Notes under the pieces: model-generated
What the model was told of the DNA's origin: nothing
The model's input: the letters and a program-made list of their open reading frames with translations, nothing else
Database searches by the model: none
NCBI GenBank assembly: GCA_944321765.1
Contig: CALUMQ010000024.1
Span: 1-40,513, forward strand
DNA length: 40,513 nucleotides
Source of the DNA: an uncultured Alistipes sp.
GTDB lineage: Bacteria > Bacteroidota > Bacteroidia > Bacteroidales > Rikenellaceae
Direction of reading: 5' to 3'
Part shown: positions 1 through 40,513 of the stretch, piece after piece
Numbering within the stretch: position 1 is the stretch's first letter
How the letters are laid out: every line of letters begins with the position of its first letter
Made by a program: the position numbers and the translations under genes

Positions 1-587
1 TGGCCGACGGATACTTCGTCCTGCCCTACACCATCGGCGACTACCTCTCGCACAAGATCCAGGCCCCGAAGGTGAAGACCGACACCAAGGCCTTCGACGA
101 GGCCGAGAAGGGCGTGCGCGAGAAGATTGCCAAGCTGCTCTCGATCAACGGCAAGCAGTCCGTTGACGACATCCACAAGAAGCTCGGACACATCATGTGG
201 GAGAACGTCGGAATGGCCCGTACGAAGGAGTCGCTCGAAAAGGCCATCACCGAGATCCAGGCCCTTCGCAAGGAGTTCTGGAAGGATGTGAAGGTCGTAG
301 GCCGCGAGAACGACTTCAACGTCGAGCTCGAAAAGGCCCTGCGTCTGGCCGACTTCCTCGAACTGGGCGAGCTGATGGCCCGCGACGCTCTTCTTCGCGA
401 GGAGTCGTGCGGCGGACACTTCCGTGTGGAGCATCAGACCGAAGAGGGCGAGGCCAAGCGTGATGACGAGCACTTCGCATATGCCGCCGTCTGGGAGTAC
501 AAGGGTATGGACCAGGTTCCGGAGATGACCAAGGAGCCGCTGAACTTCGAGTTCGTACACCCCGCACAGCGCAACTACAAGGACTAA
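1..587 (+). CDS. sdhA: Fumarate reductase / succinate dehydrogenase flavoprotein subunit, C-terminal part
   Basis: The reading frame is open from the window edge (first full codon at 3) to TAA at 585-587, so only the last 194 or so residues are present. They hold the C-terminal helical and capping region of the FAD subunit, with the family-typical stretch containing SCGGHFRVEHQTEEGEAKRDDE followed by a WEYK strand. The enzyme interconverts succinate and fumarate on the inner face of the cytoplasmic membrane; in Bacteroidetes it usually works as fumarate reductase in the succinate-forming anaerobic pathway. The iron-sulfur subunit follows 37 bases later and is surely co-transcribed. The cytochrome b subunit would be expected upstream, outside the window. 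frdA is an equally valid name. The family call is firm; the direction of the reaction in vivo cannot be read from sequence. Confidence 0.95.
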   Translation, partial: ADGYFVLPYTIGDYLSHKIQAPKVKTDTKAFDEAEKGVREKIAKLLSINGKQSVDDIHKKLGHIMWENVGMARTKESLEKAITEIQALRKEFWKDVKVVGRENDFNVELEKALRLADFLELGELMARDALLREESCGGHFRVEHQTEEGEAKRDDEHFAYAAVWEYKGMDQVPEMTKEPLNFEFVHPAQRNYKD

Positions 588-624
588 GGCTTTTTTTGAC
601 GTTGAACTTTAATATCTGAAAAAC

Positions 625-1368
625 ATGAATTTTACATTGAAGATATGGCGTCAAAAAGACGCTAAATCCAAGGGAGCGTTCGAAACCTACAAGGTGTCCA
701 ACATCTCGGAAGACACCTCGTTCCTCGAGATGCTCGACATCCTGAACAACGACCTCGTACACCAGGGCAAGGAGCCCGTGGCCTTCGACCACGACTGCCG
801 CGAGGGTATCTGCGGCATGTGCTCGCTGCACATCGACGGCCAGGCCCACGGCCCCAGCCAGGGCGCCACGACCTGCCAGATCTACATGCGCAAGTTCAAG
901 GACGGCGCAACGATCACCGTTGAACCGTGGCGTTCGGCAGCCTTCCCCGTCATCAAGGACCTCGTGGTGAACCGCTCGGCCTACGACCAGATTCTCCAGG
1001 CCGGAGGCTTCATCTCGGTGCGCACGAACTCGGTGCCCGATGCCAATGCCATTCTGATCCCGAAGGAGGATGCCGACGAGGCCATGGATGCCGCCGCCTG
1101 CATCGGCTGCGGAGCCTGCGCCGCCACGTGCAAGAACGGTTCGGCCATGCTCTTCGTCGCTGCCCGCGTATCGTCGCTGGCCAAGCTGCCCCAGGGCCGC
1201 GTGGAGGCTGCACGGCGCGCCAAGGCGATGGTTGCCAAGATGGACGAGCTGGGATTCGGAAACTGCACCAACACGGGAGCCTGCCAGGCCGAGTGCCCGA
1301 AGCAGATTTCGATTACGCACATCGCCCGACTCAACCGCGAGTTCCTCTCGGCGAAGTTCAAAGACTGA
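625..1368 (+). CDS. sdhB: Fumarate reductase / succinate dehydrogenase iron-sulfur subunit
   Basis: A 247-residue protein of normal length. An N-terminal plant-ferredoxin-like domain carries the [2Fe-2S] motif CREGICGMC (Cys58, 63, 66) and a further TTC cysteine. A C-terminal alpha-helical ferredoxin domain carries [11 protein letters not shown] (Cys159, 162, 165, 169) and [13 protein letters not shown] (Cys214, 220, 224) for the [4Fe-4S] and [3Fe-4S] clusters. It passes electrons between the quinone-binding membrane subunit and the flavoprotein encoded just upstream. The ATG at 625 lies in the 37-base spacer after the flavoprotein stop and fits the family N-terminus. It is the last gene of its operon: the next gene converges on it, with a long hairpin between. 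Confidence 0.97.
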
Positions 1369-1395
1369 TTTTTCTTTTGCTCAGTATTTTTCAGC

Positions 1396-1429
1396 GCGAA
1401 GGCCCGGAGTTCAGACTCCGGGCCTTCGC
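1396..1429. terminator. Strong hairpin between convergent genes
   Basis: Arms 1396-1410 (GCGAAGGCCCGGAGT) and 1415-1429 are a perfect 15-bp inverted repeat with a TCAG tetraloop. It lies between the ends of sdhB (plus) and the acyl-CoA synthetase (minus), where a bidirectional terminator is expected. There is no clean U-tract on either side, so classical intrinsic termination is not certain; it may instead protect 3' ends. Confidence 0.6.
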
Positions 1430-1467
1430 CATTCACGCTCCACGCTCCATCCGCCCCCCTCGGTCCG

Positions 1468-3117
1468 TCAGCACTTCTTGCGGATCTCCGTACGGCGGAT
1501 CTTGCCGCTGATGGTCTTGGGCAGCGAATCGACGAACTCCACGACACGCGGATACTTGTAGGGAGCCGTGACACGTTTCACATGATCCTGCAGCTCCTTG
1601 ACCAGCGCGGCATCGGCCCGGTCGCGATACGCGGCCGAAAGCACGATCGTCGCCTTGACGACCTGACCGCGAATCTCGTCCGGAACGCCCGTAATGGCAC
1701 ACTCGACGACGGCCGGATGGGTCATCAGCGCACTCTCAACCTCAAACGGTCCGATGCGGTAGCCCGAACTCTTGATCACGTCGTCGGCGCGTCCCACAAA
1801 CCAGTAGTAGCCGTCCTCGTCGCGCCATGCCACGTCGCCCGTATAGTAGATGCCGTCATGCCAGGCCTCGTGCGTGAGGGCCTCGTTGCGGTAGTAACCC
1901 TTGAACAGGCCGAGCGGTTTGCCGCCATCGGTGCGGATGACGATCTGGCCCTGCTCGCCATCCTCGGCCGAACGTCCGTCGGGCGTCAGCAGGTCGATGT
2001 GGTACTGCGGATTGGGCACTCCCATGCTGCCGGGTTTCGAGGCCATCCACGGGAAGGTGGCCAACGTCAGCGTCGTCTCGGTCTGTCCGAAGCCCTCCAT
2101 CAGGCGGATGCCCGTCAGACGAAGGAAGGTATCGTAGACAGCGCCGTTGAGCGCTTCGCCGGCCGTCGTGCAGTATTCGAGCGACGAGAGGTCGTACTTC
2201 GTGAGGTCCTCGCGGATCAGGAACCGATAGATCGTCGGGGGCGCGCACAACGAGGTGATATGATACTGCTCGATCTTGTGCAGGATATCGGCCGGAGTGA
2301 ACTTCTCGTGATCGTAGACAAAGACCGTGGCCCCCGCGAGCCACTGCCCGTAAAGTTTGCCCCACGCCGCCTTGGCCCATCCCGTATCGGCAATCGTCAG
2401 GTGGAGGCTCCCCTCGTGGAGGTTGTGCCACAGCAGTCCGGTGGTGATGTGTCCCAGCGGATAGGTGAAGTCGTGAGCCACCATCTTCGGCTCTCCGGTG
2501 GTGCCCGACGTGAAGTACATCATCATGATGTCGTCGTTGGTATTCACCCCCTCGGGGCGTTCGAACGGCGCCGCCGAGGCGATGCCGCGGTGGAAATCGA
2601 GGAATCCTTCGGGAACCTCGGGACCCGCGCTGATGAGGATCTTCGTCGTGGGGCTCTCGGGCATGGCCGCCGTGATATGGTCCGTGATTACGGACTCGCC
2701 CGCGGCAACGATCGCCTTGATCGAGGCCATGTTGCAGCGGTAGACGATATCCTTTTTGGTGAGCAGGTGCGTGGCGGGAATCACCACGGCCCCCAGCTTG
2801 TGCAGTGCCAGGATCGAGAACCAGAACTCGTAGCGCCGCTTGAGAATCAGCATCACGGCGTCACCCTTGCCGATGCCGAGGCTGCGGAACCACGACGCCG
2901 TACGGTCGCTCTCGCGCTTGATGTCGGCAAAGGTGAAGCGGTGCACCTCGTCGTGGTCGTTGGTCCACAGCATGGCCAGCTTGTCGGGCTGCTCCGCGGC
3001 ATAGGCATCGACCACGTCGTAGGCGAAGTTGAAGTTTTCGGGAACCCGGATGTGAAGGTTCCGGATGAAATCCTCCTGCGAGGTGAAGGAGGTCTGAGTC
3101 AAGAATCGTTCTACCAT
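1468..3117 (-). CDS. AMP-forming acyl-CoA synthetase (acetyl/medium-chain type)
   Basis: A 549-residue ANL-superfamily enzyme that activates a carboxylic acid as an acyl-adenylate and transfers it to CoA. The phosphate-binding loop [11 protein letters not shown] sits near residue 203. The adenylate motif EGFGQTE lies in the middle, the YYTGD and [14 protein letters not shown] hinge motifs follow, and the C-terminus has [10 protein letters not shown] with the catalytic lysine. The overall pattern resembles the acetyl-CoA/medium-chain synthetases common in Bacteroidales, but substrate cannot be told from sequence; short- or branched-chain acids are plausible. No signal peptide, so cytoplasmic. 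It begins 4 bases after the stop of the XRE-cupin gene, so the two are co-transcribed and the regulator probably controls this gene. Confidence 0.93.
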
Positions 3118-3121
3118 AAGC

Positions 3122-3679
3122 CTACATGATGATTGCGAGGAACCGAACCTTCCGGCCGTCGAGGGCCTTCATGCCGTGGGGCAGCGAGGAGTCGAAATAG
3201 AGGCTGTCGCCGACATTGAGAATGATCTCCTTGCCGTTGAGACCGATGAGCAGGCGCCCCTCGAGGACGTAGTTCATCTCCTGACCGGCGTGCGCGTTCA
3301 GGTGCATGGGCACATCGTCGGACGTGGGCTCGACGGTCACGATGAAGGGGTCGATGCGCCGGTCGCGGAATCCCGAGGCCAGCGCCTCGTATTTGTAGGC
3401 CTTCTGGCGCTCGACCGACACGCCCTTGTCGGCGCGCGTAATGAAATAGGCATTCATCCTGGGCTCTTCGCCGAACATCAGCACATCGAGGCTGATGCCG
3501 TAGCGGCGGGCGATGGACTGCAGGACATTGACCGAGATATCGCTCTCGGCACGCTCCATGGCCCGATAGGTCTCAAGGGGGATGCGGCAGCTGTCGGCCA
3601 CCTCCTGCTCCGAGAGTTCGAGGGCGTCGCGCAGTCCGCGCAAACGGGTCGCAATCGACCGGATGGGATCGTCACACAT
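3122..3679 (-). CDS. XRE-family transcriptional regulator with cupin sensor domain
   Basis: A 185-residue protein. Residues 1-70 form a helix-turn-helix of the Cro/C1 (XRE) type ([33 protein letters not shown]). The C-terminal third is a cupin beta-barrel ([45 protein letters not shown]) with the histidine and glutamate positions usual for metal or ligand binding. Such proteins normally sense a small molecule through the cupin and control an adjacent catabolic gene. The acyl-CoA synthetase starts 4 bases downstream, which fits a regulator and its target in one operon. The ATG at 3679 is the only start that gives a complete HTH. No TAnnTTTG box was found upstream on this strand. Confidence 0.92.
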
Positions 3680-4000
3680 GGTTCGGATTGTTATTTTTGA
3701 GTTACTAAACGATGATTATTCAAAGCGCCGCGCAAGTCGAAAGTAACAAATCGGAAGCAAACAGCCTGGAAGAGGTTTACAATCGACAGTTTGGACGCTG
3801 ACAACAACTTGGCAGTAAAGATAATAAAAAACCTCAGGAATAGCAACCCCCTGCGGCAATTCCCCGCAACGGAAAGCATACTTATATATTATAAGCAGGG
3901 TTTCAACCCCCTCTGAAAGGCCTCCGGAGGGATCCGAGACAGGTAAAACGGCATCTGGAGCATGGAAATTGACCCTGGAAATTATTTTTTCACTACGGAT
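3680..4000. other. Gene-free stretch between divergent operons
   Basis: About 320 bases between the start of the minus-strand XRE-cupin gene and the his promoter. The sequence is clearly more AT-rich than the flanking genes, including an A/T run near 3884-3895. I see no convincing ORF, RNA gene, repeat or clear minus-strand promoter box here. Confidence 0.6.
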
Positions 4001-4031
4001 TTTGATTTTTCGACAAGAAACCCTATATTTG
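4001..4031 (+). promoter_or_regulatory. Bacteroidetes-type promoter of the his operon
   Basis: A -33 element TTTG (4001-4004) is followed after 19 bases by TATATTTG (4024-4031), a perfect match to the Bacteroidetes -7 consensus TAnnTTTG. Transcription should begin near 4037, just upstream of the histidine leader peptide. Confidence 0.88.
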
Positions 4032-4054
4032 TACCGCATGAAGCCTTGCAACCC

Positions 4055-4108
4055 ATGACGATTTTTACCCATATCCATCATCACCACCACCACTTCTCCA
4101 AGGGGTAG
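4055..4108 (+). CDS. hisL: Histidine operon leader peptide
   Basis: A 17-codon ORF reading MTIFTHIHHHHHHFSKG and ending in TAG. Seven of its codons specify histidine, six of them in a row (4076-4093). It starts about 18 bases after the predicted transcription start and is followed by a terminator hairpin and then hisG. This is the classic layout of ribosome-mediated attenuation: when charged tRNA-His is scarce the ribosome should stall on the His run and prevent the terminator from forming. The ATG overlaps the TGA of a six-codon ORF (MKPCNP, 4038-4058) that is probably accidental. The His run has no other reasonable explanation, since it sits exactly between a perfect promoter and the first gene of histidine synthesis. 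The gene name follows enterobacterial usage. Confidence 0.9.
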   Translation: MTIFTHIHHHHHHFSKG

Positions 4109-4142
4109 GCGATCCTGTATATGGTATTATGACGAATATACG

Positions 4143-4173
4143 AAGCTCATCCCCCTTGCGGATGGGCTTTTTT
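4143..4173 (+). terminator. Attenuator terminator of the his operon
   Basis: Arms AAGCTCATCC (4143-4152) and GGATGGGCTT (4160-4169) form a 10-bp stem with one G-U pair and a 7-base loop, followed by a run of six T (4168-4173). It lies 35 bases after the leader-peptide stop and 56 bases before hisG. A possible competing pair is CAAGGGG (4099-4105, end of the leader ORF) with CCCCTTG (4152-4158, in the terminator loop). A weaker hairpin GTATAT/ATATAC spans 4117-4141. The terminator is clear; the exact antiterminator is a guess. Confidence 0.87.
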
Positions 4174-4228
4174 CGTGCCTGTGACGCAGCGGGTGAGCAG
4201 CAAAAACACACAAAACACTCTTACCAAC

Positions 4229-5080
4229 ATGCTGAAAATAGCGATTCAGGCCAAGGGCCGCCTCAACGAACAAAGCATCGACATGCTCGCCGAAGCGGGC
4301 ATCCGCGTCGCCGAAAGCAAGCGCAAACTCATCTCCCGGGCCGAGGGATTCCCGCTCCAGGTGCTCTACCTGCGCGACGACGACATTCCGCAGGCCGTCT
4401 CGATGGGTGTTGCCGACCTGGGCATCGTCGGGATGAACGAGGTGGCCGAAAAGGGATACGACGTCGACGAAGTCATGCGCCTCGGATTCGGGGAGTGCCG
4501 GATCTCGCTCGCCGTGCCCAACACGGTCGACTACCCGGGTCTGGAGTTCTTCAACGGAAAACGCGTGGCAACCTCCTATCCCAAAATTCTCGCGCGCTAC
4601 TTCGCCGGGCAGGGAATCCGCGCCGAGATCCACACCATCGAAGGGTCGGTCGAGATAGCTCCGGCCGTGGGCATGGCCGATGCCATCTTCGACATCGTCT
4701 CGTCGGGGGGCACGCTCATCTCCAACGGACTGGTCGAGGTCGAGAAGGTCTTCCAGTCGGAAGCCGTGCTCATCGCCACGAAGACGCTCGGCGAGGCGGC
4801 CCGCCAGGAGCTCGGGCAGCTGACCTTCCGCTTCCGCTCGATCCTCGAAAGCCGCGGCATGAAATACGTGCTGATGAATCTTCCGAAGGAGCGGCTCGAC
4901 GAAGCCATCCGCATTCTTCCGGGCATGCGCAGCCCGACGGTGCTGCCGCTGGCCCAGGAGGGGTGGTGCTCGATCCACGCCGTCATCTCCGAGGAGCAGC
5001 TCTGGGAGCGCATCGAACGGCTGAAGGCCATCGGCGCCGAAGGAATTCTGGTCCTGGCCCTCGAAAACATGATCCGCTGA
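4229..5080 (+). CDS. hisG: ATP phosphoribosyltransferase, long form
   Basis: A 283-residue enzyme for the first, committed step of histidine synthesis: condensation of ATP with PRPP. The N-terminus MLKIAIQAKGRLNEQS is the family start. The PRPP-binding region (SSGGTLISNGLVEVEKV) lies past the middle. The last 75 or so residues form the ACT-like regulatory domain of the long form, where histidine gives feedback inhibition. An upstream in-frame start at 4175 would add 18 unrelated residues and would begin immediately after the attenuator's T-run, so the ATG at 4229 is preferred. The spacer before it is A/C-rich with no Shine-Dalgarno, as usual in Bacteroidetes. It is the first gene of the his operon and the direct target of the attenuator. 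Confidence 0.96.
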   Translation: MLKIAIQAKGRLNEQSIDMLAEAGIRVAESKRKLISRAEGFPLQVLYLRDDDIPQAVSMGVADLGIVGMNEVAEKGYDVDEVMRLGFGECRISLAVPNTVDYPGLEFFNGKRVATSYPKILARYFAGQGIRAEIHTIEGSVEIAPAVGMADAIFDIVSSGGTLISNGLVEVEKVFQSEAVLIATKTLGEAARQELGQLTFRFRSILESRGMKYVLMNLPKERLDEAIRILPGMRSPTVLPLAQEGWCSIHAVISEEQLWERIERLKAIGAEGILVLALENMIR

Positions 5081-5102
5081 TTCCCCTACACGCACCATCG
5101 AC

Positions 5103-6398
5103 ATGGAAACACTGAAAATATACAACGAGCCCGAACGGGCCGAATGGAGATCGCTCACCGAACGCTTCACACGCGCCGAGGAGGAGATCACGCAACAGGT
5201 CGCGGCGATTCTCGCCGAGGTGAAGAGGGGCGGCGACCGCGCCCTGCGGGAGATCACGCGTCGGATCGAAGGGCGCGAAGCGTCCGTCTTTGAGATCTCC
5301 GCCGAAGAGCGGCGTGCCGCCGCCGGACGCATTCCCGAGGCGTTGAAAGAGGCGCTGGCCGCGGCACGGGCCAACATCGAGGCATTCCACCGGGCACAAC
5401 TGCCCCGGGAGGTGCGCGTCGAACCGATGCCGGGTGTCGTGTGCGTCCAGCGGGCGCTGCCCATCCGCCGCGTGGGGCTCTACATTCCCGGCGGCAAGGC
5501 GCCGCTCTTCTCCACGGTGCTAATGCTGGCCGTGCCCGCACGGGTGGCCGGATGCCGCGAGGTGATTCTCTGCACTCCGGCCTCGCGCGACGGCGAGGTG
5601 TCCCCCGAAATTCTCTATGCTGCCGATCTGTGCGGCGTCGACCGCATCTTTGCCGTGGGCGGGGCGCAGGCCGTGGCAGCCATGGCCTACGGCACGGAGA
5701 GCATTCCGCGCGTGGAGAAGATCTTCGGCCCCGGGAACCGCTACGTAACGAAGGCCAAACAGCTGGTCGGAGCCAACGACGTGGCCGTCGACCTGCCGGC
5801 CGGACCCTCCGAGGTGCTTGTCCTGGCCGATGACACGGCTTCGCCCGCCGCGGCGGCCGCCGACCTGCTCTCGCAGGCCGAGCACGGCGCCGACAGCCAG
5901 GCGGTGCTGGTCTGCGCCTCGATGGAGTTTGCCCGCGAGGTGCAGCGTGCGGTCAGCGAGCAGCTGAAGGTGCGCCGCCGCGGGGAGATCATCCGCGAAG
6001 CGCTTGAACACAGCCGTATCCTCGTATTCGCCGAACGCGACACACGCATCGACTTTGCAAATGCCTATGCTCCGGAGCACCTGATCCTCGCCATGGAGCG
6101 TCCGTGGGAGGCCGCCGCCGGGATCACGGCCGCGGGAAGCGTCTTCGTGGGAGCCTGGTCGCCCGAGAGCGCCGGGGACTATGCTTCGGGGACCAACCAC
6201 ACGCTGCCCACGGGCGGCTGGGCCCGGGCCTACAGCGGGGTGAACACCGATTCGTTCCTGCGCAAGATCACCTACCAGGAGCTCACACGTGAAGGTCTCG
6301 CGCGCCTGGCCCCGACGATCGTGGCGATGGCCGAGGCCGAAGGGCTCGACGCACACGCCGCCGCCGTCCGCATCCGACTCGAAAACGATCCGTCATGA
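5103..6398 (+). CDS. hisD: Histidinol dehydrogenase
   Basis: A 431-residue, full-length, zinc-dependent enzyme that oxidises L-histidinol to L-histidine in two NAD+-linked steps, the last reactions of the pathway. Recognisable blocks include the nucleotide-binding region (VGLYIPGGKAPLFSTVLMLA), GPGNRYVTKAKQ, PAGPSEVLVLADD, SQAEHGADSQAVLV with its Gln/His zinc-site residues, and APEHLIL with the catalytic Glu-His pair. It starts 22 bases after hisG, and its TGA overlaps the ATG of hisC (ATGA at 6395-6398), so translation is likely coupled. Confidence 0.97.
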   Translation: METLKIYNEPERAEWRSLTERFTRAEEEITQQVAAILAEVKRGGDRALREITRRIEGREASVFEISAEERRAAAGRIPEALKEALAAARANIEAFHRAQLPREVRVEPMPGVVCVQRALPIRRVGLYIPGGKAPLFSTVLMLAVPARVAGCREVILCTPASRDGEVSPEILYAADLCGVDRIFAVGGAQAVAAMAYGTESIPRVEKIFGPGNRYVTKAKQLVGANDVAVDLPAGPSEVLVLADDTASPAAAAADLLSQAEHGADSQAVLVCASMEFAREVQRAVSEQLKVRRRGEIIREALEHSRILVFAERDTRIDFANAYAPEHLILAMERPWEAAAGITAAGSVFVGAWSPESAGDYASGTNHTLPTGGWARAYSGVNTDSFLRKITYQELTREGLARLAPTIVAMAEAEGLDAHAAAVRIRLENDPS

Positions 6399-7429
6399 AA
6401 CGTCTCGAAGAACTTGTACGCCCGAACATATGGGCGTTGAAACCCTACTCCACGGCCCGCGACGAATACGCCGGCGGGGAGATCTCGACGTGGCTCGACG
6501 CCAACGAGAGCCCCTACGACAACGGACTGAACCGCTACCCCGACCCGCACCAGCGGGAGCTGAAGCAGCGGATCGCCCGCATGAAGGGCGTGCGCGAGAG
6601 ACAGGTATTTCTCGGTAACGGCAGCGACGAGGCCATAGACCTCCCCTACCGGATCTTCTGCATGCCGGGGCGCGACAACGCCGTGTCGATCGCCCCGACC
6701 TACGGCATGTACCGCGTGGCGGCCGACATCAACGACGTCGAGATGCGCGAGGTGCCGCTCGGCAACGACTTCGCGCTGCCGGTCGACGCCCTGCTGGCCG
6801 CCTGCGACGAACGCACGAAGCTGCTGTGGATCTGCTCGCCGAACAATCCCACGGGAAACGCCTTCCCCGCGGCGGAGATCGAACGGCTCGTGCGCGCGTT
6901 CGACGGCATGGTCATTCTGGACGAGGCCTACATCGACTTCGCCGACGGGCCGGGATTCCTCCCGCGGCTCGACGAATTCCCGAATCTCATCATCCTGCAG
7001 ACCTTCTCCAAGGCGTGGGGCATGGCGGGCGTGCGTCTCGGCATGGCCTTTGCCGCGGAGCCCGTCGCCGAACTGATGGCCCGCGTGAAGTACCCCTACA
7101 ACATCAACTGTCTGGCGCAGGCGACCGTTGCCGAACGCCTCGCGACCGACATCTCCGCACAGGTGGCCGAAATCCGCGCCGAGCGCCGGCGCATGGCCGG
7201 GGCCCTTGCCGCATGCGGGGCCATCGAGCGGGTCTACCCCTCGGATGCCAACTTTCTGCTCGTGCGCACGCCGGCTCCCGACCGGCTCTACGACGCGCTG
7301 ATTGCGGCCGGGGTCATCGTCCGCAACCGTTCGCGCGTGAGGGGCTGCGAGGGGTGTCTGCGCATCACGATCGGCCGCCCGGAGGAGAACGACCGCATGT
7401 TACGAACCGTAGAAAATTTCCGCCCATGA
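6395..7429 (+). CDS. hisC: Histidinol-phosphate aminotransferase
   Basis: A 344-residue class I/II PLP-dependent aminotransferase that converts imidazole acetol phosphate and glutamate to histidinol phosphate. Seen are [17 protein letters not shown] near the N-terminus, the substrate region [19 protein letters not shown], and the PLP-lysine motif [13 protein letters not shown]. The Arg that binds the substrate phosphate/carboxylate is in [11 protein letters not shown] near the C-terminus. Start and stop each overlap the neighbouring his genes by 4 bases. Length and motifs are normal for the family. Confidence 0.97.
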
Positions 7430-8553
7430 AAAAAGCCCTCTTCATCGACCGCGACGGAACGATCATCGCGGAACCCGCCGACGAACAGATCGACAGCCTC
7501 GAAAAGCTGGCGTTCGTTCCCGGCGCCATCTCGGGGCTGAAGGTCCTTGCGGGGTTGGATTTCGAGCTGGTGCTGGCCACGAACCAGGACGGGCTGGGCA
7601 CGGCATCGTTCCCCGAGGAGACCTTCTGGCCGGCCCACAACAAGATGCTCGCGACGCTCCGCGGAGAAGGGGTCTCCTTCGACGACGAGCTCATCGACCG
7701 CACCTTCGAGCGCGACAATGCCCCGACGCGCAAACCCCGCACGGGGATGTTTTCCCGATACCTGGACGGCACCTATGATTTGGCCGGCAGCTACGTCATC
7801 GGCGACCGCGCGACCGACATCCTGCTGGCCCGCAACCTCGGGACGCGGGGCATCCTGCTCCGCCCGGCGGACGAAGGGCAACGGATGCTCGAAGAGGCCG
7901 GAGCCGCCGATGCCTGCGCCCTGGTGACCGACTCGTGGGAGGAGGTCGCCGAATTCATCCGCCGCGGCGAGCGGCGTGTGGAGGTGCGGCGCGAGACGCG
8001 CGAGACGCAGATCCGCGTGCGTCTCGACCTCGACGGACGCGGCGACTTCAACGACCGCATCTCGACGGGCCTGCGCTTTCTGGACCACATGCTCTCGCAA
8101 ATCGCCCACCACGGCGGCGTGGCCCTCGAGGTCGAGGCGCACGGCGATCTGGACATCGACGAACACCACACGATGGAGGATGTGGCCATCACGCTGGGCG
8201 AGGCGATCGACCGCGCCCTGGGCTCGAAGGCCGGCATTGCCCGCTACGGATTCGCCCTGCCGATGGACGACTGCCGTGCGCTGGTGCTGCTAGACTTCGG
8301 CGGGAGAATCGACTTCGAATGGGAGGTCGAGTTCCGCCGCGAGCGGGTCGGCGACGTCCCCACGGAGATGTTCCGCCACTTCTTCCACTCGCTGTGCTGC
8401 GCCGCGCGGTGCAACCTCCAGATCGCGGCCCGCGGCGAGAACGACCACCACAAGGCCGAAGCCATCTTCAAGGCCTTCGCCCGGGCGCTGCGCATGGCCG
8501 TGGCGCGGCAAGGTTTCGGATACGACATACCCAGCAGCAAAGGAGTCCTATGA
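7426..8553 (+). CDS. hisB: Bifunctional histidinol-phosphatase / imidazoleglycerol-phosphate dehydratase
   Basis: A 375-residue fusion. Residues 1-165 are a HAD-type phosphatase with the nucleophile motif DRDGT at residues 8-12 and [14 protein letters not shown] later; this half makes histidinol. From about residue 175 the protein is imidazoleglycerol-phosphate dehydratase, with [30 protein letters not shown] and [18 protein letters not shown] supplying the His/Glu ligands of its two-metal sites. The ATG at 7426 overlaps the hisC stop, and the 575-residue reading that runs further upstream is simply open frame through hisC. The fusion is known in enterobacteria and Bacteroidetes. Confidence 0.96.
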
Positions 8554-9152
8554 TAGCCGTTGTCGATTATGCCACGGGCAACCTGCGATCGGTTGCCAAC
8601 GCCCTGCACCGTGCCGGGGCGGAGTTCACACTCACGGCCGACCCCGCCCTTCTGCGCGCGGCCGACCGGGTCATTCTGCCGGGCGTCGGCGAGGCGTCGA
8701 GCGCCATGGCGAAGCTCCGCGAGCGGGAGCTCGACGGGGTGATCCCCACGCTGACCTGCCCCGTGCTGGGCATCTGCATCGGCATGCAGCTGATGTGCCT
8801 TACGAGCGAAGAGGGAGACGCCCGCTGCATGGGCATCTTCCCGACGCACGTCCGGCGGCTGCGGGGAGGAGCATCGGAAGAGGGGCCGCTGAAGGTTCCC
8901 CATGTGGGATGGGATACCATCGAGGGGTTGCGGACGCCGCTCTTCGATGGGCTGCACGAAGGGAGCTTCGTCTACTACGTGCACTCCTTCGCGGCCGAAA
9001 CGTGTCCGGCCACCATCGCCACGACCCGTTACGGAGAGTCGTTCAGCGCAGCCCTCGGCCGGCGGAACTTCTACGGCGTGCAGTTTCATCCCGAGAAGAG
9101 CGGCGCCACCGGGGCCGCGATCATTCGCAATTTTCTAAATCTACATCCATGA
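8550..9152 (+). CDS. hisH: Imidazole glycerol phosphate synthase, glutaminase subunit
   Basis: A 200-residue class I glutamine amidotransferase that releases ammonia from glutamine and channels it into HisF. The nucleophile is Cys76 in GICIGMQL. The His and Glu of the triad are in [10 protein letters not shown] near the C-terminus, and the oxyanion strand is in the ILPGVG motif. The start codon overlaps the hisB stop (8550-8553), and AGGAG at 8541-8545 is one of the few Shine-Dalgarno-like sequences in the operon. Its stop overlaps the hisA start. The partner subunit HisF is two genes downstream. Confidence 0.97.
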
Positions 9153-9880
9153 ACATCACCATTATCCCCGCTACAGACCTGATCGGCGGAGAGTGCGTAC
9201 GCCTCACGCAGGGCGACTACGCCAGCCGCCGGACCTACTTCCGCGATCCGCTCGAAGCCGCCCTGCGCTTCGAGGAGGCGGGCATCCGCCGCCTGCACAT
9301 GGTCGACCTCGACGGAGCGAAGGCCTCCGAACCGCGGAACCTAAAGGTGCTGGAACGCGTGGCGACACGCACGTCGCTCGAGGTGCAATACGGCGGCGGC
9401 ATCAAGAGCCGCGCAGCACTCGGCAGCGTCTTCGATGCCGGGGCACGGCGGGCCATCTGCGGCAGCGTGGCGGTGCGTCAGCCGGATGCATTTGCCGAAT
9501 GGCTCGCGGAATTCGGTCCGGAGCGGCTGATCCTCGGCGCCGATCTGCGCGACGGGAAGGTCGCCATCCAGGGGTGGCTCGAGGAGTCCGCGCTAACGGG
9601 CGCCGAACTCATCGGCGATTTCGCCGCCCGGGGCCTCACGCAGGCCATCTGCACCGACATCTCGCGCGACGGCATGCTTTGCGGACCCTCGGTGGCCCTC
9701 TACACCGCACTGCAACGGCAGTTTCCCGCCGTGGAGATCACCGTCAGCGGCGGCATCTCGTCGATGGACGACCTGCGGGAACTCGACAGGCAGGGATTGC
9801 GCAGCGTCATCGTCGGCAAGGCGCTTTACGAAGGACGTATCACCCTCAAAGAGATCGAACAATGCTTGCAAAACGCATAA
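9149..9880 (+). CDS. hisA: ProFAR isomerase (HisA)
   Basis: A 243-residue (beta-alpha)8 barrel that isomerises ProFAR to PRFAR by an Amadori rearrangement. The catalytic aspartates lie in [13 protein letters not shown] at the N-terminus and [14 protein letters not shown] in the second half-barrel. Phosphate-binding loops are visible as QYGGGIKS and TVSGGISS. The first motif reads ATDLIGG where AIDLxxG is common, a mild change. The ATG overlaps the hisH stop by 4 bases and the 3' end overlaps hisF by 19 bases. Confidence 0.96.
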
Positions 9881-10614
9881 TCCCCTGCCTTGACATCCGC
9901 GACGGACAGACCGTCAAAGGAATCCATTTCGAGGAGCTGCGGAGGGTCGGCGACCCCGTGGAGCTGGGGGCGAAGTACGCCGCCGAGGGGGCCGACGAGC
10001 TGGTCTACCTCGACATCAGCGCCACGCAGGAGGGGCGCCGGACCTTTACAGATCTGGTCACGCGCATCGCCGCCCGCATCGACATTCCGTTCACCGTCGG
10101 CGGCGGCATCGCCTCGGTCGACGACGCCGGGCGGCTGCTCGACGCCGGGGCCGACAAGGTGACGGTCAACAGCGCCGCCGTGCGCGATCCGTCGCTGATC
10201 GACGCCATCGCCGCGAAGTACGGGTCGCAGTTCGTCGTGGCGGCGATCGACGCCCGCACGGTCGACGGCCGCTGGGTCGTGACGACCCACGGAGGACGCC
10301 GCCCCACCGAACGGGAGCTCTTCACCTGGGCCCGGGAGGCCGTCGACCGCGGAGCCGGAGAGATCCTCTTCACCTCGATGGACCACGACGGTACGAAGAA
10401 CGGCTATCCGTGCGAGACCTTTGCACGGCTGGCGGAACTCCCCGTGCCGATCATCGCCTCGGGAGGCGCCGGGACGGTGGACCACATTGCCGAGGTGCTC
10501 ACGGCGGGACGCGCCGACGCGGCGCTGGCCGCCAGCATCTTCCACTACAACGAAACTCCCATCCCGACGCTGAAACAGGCCTTGCGGGAGCGCGGAATCC
10601 CCGTCCGCCTCTGA
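9862..10614 (+). CDS. hisF: Imidazole glycerol phosphate synthase, cyclase subunit
   Basis: A 250-residue (beta-alpha)8 barrel that uses ammonia from HisH to turn PRFAR into imidazole glycerol phosphate and AICAR. The catalytic Asp residues are in [14 protein letters not shown] (Asp11) and in [11 protein letters not shown]; phosphate loops are FTVGGGIAS and IASGGAGT. The start at 9862 lies inside the hisA coding sequence, a 19-base overlap in a different frame. It is supported because [13 protein letters not shown] is the usual N-terminus. Normal length. Confidence 0.97.
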
Positions 10615-10659
10615 CGGCGTGAAACCACGACAGCAAACAAACGACAAAATACGAAAACC

Positions 10660-11280
10660 ATGAAAATTTCAGGAAAACCCTTCTCGGAACTCGACACCGC
10701 AAAACTGCCCGACGGTCTGGTGCCCGCCGTCATTCAGGATGCCCTCACGCTTCAGGTGCTGATGCTGGGCTACATGAACCGTGAAGCCTATGAAAAGAGC
10801 CTCGCCGAGGGACGTGTCACGTTCTACAGCCGCTCGCGCAAGTGCCTCTGGACGAAGGGCGAGACCAGCGGCCACTGGCTCGACATCGTCTCGGTGGCCG
10901 CCGACTGCGACAACGACACGCTGCTCATACGCGTGATTCCCCACGGCCCGACGTGCCACACGGGATCGAAGACATGCTTCGGGGAGGCCGTACCCGAGAC
11001 CGAGGGCTTCATCCGCTACCTGCAGAGCGTCATCCAGGGACGGCATGCCGAGATGCCCGAAGGCTCCTACACTTCGAAACTCTTCACGCGCGGGGTGAAC
11101 AAGATTGCCCAGAAGGTCGGCGAGGAGGCCGTCGAGACGGTTATCGAGGCCGTGGCTGGCAACCGCGACGCCATGATCTACGAGGCTTCGGACCTCATTT
11201 ACCACCTGCTCGTGCTGCTCGAAGCCACGGGATGCACGATCGCCGACCTCGAAAAGGAGCTCGCCCGGCGGCACTCCTGA
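10660..11280 (+). CDS. hisIE: Bifunctional phosphoribosyl-AMP cyclohydrolase / phosphoribosyl-ATP pyrophosphatase
   Basis: A 206-residue fusion that carries out the second and third steps of the pathway. The N-terminal HisI half has FYSRSRKCLWTKGETSGHWL and the zinc/metal motifs DCDNDTLLIRV and PTCHTG. The C-terminal HisE half, from about residue 110, has FTRGVNKIAQKVGEEAVETVIEA and a helical DLIYHLLVLL. It starts 45 bases after hisF, the widest gap inside the operon apart from the leader, and is the last his gene. A strong terminator follows at 11394-11440. Confidence 0.96.
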   Translation: MKISGKPFSELDTAKLPDGLVPAVIQDALTLQVLMLGYMNREAYEKSLAEGRVTFYSRSRKCLWTKGETSGHWLDIVSVAADCDNDTLLIRVIPHGPTCHTGSKTCFGEAVPETEGFIRYLQSVIQGRHAEMPEGSYTSKLFTRGVNKIAQKVGEEAVETVIEAVAGNRDAMIYEASDLIYHLLVLLEATGCTIADLEKELARRHS

Positions 11281-11393
11281 GCCAACCGCCGCTCCCCGGA
11301 CCGGCCGCAGGCTCTTCCACGACCGACTGCCATCCAGCACGACGCAAGCCCTTGCAACCCATCTGCGGCGCGGCGCCATTTGTAAAAGACACC

Positions 11394-11440
11394 AAAATGA
11401 CGGAGTCCCCTTACGTCAAGGGCGAATCCGTCATTTTTTT
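11394..11440 (+). terminator. Rho-independent terminator of the his operon
   Basis: Arms AAAATGACGGA (11394-11404) and TCCGTCATTTT (11427-11437) pair perfectly over 11 bp. Part of the loop can pair further (CCCC with GGG). The right arm runs into a T-tract ending at 11440. It lies 113 bases after the hisIE stop. Confidence 0.88.
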
Positions 11441-11505
11441 CGTTCTCAGCTGTTTTTCGCCGTGTTTTTTTGCTACCGTCGAGCGCATTCCACAAAAATT
11501 TAAGC

Positions 11506-11513
11506 TATATTTG
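11506..11513 (+). promoter_or_regulatory. Probable promoter -7 box of the DUF1080 cluster
   Basis: TATATTTG matches TAnnTTTG exactly and lies just after the his terminator. No TTG element is found at the usual 19-21 base distance, so the -33 part is weak or absent. A start near 11520 would give a 5' untranslated region of about 120 bases. Confidence 0.65.
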
Positions 11514-11528
11514 TAAATCCGGGTCACC

Positions 11529-11574
11529 GATGCCTGACAGCCGGCAAATTCACACCGCCGGAACTGCCAGCATC
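11529..11574 (+). other. Structured 5' leader in front of the DUF1080 cluster
   Basis: The transcribed leader can fold into one long imperfect stem. GATGC (11529-11533) pairs with GCATC (11570-11574), then TG/CA and CAG/CTG, then CCGGC (11541-11545) with GCCGG (11557-11561), around an 11-base loop. It fills much of the gap between promoter box and start codon. I do not recognise a known riboswitch. The rest of the gene-free stretch 11281-11640 holds only the terminator and promoter listed. Confidence 0.4.
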
Positions 11575-11640
11575 GTCCGCGCGGAGATACCTCCGCAAGC
11601 CCCGGACCAGCCGACGAACAACTCAAAACCATCAATAATC

Positions 11641-12945
11641 ATGAACCTCAACACCTCCCGACACAAGCTTCAGGTTCTTCTGGGAACCGGACTTCTCGCC
11701 GTCGGACTCTGCGCCTGCGGACCCCGACCCAACACCCTGACCGATGCCGAAATCGCCGACGGATGGCAGCTGCTCTTCGACGGCGAAAGCCTCGACCAGT
11801 GGAAAGACTACAACGGCGATTCGCTCACGATGCCCTGGCACGTGGTCGACGGATGCATCCAGGCCGCCGGCGACGGCAGCGACCTCTCGGGGTATATCGT
11901 CACCAAGAAACAGTACGAAAACTTCATCCTCGACTGGGACTGGAAACTATCCTACGGAGGCAACAGCGGCATGCTCTACCACGTGGTCGAGGATCCCTAC
12001 TTCCAGGTGCCCTACATCACCGGTCCGGAGTACCAGCTCATCGACAACGAGGGCTGGGAGGAGCGCAACGCCCCGACGAAGCTTGAAGAGTGGCAGCGTC
12101 TGGGCGTCGACTACGCCATGCACCTGCCCAACCCCGACTCGATGTTCGTCAACCCGCAGGGCGAGTGGAACAACTCGCGCATCGTCTGCGACAACGGGCA
12201 CATCGAGCATTGGCTCAACGGACACAAGATCCTCGAATTCGAGGCCTACACCGACGACTGGTTCGCGCGCAAGAACAGCGGCAAGTGGGAGATGGCTCCC
12301 GAATACGGACTGGCTCACCGGGGCGTCATCTGCCTCCAGGACCATGGCGATCCCGCATCGTTCCGCAATCTGAAGATCAAGGAACTCCCGCGCAAGGCCG
12401 GACGCGAAGTCGTGCTCTTCAACGGACAGGACCTCACGGGCTGGGAGGCCTACGGCACGGAGAAGTGGTACGTCGACAAGGAGGGCAACATGGTCTGCGA
12501 AAGCGGTCCCGACAAGCAGTACGGCTACCTCGCCACGCGCGAATACTACGACGATTTCGACCTTACGCTGGAGTTCAAGCAGCTGGCCAACGGCAACTCG
12601 GGCGTCTTCTTCCGCTCGTTCGTCGAGCCGCCCGTAAAGGTTCACGGCTGGCAGTGCGAAGTTGCCCCCAAGGGATTCGACACGGCCGGCATCTATGAAT
12701 CCTACGGCCGCGGATGGCTCGTGCAGATCCCCGACGAGAAGGAGTCGATCCTCAAGGAGGGCGAGTGGAACACGCTGCGCCTGCGCGTCGAGGGCGACCA
12801 CGTGCAGACCTGGCTCAACGGCGAGGAGATGGTCGACATCACCGACGCCAAGATCGGCGCCGCCCAGGGCCGCATCGCCCTGCAGATCCACGACGGAGGA
12901 GGCATCAAGGTCCTCTGGCGCAACATCCGTCTGACCACCCTGTAA
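11641..12945 (+). CDS. Lipoprotein with two DUF1080 (3-keto-disaccharide hydrolase) domains
   Basis: A 434-residue predicted lipoprotein. The signal peptide ends in GLCACGPRP; LCAC fits a lipobox, so the mature protein is probably anchored facing the periplasm or cell surface. Residues ~35-250 form one DUF1080 domain (WQLLFDGESLDQWKDY ... FRNLKIKELP) and ~254-434 a second (VVLFNGQDLTGWEAYG ... LWRNIRLTTL). DUF1080 is a concanavalin-like beta-sandwich family now described as 3-keto-glycoside hydrolases/lyases acting on sugars oxidised at C3. A Tat-exported oxidoreductase follows 28 bases later and could supply that oxidised substrate. The start at 11641 is chosen because it gives an intact signal peptide; an upstream extension of the frame has none. 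Domain call firm, reaction inferred. Confidence 0.9.
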   Translation: MNLNTSRHKLQVLLGTGLLAVGLCACGPRPNTLTDAEIADGWQLLFDGESLDQWKDYNGDSLTMPWHVVDGCIQAAGDGSDLSGYIVTKKQYENFILDWDWKLSYGGNSGMLYHVVEDPYFQVPYITGPEYQLIDNEGWEERNAPTKLEEWQRLGVDYAMHLPNPDSMFVNPQGEWNNSRIVCDNGHIEHWLNGHKILEFEAYTDDWFARKNSGKWEMAPEYGLAHRGVICLQDHGDPASFRNLKIKELPRKAGREVVLFNGQDLTGWEAYGTEKWYVDKEGNMVCESGPDKQYGYLATREYYDDFDLTLEFKQLANGNSGVFFRSFVEPPVKVHGWQCEVAPKGFDTAGIYESYGRGWLVQIPDEKESILKEGEWNTLRLRVEGDHVQTWLNGEEMVDITDAKIGAAQGRIALQIHDGGGIKVLWRNIRLTTL

Positions 12946-12973
12946 CGGACCCGAAACCCGAAGAACGAGAGAT

Positions 12974-14254
12974 ATGACAACGCGAAGAAACTTTCTCAAG
13001 ACGCTGGGCGGCCTGACGCTGCTGACGATCGTGCCGCGCAGCGTGCTCGGCGGCCCGAAGCACATCGCCCCGAGCGACCAGCTTACCAAAGGAATCATCG
13101 GCGTGGGCGGCATCGGCCGCAGCAGCTACCACTTCACCAGCGACAAGGCCTGCCGTCTGGTGGCCATCTGCGACGTCGACCGCAACCACCTGCAGAGTGC
13201 CCTGGAGATGGGCAAGAAGAAGTTCGGAGAGACGCTGCAGACCTACCACAACTACCGCGACCTGATCAACGACCCGAATGTCGACGTGGTGCACATCGCC
13301 ACCCCACCCCACTGGCACGCCATAATGTCGGTCGAGGCGGCCAAGGCCGGGAAGGACATCTGGTGCGAGAAACCCATGACGCGCACCATCGGCGAAGGCA
13401 AGCGCGTGGTGGAGGCCGTGCGTCAGAACGGACGCATCTTCCGCCTCAACACCTGGTTCCGCTTCACCGATACCTTCTACGGACTGGGCACGACGGTCGA
13501 GCCGCTGAAGAAGCTCGTCGACAGCGGACTGCTCGGATGGCCGCTGAAGGTGACCATCTCGGGATCGACCGGCTTCACATGGAAATTCTTCTGGGTGGGC
13601 AAGGAGAACCTCAAGCCCGAGCCGGTTCCCGCCGAACTGGACTACGACCTGTGGCTGGGACCCGCCCCCTACAAACCCTACAACAGCCACCGCGTACACC
13701 AGACCTTCCGCGGCTACTGGGACTACGACGGAGGCGGTCTGACGGACATGGGACAGCACTACATGGACCCGGTACAGTACCTGCTGGGCAAGGACAACAC
13801 CTCGCCCGTGAAGATCGAGGTCGACGCCCCGCAGCAGCATCCCGACGCCGTGGGCATCTGGCACAAGATCGTCTACACCTACGACGACGGCTGCCAGATC
13901 ATCCTCGAAGGCGAGGGCTTCGAGTCCCCGGGCAAGACGCCCTACATCGAAGGACCGCTGGGCAAGGTCTACAAAGGGTTCGAGTGCACGATTCCCAACG
14001 TGATGGAGAAGATCGCCGAGCTGCCCGATCCCGAGCCGCAGAACACCGACTTCATCCGTTGCATCCACAACCGCGAACGCTTCGCCCTGAACGAGGAGAA
14101 CGGACACCGCAGTTCGACGCTCGTGAACCTGGGCGCCTGCGCCGTGCGGCTGAACCGCACGCTGCACTTCGATCCCGAGAAGCAGCTCTTCATCGGCGAC
14201 GATGCCGCCAACCGCCTCATCGACCAGCCGATGCGCAGCCCGTGGAAAATCTGA
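12974..14254 (+). CDS. Tat-exported Gfo/Idh/MocA-family oxidoreductase
   Basis: A 426-residue protein. The N-terminus MTTRRNFLKTLGGLTLLTIVP is a twin-arginine signal (RRNFLK), so the enzyme is probably folded with its cofactor and exported to the periplasm. A Rossmann fold follows (KGIIGVGGIGRSS, LVAICDVD) with the family motif DIWCEKPMTRTIGEG, and then the C-terminal beta-sheet substrate domain. Exported enzymes of this family keep NAD(P) tightly bound and oxidise or isomerise sugars, often at C3. Between two DUF1080 genes, a role as glycoside 3-dehydrogenase is a reasonable inference. Spacing of 28 bases upstream and 23 downstream indicates one operon. Confidence 0.9.
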   Translation: MTTRRNFLKTLGGLTLLTIVPRSVLGGPKHIAPSDQLTKGIIGVGGIGRSSYHFTSDKACRLVAICDVDRNHLQSALEMGKKKFGETLQTYHNYRDLINDPNVDVVHIATPPHWHAIMSVEAAKAGKDIWCEKPMTRTIGEGKRVVEAVRQNGRIFRLNTWFRFTDTFYGLGTTVEPLKKLVDSGLLGWPLKVTISGSTGFTWKFFWVGKENLKPEPVPAELDYDLWLGPAPYKPYNSHRVHQTFRGYWDYDGGGLTDMGQHYMDPVQYLLGKDNTSPVKIEVDAPQQHPDAVGIWHKIVYTYDDGCQIILEGEGFESPGKTPYIEGPLGKVYKGFECTIPNVMEKIAELPDPEPQNTDFIRCIHNRERFALNEENGHRSSTLVNLGACAVRLNRTLHFDPEKQLFIGDDAANRLIDQPMRSPWKI

Positions 14255-14277
14255 CAACCCTCTAACCCGACAAAACG

Positions 14278-17037
14278 ATGAAAAAAATTCTATATCTGTT
14301 GCTGCTCTTCCTGCTGCCCGTGACCGCCGGGGCGCAGGATGCCCGCCAGCGGAGCTCCGAGACGATCGTGGCCGACTGTCTGGCACAACTTCCGGCCGAA
14401 GACTCCGCGTCGCTCGACGCCGTGATGCAGGAGCTCGCGGCCACGGGTGCCCGCGGTGTGGAGATGATGGCCGGGATGCTCGTTCCGGCCGCAGAAGGGA
14501 AAAACGCCACGGTGGAGTACGCCCTGAGCGGCGTGGTGAACTACGCCACGGCCCAGGGGCACGAAGCGCTGCTCGACGGCATTCGCCAGGGGCTGGAAAG
14601 CGCCCTGAAGAGCTGCACCGACAAACCCAACCAGGCCTTCCTGCTCTCGCTGCTGCAACTCTGCTCGACCGAGAAGCAGATACCCCTGCTGGTCGAGTAC
14701 ACCCACGATGACTACCTGGCCGACGCCGCCGTCCGCTGCCTGATCGTGACACCCTCCGCAGAGGCGACGATCGTTTCGCTGATGCAGGAGGCCGGAAAGC
14801 CCTCGGCGCTGCTGGCCTACGCCGCCTCGAAGCGCCCGAGCGAGGGAGCCGAGGATATTCTCCTCGCGTGGCTCACCGACTACCAGACCGACGATGTGAC
14901 GAAAGAGGCGATCTACAACGCCCTGGCCGCATGCGGCACGTCGAAATCGATGAAGACGCTCGCCGCAGCCGCCAAGGCCGCAGACTACGCCTTTGCGCCG
15001 AGTGACGCCACGAGCGCCTACCTGCGGCTGGTTGAGCGGCTGGCGCTGGAGGGAGACAAGAAAGCCCTCGCAACGGCCAAGTCGCTGCTGAAGGCCGAAC
15101 GGCAAAACGTCCGTACAACGGCACTCGACATCGTGCTGCGCACCGATGCCGCCAAACGGACGTCGTACATCCTTGCAGCGCTGAAGGATCCCAGCCGCGA
15201 ATATCGCTGCGCGGCCCTGCATCTGGCCGACGCCTTTGCCGACGATGCACTCTACGCCGCCATCGGCGAGAAGATGAAGTCGTTCGACGACGTGACCCGC
15301 ACCGATGTGGTGAACTGGTTCGGAAGCCGTCACGCCGTGTCGCAAAGCCCGGTTATCGTGGCAGCCATCGGCTCGGAGAACGAGGAGCTGGCCCTTGCAG
15401 CCATCCGTGCCGCAGGGAAGATCGGCGGCGAAGAGGCGCTCACGGCGCTGATCGCTCAGCTCGACGGTCCTCACGGATCCCAGGCCGAGGCAGCCATTGC
15501 CGCCTTCAACGGCAATGCCAACGACGCCCTTGCCGCAGCGCTCGACGGCACGCCGGCCACACAGGCCCGGGTGCTGAAGCTCGCCGCGGCACGCCGCATC
15601 ACGCTGGCGGCGGACAAGGCCTTCGAACTGCTCGACGCACAGGATGCCGACGTGCAGAATGCCGCCTACGAAGCCCTCGCGGGCGTCACGTCGCCGGTAG
15701 ACTTCGGACGTCTGTGCGACCGCCTCGACAGCGCTCCGCAAGGACGTGTCGCGGCGCTGCAGAACGGACTTCGGAATGCCCTGCGGGAGGTGGAGGCCGA
15801 CGAGCAGTACCGGCTCGTAGCCCATCGCATCGCCTCGGCCCCGGACGCCACACGCTACTACCCGCTGCTGGCACAGGCTGCCACGCGTCCGGCCATCGAC
15901 GCCCTGCTGGCGGCAACGAACCGCGAAGCCGCCTTCGCCGCTCTGCTGACGCTCGACAATCCGGAGATGATCGACGTACTGTATGACCTTGCCCGGGAGA
16001 ATGCCGCCTGGAAAGATGCCGCCATCTCGCGCTTCGCCGACTTCGTGGCGGCGGCTCCCGCCGACCGACAGGTCGAATACTACGCCCGGGGACTTGAGAC
16101 CGGTCCGTCGGAGGCCGTGCAGAACAAACTGCTCCGCGCCCTGGCCAACACCGCCTCCCTGCCGGCCATCACCGTCGCTGCACCCTACCTCGAGCGTCCG
16201 GCAACGGCCGAAGCCGCCGCCTACGTCGTGAAGACCGTCGCGGCGAAGAACCCCGGCATGGGCGGAGAGACCGTCGTTGCAGCCCTTGAAAAGGCTCAGG
16301 AGATCTACACCGGACTCTCGAAGTCGGATCCCGACGCCGGATACGCCGTTGACGAAATCAAGGGGCTGCTGGCCAAATATGCCGCCGTGCCGCGCTTCGA
16401 GCTCCCGGCCGAGGAGGCCGCCCAGGGCTTCGAGGTACTGTTCGACGGACTCTCGCTCGAGAAGTGGACGGGCAACAAGACCAACTATGTTCCGGTCGAC
16501 GGCACGATCTATGTCACCGCCCAGTACGGAGGCAGCGGAAATCTCTACACCGTCAAGGAGTACGGCGATTTCATCCTGCGCTTCGAGTTCGCCTTCGACC
16601 GCGAGGGAGTCAACAACGGCATCGGCATCCGCACGCCGATGGGCGTCGACGCCGCCTACTACGGCATGGAGATCCAGGTGCTCGACCACGACGCCCCGAT
16701 CTACAAGGACCTGCACGTCTACCAGCAGCACGGTTCGGTCTACGGCGTCATCCCGGCCAAGCGGGTGAAGTTCCCGCCGCTGGGCACCTGGAACGTCGAG
16801 GAGATCCGTGCCGTGGGTGACCGCATCACCGTAACGGTCAACGGCGAGGTGATTCTCGACGGAAACATCCGCCAGGCCTGCAAGGGCCACAATGTGGCAC
16901 CCAACGGCTCGGAGAAGAATCCCTATACGGTGGACCACCGCAACCATCCGGGACTCTTCAACAAGAGCGGACACATCGGACTGCTGGGCCACGGCCCGGG
17001 CATCAAGTTCCGCAACATCCGCATCAAGGAGCTGTAA
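14278..17037 (+). CDS. Secreted HEAT-repeat-like protein with C-terminal DUF1080 domain
   Basis: A 919-residue protein with a cleavable signal peptide (MKKILYLLLLFLLPVTAGAQ). Residues ~25-710 are Ala/Leu-rich helical repeats of about 30-40 residues that look HEAT-like (for instance ALAAIRAAGKIGGEEALTAL and AAYEALAGV). From about residue 717 the sequence becomes a DUF1080 beta-sandwich: GFEVLFDGLSLEKWTGNK, VDGTIYVTAQYGGSGNLYT, then a C-terminal FRNIRIKEL. The helical part probably serves as a scaffold or partner-binding arm; that is inference. The DUF1080 part suggests the same keto-sugar chemistry as the first gene of the cluster. Start at 14278 gives a good signal peptide and a 23-base gap from the Tat oxidoreductase. 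The long antisense ORF over this gene is a codon shadow. Confidence 0.88.
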   Translation: MKKILYLLLLFLLPVTAGAQDARQRSSETIVADCLAQLPAEDSASLDAVMQELAATGARGVEMMAGMLVPAAEGKNATVEYALSGVVNYATAQGHEALLDGIRQGLESALKSCTDKPNQAFLLSLLQLCSTEKQIPLLVEYTHDDYLADAAVRCLIVTPSAEATIVSLMQEAGKPSALLAYAASKRPSEGAEDILLAWLTDYQTDDVTKEAIYNALAACGTSKSMKTLAAAAKAADYAFAPSDATSAYLRLVERLALEGDKKALATAKSLLKAERQNVRTTALDIVLRTDAAKRTSYILAALKDPSREYRCAALHLADAFADDALYAAIGEKMKSFDDVTRTDVVNWFGSRHAVSQSPVIVAAIGSENEELALAAIRAAGKIGGEEALTALIAQLDGPHGSQAEAAIAAFNGNANDALAAALDGTPATQARVLKLAAARRITLAADKAFELLDAQDADVQNAAYEALAGVTSPVDFGRLCDRLDSAPQGRVAALQNGLRNALREVEADEQYRLVAHRIASAPDATRYYPLLAQAATRPAIDALLAATNREAAFAALLTLDNPEMIDVLYDLARENAAWKDAAISRFADFVAAAPADRQVEYYARGLETGPSEAVQNKLLRALANTASLPAITVAAPYLERPATAEAAAYVVKTVAAKNPGMGGETVVAALEKAQEIYTGLSKSDPDAGYAVDEIKGLLAKYAAVPRFELPAEEAAQGFEVLFDGLSLEKWTGNKTNYVPVDGTIYVTAQYGGSGNLYTVKEYGDFILRFEFAFDREGVNNGIGIRTPMGVDAAYYGMEIQVLDHDAPIYKDLHVYQQHGSVYGVIPAKRVKFPPLGTWNVEEIRAVGDRITVTVNGEVILDGNIRQACKGHNVAPNGSEKNPYTVDHRNHPGLFNKSGHIGLLGHGPGIKFRNIRIKEL

Positions 17038-17088
17038 CGGCCGCACGGGGCTGCTGAGCCCCGGACGCCACGATACACCCGCATGAGA

Positions 17089-17130
17089 ACCTCTTCCGGC
17101 CGGCAGCGCCTGCTGCCCGTCGGAAGAGGT
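17089..17130 (+). other. Long intercistronic hairpin
   Basis: In the 133-base gap before the next gene, ACCTCTTCCG (17089-17098) pairs perfectly with CGGAAGAGGT (17121-17130). Inside it, GGCAGC (17102-17107) pairs with GCTGCC (17112-17117) around a GCCT tetraloop. A smaller perfect hairpin, CGGGGCT/AGCCCCG with a GCTG loop, is at 17046-17063. There is no U-tract after either, so these look like mRNA-processing or stability elements rather than terminators. Confidence 0.5.
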
Positions 17131-17170
17131 ATCCGCATAACGACACAGCGCAAGCCGAAGAGTTAGAACC

Positions 17171-18442
17171 ATGAGCAACAACACCGCGCCCCGTCCGATC
17201 ACCATCGTAGCCATCGGAGCCGGGAACCGCACCAACAAGTACCTCGAATATGCCGTCCGTCATCCCGAACGGCTGCAACTGGTCGGCGTCGTCGAACTGA
17301 ACGACATCCGCCGCCGCGCCGTGGCCGAGAAGTTCGGTCTCACGCCGGAGCAGTGCTTTACGGATTACGACCTGTTTTTCGAACACCCCATTCCGGCCGA
17401 CGCCATTCTGATCGGCACCCCCGAGAACCGTCACTTCGACCCCTGCATGAAGGCCATCGAGGCGGGCTACCACGTGCTGCTGGAGAAGCCCATTGCACAG
17501 ACGCTTCCCGAATGCTGCCGCATTGCTGAAGCCGCCCGCCGCAAAGGGGTGATCGTCGGCGTCTGCCACGTTCTGAGATACCACCCCTACTTCGTCAAGA
17601 TCAAGGAGCTGGTCGAGTCGGGCGAGTTGGGCGAGATCATCTCCATCAGCCATCTGACGGCCGTGGGACTCGATCGTGCAACTCACGGATTCGTGAGGGG
17701 CATGTGGAGCTGTGAGGAGAATGCCAATCCGATGCTGATCTCCAAATGCTGCCACGACATCGACTTCCTGCTGTGGCTCACCGAGGCCCGCTGCCGGAAG
17801 ATCTCCTCATTCGGATCGCTGCGATGGTTCCGCCGCGAAAATGCCCCCGCGGGAAGCACGGCCCGATGCATCGACTGTCCGCTCGAACCCCAATGCCCCT
17901 ATTCGGCCGTCGATCTCTACGCCGTGCGTCACGACTGGGTCTCGAACTTCGACATCCCCGACGGATGGACGCTCGACGAGGTGATCCAGCGGGAGCTTCG
18001 CGAAGGCCGCTACGGACGCTGCGTATTCCGGTGCGACAACGACGTCGTCGACCATCAGATCATCTCCATGGAGATGGAGAACGAGATCACGATCTCCTTC
18101 TCGATGGATGCCTTTACGCTCGGCGACCAGCGCGAAACGCACATCCGCCTGACACATGGCGAAATCGACGGCGACGAACGTACGCTGCGCGTACAGACCT
18201 TCCGCGGGCACAAGGAGCGGATCTACGACTTCTCGTCGATCCTCGGCACACCCTTCCATGCGGGAGCCGATCTGAATCTGATCGAGGAGTTCGTCGAGGT
18301 GCTCTCGCATCCCGAGCGACACCTGCGCACGACCATCGACCATTCGGTGGAGAGCCACCGCATCTGTTTCGAGGCCGAGCGCAGCCGCCACACCGGGCAG
18401 ACGATCCTGCTGGACCGCACGCCGGCCCTCGGCGACAAATAG
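17171..18442 (+). CDS. Cytoplasmic Gfo/Idh/MocA-family oxidoreductase
   Basis: A 423-residue NAD(P)-dependent oxidoreductase with no signal peptide. The N-terminal Rossmann fold reads TIVAIGAGNRTNKYLEYA and is followed by VGVVELND and the family motif HVLLEKPIAQT. HVLRYHPYF and the SKCCHDIDFLLWL segment match the catalytic-domain pattern of this family. An unusual cysteine group, CIDCPLEPQC (Cys233, 236, 242), could bind a metal or be structural. It ends the DUF1080 cluster and is the natural cytoplasmic partner for the exported oxidoreductase, perhaps reducing imported 3-keto sugars; that role is inferred from context. No promoter box is visible in the 133-base gap upstream, so it is probably co-transcribed. 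Substrate unknown. Confidence 0.88.
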   Translation: MSNNTAPRPITIVAIGAGNRTNKYLEYAVRHPERLQLVGVVELNDIRRRAVAEKFGLTPEQCFTDYDLFFEHPIPADAILIGTPENRHFDPCMKAIEAGYHVLLEKPIAQTLPECCRIAEAARRKGVIVGVCHVLRYHPYFVKIKELVESGELGEIISISHLTAVGLDRATHGFVRGMWSCEENANPMLISKCCHDIDFLLWLTEARCRKISSFGSLRWFRRENAPAGSTARCIDCPLEPQCPYSAVDLYAVRHDWVSNFDIPDGWTLDEVIQRELREGRYGRCVFRCDNDVVDHQIISMEMENEITISFSMDAFTLGDQRETHIRLTHGEIDGDERTLRVQTFRGHKERIYDFSSILGTPFHAGADLNLIEEFVEVLSHPERHLRTTIDHSVESHRICFEAERSRHTGQTILLDRTPALGDK

Positions 18443-18523
18443 CCTCGGGCCGACAGACCGGAGGACGGAAGGACGGGAGCGGCCCGGGCAGGGACGGCCG
18501 ACGTGCGAGCTGAGTTATTTTGT

Positions 18524-18555
18524 GCGGTTTCCCGATCGGGGAACCGCAAATTTTT
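18524..18555 (+). terminator. Palindromic terminator-like hairpin
   Basis: GCGGTT (18524-18529) and AACCGC (18542-18547) flank a CCC-GATC-GGG core, giving a 10-bp stem including one U-G pair, followed by AAATTTTT. It lies 82 bases after the oxidoreductase stop and is a fair intrinsic terminator. The near-perfect 24-bp symmetry directly upstream of a promoter box also fits an operator. Confidence 0.6.
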
Positions 18556-18557
18556 CA

Positions 18558-18565
18558 TACCTTTG
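18558..18565 (+). promoter_or_regulatory. Probable -7 box for the DUF3127 gene
   Basis: TACCTTTG matches TAnnTTTG and lies 26 bases before the start codon at 18592. No properly spaced -33 TTG was found. Confidence 0.62.
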
Positions 18566-18591
18566 TGTAGCAAAACCAACAAGACAGATTT

Positions 18592-18960
18592 ATGGAATTC
18601 GAAGGAACGGTATTCAAGATAATGCCCGTCACGAAGGGAACCTCGGCACGCGGCGAATGGCAGCGCCAGGACGTCGTGTTCGAGATGAACGAAGGGTCGT
18701 TCACGCGGAAGATCTGCGTCACGTTTTTCAACCGCCCCGACGACGTGGCGCGGCTGAAGGAGGGTGCGACCTACACGGTTTCGGTGAATGTCGAATCGCG
18801 CGAGTACAACGGACGCTGGTACACCGACGTCCGTGCCTGGCGCATCCAGCCCAAGCAGGAGACGCCCGCTGCGCCCCCGATGCCCGACATGCCGCCGCTC
18901 GGCGAGGAGCCTTCCTACGCCTCGACGCCGGCCGAGACGGCCGATGACCTGCCGTTCTGA
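18592..18960 (+). CDS. DUF3127 protein, OB-fold-like
   Basis: A 122-residue cytoplasmic protein. Residues 1-85 match the DUF3127 pattern common in Bacteroidetes: MEFEGTVFKIMPVTKGTSARGEW, then VVFEMN, CVTFFNRPDDVARLKEGATYTVSVNVESREYNGRWYTDVRAW. The beta-rich pattern and the GRWYTDVRAW segment recall an OB-fold of the single-stranded-DNA-binding kind, but function is not established. The C-terminal tail is Pro/Glu-rich and disordered and ends in DDLPF. Acidic tails ending in DDLPF resemble the partner-binding tip of SSB (DDDIPF in E. coli), which supports a link to DNA metabolism. It has its own promoter box and a strong terminator, so it is monocistronic. Confidence 0.88.
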   Translation: MEFEGTVFKIMPVTKGTSARGEWQRQDVVFEMNEGSFTRKICVTFFNRPDDVARLKEGATYTVSVNVESREYNGRWYTDVRAWRIQPKQETPAAPPMPDMPPLGEEPSYASTPAETADDLPF

Positions 18961-18985
18961 GGTCGTCGACGGTCGTCCAGAACAC

Positions 18986-19030
18986 AAGCCGACTCCGGAT
19001 CCTCTTTGCGAGGTTCGGGGTCGGCTTTTT
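18986..19030 (+). terminator. Rho-independent terminator of the DUF3127 gene
   Basis: AAGCCGAC (18986-18993) pairs with GTCGGCTT (19020-19027). The stem continues inward (TCCGGA with TTCGGG, CCTC with GAGG) to a TTTGC loop and is followed by T residues to 19030. Confidence 0.88.
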
Positions 19031-19045
19031 CATGCACCGTGCGAA

Positions 19046-19054
19046 GGGGGGGGG
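19046..19054. repeat. Intergenic G9 homopolymer
   Basis: A run of nine G between the terminators of two convergent genes. Nothing is encoded across it. It is one of two G9 runs in the window; the other is coding. Confidence 0.7.
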
Positions 19055-19065
19055 TCTCCAGATAG

Positions 19066-19102
19066 AAAAAAAAGCGGCCGGAGTATTTGACACTCCGGCC
19101 GC
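19066..19102 (-). terminator. Rho-independent terminator of the FKBP lipoprotein gene
   Basis: GCGGCCGGAGT (19074-19084) and ACTCCGGCCGC (19092-19102) form a perfect 11-bp stem with a 7-base loop. On the minus strand it is followed by eight T (complement of 19066-19073). It lies 61 bases beyond the stop of the 19164-20297 gene. Confidence 0.92.
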
Positions 19103-19163
19103 AGCCTTCATACGGCGTCGGCTTCGCGCCGAACGCCTCTATTTCAACATTGTCTCGGTCCGA

Positions 19164-20297
19164 TTATTTGGCAGGAGCAACCTCCGCAGCACCGGCCGTT
19201 GCCGTCGAGTCGGCAGGCGTCGGCTCTACATAGGGAGTTACGTCCACAAGCTCCACTTCGAACTCCAGCGCCTCGTTCGGGCCGATCACACGGCCGGCGC
19301 CGTTCGAGCCGTAAGCGAGTTCGGCCGGGATCCACAGCGTGATCTTTCCGCCCTTGCCCACAAGCTGCATGCCCTCGGTCCAGCCGGGAATTACACGGTT
19401 GAGCGGGAACTCCACGGGTTTGTCACCCTCCTTGAGGTTGCCCTTCTCGTCGAACATGTCAGGACGCTGTTTGCGGAACATCTCCTGCTGCTCCTTCGTG
19501 CGGTTGGCAAAGATCGACGTATCGAAGATCTTGCCGTTGCGCGTGCGACCCGTGTAGTGAACCTTCACCACGTCGCGCGGATTCTTGGCCATCACGGTCG
19601 TATCGCCCATGTCGGTCACCTTGTAGAGCAGTCCCGACTCGGTCTTCTTCACGCCCGACTTCTTCTCGATGCCGGCGAGCCACTCCTTCGAAGCGGCGGC
19701 ATTCTCGGCCGGAAGCTTCACCATGAAGTAGTACTGCAGATACTGGTTGACCTCATCCTCGGTCATCTTGGCCTCATTGTCGCGGACATTCTGCATGGCC
19801 TCGCAGATCCACACCAGCTGAACGGGCATACCGCTCTGCACCAGGTTGTAGCCGATATCGTTACCGAATGCGTAGGAGATCTGCTCTCGCTCCTCCTCGG
19901 ACTCGAACATCGCAGCATCGGCGGCCGGGTATTCCACCTTGGTGGAGTCGCCCTGAGCCAGACGTACGCTGTCGGCCTGGGCACGCTTCTCGGCGATCTC
20001 ACGGGCACGGGCGCTGCGCTTCGACATGAAATAGTCGCGAAGCAGGTCGAGCGAGGCATTATGATCCTGCGAAGCCTTGCCCAGAGCACCCTCCTTGACG
20101 GCCTTCGTCATCACGTCGAAATCGAACGGAATATCCTTCATGTCATAACCGATCCCGTAGCCGATGTTGGCTCCGAGAGCATACGACAGCGAGTCGAAGT
20201 CCGAAAGACTTCCCATCTGTACGCCTCCCTTGTTTCCTCCGCAGGAGGCGAGCATGGCAGCACCCGCAAGTGCTGCGACGAAAAAGAGTTTTTTCAT
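19164..20297 (-). CDS. FKBP-type peptidyl-prolyl isomerase lipoprotein (larger paralogue)
   Basis: A 377-residue lipoprotein. The signal peptide MKKLFFVAALAGAAMLASC ends in the lipobox LASC, so it is membrane-anchored and faces the periplasm or surface. Residues ~30-210 are a helical FkpA/Mip-like dimerisation and chaperone domain (SLSYALGANIGYGIGYD ... ISYAFGNDIGYNL occurs as two related halves). The C-terminal FKBP domain reads VKVHYTGRTRNGKIFDTS, PLNRVIPGWTEGMQLVGKGGK and WIPAELAYGSNGAG, with the residues that line the active pocket. A Pro/Ala/Thr tail follows. It catalyses proline isomerisation and helps fold exported proteins. A start at 20342 is possible but would lose the signal peptide position; 20297 is chosen. 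Own promoter, own terminator. Confidence 0.93.
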   Translation of the reverse strand: MKKLFFVAALAGAAMLASCGGNKGGVQMGSLSDFDSLSYALGANIGYGIGYDMKDIPFDFDVMTKAVKEGALGKASQDHNASLDLLRDYFMSKRSARAREIAEKRAQADSVRLAQGDSTKVEYPAADAAMFESEEEREQISYAFGNDIGYNLVQSGMPVQLVWICEAMQNVRDNEAKMTEDEVNQYLQYYFMVKLPAENAAASKEWLAGIEKKSGVKKTESGLLYKVTDMGDTTVMAKNPRDVVKVHYTGRTRNGKIFDTSIFANRTKEQQEMFRKQRPDMFDEKGNLKEGDKPVEFPLNRVIPGWTEGMQLVGKGGKITLWIPAELAYGSNGAGRVIGPNEALEFEVELVDVTPYVEPTPADSTATAGAAEVAPAK

Positions 20298-20339
20298 GAT
20301 TCTGTTGACTATGTTTAATGTACCTTCTATTCGTTCGCG

Positions 20340-20347
20340 CAAAGATA
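20340..20347 (-). promoter_or_regulatory. Probable -7 box for the larger FKBP gene
   Basis: On the minus strand the sequence reads TATCTTTG, a TAnnTTTG match, 42 bases upstream of the ATG at 20297. No clear -33 element was seen. Confidence 0.62.
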
Positions 20348-20455
20348 TAAAATTTTTACGAACGAAATCATTCCGAAAGGGTTAATTCCTCGGCAAGTGC
20401 ATTTTTTGACCCGGTGGAAGCGTCGGACGAAGCCGTAGCCATGGTGTGCGAGGAG

Positions 20456-20477
20456 AAAAAAATCGGGACGCACCCGA
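20456..20477 (-). terminator. Rho-independent terminator of the agmatinase-nhaA-FKBP operon
   Basis: On the minus strand TCGGG/CCCGA (plus coordinates 20463-20467 and 20473-20477) forms a short stem followed by seven T (complement of 20456-20462). Two more palindromes lie just before it: CACCTC/GAGGTG at 20481-20494 and GGCGGATCCGCC at 20494-20505. Together they make a three-hairpin end region. Confidence 0.65.
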
Positions 20478-20524
20478 AGGCACCTCCCGAGGTGGCGGAT
20501 CCGCCGTGCGAAGTGTCGGATCTC

Positions 20525-21223
20525 CTAACGCAACCGGCGAGCCGAGAACTTGTCAACGTCGACGAGTTCGATTTCGTAATACAGCGTGGTGTTCGGAGCG
20601 ATCTTCAGCGTCGGGTCCCCCGCGGAGCCGTAGGCCGCCGACGAGGGGATCCAAGCCTTGATGCGCCCTCCGCGACCGATCAGCCGCAGGCTCTCCTGAA
20701 CCCCCTCGCGCAGGTCGCGAAGCATCGAATGCACCGTATCGCCGCGCTCGTAGGAGGAGGTGATCTCCTCGCCCGAACTCGTGCGGATCACCCAGCGCAG
20801 CGACACGCTGTCGCGGTCCGACGTGGGAATGAGGTTCTGGTCGCCGACATCGTCGACCGTATAGGTGACTCCCGACGACGTGCGGGCATACGAACGGTTC
20901 GACTTGGCGATGTCGGCCAGGAACTGCTCCTCGTAGGCCCGGGCCTTCTCCGGAAGGGCGTAGTTCATGTAGCTCAGGAAATAGGTCTCGGCCTCGTCGA
21001 GGCTCATCTTCGGCGTTCCGGCGACAACCTCCCGGATTCCCTCGCACACGGCATCGACATGGATCGTCGAATCCATGCGCAGGAGGTTCAGCCCGATGTT
21101 CATGCCGATGACATAGGCCACCGAATCGAGGTCGTTTTTCAGTTTTACGCCTCCGCCCGACTTTTTCGAGCAGGAGCCGACCAGCAGCAGGGTCGGACAC
21201 AGGACAAAGAGAAGTTTTTTCAT
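20525..21223 (-). CDS. FKBP-type peptidyl-prolyl isomerase lipoprotein (smaller paralogue)
   Basis: A 232-residue protein with signal peptide MKKLLFVLCPTLLLVGSC and lipobox VGSC. The N-terminal half is helical (DLDSVAYVIGMNIGLNLLRMD, like the larger paralogue). The C-terminal half is an FKBP domain with SLRLIGRGGRIKAWIPSSAAYGSAG and YYEIELVDVDKF. The first FKBP motif reads LRWVIRTSSGEEITSSYE where VHYTGxxxxGxxFDSS is usual; loss of the usual Tyr and Asp of the pocket suggests weaker or altered isomerase activity. It begins 2 bases after the nhaA stop, which indicates tight translational coupling with the antiporter. Confidence 0.9.
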   Translation of the reverse strand: MKKLLFVLCPTLLLVGSCSKKSGGGVKLKNDLDSVAYVIGMNIGLNLLRMDSTIHVDAVCEGIREVVAGTPKMSLDEAETYFLSYMNYALPEKARAYEEQFLADIAKSNRSYARTSSGVTYTVDDVGDQNLIPTSDRDSVSLRWVIRTSSGEEITSSYERGDTVHSMLRDLREGVQESLRLIGRGGRIKAWIPSSAAYGSAGDPTLKIAPNTTLYYEIELVDVDKFSARRLR

Positions 21224-21225
21224 GG

Positions 21226-22608
21226 TCAAGATTTCTGTCGATTCCGCGACAGGAGCAGAATCAGAAGACTTCCGAGAATGGCCGCAGCCGTGGATCCCAT
21301 CAGGATGGCGATCTTGCCCCGGTCGATCAGGTCCAGATCCGTGTAGGCCAGGGCATCGACGAAGAGCGACATCGTGAAACCGATACCGCCCAGACACGCC
21401 ACGGCCAGAAGCATGCGCCATGTGGCGCCCTCGGGCATCTCGGCAAGCCCCGAACGCACGGCGCCCCAGCTGGCCAGAAAGATACCCAGCGGCTTGCCGA
21501 TCAGCAGGCCGAAGAAGACGCCCATGCCGACCGAGCCGATCTCGGGTGAATAGTGGAAGATGTTCAGGTATTCGAGCGAGCCGATCTCGACCCCGGCGTT
21601 GGTCAGCGCGAAGATCGGCATGATGAGGAAGTTGACGTATGGTGTGAGGGCGTGTTCGAGACGGTCGCTCATCCCCACGGAGTTGGCCGTCAGATCGTGC
21701 ATGCGGCGCAGGTAGAAACGCTGCAGTTCGTTGGGAAAGGGCTCGTCGGACTCGGCACGCAGCATCAGTGTTTTGAGCCATCGCATCTTGTGGGTGTAGT
21801 ACTCCTTGCTGTAGCGGGGCTCCATGGGGATGAGCAGCGCCATGGCGACACCCGAGATCGTCGAATGGACCCCGGAGTAGTAGAAGAGTCCCCACACGAC
21901 AACGGCCGGCACCACGTAGTAGAAGAGGCGCTTCTCGCCCATCTGCTTCATGAAGTAGACGCACAGCATGATGACCAGCGCAATGAGCAGGAACTCGATC
22001 CGGACCTTTCCGCCGTAGAAGAGTGCGATGACGAGAATCGCCCCCAGGTCATCGGCTACGGCGAGCGCCGTAAGGAAGATCTTGAGCGACACCGGAACCC
22101 GGTTGCCGAGCATCGAGAGGATGCCGATGGCAAAGGCAATGTCGGTGGCCGTGGGGATTCCCCAGCCGTTGGCCGCGGCGGTTCCATGGTTGAACACCGT
22201 GAAGATGATCGCCGGAGCCAGCATGCCGCCGGCCGCCGCCAGCACCGGAAGAATCGCCTTGCGCATCGTGGAGAGCTGCCCGCTGACAATCTCGCGCTTG
22301 ATCTCCAGCCCGATGGCGAAGAAGAAGACCACCATCAGACCGTCGTTGACGAACTTCTCGACGGTCATTCCGCGCGGAAACACCCAGTTGATCAAGCCGT
22401 CGGGCGAATGGATCATCAGTGAAAGGTCGGTTTCGAGCAGATGGTGGTAATAGAGTTTCGTGGCCGGGAGATTGGCCAGCAGCATCGCGATGATGACGCA
22501 AAGCAGCAGGATAATACCTCCGGCCCACGGAGTCTCGAAGAAATTACGGCCCTTCAGGCCGATCATGTGGCGGTTGCGTACCCAGCGGTACATGGAAAAA
22601 AGTCGCAT
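21226..22608 (-). CDS. nhaA: Na+/H+ antiporter NhaA
   Basis: A 460-residue inner-membrane antiporter that exchanges Na+ (or Li+) for protons in pH and sodium homeostasis. There are about 12 hydrophobic segments. The ion-binding aspartate pair is in LTALAVADDLGAILVIALFY (near residue 184), and GWGIPTATDIAFAIGILSML and FFAIGLEIKRE are family signatures. It is longer than the E. coli protein (388) because of a loop in the middle (about residues 265-320). Start at 22608 is chosen; a start at 22707 would run into the preceding gene and adds non-membrane sequence. The agmatinase-like gene ends 10 bases upstream and an FKBP gene starts 2 bases downstream. Confidence 0.95.
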   Translation of the reverse strand: MRLFSMYRWVRNRHMIGLKGRNFFETPWAGGIILLLCVIIAMLLANLPATKLYYHHLLETDLSLMIHSPDGLINWVFPRGMTVEKFVNDGLMVVFFFAIGLEIKREIVSGQLSTMRKAILPVLAAAGGMLAPAIIFTVFNHGTAAANGWGIPTATDIAFAIGILSMLGNRVPVSLKIFLTALAVADDLGAILVIALFYGGKVRIEFLLIALVIMLCVYFMKQMGEKRLFYYVVPAVVVWGLFYYSGVHSTISGVAMALLIPMEPRYSKEYYTHKMRWLKTLMLRAESDEPFPNELQRFYLRRMHDLTANSVGMSDRLEHALTPYVNFLIMPIFALTNAGVEIGSLEYLNIFHYSPEIGSVGMGVFFGLLIGKPLGIFLASWGAVRSGLAEMPEGATWRMLLAVACLGGIGFTMSLFVDALAYTDLDLIDRGKIAILMGSTAAAILGSLLILLLSRNRQKS

Positions 22609-22618
22609 GTGCACTGAT

Positions 22619-23668
22619 TTAGTTGTTGGTTCCGGCATCCGACAGCAGCGTCTGCCCGCAGAGCTTCCACAAGACCCGTGCCCCGGTGATGGCATCGATC
22701 CGGTCATCCTGCGAAGGGCAGACCTCCACCATGTCGAAGCCGATGATCCGGCGCGACGAGCGCACGAGCGTTGCCAGGAGCCAAACCGCCTGGTTGAAGG
22801 TCAATCCTCCGCTGACGGGCGTTCCGGTATGGGGGCAGTTCTCGAACGTCAGGGCGTCGATATCGAAACTTACGTAGACCTGCTCGGGCAGGGCGTCGAC
22901 GATCCGCCGGCACTGGGCGTCCCACGTCTCGCCGCGGAAAGCCGCCGTGCAGAGCGCCAGGTCGTCGAACGTGGTGATCCGTCCGTCAGAGGCCGCCAGC
23001 GCAGCCTCCGCCTCGCTGAAGTCCCGCACGCCGACCTGGACGATACGCCCGACCTGCGGCACGTCGCGCAGGACGTTGTACATGATCGAGGCGTGGGAGA
23101 AGGCAAAGCCCTCGTAGGCGTCGCGCAGGTCGCAGTGGGCGTCGAGATGCAGGATGCCAAACGATTTGTGGCGCCGCGCCAGGGCGCGGATCAATCCATA
23201 GGGCGTCGAGTGATCCCCGCCGACGAGCCCCACGAGCTTCCCGGCGTCGAGCCAGCGTGCCGCCTGGGCTTCGATATTGGCATTCATCGCCGCACATCCT
23301 TCGTTCACGCGGCGCACCCGGCGCTCGACATAATCGTCGTCGGGACTTCCGCCCCCTTCGAGGTGGTCGATGACCCGCTCGGCATCCGAGCGCAGGCGCT
23401 GCGACTGTTCGAGCAGCGCATAGTCGATGTCGGCCGTGGCGATTCCGCGCCGCCAGGCTCCCGGAGCCAGCGGATCGTGAAAATCGAGCTGCGTCGACGC
23501 CTCGATGATGGCATCGGGGGCGTAGGCCGTGCCTGCACCGTAGGAGACCGTCACGTCCCACGGCGCCGAGATCAGCACCAGACGGGCCGTCTCCGTGTCG
23601 AACGGAAGTCCGAAATAGGAACCGTTGTCCACGCCGACGCCGTCGGGATCGAAGGTTTTCTGTTCCAT
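22619..23668 (-). CDS. Agmatinase/arginase-family ureohydrolase
   Basis: A 349-residue binuclear-manganese ureohydrolase. Metal-ligand motifs are visible: GGDHST near residue 150, HLDAHCDLR near residue 175, and SFDIDALTFE near residue 270. The family hydrolyses guanidino groups (agmatine, arginine, formiminoglutamate) to release urea or formamide; agmatinase, leading to putrescine, is the most likely role in Bacteroidales. The third motif departs from the usual SxDxDxxDP pattern: the first two Asp are kept, but the DP step reads TF, and PHTGTP replaces PGTGTP. Cytoplasmic. It is the first gene of an operon with nhaA, a pairing that would link polyamine or acid-stress chemistry to pH homeostasis; that link is inferred. 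Confidence 0.88.
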   Translation of the reverse strand: MEQKTFDPDGVGVDNGSYFGLPFDTETARLVLISAPWDVTVSYGAGTAYAPDAIIEASTQLDFHDPLAPGAWRRGIATADIDYALLEQSQRLRSDAERVIDHLEGGGSPDDDYVERRVRRVNEGCAAMNANIEAQAARWLDAGKLVGLVGGDHSTPYGLIRALARRHKSFGILHLDAHCDLRDAYEGFAFSHASIMYNVLRDVPQVGRIVQVGVRDFSEAEAALAASDGRITTFDDLALCTAAFRGETWDAQCRRIVDALPEQVYVSFDIDALTFENCPHTGTPVSGGLTFNQAVWLLATLVRSSRRIIGFDMVEVCPSQDDRIDAITGARVLWKLCGQTLLSDAGTNN

Positions 23669-23786
23669 GTCGTAAATATCTGTTCCTCAAATGCAAACGA
23701 TCCAACAACGACCCGATCGGCAGAGACAACAACGTCCCGCCGCGCCCCGGGTCCGGAGAAGCGTCTGCACGTTACAAATTCGAACA

Positions 23787-23794
23787 CAAAGGTA
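23787..23794 (-). promoter_or_regulatory. Probable -7 box for the agmatinase-nhaA-FKBP operon
   Basis: The minus strand reads TACCTTTG, a TAnnTTTG match, about 120 bases upstream of the ATG at 23668. It is back to back with the pdxB box at 23815-23822. Confidence 0.6.
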
Positions 23795-23814
23795 TGAAAA
23801 TTTTATTTTTTCCC

Positions 23815-23822
23815 TATATTTG
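23815..23822 (+). promoter_or_regulatory. Probable -7 box for pdxB
   Basis: TATATTTG, an exact TAnnTTTG match, 61 bases before the pdxB ATG at 23884. A 21-base spacer separates it from the divergent box on the other strand. No clear -33 element. Confidence 0.68.
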
Positions 23823-23883
23823 CCCGCAGGAAAGCTTCAGTCGGAATAACATTCATCCGAAAACCACGAAAACCTCCCTTGTC

Positions 23884-24879
23884 ATGAAAATCGTCATCGA
23901 CAGTGCCATACCCTATATAGAAGGTGTGCTGGAACCCTTCGCCGAGGTGGTATACCGACCCGGAAAGGCGATCTGCGCGGACGACGTGCGCGAGGCCGAC
24001 GCACTGGTCATCCGCACGCGCACGCGCTGCGACGCGCAACTGCTCGAACACTCCCGTGTGCGGATGATCGCCACGGCCACCATCGGATTCGACCACATCG
24101 ACCTTCCGTGGTGTGCCGAACGGGGCATCGAGGTCGCGACAGCTGCCGGATGCAACGCCCGGGGCGTCCTGCAATGGATCGCCGCCGTGCTCGACTTCCT
24201 GGCGTGCCGCGAAGGATGGCATCCCGCGCAGAAGACGCTGGGCATCGTCGGCGTGGGACATGTCGGGTCGCTGGTCAAGGCCTATGCCGAGGCGTGGGGA
24301 TTCCGCGTCGTATGCTGCGACCCGCCGCGCGAAGCCCGCGAGCGATGCGGATTCCTCCCGCTGGAGGAGGTGGCGCGGCAGGCCGACCTGCTGACCTTCC
24401 ATACGCCGCTCGACGACACGACACGACACATGGGCTGCAGCGCGCTGTTCGCGACGATGAAGCCCCACGCCGTGGTGATCAACTCCTCGCGGGGCGAGGT
24501 GGTCGACGCCCAGGCGCTCTACGACAGCGGACTTTCGTGCGTGCTCGACGTCTGGGAGCATGAACCGAACCTGCATCCCGGACTGCTCGAACGGACGCTG
24601 CTGGCCACGCCCCACATCGCCGGATACTCACAGCAGGGCAAGGCCAACGCCACGGCCATGTCCGTTGCGGCGCTCGCCCGTCATTTCGACCTTCCCCTCG
24701 GAGGGTGGTACCCCCCGCAGGTCGAACCCTCGGCGCCGCGTCCCATCTCATGGCAGGAGCTCTCGGGCACGATCCGCGACGTCTACGACATCGAGGCCGA
24801 AAGCCGCCGGCTGAAGAGCCATCCCGGAGATTTCGAGTCCCTGCGCGACCATTACGCCTACCGAAAGGAATATTTTTAG
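23884..24879 (+). CDS. pdxB: 4-phosphoerythronate dehydrogenase
   Basis: A 331-residue D-2-hydroxyacid dehydrogenase of the PdxB type, which oxidises 4-phospho-D-erythronate in pyridoxal phosphate synthesis. Features are the N-terminal MKIVIDSAIPYIEGVLEPF, the ATATIGFDHID segment, the NAD-binding motif GIVGVGHVGSLVKAYA, the catalytic Arg in NSSRGEVVD, Glu in DVWEHEPNL and His in TPHIAGYS. The C-terminal dimerisation domain is shorter than in E. coli PdxB (378 residues), as in other Bacteroidetes. The frame is open upstream to 23794, but that start lies before the promoter box, so 23884 is preferred. Confidence 0.92.
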   Translation: MKIVIDSAIPYIEGVLEPFAEVVYRPGKAICADDVREADALVIRTRTRCDAQLLEHSRVRMIATATIGFDHIDLPWCAERGIEVATAAGCNARGVLQWIAAVLDFLACREGWHPAQKTLGIVGVGHVGSLVKAYAEAWGFRVVCCDPPREARERCGFLPLEEVARQADLLTFHTPLDDTTRHMGCSALFATMKPHAVVINSSRGEVVDAQALYDSGLSCVLDVWEHEPNLHPGLLERTLLATPHIAGYSQQGKANATAMSVAALARHFDLPLGGWYPPQVEPSAPRPISWQELSGTIRDVYDIEAESRRLKSHPGDFESLRDHYAYRKEYF

Positions 24880-24899
24880 CGAATTCGCTCTTTTTTAAT

Positions 24900-24907
24900 T
24901 ACCTTTG
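24900..24907 (+). promoter_or_regulatory. Probable -7 box for pyrD-cinA
   Basis: TACCTTTG matches TAnnTTTG and lies 20 bases before the pyrD ATG. Just upstream, AGCGAATTCGCT (24878-24889), a perfect 12-base palindrome overlapping the pdxB stop, is followed by CTTTTTT and may be a short terminator for pdxB. Confidence 0.6.
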
Positions 24908-24927
24908 GGGCGAATTTTTCGAATGAA

Positions 24928-26097
24928 ATGTATAGCAGGATCATAAAACCCATCCTTTTCGCACTCTCCATCGAACGGGCCCACCGCGTGGTAATGATCC
25001 TCCTGCGCATCATCGGAATCATCCCCGGCGGGCGGTGGATGCTGCGCAAATGCTGCGCGGTGAAGCATCCCGCCCTCGAACGCGAAGTCTTCGGCATCCG
25101 CTTCCCCAATCCCGTGGGACTCGCCGCAGGATTCGACCGCAACGGCGAAGCGCTGCGCGAAATCGCCGCCCTGGGATTCGGATTCATCGAGATCGGCACC
25201 GTCACGCCCCGCCCCCAGGCGGGAAATCCGCGTCCGCGCGTCTTCCGGCTCCAGAAGGACAACGCCATCATCAACCGCATCGGGGTGGCAAACCGCGGTC
25301 TGGAAGCCACCATCCGGCAACTCCGACGCCCCCATCCGGGCGTCATCGTCGGATGCAGCATCGGCAAGAATGCCGCCACACCTCCCGAAGAGGCGCCCTA
25401 CGACTACCTGAAGCTCTTCCGCAATCTCTATCAGTATGCGGACTATTTTACCGTGAACATCAACTGCGACAATGCCTTCCGCGAGGAGTGGCACCACGCG
25501 CGCGAATACATTCTTCAGATCCTCAACCCGCTGTTCGACTTCCGCCGCGGGCAGAACCAATACCGTCCGGTGATGCTGAAGATCTCGCCCGACATGCCCG
25601 ACGAGGTGATCGACCGGATCACCGACATCCTGCTCGAAACGCCCCTCGACGGCATCGTCGCCACGAACGGAACCCTCAGCCGGGAGGGTCTTCACACGAG
25701 CCGCACGTCGCTGACAAAGATCGGCAGCGGCCGGTTGAGCGGCGCTCCGCTGACACATCGGGCCGTCGAGATCGTGCGGCGGATCCACACGCGGGTGAAC
25801 GGCGCCTATCCGATCATCGGCGTGGGCGGACTGATGACGCCGGACGACGTGCGGGCGATGCTCGACGCCGGAGCCGACCTCGTGCAGCTCTACACCGGCT
25901 ACATCTACAACGGTCCCGGCATGGTGAAGGAGGTGTGCCGGGCACTGATCGACGACGCCCAGCGCGCCGAAGCGGCTCAACAGGCCGCCGAAACAGCTGC
26001 CGCGAAGGTTGCCGAAATGACCACCGAAGAAAACGCTCCGGCCGATTCCCGACCGACGACCGCGGACAAATCCGCCGCGACTCATCACGTACAGTAA
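24928..26097 (+). CDS. pyrD: Dihydroorotate dehydrogenase, class 2-like, with altered catalytic loop
   Basis: A 389-residue FMN barrel protein that matches quinone-linked dihydroorotate dehydrogenases, the fourth step of pyrimidine synthesis. Seen are the membrane-associating N-terminal helices, REVFGIRFPNPVGLAAGFDRNGE, FGFIEIGTVTPRPQAGNPRPR, SIGKN, ATNGTLSREGL and the phosphate loop GVGGLMTPDDV with LVQLYTGYIYNGPG. The odd part is the catalytic loop: where class 2 enzymes have VNVSSPNTPxLR, this protein has VNINCDNAFREEW, so the Ser base is replaced by Cys180 and the proline is lost. A Cys base is normal in class 1 enzymes (SCPN). A C-terminal tail of about 50 Ala/Glu-rich residues is also unusual. 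cinA follows after 13 bases. Confidence 0.87.
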   Translation: MYSRIIKPILFALSIERAHRVVMILLRIIGIIPGGRWMLRKCCAVKHPALEREVFGIRFPNPVGLAAGFDRNGEALREIAALGFGFIEIGTVTPRPQAGNPRPRVFRLQKDNAIINRIGVANRGLEATIRQLRRPHPGVIVGCSIGKNAATPPEEAPYDYLKLFRNLYQYADYFTVNINCDNAFREEWHHAREYILQILNPLFDFRRGQNQYRPVMLKISPDMPDEVIDRITDILLETPLDGIVATNGTLSREGLHTSRTSLTKIGSGRLSGAPLTHRAVEIVRRIHTRVNGAYPIIGVGGLMTPDDVRAMLDAGADLVQLYTGYIYNGPGMVKEVCRALIDDAQRAEAAQQAAETAAAKVAEMTTEENAPADSRPTTADKSAATHHVQ

Positions 26098-26110
26098 AAA
26101 CAGGCTTTTC

Positions 26111-27352
26111 ATGAAAGCATCGATCATTACCATTGGCGACGAAATCCTCATCGGGCAGATCGTCGACACCAACTCGGTATCCATAGCCCGACACCTCAAC
26201 TCCGCGGGTATCGTTGTCCGCGAACGCCTCTCGATAGGCGACGACCGCCGGCAGATCATCCAAGCCGTCGAGTGGGCCCTGAAGAACTACGAGGTGACGA
26301 TCCTCACCGGAGGCCTCGGCCCCACGAAGGACGACATCACGAAGAAGACCCTTGCCGAACTGTTCCAGTGCGACATGCGCTACGACCAGCAGGTGGCCGA
26401 GCACGTTGAGAAGATGCTCACGGCACGCGGCATCGAGTTCAACGACCTGAACCGTTCGCAGGCCATGGTGCCGACCGCCTGCACGGTGCTGTTCAACGCC
26501 CACGGCACGGCCCCCGGCATGTGGTTCGAGCGCAACGGACATGTCGTGGTATCGCTTCCCGGCGTGCCCTACGAGATGGAGCACCTCATGCAGGACAAGG
26601 TGATGCCGATGCTGAAGTCCCACTTCTCGCTGCGGCAGATCGTCCACCGCACGATGATCACCGCAGGACTTCCCGAGTCGATGCTCGCCAAACGCATCGA
26701 GAAGTGGGAGAACGCCCTGCCGCCCTACCTCAAACTCGCCTATCTGCCCAACCCCGGAGCCGTGCGGCTGCGGCTGTCGGCCTACGAAGTCGAGGGAGAG
26801 AGCGTCGCCCGGGAGATCGACCGGCAGTTCGAGGCGCTGCGCAAGATCATCCCCCACAACGTCATCGGATTCGAAACGGCCTCGATGCAGGAGCTCGTAC
26901 ACGGACTCCTCACCAAACGCCACCTGACCCTGGCTACGGCCGAAAGCTGCACGGGAGGCTCGATCGCGGCCCGTTTCACGGCGCTGCCCGGCGCCTCGGC
27001 CTATTTCCGCTGCGGCGTGGTGGCCTACAGCAACGACGCGAAGGTCGACATACTCGGCGTGCACGCCGACGACATTGCACAATACGGAGCCGTAAGCGAG
27101 CAGGTGGCCCGCCAGATGGCCGAAGGGGCCCGTCGCGTTGCCGGAGCCGATTACGCCATTGCCACCACGGGTATTGCCGGCCCCACGGGAGGTACGGCCG
27201 AGAAGCCCGTGGGCACGGTATGGATCGCCGTGGCCACACCCGAGCGCACGGTTGCCCAGGTGCGGCAGTGCGGCACCGACCGCGGACAGGTCATCGACCG
27301 CGCCAGCGCCTTTGCCATCAGCCTGCTGCGCGACTGTCTGAACGGAGAATAG
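26111..27352 (+). CDS. cinA: CinA-family protein (nicotinamide-nucleotide amidase / ADP-ribose pyrophosphatase-like)
   Basis: A 413-residue, full-length CinA. The N-terminal half is the molybdopterin-binding-like COG1058 domain (SIITIGDEILIGQIVDTNS, LTGGLGPTKDDITK, NAHGTAPGMW, LPGVPYEME), linked in the family to ADP-ribose pyrophosphatase activity. The C-terminal domain, from about residue 255, is the PncC type amidase with TAESCTGGSIAARFTALPGAS, VAYSNDAK and ATTGIAGPTGGTAEKPVGTVW, which deamidates NMN to nicotinate mononucleotide in pyridine-nucleotide recycling. It is co-transcribed with pyrD (13-base gap). No terminator with a U-tract was found after it. Confidence 0.94.
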   Translation: MKASIITIGDEILIGQIVDTNSVSIARHLNSAGIVVRERLSIGDDRRQIIQAVEWALKNYEVTILTGGLGPTKDDITKKTLAELFQCDMRYDQQVAEHVEKMLTARGIEFNDLNRSQAMVPTACTVLFNAHGTAPGMWFERNGHVVVSLPGVPYEMEHLMQDKVMPMLKSHFSLRQIVHRTMITAGLPESMLAKRIEKWENALPPYLKLAYLPNPGAVRLRLSAYEVEGESVAREIDRQFEALRKIIPHNVIGFETASMQELVHGLLTKRHLTLATAESCTGGSIAARFTALPGASAYFRCGVVAYSNDAKVDILGVHADDIAQYGAVSEQVARQMAEGARRVAGADYAIATTGIAGPTGGTAEKPVGTVWIAVATPERTVAQVRQCGTDRGQVIDRASAFAISLLRDCLNGE

Positions 27353-27396
27353 GCGGCAGCCGCCCCGGGCGGGAGGGCGAGTGTAGGACGGGAGCA

Positions 27397-27426
27397 GGAG
27401 AAGGAGAAGGAGAAGGAGAAGGAGAG
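27397..27426 (+). repeat. GGAGAA hexamer tandem repeat
   Basis: Five adjacent copies of GGAGAA (the last is GGAGAG) in the gene-free stretch after cinA. The purine run is strongly strand-biased. The rest of 27353-27576 is G-rich without a recognisable gene. Confidence 0.8.
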
Positions 27427-27576
27427 GCAAAGGACAAAAGCAGAACGGGAGCCGCGCCGGAGAAAAACGGGAAGAGGGAACGCCGGGGAGCGGGTGTGCG
27501 GATCTGCGGAGACCGACACATATCGGAAACATCCCGCCGGACACCGACTCCCGGAGGACAAAAAGTCGTGAAAACC

Positions 27577-27607
27577 TTTGCTATTTGACGAAAAGGTCGT
27601 ATATTTG
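27577..27607 (+). promoter_or_regulatory. Promoter of the rpmB-rpmG-DUF4295 operon
   Basis: TTTG (27577-27580), a 19-base spacer and TATATTTG (27600-27607) reproduce the consensus exactly. The predicted leader of about 40 bases begins with CCCTTAAAAGGG, a short palindrome. Confidence 0.88.
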
Positions 27608-27651
27608 CACTCCCTTAAAAGGGTTTTAACGAAAAAATTTTATAACCGAAA

Positions 27652-27885
27652 ATGAAAGTTTGCGAAATCACAGGCAAGGTGGCAGTGGTGGGCAACAATG
27701 TCTCGCACTCGCACCTGAAGACCAAACGCAAATTCAGCCCCAATCTGAAAACCAAGCGTTTCTGGTCTGAGCAGGAGGGCCGCTGGATTACCCTGAAGGT
27801 ATCGGCCGCCGGAATGAAAACCATCAACAAGAAAGGGCTCGCAGTGGCTCTGCGCGAGGCTGCCGCTCCCAAAAGCGTGTACTAA
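27652..27885 (+). CDS. rpmB: 50S ribosomal protein L28 (bL28)
   Basis: A 77-residue basic protein, MKVCEITGKVAVVGNNVSHS at the start, then HLKTKRKFSPNLKTKRFW, matching bL28 over its whole length. It binds 23S rRNA in the large subunit. The zinc-type CxxC pairs of some L28 proteins are absent, so this is the zinc-independent form. It is first in a three-gene ribosomal operon with a strong promoter; the gap to rpmG is 16 bases. Confidence 0.97.
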   Translation: MKVCEITGKVAVVGNNVSHSHLKTKRKFSPNLKTKRFWSEQEGRWITLKVSAAGMKTINKKGLAVALREAAAPKSVY

Positions 27886-27901
27886 AATCATCGAGTAACA
27901 A

Positions 27902-28084
27902 ATGGCAAAGAAAGGCAACAGAGTTCAGGTCATCCTCGAATGCACCGAACAGAAAGAGAGCGGCGTTGCGGGAATGTCCCGTTACATCACCACCAAGAAC
28001 AAGAAGAATACCCCCGAGCGTCTGGAGCGTAAGAAGTACAATCCCTTCCTCAAGCGGGTTACCGTTCACCGTGAAATCAAATAG
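27902..28084 (+). CDS. rpmG: 50S ribosomal protein L33 (bL33)
   Basis: A 60-residue protein, [21 protein letters not shown] then [25 protein letters not shown], typical of bL33 near the tRNA exit site. It has no CxxC pairs, so like the neighbouring L28 it is of the zinc-free type. The downstream DUF4295 gene starts 12 bases after its stop. Confidence 0.97.
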
Positions 28085-28096
28085 TAGAGAAGCCCT

Positions 28097-28258
28097 ATGG
28101 CAAAGAAAGTAGTCGCAACACTGAAAACCGGCACGGGTAAGCAATTCACCAAGTGCATCAAGATGGTCAAGTCGGAAAAAACCGGTGCCTACATGTTCAA
28201 GGAGAGCATCGTTCCCAACGACCAGGTAAAGGATTTCTTCGCTGAAGAGAAGAAATAA
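28097..28258 (+). CDS. DUF4295 small basic protein, probably ribosomal
   Basis: A 53-residue ORF, too short for the usual ORF threshold, starting MAKKVVATLKTGTGKQFTK and ending DFFAEEKK. It is Lys-rich, starts 12 bases after rpmG and has a strong terminator directly behind it, so it belongs to the ribosomal operon. The family (DUF4295) is restricted to Bacteroidetes and keeps this position. From memory, structural work on a Flavobacterium ribosome described an extra large-subunit protein named bL38 that I believe is this family; I cannot check that here. A ribosomal role is therefore likely. Confidence 0.9.
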   Translation: MAKKVVATLKTGTGKQFTKCIKMVKSEKTGAYMFKESIVPNDQVKDFFAEEKK

Positions 28259-28260
28259 GT

Positions 28261-28321
28261 ATTTAAGAGCATCTCTTAAATACAAAGGGCATTCCCTCCG
28301 GGAAATGCCCTTTGTGTTTTT
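28261..28321 (+). terminator. Tandem hairpins and terminator of the ribosomal operon
   Basis: ATTTAAGAG/CTCTTAAAT (28261-28281) is a perfect 9-bp stem with a 3-base loop, starting 2 bases after the DUF4295 stop. Directly behind it, ACAAAGGGCATTCCC (28282-28296) pairs with 28300-28315 with one bulged A, followed by GTTTTT. The second hairpin is the terminator. Confidence 0.92.
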
Positions 28322-28369
28322 CCACCACGGCCCCGACGGGGAGTTTTCCGGAAGAATATGCCAAACGAA

Positions 28370-28397
28370 GCGGCGCCTCCCCGAGAAGAGACGCCGC
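28370..28397 (-). terminator. Possible terminator of the secreted-protein gene
   Basis: On the minus strand GCGGCGTCTC pairs with GAGGCGCCGC (10 bp, one G-U) around an 8-base loop and is followed by TTCGTTTGG, a weak U-rich end. It lies 35 bases beyond the stop at 28433. Confidence 0.5.
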
Positions 28398-28432
28398 CAG
28401 GAAAAAGGAATACCGTTTCGGTGCCGGAGGAA

Positions 28433-29290
28433 TCAGAACTTGTGCACGGCACGCACGAGGAACTTGTTGTATTTCGGAATCTCCACGATATAGGGCGGTT
28501 CGGGACTCATGTGCGAGGTATAGGCCTCCTTTTCGTTCTTCTCGGTCGACGAGAAGTAGTAGACCATCTTGTCCATACGCTTGCCGCCGGCATCCTTCAA
28601 TGCGTTGTTGAACTTGTTGCGGGCCTTGCGGTTGTTCAGCGTACGGACTCCTCCATTGTAATTGTGCCCGATGTTCAGCATCTCGTCGATCGACGGAAGA
28701 TACCATCCCTCGCCCTTCTCCCGGCACCACTTGAAGGCCGGGAAATCATCCCACGAGAGTCCGTGCTCGGCGATGTATCGCTCCACGATCTCCATGTTGG
28801 CCATGCCGTCGGTGCGATTCTCGGCGCCAACCACAAACAGGTTGGGCTTGCGGGAGATATTCCACGGAAGATAGATCTGATCAAGCGAGATGATCAATCC
28901 GTGCTGCTTGTCCTCCGACAACACGCAGACGACCCCCTTCAGACCGTTCTCGTCATACAACTCCCCGATCTCGTACTCCTTGAGCACGTAACGGCCCTGA
29001 GGCGTTTGGACCTCGGAACGCGGAGCCGAGGTTTCGGGAGTCGTGGCGGGAGCTTCGGAATAGAACTCCTTCTCTCCGTTGGCATACTGAATGTAATGGA
29101 TTTCGGCGACGGGCAGCACGTAGGTCGGGCCGTCGGGATTCGAGAAGCGCTTGTAACGCACGGCGTCGGGCGACACCTCGAGTACCGAGGCTTCGATCTT
29201 CGAGGCATCGGTCTTCACGATCAGATCCTGCGCTGCAGCCGCAGCGATGCCGCAGCACACGGCAAAAATCAAGCAAATAAACTTTTTCAT
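28433..29290 (-). CDS. Secreted protein of unknown function with DUF1566-like C-terminus
   Basis: A 285-residue protein with a clear signal peptide (MKKFICLIFAVCCGIAAAAAQ) and no lipobox, so probably periplasmic or released. Residues ~22-75 are a small beta-rich unit seen in many secreted Bacteroidales proteins (IEASVLEVSPDAVRYKRFSNPDGPTYVLPVAEIHYIQYANGE). A short low-complexity linker follows. The second half, with GWYLPSIDEMLNIG and YYFSSTEKNEKEAYTSHM ending in LVRAVHKF, resembles the DUF1566/C-type-lectin-like domains of secreted proteins. No catalytic motif is recognised. It is monocistronic with its own -7 box. Confidence 0.8.
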   Translation of the reverse strand: MKKFICLIFAVCCGIAAAAAQDLIVKTDASKIEASVLEVSPDAVRYKRFSNPDGPTYVLPVAEIHYIQYANGEKEFYSEAPATTPETSAPRSEVQTPQGRYVLKEYEIGELYDENGLKGVVCVLSEDKQHGLIISLDQIYLPWNISRKPNLFVVGAENRTDGMANMEIVERYIAEHGLSWDDFPAFKWCREKGEGWYLPSIDEMLNIGHNYNGGVRTLNNRKARNKFNNALKDAGGKRMDKMVYYFSSTEKNEKEAYTSHMSPEPPYIVEIPKYNKFLVRAVHKF

Positions 29291-29364
29291 CCTTTACGCA
29301 AAAAATTGAATCTTCCCGGCGGTACTTCGGGTTAGTTCAAAGACCGTAACAGCGGGTTATTACG

Positions 29365-29372
29365 CAAAGATA
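29365..29372 (-). promoter_or_regulatory. Probable -7 box for the secreted-protein gene
   Basis: The minus strand reads TATCTTTG, a TAnnTTTG match, 74 bases upstream of the ATG at 29290. No well-spaced -33 element. Confidence 0.6.
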
Positions 29373-29527
29373 ACGTTTTTCCGGAGAATCTTGTTGTCTT
29401 TTCAACCCCGTTCGACGAAAAAATATCCGGATCAGAGACTATCGACACGCTCCGGCCGCTCTCCGATGCCCGGGATGGCAGGTCAAGGAATCCTGCCGCA
29501 GGATCCGCGTCCGGATGGACATCCGGT

Positions 29528-31519
29528 TCAGGGGAGCCATTCGATCCGGAAACGGTAGCGCATGCTCCCCTCCCACCACATGGAGAAGTTCGTTCCCCAA
29601 AGGTTGTTGTAAAGGCAGAAATGTACGCCCTGCCTCCAATCGGGATACGACGGGGAGTAATTCAGCGCATTGCGCTCACCCACACTGACAAGCAATGCAT
29701 CCGGGGAGGTTATCCTAAACGTACCCTTCCGGGTGATGAGATCCACGTATCCATCCACGCCATGCATCTGCCGGTTCCCGCCCGGCACGACATCCAGCAG
29801 ATCAACCCGGGATCCCGTCTTCTCGGCAACCAGCCCCACCAGCTCCTCGGGCTGAAACGACACCCAATAGGCCTCGGGCAGACGATTGGCCGGTTTTCCG
29901 AGCAGATCGACCGTATACTCCGCACTCCGGCCGTCGGGAGCGATCACCCATTCGGTCTGGACCTCGGGAAGCACCCGGGCATCCACCCGTGCATCGGCCG
30001 GGAAACGCATCCGGCAGCGGATGCGCCGGCCGCCATTCCAGCGGGTCGATTCACATCCGTCTACCCGAGCCTCCACCACGGCACTGCGTGCCGAACTCTT
30101 CTCCAGGCCCGGTTTTCCGTTATCTTCCAGCGCCCACTGAACCCGACTGGTCAGATAACGCTCCTGAAACCGCAGATAGTCCTCGTTCGAGAAGCTCTGA
30201 TAGGCAATAGCCCCCATCCGACCGCGAACTCCCCTGTACGCGAATGCATAACATCCTCCGGCATCCACTCCCCGGACCTTTTTCCGGAAGGAGGCAGCGT
30301 ACCTCTCGGGAACGCCGATCCCCGACAGGGCCTCAACGGCCTCCGAGCGGAGAGGCTCCGGCAACAGCGCCACAGCCTTGTCGATATTCTCATCCAACTC
30401 CCGCCAGGAGCGCTCCATAAAGAGGAATTCGGGTTGAGTACGCGCCTGCCGGAAAGCATCGAGATCGTATTTGTCCCAGTTCCTCAGGAAGGTCTTCACG
30501 TCGGCGCCCCACGTATGTTCGGCGATCATGCCGAGCCGGACGGCAAAATCCACGGCAAGATCGCCCGCGGGATCGAGACGTCCTTCGTCGATCCACCGTG
30601 CATAGAGGCGTCCGAGCTCCCGGAACCGTGCCATGCGCAGCGGCGCACTCCCGTATCCGTAGATCCAGGTATCGCCGATTTCGGAGGTCACCACCGGAAG
30701 CCTGTCACGCATCGTTTCGAGCACCTCGGCCACCTCATTGAGCGAGGCCGCCAGGATCTGCGCCCGCGGATAGCGGTCGTGCAGCGACGCATAGATCTCC
30801 CGCACCTGCTCGACCGTATGCGGGCCGTGGTTGTCTCCCGTAAGATTGATCGACACGGCCGTCCGGCCGTCGGGCAGAAGCTGCGTATCGCCATAGGAGC
30901 CCTGGTACATCAGCAGAATCTCGCGTCCCGACGGATCCCGCCAGCGGCAGACCGGAGGCACCTCGGGAACGCTGACGGCCGGATTGGTCCCCACATGCAG
31001 AAAGCGGATTCCGGCATCGGCCAGCAAGGGAACGATGCTGCGCGTATGTCCGGGGACGTCGGTCATCTTCACGGCCACCGTCCGCTTGCCGAAACGCTCG
31101 TCGAGGCGGTGCGAAAGGCCCAGCAACCCGCTGAACAGCGCTCCGCCCGCCGCCTCCGACTCCACGGTGTAGGGCATGCCGTTCCACACGATATCGCCGC
31201 GGCGGATGGCCGACTCCAGATCGGCGACCTCCTCTGCGGAGGCCTGCTTCAGATAGGCATCGATCAGCCACGCACCGGTCGTCCACACATAACGCTCTTC
31301 GCCGCCCGCAGCCCGGAGCTGCTGTGCCACCTCGATCGCTTTGGGAATGTAGGATGTCAGATAACGCTGCTCGACATTCGAGCTCAAATCGGTAAAGCCG
31401 ATGTCGAGATGAGTCTTGAAAACAACGTAGACACGCTCCACCGCCGGATCGGGAGCCGGCCGGGCCCCGCCCGCAGAGAGCGAAAACAGCGAGAGGATCA
31501 GTAGCAGCAGTTTTTTCAT
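29528..31519 (-). CDS. Secreted GH38-like / DUF5054 protein
   Basis: A 663-residue secreted protein (signal peptide MKKLLLLILSLFSLSAGGA). The mature N-terminus has YVVFKTHLDIGFTDLS, where the HLD triplet resembles the His-x-Asp zinc ligands of GH38/GH57-like alpha-mannosidase barrels. VKMTDVPGHTRSIVPLLADAGIRFLHVGTNPA and AEHTWGADVKTFLRNWDKYD continue that fold. The C-terminal third is beta-rich and ends in GTNFSMWWEGSMRYRFRIEW. The match is to DUF5054, a family related to glycoside hydrolases; true enzymatic activity is not proven by sequence. Its neighbours, a phosphomannose-isomerase-like protein and a GH92 alpha-mannosidase, fit processing of mannose-containing glycans. There is no clear promoter box in the 191-base gap upstream. 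Confidence 0.82.
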   Translation of the reverse strand: MKKLLLLILSLFSLSAGGARPAPDPAVERVYVVFKTHLDIGFTDLSSNVEQRYLTSYIPKAIEVAQQLRAAGGEERYVWTTGAWLIDAYLKQASAEEVADLESAIRRGDIVWNGMPYTVESEAAGGALFSGLLGLSHRLDERFGKRTVAVKMTDVPGHTRSIVPLLADAGIRFLHVGTNPAVSVPEVPPVCRWRDPSGREILLMYQGSYGDTQLLPDGRTAVSINLTGDNHGPHTVEQVREIYASLHDRYPRAQILAASLNEVAEVLETMRDRLPVVTSEIGDTWIYGYGSAPLRMARFRELGRLYARWIDEGRLDPAGDLAVDFAVRLGMIAEHTWGADVKTFLRNWDKYDLDAFRQARTQPEFLFMERSWRELDENIDKAVALLPEPLRSEAVEALSGIGVPERYAASFRKKVRGVDAGGCYAFAYRGVRGRMGAIAYQSFSNEDYLRFQERYLTSRVQWALEDNGKPGLEKSSARSAVVEARVDGCESTRWNGGRRIRCRMRFPADARVDARVLPEVQTEWVIAPDGRSAEYTVDLLGKPANRLPEAYWVSFQPEELVGLVAEKTGSRVDLLDVVPGGNRQMHGVDGYVDLITRKGTFRITSPDALLVSVGERNALNYSPSYPDWRQGVHFCLYNNLWGTNFSMWWEGSMRYRFRIEWLP

Positions 31520-31710
31520 GGTTTTACAGCATCAGACGGGTACAAAGTATCACAGCCGCGGATCAACCACGCCAATCGGGTTCGGAGGCCCCACAGGCGC
31601 CGACTCCTCCCCGGCCGCCTGCAAAGAGCATGGAGGGGAGGTTTCGCACCTCCGGCACCGGACGCATTGCATTGGAAGGAGCCGGAACCGGATTTCAGCG
31701 CATCGGGCGT

Positions 31711-33456
31711 TTATGAACGGATGTAAGCCTTGATCGTCGCACACGATGCCCCCTTCTCAACGGGCCGTATCGTATAGGCACCGACCGAGGCGGGGATAAT
31801 GAAGGTCTCGGCATAGTGGACCGTAAAAGGCGCAAAGGCATTCACCGGACTCTCGACCACGACGGCCTCACCCTCGACCAGGTTGAGAACCTGCACTCCG
31901 TCGCGGGCCTCGTGCAACACCGGCTCCGTAAACCAGTGACGACGGGTCTCGATGAACTCCGCCTCGTGAAGCCCGGTGCGCTCCTCCCGCCACCCTTCGC
32001 CCGAGGCGATCGGCTCGAAGCAGTTGCAGTGATGGCGCAGAATCTCCTGCGTGTCGCGACTCCAGTTGATTACGTGCGAGGCGTGTCCGATGTTGATCGG
32101 GCGCGGCTTTCCGTCGAGTCCCAGGCGCCCCCAATCCCACATCTTGAAGGTGAAGATATTGGGCGTTGCGCTGATCTCCAGCACCATGGCTCCGGATCCC
32201 GAACAATGGATCGTTCCCGAAGGAATCAAATAGTGGTCGTGCTTGTGTGCCGGGAACCGATTGACGTAACGCTCGGCATCAAAGGGAACGCCCTCATCCT
32301 GGGCCCGATGGAGGTCGGCAATCATCTGTTGTGGGTCAATGCCCTGTTTTACACCCAGGTAGACACACGCTCCGGGCTCCGCATCCAACAGGTAGTAACT
32401 CTCGTCCTGCGTATAGCGCAAGCCGAACGTATGGCGAATATACTCCTCGGTGGGATGCACCTGCAGGCTGAGGTTCCCGCCGCCGATGGTATCCAGGAAA
32501 TCGAAACGGATCGGGAAACTTTCGCCGAACCGCTGGCGGTTGGAGGCTCCGAGCAGCTCCTCGGGACGAAGGTAGACCAGATTTTGCGCCGGCATCTCGA
32601 AGCGCTCCCCGTCGATGCTCAGCAGGAGGCTGTTCTCCTCCGGGACGCAGTCGAAGCACCACCCGAAATTGACCCGGGAGCGATCCAGATCACAAACCTC
32701 CTTCATCCACTGTCCACCCCACGGTGCCGGGTCGAAGAACGGCACGACGCGGAAAGGCCGATGAACGGTGCGCTCGATGCCCTGCATGAAGGTCTCGGCG
32801 GCAATCATCAGCGGATGTCCCGGATGGTGCGTGTCGATCCAATAGTCGACGCGGTGGTAAAGGCTCTTCTTGTGATTGTCCAGCAGCGGCCAGTCGTTGA
32901 AATACCCGCGCTTGTACTGCCGGGCGGGGCTCTCCTGCGAGTTGTCGACGCCCACACCGTGGATGGAGTGCGCACGGAATCGGCGCTGAATCTCCCACCG
33001 GGCCATGTCGGCATAAAGGGTCAGGTCGGCATTCGGCGCCACAAGACCGGCTCCGTATCCATAGACGATCACACGTCCGCTACGGTTGCGGATCCGCTCC
33101 CGGGCCTCTTTCAGACGTCCGGGGTCGAAATAATCGGCCAGTGCGAGCGGCGAAAGGTATCCGAAGAGCTCGTCGTCGGTCACGTAAGGATCGGTCAGGG
33201 CTCGCAGATAGGCCTCGTCGTGAAACAGACTCTCGGTACGGATGATCTCGGCCTCGGGCCGGATTGCGGCAAGTGCCGCGGTCAACTCTTCATCGTAAAC
33301 GCCATGGTAGGTATCGAACACAAGCAAGGCATCTTCGCGGGAGGTGCGGCAGGCAATTTCATCGCCGATCTCCTTCCAACCCCGCCAGATGGGGCCTTCG
33401 ACCTCCGTGGCCGGGAGCTTGTCGTAATTCGAGCGGGCAAATCGATTTTCGTTCAT
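31711..33456 (-). CDS. Class I phosphomannose-isomerase-like protein with large N-terminal domain
   Basis: A 581-residue cytoplasmic protein. From about residue 240 it matches class I mannose-6-phosphate isomerases: PFFDPAPWGGQWMKE, LSLQVHPTEEYIRHTFG with the zinc ligands Gln332 and His334, a Glu in DESYYLLDAEPGA, and HYLIPSGTIHCSG with the third His. It would interconvert mannose-6-phosphate and fructose-6-phosphate. The first 240 residues are extra to the usual 300-400 residue enzyme: LLVFDTYHGVYDEELTAAL, SGRVIVYGYGAGLVAPNADLTLYADMARWEIQRRFRA, and YFNDWPLLDNHKKSLYHRVDYWIDTHHP. They recall the core of a nucleoside-kinase-type domain that has lost its P-loop; that is only an impression. Own promoter at 33485-33514. 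It lies between two glycosidase genes. Confidence 0.85.
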   Translation of the reverse strand: MNENRFARSNYDKLPATEVEGPIWRGWKEIGDEIACRTSREDALLVFDTYHGVYDEELTAALAAIRPEAEIIRTESLFHDEAYLRALTDPYVTDDELFGYLSPLALADYFDPGRLKEARERIRNRSGRVIVYGYGAGLVAPNADLTLYADMARWEIQRRFRAHSIHGVGVDNSQESPARQYKRGYFNDWPLLDNHKKSLYHRVDYWIDTHHPGHPLMIAAETFMQGIERTVHRPFRVVPFFDPAPWGGQWMKEVCDLDRSRVNFGWCFDCVPEENSLLLSIDGERFEMPAQNLVYLRPEELLGASNRQRFGESFPIRFDFLDTIGGGNLSLQVHPTEEYIRHTFGLRYTQDESYYLLDAEPGACVYLGVKQGIDPQQMIADLHRAQDEGVPFDAERYVNRFPAHKHDHYLIPSGTIHCSGSGAMVLEISATPNIFTFKMWDWGRLGLDGKPRPINIGHASHVINWSRDTQEILRHHCNCFEPIASGEGWREERTGLHEAEFIETRRHWFTEPVLHEARDGVQVLNLVEGEAVVVESPVNAFAPFTVHYAETFIIPASVGAYTIRPVEKGASCATIKAYIRS

Positions 33457-33484
33457 AGAATAGGAAGAAACGTTTTTATATGTG

Positions 33485-33514
33485 CAAACATAATACTTTT
33501 TTTTGAATTAACAA
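33485..33514 (-). promoter_or_regulatory. Promoter of the phosphomannose-isomerase-like gene
   Basis: On the minus strand TTG (complement of 33512-33514), 19 bases, then TATGTTTG (complement of 33485-33492) match both promoter elements. The box is 29 bases before the ATG at 33456. The gap back to the GH92 stop is otherwise AT-rich and non-coding. Confidence 0.82.
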
Positions 33515-33615
33515 TGCTTTTCCCGACATTAAACAGACTGAACATAATGGAGAAAAAGCAAAATTTCCCAAGGACCCCGCCCCTGTACCGGAAGGTCATT
33601 CCGACCCTGCATGCC

Positions 33616-35922
33616 TCAGTCGCCAGAGGCGTTTCGCCGGTAACAGTCGGGGGCCGGAGCGGGTCCCATCTCCAACACCAGCGTTCCGCCGCGAACAATC
33701 TCCGCAAACGGAATGCGGGGCTCTTCGAGACGTTTTCCATTCAGCGTGGCCCGCTGCACATAGACATTCTCAGGGGAATTGTTCCGCGCCTCGATCGTAA
33801 AGGTACGCCCCGGATAATAGTCCGGATCGAGATGAATCGTGATTTTGTCGAACAGCGGACTTCCCAACTCCACCTTCGGATCGACGGAGCAGCCGCCGTC
33901 CATCTCGAACAGCCCCATGGCACTCATCACGTACCAGGCCCCGAGCTGCCCCTCGTCCTCGTCGCCCTCCCAGCCGTGGAACGGGGTGGCACCGTAGAAT
34001 CCGTCGAGAATCTCCCGGGCCCAGCGTTGTGCAAGCCAGGGTTTTCCCGAATAGTTGAAAAGGTAGGGCGTACACATGTTCACCTCATTGCCGTGGTTGA
34101 TGTAGAACTCGGCCGTCTGCCCCATCGTCCGGTCGAAAACGTGCGCGGCGAAGCGATGCTTCCGGGACTTCTCGAAGCCCTCCTCCAGACGGCGGTTGAA
34201 CTCCTCGCGTCCCACAAGCTCCACCAATCCGGCCATGTCGTGCGGCACATACCACGAATATTGCCAGCTGTTCCCTTCGATGAACCCGGCATTCGAGAAG
34301 CGGTCAAAGGAGGGATCCCACCGCCCGGCCGTATCCCGTTGCACGACATATTTCAGATCGGGGTGAAAGACATTCCGGTAGTTTTTTGACCGCGCTTCCA
34401 AACGGCGCGCCTCTTTCCGGTCTCCGACGGCCTTCGCCATCTGAGCAACGCACCAGTCGTCGAAGGCATAGTCGAGGGTTTTCGACACAACACCATACTC
34501 CCGGGGCATGTAGCCATACCGCTCGTAAATATCGAGCAGCGGGTTTCCGGCACTTCCCCCTCCCGGATGGGCGGCTCCGGGCACGGTGACATTCTTATGA
34601 ACCGCCTCATAGACTGCCTCCTTATCCTTGCGGATACCCTTCTGGCAGGCGGCCACCATCAACGCCGTTTCGTGCGAACCCTCCATGATCCCCGAATACT
34701 CCAGACCCGTGGGACCCTTGCAGGTCCACCCCGTCCAGCGGAACATCTCGAGCTGGGTCGTTACCCAGTTGTCCACGATCCGGGGCGAGAGCAACGACCA
34801 GAGTCCGTTGAGATTCCAGTAGGTATTCCAGAAGGCGTCGCCTCCGTACATGGCTCCGGATTCGACCTTGCGCAGGTGCTCCCCGGCATCGATATAGCTG
34901 CCGTCGACATCGCTCCAGGTCTGTTTGCCCGCATACGCACGGTAGAGGTTCGTGTAGAATTTCACACGGTCCGTCTCCCGACCGCCCTCGATCTCCACAC
35001 GTCCCAGAAGCTCATTCCAGCACTCCCGGGCCGCCGCAGCCGTCCGGTCGAAATCGTAATCCAGCGGAGCGAGTTCGGTCTCCATGTTGAGCCGCGCCTG
35101 GCCGACGCTCACGAGCGAAAGCCCCGTACAGACGGTAACGGGCTCCTGATCACGGGTGGAGAAAACGGCATACACGCCGATATCCCCCTTGCCGGCGATC
35201 GCATGCAACGACTCCTCGATGCGCCCCTCGTTCCACCCTCCGAGGCGATCGACGGGACGACTGAACCGGATCACGAAATGCAACCGATACTCGTTCCACC
35301 CGCTCCACGGCCCGGACTGGCAGTCGGCATACCCTTCGAGTTCGGTATCGCTGACCTGCTCGATCCGGGCATCGCGGACGCTGAAGCCGTAGTCCCACTC
35401 CGTGGGGAACTGCAGATCGACGAGAATCCGCGACTCCGGACACTCCGGAAAGGTATAACGATGCACCCCGCAATGGGTTGTAGCCGTCAGTTCGGCCCGC
35501 ACCGAAGCATCGTACAGATATACGGAGTAGTAACCCGGTGAAGCCGTCTCGGTCTGCTTGAGGATGCGGGAGTGATAGCCCGCATTGGCTCCCTGATAGG
35601 GGGCGTCCGGCGAGGGGTTGACAACCACCAGATCACCCGTCGACGGCATGATCGTCAGGCCTCCCATGGTCCACGCATGGAGATGGCTGAATCCCGACAC
35701 GTTGTGAATCGAATATTCATAGCCGCCCATCCAGACATCCCCCTGGTTGTCGGGCCCCAGCTGTACCATTCCGAAGGGAACCTGCGCATAGGGACCCAAC
35801 ATCCAGCGGGAATTCGAGGTGCCGACAAAGAGATCAACATAATCGACGGGTTGCCGGGCCAGAAGGGGCTCAGTGATCAAACACGCAAACAGGAGGAGCA
35901 AATTCAGGCATCGTGGCTTCAT
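33616..35922 (-). CDS. GH92 family alpha-mannosidase
   Basis: A 768-residue secreted glycoside hydrolase (signal peptide MKPRCLNLLLLFACLITEPLLA, with a Cys but no good lipobox). The N-terminal beta-sandwich starts VDYVDLFVGTSNSRWMLGPYAQVPFGMVQLGPD, and the (alpha/alpha)6 barrel carries GGDAFWNTYWN, GSHETALM, NHGNEVNMCTPYLFN and GDEDEGQLGAWYVMSAMG, the last with the acidic residues of the catalytic centre. GH92 enzymes are calcium-dependent, inverting exo-alpha-mannosidases, acting on alpha-1,2, 1,3, 1,4 or 1,6 bonds; the linkage cannot be read here. The N-terminal sequence is longer and more divergent than in the best-known alpha-1,2 enzymes. It diverges from the GH2 gene, with a shared 124-base regulatory gap. 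Confidence 0.93.
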   Translation of the reverse strand: MKPRCLNLLLLFACLITEPLLARQPVDYVDLFVGTSNSRWMLGPYAQVPFGMVQLGPDNQGDVWMGGYEYSIHNVSGFSHLHAWTMGGLTIMPSTGDLVVVNPSPDAPYQGANAGYHSRILKQTETASPGYYSVYLYDASVRAELTATTHCGVHRYTFPECPESRILVDLQFPTEWDYGFSVRDARIEQVSDTELEGYADCQSGPWSGWNEYRLHFVIRFSRPVDRLGGWNEGRIEESLHAIAGKGDIGVYAVFSTRDQEPVTVCTGLSLVSVGQARLNMETELAPLDYDFDRTAAAARECWNELLGRVEIEGGRETDRVKFYTNLYRAYAGKQTWSDVDGSYIDAGEHLRKVESGAMYGGDAFWNTYWNLNGLWSLLSPRIVDNWVTTQLEMFRWTGWTCKGPTGLEYSGIMEGSHETALMVAACQKGIRKDKEAVYEAVHKNVTVPGAAHPGGGSAGNPLLDIYERYGYMPREYGVVSKTLDYAFDDWCVAQMAKAVGDRKEARRLEARSKNYRNVFHPDLKYVVQRDTAGRWDPSFDRFSNAGFIEGNSWQYSWYVPHDMAGLVELVGREEFNRRLEEGFEKSRKHRFAAHVFDRTMGQTAEFYINHGNEVNMCTPYLFNYSGKPWLAQRWAREILDGFYGATPFHGWEGDEDEGQLGAWYVMSAMGLFEMDGGCSVDPKVELGSPLFDKITIHLDPDYYPGRTFTIEARNNSPENVYVQRATLNGKRLEEPRIPFAEIVRGGTLVLEMGPAPAPDCYRRNASGD

Positions 35923-35946
35923 ATCATGTATCGCTATTTAACTATA

Positions 35947-35956
35947 TGTACGTACA
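35947..35956. promoter_or_regulatory. Palindrome in the GH92/GH2 divergent gap
   Basis: TGTACGTACA is a perfect 10-base palindrome between two divergent CAZyme genes. It lies 17 bases upstream of the GH2 -33 element, in a position fit for a shared operator. There is only one copy and a 10-base palindrome can occur by chance. Confidence 0.35.
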
Positions 35957-35972
35957 AATATCGTCATTTTTA

Positions 35973-36003
35973 TTTGAAAATAAAACCTTTTCGACTATTT
36001 TTG
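35973..36003 (+). promoter_or_regulatory. Promoter of the GH2 gene
   Basis: TTTG (35973-35976), a 19-base spacer and TATTTTTG (35996-36003) match the consensus exactly, 43 bases before the ATG at 36047. Confidence 0.88.
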
Positions 36004-36046
36004 TTTGTCCAACCGACAAATTATCCTCCACCTATATTCTTTTATT

Positions 36047-38473
36047 ATGAAAAGAGAACTTCTCCGCACACTGCTGGCAGCCGGATTCGGCTTTCTGCTC
36101 CTCACTGCGGCATCTGCATCGGCACAGGTATCGTTCGGCCACGCCGAAAAATTCTGCGATGCGTGGCTGTTCGAACTGAAAGACGATTCCACAGCCCTCG
36201 ATCCCTCCCTGAACGACAGCAACTGGCAACAGGTAAGACTGCCCCACGACTGGTCGATCAAGCAACCGCTCTCGCCGTCACTGGCAAGCTGCACGGGATA
36301 CCTTCCCGGAGGAATCGGATGGTACCGCAAGCACTTTACCGTCCACGACTCCGCAGCCCGGCACTATATCTACTTTGAAGGCATATACAACCGCAGCAAG
36401 GTCTATCTGAACGGGCATCTGCTCGGAGAGCGTCCGAACGGATACATATCCTTTCTTTACGACATGACACCCTATCTGAAAGAGGGGGACAACGTCCTGG
36501 CCGTACGGGTGGATCACAGCCGCCATGCGGATTCGCGCTGGTACACCGGATCGGGCATCTATCGCGACGTGTGGATTATCGGGGCTCCGGAGACGCACCT
36601 GGCACCTTGGGGAACCTCCTATCAATGCGAGAAACTCACCGACAACAGTGCCGAACTCCGCGTGGATTTTGCCGTCGAAACACACGCCACACCAGCCTCA
36701 CGGCTCGAAGTGGCCGCCGAACTTCGCGACGCATCGGGAAGAAGGGTGGCGGCGGCCAAAAGCCGCATACGCGACGTTGTCCCGGCCGATGGATCCGCCG
36801 GCGGATTCATCAGGATGCACCTTCAGAAGCCGTACCGCTGGGATATCGAGAATCCCTACCTGTATCGGCTGAAGGTCTCGCTGCTCTGCGATGGAGAAGC
36901 CATCGACAGTTGCGACATCCGCGCCGGACTGCGTACCCTGACCTTCGACCCCGACCGAGGCTTTGCGCTGAACGGCCGCTGGATGAAGGTCAAGGGGGTC
37001 TGCCTGCATCACGATGCCGGCGTATTGGGCGCCGCCGTTCCCCCCGAGGTGTGGCGCCGCCGGCTGGAGAACCTCAAGGATATCGGAGTCAACGCCATAC
37101 GCATGAGCCACAATCCCCAGGCCCCGATCGTCTACGATCTCTGCGACGAGCTGGGACTGCTCGTCATGGACGAGGCCTCGGACGAGTGGGAATACCCGAA
37201 ACGCAAATGGATCGAAGGATGGAACGTCGGCACCCCGGGATATGAGGGCAGTTACGACTTTTTCGACGAATGGATCGAGCGCGACATCACGGATATGGTA
37301 CGCCGCGACCGCAACCACCCGTCGATCTTTCTCTGGTCGATCGGCAACGAGGTCGACTATCCGAACGATCCCTATTCGCATCCGGTGCTCGACGGATCGA
37401 AGATCAGCCAACCGATGTTCGGAGGATTCAATCCGCAGGCCCCCCGCGCCGAACGTCTCGGGGAGATTGCCCGCCGACTGGCGGCATGTGTACGAAGCGT
37501 CGACACCTCAAGACCGGTCACGGGGGCCCTGGCCGGCGTCGTAATGACCAACGAAACTGATTATCCCGAGGCGATCGACGTCGTAGGGTACAACTACACG
37601 GAAGAGCGCTACGACATGGACCACCGCACCTATCCCCACCGCATCATATACGGCAGCGAGAATCGCCCGGACATCGACGCATGGCGCGCCGTCGAGAAGC
37701 GGGATTTCATCTTCGGACAATTTATCTGGACCGGGACAGACTATCTCGGAGAGTCGGGACGATGGCCTTCCCGGGGATTTTACACCGGGCTGCTCGATCT
37801 GGGAAGCTTCCGCAAACCCCGCGGATGGTTTCGCGCAGCACTCTGGAGCGACAAGCCGGTAACCTACATCGGCACCTACCCCGCCGGCGACTACCTCTCG
37901 GTCGATGCCTGGGACGACTGGAACTACGAAAAGGGCGATACAATCCGTGTCGTCTGCTACACGAACGCCCCTCAGGCCCGGCTGCTGCTCAACGGACGGG
38001 AAGCGGGTGCCATGAAGCCCTATGACCCGGAAACGGGAATCATCCACTGGGATATTCCCTACGCCCCGGGGGAGTTGCGGGCCGAAGGGTGCAATGCCGC
38101 GGGAGAGGTCGTATCATCCTACACCATCAGGAGCTCGGGACGCCCCTATGCCCTGCGCGTAACGGCCGATCGGACACAATTGCCGAAAGAGCGCGCCACG
38201 GCCCATCTGATCGTCGAAGTCATTGACGAACAGGGTGTCTGCGTGAAGCTGGGAGACAATGGAATCACCTGCACCATAGAGGGTCCGGCAGAACTGCTCG
38301 GCCTCGAAGGCTCGAACAACAGCGACATGAGTGACTACACCGACAATCGGCACAGAGCCTACCGGGGGCGGCTGCTCGCCTATGTCCAAACAATAGGGCA
38401 AAAGGGGCCCGTCACCGTCCGGTTCTCCTCGCCGCTGCTGAAAGGAGCGACAGTCCAGTTGGAGGCCGAATAG
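36047..38473 (+). CDS. Secreted GH2 glycoside hydrolase (beta-galactosidase-like)
   Basis: An 808-residue secreted protein with signal peptide MKRELLRTLLAAGFGFLLLTAASASAQ. Domains in order: GH2 sugar-binding jelly roll (about 30-190, with LPHDWSIKQPLSPS and GIGWYRKHF), Ig-like sandwich (200-300), TIM barrel from about 305, then DUF4982 and an Ig-like C-terminus. The acid/base is Glu435 in SIGNEVDYPND, and Glu538 in IIYGSENRP is the likely nucleophile. GH2 with DUF4982 is common for beta-galactosidases in Bacteroidales loci, but beta-mannosidase or beta-glucuronidase cannot be excluded. Start at 36047 is chosen over 36005 because the latter lies right behind the -7 box and lacks a signal peptide position. 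It retains a strong own promoter. Confidence 0.92.
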   Translation: MKRELLRTLLAAGFGFLLLTAASASAQVSFGHAEKFCDAWLFELKDDSTALDPSLNDSNWQQVRLPHDWSIKQPLSPSLASCTGYLPGGIGWYRKHFTVHDSAARHYIYFEGIYNRSKVYLNGHLLGERPNGYISFLYDMTPYLKEGDNVLAVRVDHSRHADSRWYTGSGIYRDVWIIGAPETHLAPWGTSYQCEKLTDNSAELRVDFAVETHATPASRLEVAAELRDASGRRVAAAKSRIRDVVPADGSAGGFIRMHLQKPYRWDIENPYLYRLKVSLLCDGEAIDSCDIRAGLRTLTFDPDRGFALNGRWMKVKGVCLHHDAGVLGAAVPPEVWRRRLENLKDIGVNAIRMSHNPQAPIVYDLCDELGLLVMDEASDEWEYPKRKWIEGWNVGTPGYEGSYDFFDEWIERDITDMVRRDRNHPSIFLWSIGNEVDYPNDPYSHPVLDGSKISQPMFGGFNPQAPRAERLGEIARRLAACVRSVDTSRPVTGALAGVVMTNETDYPEAIDVVGYNYTEERYDMDHRTYPHRIIYGSENRPDIDAWRAVEKRDFIFGQFIWTGTDYLGESGRWPSRGFYTGLLDLGSFRKPRGWFRAALWSDKPVTYIGTYPAGDYLSVDAWDDWNYEKGDTIRVVCYTNAPQARLLLNGREAGAMKPYDPETGIIHWDIPYAPGELRAEGCNAAGEVVSSYTIRSSGRPYALRVTADRTQLPKERATAHLIVEVIDEQGVCVKLGDNGITCTIEGPAELLGLEGSNNSDMSDYTDNRHRAYRGRLLAYVQTIGQKGPVTVRFSSPLLKGATVQLEAE

Positions 38474-38621
38474 CATAAAACGCTATTTATCAGATAACTG
38501 TATTATCCCGACAATCATTTGCATCTGAAGATCTTTTGTTTCATAAACTCGTAAAAATCAATCATAAAGCATAGCATCAGGCAGCAAACATGTCCATTGT
38601 TGCTAATTTTTATTCAAATAA

Positions 38622-38652
38622 TTGCATTTTTAAAATTCTATTTTTATATTTG
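38622..38652 (+). promoter_or_regulatory. Promoter of the SusC-like gene
   Basis: TTG (38622-38624), a 20-base spacer and TATATTTG (38645-38652) lie 66 bases before the ATG. The gap 38474-38717 is AT-rich and shows nothing else recognisable. Confidence 0.85.
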
Positions 38653-38717
38653 CAGACGGATGCATGTTTGAACAAACAGACGTATTTCAGACAAATCTCT
38701 AACCTAATAAATTCACC

Positions 38718-40513
38718 ATGAATAGTCTGTACCAAAAAGCCGCTCGATTCTTGTGGGACAAAACGGGCGGAACCGTTAGAAAATGTGCGACTATCCTGTT
38801 ATCGGTATCGCTCCTGCCGATAACGGCCGTCGCCGAAAGTTCCGATTTCCAAGGGGGGGGGTTGATGCCCCAGACGGCAACCGCTGCGCCCCAGCAGGAC
38901 AAATCCGTATCGGGTACGGTCCGCAACACCGCAGGGGATCCGCTCGTCGGAGTGGCCGTGACGGTCGTCGGTGGATCGCAGGGCGTAACCACCGATGCCT
39001 CGGGAAACTACCGGATCGAGGGTGTCAAGGCCAACAATGAACTGGAATTCAGCTTCCTCGGCATGCTCTCGCACAAGGAGAAGATCGGCACACGCACGAC
39101 GATCGACGTCACGATGAGCGAGGATATGATCGGTCTTGAGGATGTCGTCGTGACGGGATACACCGCCATGAAACGTAAGGACATCACGGGATCCGTCGCC
39201 TCGGTATCGGCCGAACAGATCGCACGCATCCCCGCCTATGACCTTACGACGAGTCTGGTCGGTGTCCCGGGTATCCGCGTCGACGGCGGTTCGATCCGCA
39301 TCCGCGGTACGCGGTCGACCAACGCCGGCAATGACCCGCTGATCGTCCTCGACGGAATCCCATATGACGAGACGCTGACCTCCATCAACCCCGGCGACAT
39401 CGAGTCGATCGACATTCTGAAGGATGCCTCCTCGACGGCCATCTACGGTGCAAAGGGTGCCAACGGCGTTATCCTCATCACCACGAAGCAGGCCAAGAAG
39501 GGCGAGACCAAGGTGACCTATGACGGATTCTTCGGCGTGGGCGTCAACAACTGGGGAACGCTCGACGTGATGAACGCCGACGAATACATCGCCTTCCAGC
39601 GGGAGGCCAGCCGCGCAGCCGGCGTATGGAGTTCTCCCGAAGACGACAGCAAGGCATTCTTCGGAGCCGAAATCGCCAACATGGGCAAGATGGACACCGA
39701 CTGGATGGGCAGCTACTTCAACCAGAAACGTCTCTGGCACAGCCATACGCTGACCATCGCCTCGGGCAGCGAAAAGACCCAGTACAAGATCTCCTTCAAC
39801 TACAAGAACAACGAGGAGCGTTACAAGGGTGACCACCGCGACTACTTCTACCTGACCACGGACCTCACGCATCAGGTGCTTCCGTTCCTGAAGGTCGGCA
39901 TCTCGAACCGTGCCTACTACAACATCAACAACTCCATGCCCGACATGTTCGACACCTTCCTGCACATGTCGCCGCTGACCCCGGTCTACAACGAGGACGG
40001 ATCCTACAACGAATACCCCTTCGGCGACCCCTTCGTCAAGAACCCCTACATGAACGAGACCGACGGAGCCTACAAGGACAAGACCGAGGAGTGGAAGCTC
40101 TACATGCGCTTCTTCGCCCAGATCGACCTCTACAAAGGACTCACCTTCAACACGAACTTCGCCTACACCCCGGCCTTCTCGTCGCGCGGATACTACTACG
40201 ATGACCGGAGCGTCGGATACACCGACGAACGCAACGTGGCCGGCATGCACAACAACCGCAAGGCAGACTGGGTATGGAATAACATTCTGAACTACAAGGG
40301 CAACTTCGGCAAACACGCCATCGACGTCTCGGCCATCTTCGAGATGCAGAACCGCCAGACGGTAAACTCCTCGATGTCGGGCAAGGACCAGGAGTCCCCG
40401 GCCTACCTGTGGTACAACATGAGCCGCCTCACGGATTCGAAGTCGATCAGTTCGGGATTCATCCGCAACCAGATGGTTTCCGCCATCGGACGTCTGCAGT
40501 ACACCTATGACGA
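38718..40513 (+). CDS. SusC/RagA-family TonB-dependent outer-membrane transporter, 5' part
   Basis: The frame is open from ATG 38718 to the window edge, 598 codons without a stop. The N-terminus is a long signal sequence (KCATILLSVSLLPITAVAES) after a charged stretch. Then comes a carboxypeptidase-regulatory-like domain (SVSGTVRNTAGDPLVGVAVTVVGGSQGVTTDASGNYRI), the plug region (LEDVVVTGYTAMKRKDITGSVASV ... GVPGIRVDGGSIRIRGTRS ... YGAKGANGVILITTKQ), and the start of the beta-barrel. SusC proteins import oligosaccharides with a SusD lipoprotein, which should follow outside the window. A G9 tract (38853-38861) encodes Gly46-48 just after the signal peptide. Substrate is probably tied to the mannosidase cluster next door, by position only. 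Confidence 0.94.
   Translation, partial: MNSLYQKAARFLWDKTGGTVRKCATILLSVSLLPITAVAESSDFQGGGLMPQTATAAPQQDKSVSGTVRNTAGDPLVGVAVTVVGGSQGVTTDASGNYRIEGVKANNELEFSFLGMLSHKEKIGTRTTIDVTMSEDMIGLEDVVVTGYTAMKRKDITGSVASVSAEQIARIPAYDLTTSLVGVPGIRVDGGSIRIRGTRSTNAGNDPLIVLDGIPYDETLTSINPGDIESIDILKDASSTAIYGAKGANGVILITTKQAKKGETKVTYDGFFGVGVNNWGTLDVMNADEYIAFQREASRAAGVWSSPEDDSKAFFGAEIANMGKMDTDWMGSYFNQKRLWHSHTLTIASGSEKTQYKISFNYKNNEERYKGDHRDYFYLTTDLTHQVLPFLKVGISNRAYYNINNSMPDMFDTFLHMSPLTPVYNEDGSYNEYPFGDPFVKNPYMNETDGAYKDKTEEWKLYMRFFAQIDLYKGLTFNTNFAYTPAFSSRGYYYDDRSVGYTDERNVAGMHNNRKADWVWNNILNYKGNFGKHAIDVSAIFEMQNRQTVNSSMSGKDQESPAYLWYNMSRLTDSKSISSGFIRNQMVSAIGRLQYTYD
38853..38861 (+). repeat. G9 homopolymer inside the SusC-like gene
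   Basis: Nine consecutive G encode three Gly codons right after the signal peptide. The frame is intact at nine. A change by one or two G would cut the protein short. Confidence 0.9.

Follow-up and report, generated by a model that had tools for sequence, protein, structure and literature searches.

The window (the whole stretch of DNA analysed, 40,513 nucleotides) belongs to the genome of an Alistipes-like member of the Bacteroidales. The genome contained 2.3 Mb and was 88.6% complete. The closest named HisG retained was that of Candidatus Alistipes faecavium, which was 93% identical. Read along the forward strand, the sequence contains a presumed promoter (4001-4031), a short leader open reading frame (ORF; 4055-4108), an intrinsic terminator (4142-4173), and hisG from 4229. 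The gene upstream (3122-3679) encodes cupin and helix-turn-helix domains, identified by domain search, and lies on the strand opposite to hisG. It runs away from the leader, and the terminator at 4142-4173 therefore cannot be its own.

The first-pass annotation had placed hisG at the head of a complete his operon. NCBIfam and Pfam profile matches agree, with the gene order hisG, hisD, hisC, hisB, hisH, hisA, hisF, and hisIE, all on the forward strand. hisG (4229-5080) matched TIGR00070 with 200 bits. It is followed by hisD (5103-6398; TIGR00069), hisC (6395-7429; TIGR01141), a bifunctional hisB (7423-8553; NF003937), hisH (8568-9152; TIGR01855), hisA (9149-9880; TIGR00007), hisF (9862-10614), and hisIE (10660-11280; NF002747). 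The start codons of hisB, hisH, and hisF are unsettled. hisF was named from a match to Pfam PF00977 (His_biosynth, 244.7 bits) and from its place after hisA. An alternative hisF frame at 9894-10619 had zero profile matches and was rejected.

The presumed leader promoter contains a -33 element, TTTG (4001-4004), and a -7 element, TATATTTG (4024-4031), with 19 nt between them. Both were read from the forward strand, the second by comparison with TAnnTTTG. We take TTTG-N19-TAnnTTTG to be the Bacteroides promoter layout. The consensus promoter proposed earlier is present in this Bacteroidota-type form. According to PMC9723704, TAnnTTTG is the -7 box of sigma A. Of the 172 leaders that we compared, 127 have the box no more than 55 nt ahead of their start codon, versus 5 of 161 control windows. 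It lies 17-25 nt from the leader start in 77 of those 127 leaders.

The leader ORF, MTIFTHIHHHHHHFSKG, has 17 codons on the forward strand and ends with the stop codon TAG at 4106-4108. It contains seven His codons in total, namely, codon 6 (4070-4072) and the six consecutive codons 8-13 (4076-4093), and these are the putative regulatory codons (4070-4093). There is no Shine-Dalgarno-like site in sight before the leader start at 4055. Bacteroidota are generally known to make little use of Shine-Dalgarno sites. Among ATG ORFs of 8-45 amino acids, 6 His in 7 residues was reached in 0 of 2,000 dinucleotide shuffles of 3681-4228, and at least 4 in 7 was reached in 5 of 2,000. The window contains no second short ATG ORF that reaches 4 in 7. 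Six CAY codons in a row are found at two sites in the 2.3-Mb genome, one of which is the leader ORF, and four in a row occur 41 times genome-wide. By the shuffles, the ORF and its His run, which had been picked out from the sequence earlier, are not due to chance. A second frame, MKPCNP (4038-4058), has a stop codon that overlaps the leader start (ATGA). It was absent from the other leaders inspected and was dropped.

The terminator hairpin (strands 3:4) lies at 4142-4170 on the forward strand. Its folding energy ranges from -13.5 to -14.8 kcal/mol with the choice of ends. The arms GAAGCTCATCC (4142-4152) and GGATGGGCTTT (4160-4170) form 11 pairs, some of them G-U, and the T run, read from the sequence, contains six T (4168-4173). 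The hairpin with six T that had been noted before hisG was thus recovered at 4142-4173, with the G-U pairs counted.

Folding predicts an antiterminator on the same strand. Its 5' strand (strand 2; 4099-4110) contains CAAGGGG and GGC and overlaps the leader stop codon. Its 3' strand (4145-4158) contains GCT and CCCCTTG and overlaps the 5' arm and the loop of the terminator. CAAGGGG (4099-4105) pairs with CCCCTTG (4152-4158), and GGC (4108-4110) pairs with GCT (4145-4147). An inner hairpin with the core GTATAT/ATATAC (4116-4142) is present in the fold of 4099-4158, which has an energy of -16.8 kcal/mol. The antiterminator runs across the terminator's 5' arm, and the two structures are therefore mutually exclusive. 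When untranslated, the leader may also form a protector (strand 1:2) at 4069-4124 on this strand. The protector belongs to the lowest-energy fold, and its region has approximately -17.0 kcal/mol. It is weak.

Folding with and without a masked ribosome had been suggested in the first-pass annotation. The RNA up to 4159 was folded with the ribosome footprint masked, using three footprint sizes. When any of codons 6-10 occupied the A site, the CAAGGGG/CCCCTTG helix had a probability of 0.97. It dropped between codons 11 and 13, varying with footprint size, and was 0.00 from codon 14 through the stop codon with all three footprints. In ribosome-free RNA to 4159, the antiterminator had a probability of 0.82, and the protector fold is therefore doubtful. 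Once the full hairpin is synthesized, equilibrium folding favors the terminator (probability of at least 0.93) in every ribosome state tried. Antitermination would therefore depend on the order of synthesis. Folding of the whole leader was set aside as the sole proof of a switch, with a z score of only -1.68. The case is made instead from masked folding and comparison, and both support the CAAGGGG/CCCCTTG core that had been named as the likely antiterminator.

For the comparison, regions upstream of hisG were retrieved from whole genomes as well as from named contigs. They contained 264 distinct regions after duplicate removal. Part of the 213 genomes with hisG was covered, with 29 new loci plus 60 and 20 stretches. 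L271 and L273 were left out because no hisG start was recognized, and the hisG matches of G016, G179, and G079 were also left out. A leader was scored as a short ORF in which a stretch of 7 residues contained 4 or more His. The rule admits doubtful ORFs (L108, L153, and L268 by eye), and it overlooks the leader of L025, which is located at a greater distance from hisG. In this comparison of related genomes, which the first-pass annotation had proposed as a check, a His-rich leader was found before hisG in 173 of the 264 regions. By set, the counts were 31/39 in the family, 49/72 in the order, 40/47 in the class, 25/38 in other classes, and 28/68 in the named contigs. In an initial set of regions, at least 4 in 7 residues were His in 72 of 127, and the best other amino acid was Leu (16 of 127).

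The other 91 regions were leader negative. Three His were present in 23 of them, including all 7 remaining in the class. A frame of at least 80 codons ended near hisG in 38, 50 had no such frame, and 3 were too short to tell. In the 38 with the frame, hisG is possibly not the first gene of its operon. At least six Muribaculaceae-titled loci (L079, L080, L081, L089, L094, and L100) contained hisG, and a His leader was not found before it. In these loci, control through a His leader has apparently been lost or replaced.

Ten leaders, including that of the window, were of equal length. Codons 6, 8, 9, and 10 were His in 10/10, codon 11 in 7/10, codon 12 in 3/10, and codon 13 in 9/10. Both CAT and CAC were used at codons 8, 10, and 11. 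The retention of His while CAT and CAC interchange fits translation of the leader. Codon 12 is less constrained, in agreement with the predicted fold, in which a stall there would come late. This late-stall reading leaves codon 13 unaccounted for.

The terminator was scored as a hairpin of -8 kcal/mol or lower preceding a T run between the leader and hisG. By this rule it was present after 147 of the 173 His leaders versus 16 of 519 shuffles. The count is a lower bound, since the hairpins of L006, L012, L131, L174, and L207 sit 1-2 letters before the T's. Three other leaders (L142, L144, and L146) end in HHFHHSS, and no terminator was found after them. They have CACCCA, GGTGA, and TTCACC in common before hisG. 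L237, L240, L248, and L249 also have His-rich leaders, with hairpins before hisG that are weak or were not found.

The ribosome test was extended to the 147 loci with terminators. The upstream pairing of strand 3 was compared with the ribosome at the first His codon and at the stop codon. It was 0.72 at the first His versus 0.30 at the stop. A gain above 0.2 at the first His was present in 116 of the 147 loci and the reverse in 1; with the spacer shuffled, the counts were 24 and 13. Enlarging the footprint gave 111 loci with a gain and 0 with the reverse, versus 35 and 11 in the shuffled-spacer control. The window itself showed no gain in this measure (0.51 at His and 0.58 at the stop). The probable reason is that its core pairing extends into the loop of the terminator; its CAAGGGG/CCCCTTG helix is the element predicted to switch.

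Strand 2 bound the terminator arm of its own locus with a mean of -12.4 kcal/mol over the 147 loci, compared with -9.1 kcal/mol for the arms of other loci and -8.3 kcal/mol for shuffled copies. The real strand 2 was matched by at most 5 of 100 shuffles in 77 loci and by more than 5 of 100 in the other 70. In 101 of 147 loci, the best strand 2 helix runs across the stop codon of the leader. A common form of the antiterminator is GG-UAR-GC paired with GCUUACC.

An alignment (A1) was made from 51 of the 147 rows. These have a GGTA-like motif near the stop codon and a spacing of 30-60 nt, and loci of further classes were excluded. This choice of rows favors the antiterminator, whose helix was paired in 87.7% of cells in the 51 selected rows versus 24-53% in slid versions. 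The terminator was paired in 93.3% of cells of the same rows versus 34-63% in slid versions, with both sides changed in 8 of 11 pairs. Two-sided changes in the antiterminator pairs of A1 were not above shuffles (371 of 500 shuffles reach the count), and the covariation of the putative antiterminator is modest.

In family f117, from the same class, a Ser-Gln-Ala recurs near the C terminus of the peptide, and its codons pair with the terminator arm. In L241, for example, the Ser-Gln-Ala codons serve as the antiterminator strand, and CTCAAGCG pairs with CGTTTGAG. A peptide end with Ser-Gln-Ala recurs in L222, L226, L231, L232, L234, L236, L239, and L241. The end of the peptide may be shaped by a constraint of RNA pairing.

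The genome that contains the window has two further candidate leaders. A Phe/Tyr-rich leader, MRLHGFAYFFYYFFFYAKRRSGIAWS, lies upstream of pheA (L292, contig C40 of G000, reverse strand of the locus). It has a terminator of -22.7 kcal/mol and an antiterminator of 11 bp. An Ile/Leu/Val-rich leader, MTVLIHSNIIVINLLLVVNA, lies upstream of ilvD (L294, contig C19 of G000, reverse strand of the locus). It has a hairpin of -15.8 kcal/mol and an antiterminator of 12 bp. The ilvD hairpin ends with only four T before a C and is weaker as a terminator than the others. Neither locus had an Rfam match at the gathering score. No leader was found before the homoserine dehydrogenase gene in the stretch read, and the 88.6% complete genome had no match to PF04715 (anthranilate synthase N domain). 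The attenuator design thus appears before pheA and ilvD too, with other codons.

At positions 4001-4228, transcription of the his operon is very probably controlled by ribosome-mediated attenuation, the mechanism that the first-pass annotation had proposed and that folding and comparison support. The region contains an amino-acid-rich leader ORF and an intrinsic terminator. An antiterminator that excludes the terminator and a fold that depends on ribosome position are predicted for it. These parts, their conservation, their exclusive pairings, and the predicted dependence on the ribosome come from sequence and computation. RNA polymerase would start near 4036-4040, and a ribosome coupled to it would start the leader at 4055. 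With plentiful histidyl-tRNA, the ribosome would reach the stop codon at 4106-4108, inside strand 2, and cover that strand. The hairpin at 4142-4170 would then form, and transcription would stop in the T run. With scarce histidyl-tRNA, the ribosome would wait at codon 6 and then at codons 8-10 or 11. Strand 2 (4099-4110) would be free to pair with 4145-4158. This pairing would take up the terminator's 5' arm, and the polymerase would enter hisG. We infer from this model that the his operon would respond to histidine and is probably turned on when histidine is scarce.

Three other explanations were weighed against this one. The leader might control the translation of hisG, or the terminated RNA might act elsewhere as a small RNA, with no read-through in either case. 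Premature termination would give an RNA of about 135 nt, and 5'-derived small RNAs have been reported in B. thetaiotaomicron (PMC7366714). In the fold of 4037-4260, however, the hisG start region (4214-4243) pairs nearby and has a probability of 0.00 of pairing with the leader, and the terminators are conserved. We consider this explanation very unlikely as a replacement for attenuation. The terminated leader could have an added role as a small RNA. A small functional His-rich protein, for example, one that binds metal, is extremely unlikely to be the product of the ORF. It would be encoded ahead of a plain terminator, with hisG expressed from another promoter. The 170 distinct peptides that reach the His density of the leader rule (4 or more in 7) share chiefly the His cluster, and the ORF precedes hisG in genomes whose HisG is as little as approximately 41% identical. 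Such a protein would be consistent with a short ORF that has its own promoter box and terminator, but it leaves aside the better fit of strand 2 to the terminator arm of its own locus than to those of others. The leaders of pheA and ilvD in the same genome, rich in Phe/Tyr and in Ile/Leu/Val, respectively, also argue against it.

The remaining explanation is a known regulatory RNA, either a histidine T-box or a proteobacterial His_leader gained by transfer. The gene, the amino acid, and the general layout are those of E. coli hisL. Rfam RF00514 (His_leader, gathering score 49) was nevertheless unmatched in the window and in 20 relatives, and no other Rfam family matched them at its gathering score. 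Neither His_leader nor the T-box models were listed for the window at E values up to 10, whereas the positive control, E. coli hisL, matched RF00514 at 131.6 bits. We regard this explanation as almost certainly wrong. RF01692 (Bacteroid-trp) also had no match in the window. The best Rfam match of the window was Thr_leader with 21.4 bits (E value of 0.063). It lies below the gathering score of 55 and was rejected, and the score may reflect the ACC/CAC repeats.

A family of another class in the same phylum, f135, has His leaders after which the terminator rule finds no terminator. We guess that it is perhaps Balneolaceae. Its loci are L260-L262, L264, L267, L274, L276-L279, and L295-L313. A leader ORF with 4-11 His was present in 29 of 29 f135 genomes with hisG, counted by a looser rule of 4 His in the whole ORF. 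L314, from family f133, also passes this rule and was left out. The last His is 0-1 codons before the stop codon in 20 of 29, and the median number of codons between them is 0, compared with 5 in the terminator group. The start codon is GTG in 21 of 29. In 17 of 29, the leader start lies 4-5 nt past TAnnTTTG, and the mRNA would therefore be leaderless or nearly so. The exact box is absent in 11.

The terminator rule that recovered 147 of 173 leaders elsewhere recovered 0 of the 29 f135 loci. L262, L300, and L313 contain a hairpin that no T run adjoins. The 84-120 nt past the stop codon are unstructured, with a mean z score of +0.72; for the terminator group the mean was -3.03 (60 rows). The excess of C over G past the stop is 0.161 of the length in f135 versus -0.019 in the terminator group. 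In f135 it is -0.021 in the 150 nt before the promoter and -0.051 at the hisG start, and it is higher past the stop than before the promoter in 29 of 29. The leader ORF has an excess of 0.138, as expected of His codons. Rho prefers unstructured RNA with more C than G, and the RNA past the f135 stop codon therefore suggests a Rho-type attenuator. On this reading, a ribosome that stalls on the final His codons would sit over the C-rich Rho entry site. Starvation would block Rho, and no antiterminator would be built. It is conceivable, and we put it forward tentatively as somewhat less than an even chance, that His attenuation is ancestral in Bacteroidota and that its termination machinery changed to a Rho type in the f135 lineage. 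If this is true, f135 shows two termination machineries serving one sensor.

The window and its relatives contain a candidate for amino-acid sensing through the ribosome that is widely conserved in Bacteroidota, a dominant gut phylum. Control of his, phe, and ilv genes without a known riboswitch is suggested for such genomes. Many unannotated short leader ORFs could be named. The his leader may also serve as a test of transcription-translation coupling in bacteria with little use of Shine-Dalgarno sites.

The phylum had offered hints of such control before. Bacteroides thetaiotaomicron belongs to the Bacteroidales. In this species, sORFs "reminiscent of leader peptides" lie in long 5' untranslated regions, and transcription attenuation was suggested (PMC7366714). 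The case named there is not a his gene, and the main text does not use the word "histidine" (PMC7366714). "Strong clues" of leader-peptide attenuation upstream of amino-acid operons were described for Flavobacterium psychrophilum, along with a 5' element of hisG that is also present in other genera of Flavobacteriaceae and has no Rfam hits (PMC9723704). That element is from the same phylum, and its description gives no leader peptide, antiterminator, or wider distribution (PMC9723704). Bacteroid-trp (RF01692) is a Bacteroidetes RNA (PMC2864571) that is similar to the Trp leader (PMC6414381). Like the leader of the window, it resembles an attenuator and serves an amino-acid operon, but for tryptophan rather than histidine. 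A 2021 survey of his genes in the superphylum mentions attenuation for enterobacteria only, and its main text contains no word beginning with "leader" (PMC8305728). None of the matches listed among open-licence full texts describes a his attenuator across Bacteroidota, which is weak evidence of absence. The first-pass annotation had known of no experimental study of such an attenuator in Bacteroidales. For the phylum the idea is not entirely new, since clues of leader-peptide attenuation were already available (PMC9723704, PMC7366714).

Outside the phylum, His attenuators of Firmicutes have a leader with three to five His codons (PMC9413887) and were predicted by comparison (PMC9413887; PMC2965389). 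By their description they likewise have a short leader with a His stretch. The leader of the window is also like E. coli hisL. Both contain seven His codons and a terminator with a T run and precede hisG, and the leader has 16 codons in E. coli versus 17 here. The distance from the last His codon to the T run is 100 nt in E. coli and 74 nt here, and the earlier statement that the His run lies unusually far from the terminator for the proteobacterial version does not hold. The RF00514 consensus contains two hairpins before the terminator, whereas the window contains one predicted antiterminator, whose 5' strand includes the stop codon of the leader. This difference and the missing His_leader match are compatible with the earlier suggestion of an independent solution, but leaders this short cannot prove a separate origin. 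Judged from folding and sequence, the leader is one that would work like hisL and yet lies outside that RNA family. By all that sequence can show, it is a conserved, textbook-like histidine attenuator, of a known kind and in a phylum that had only hints of one.
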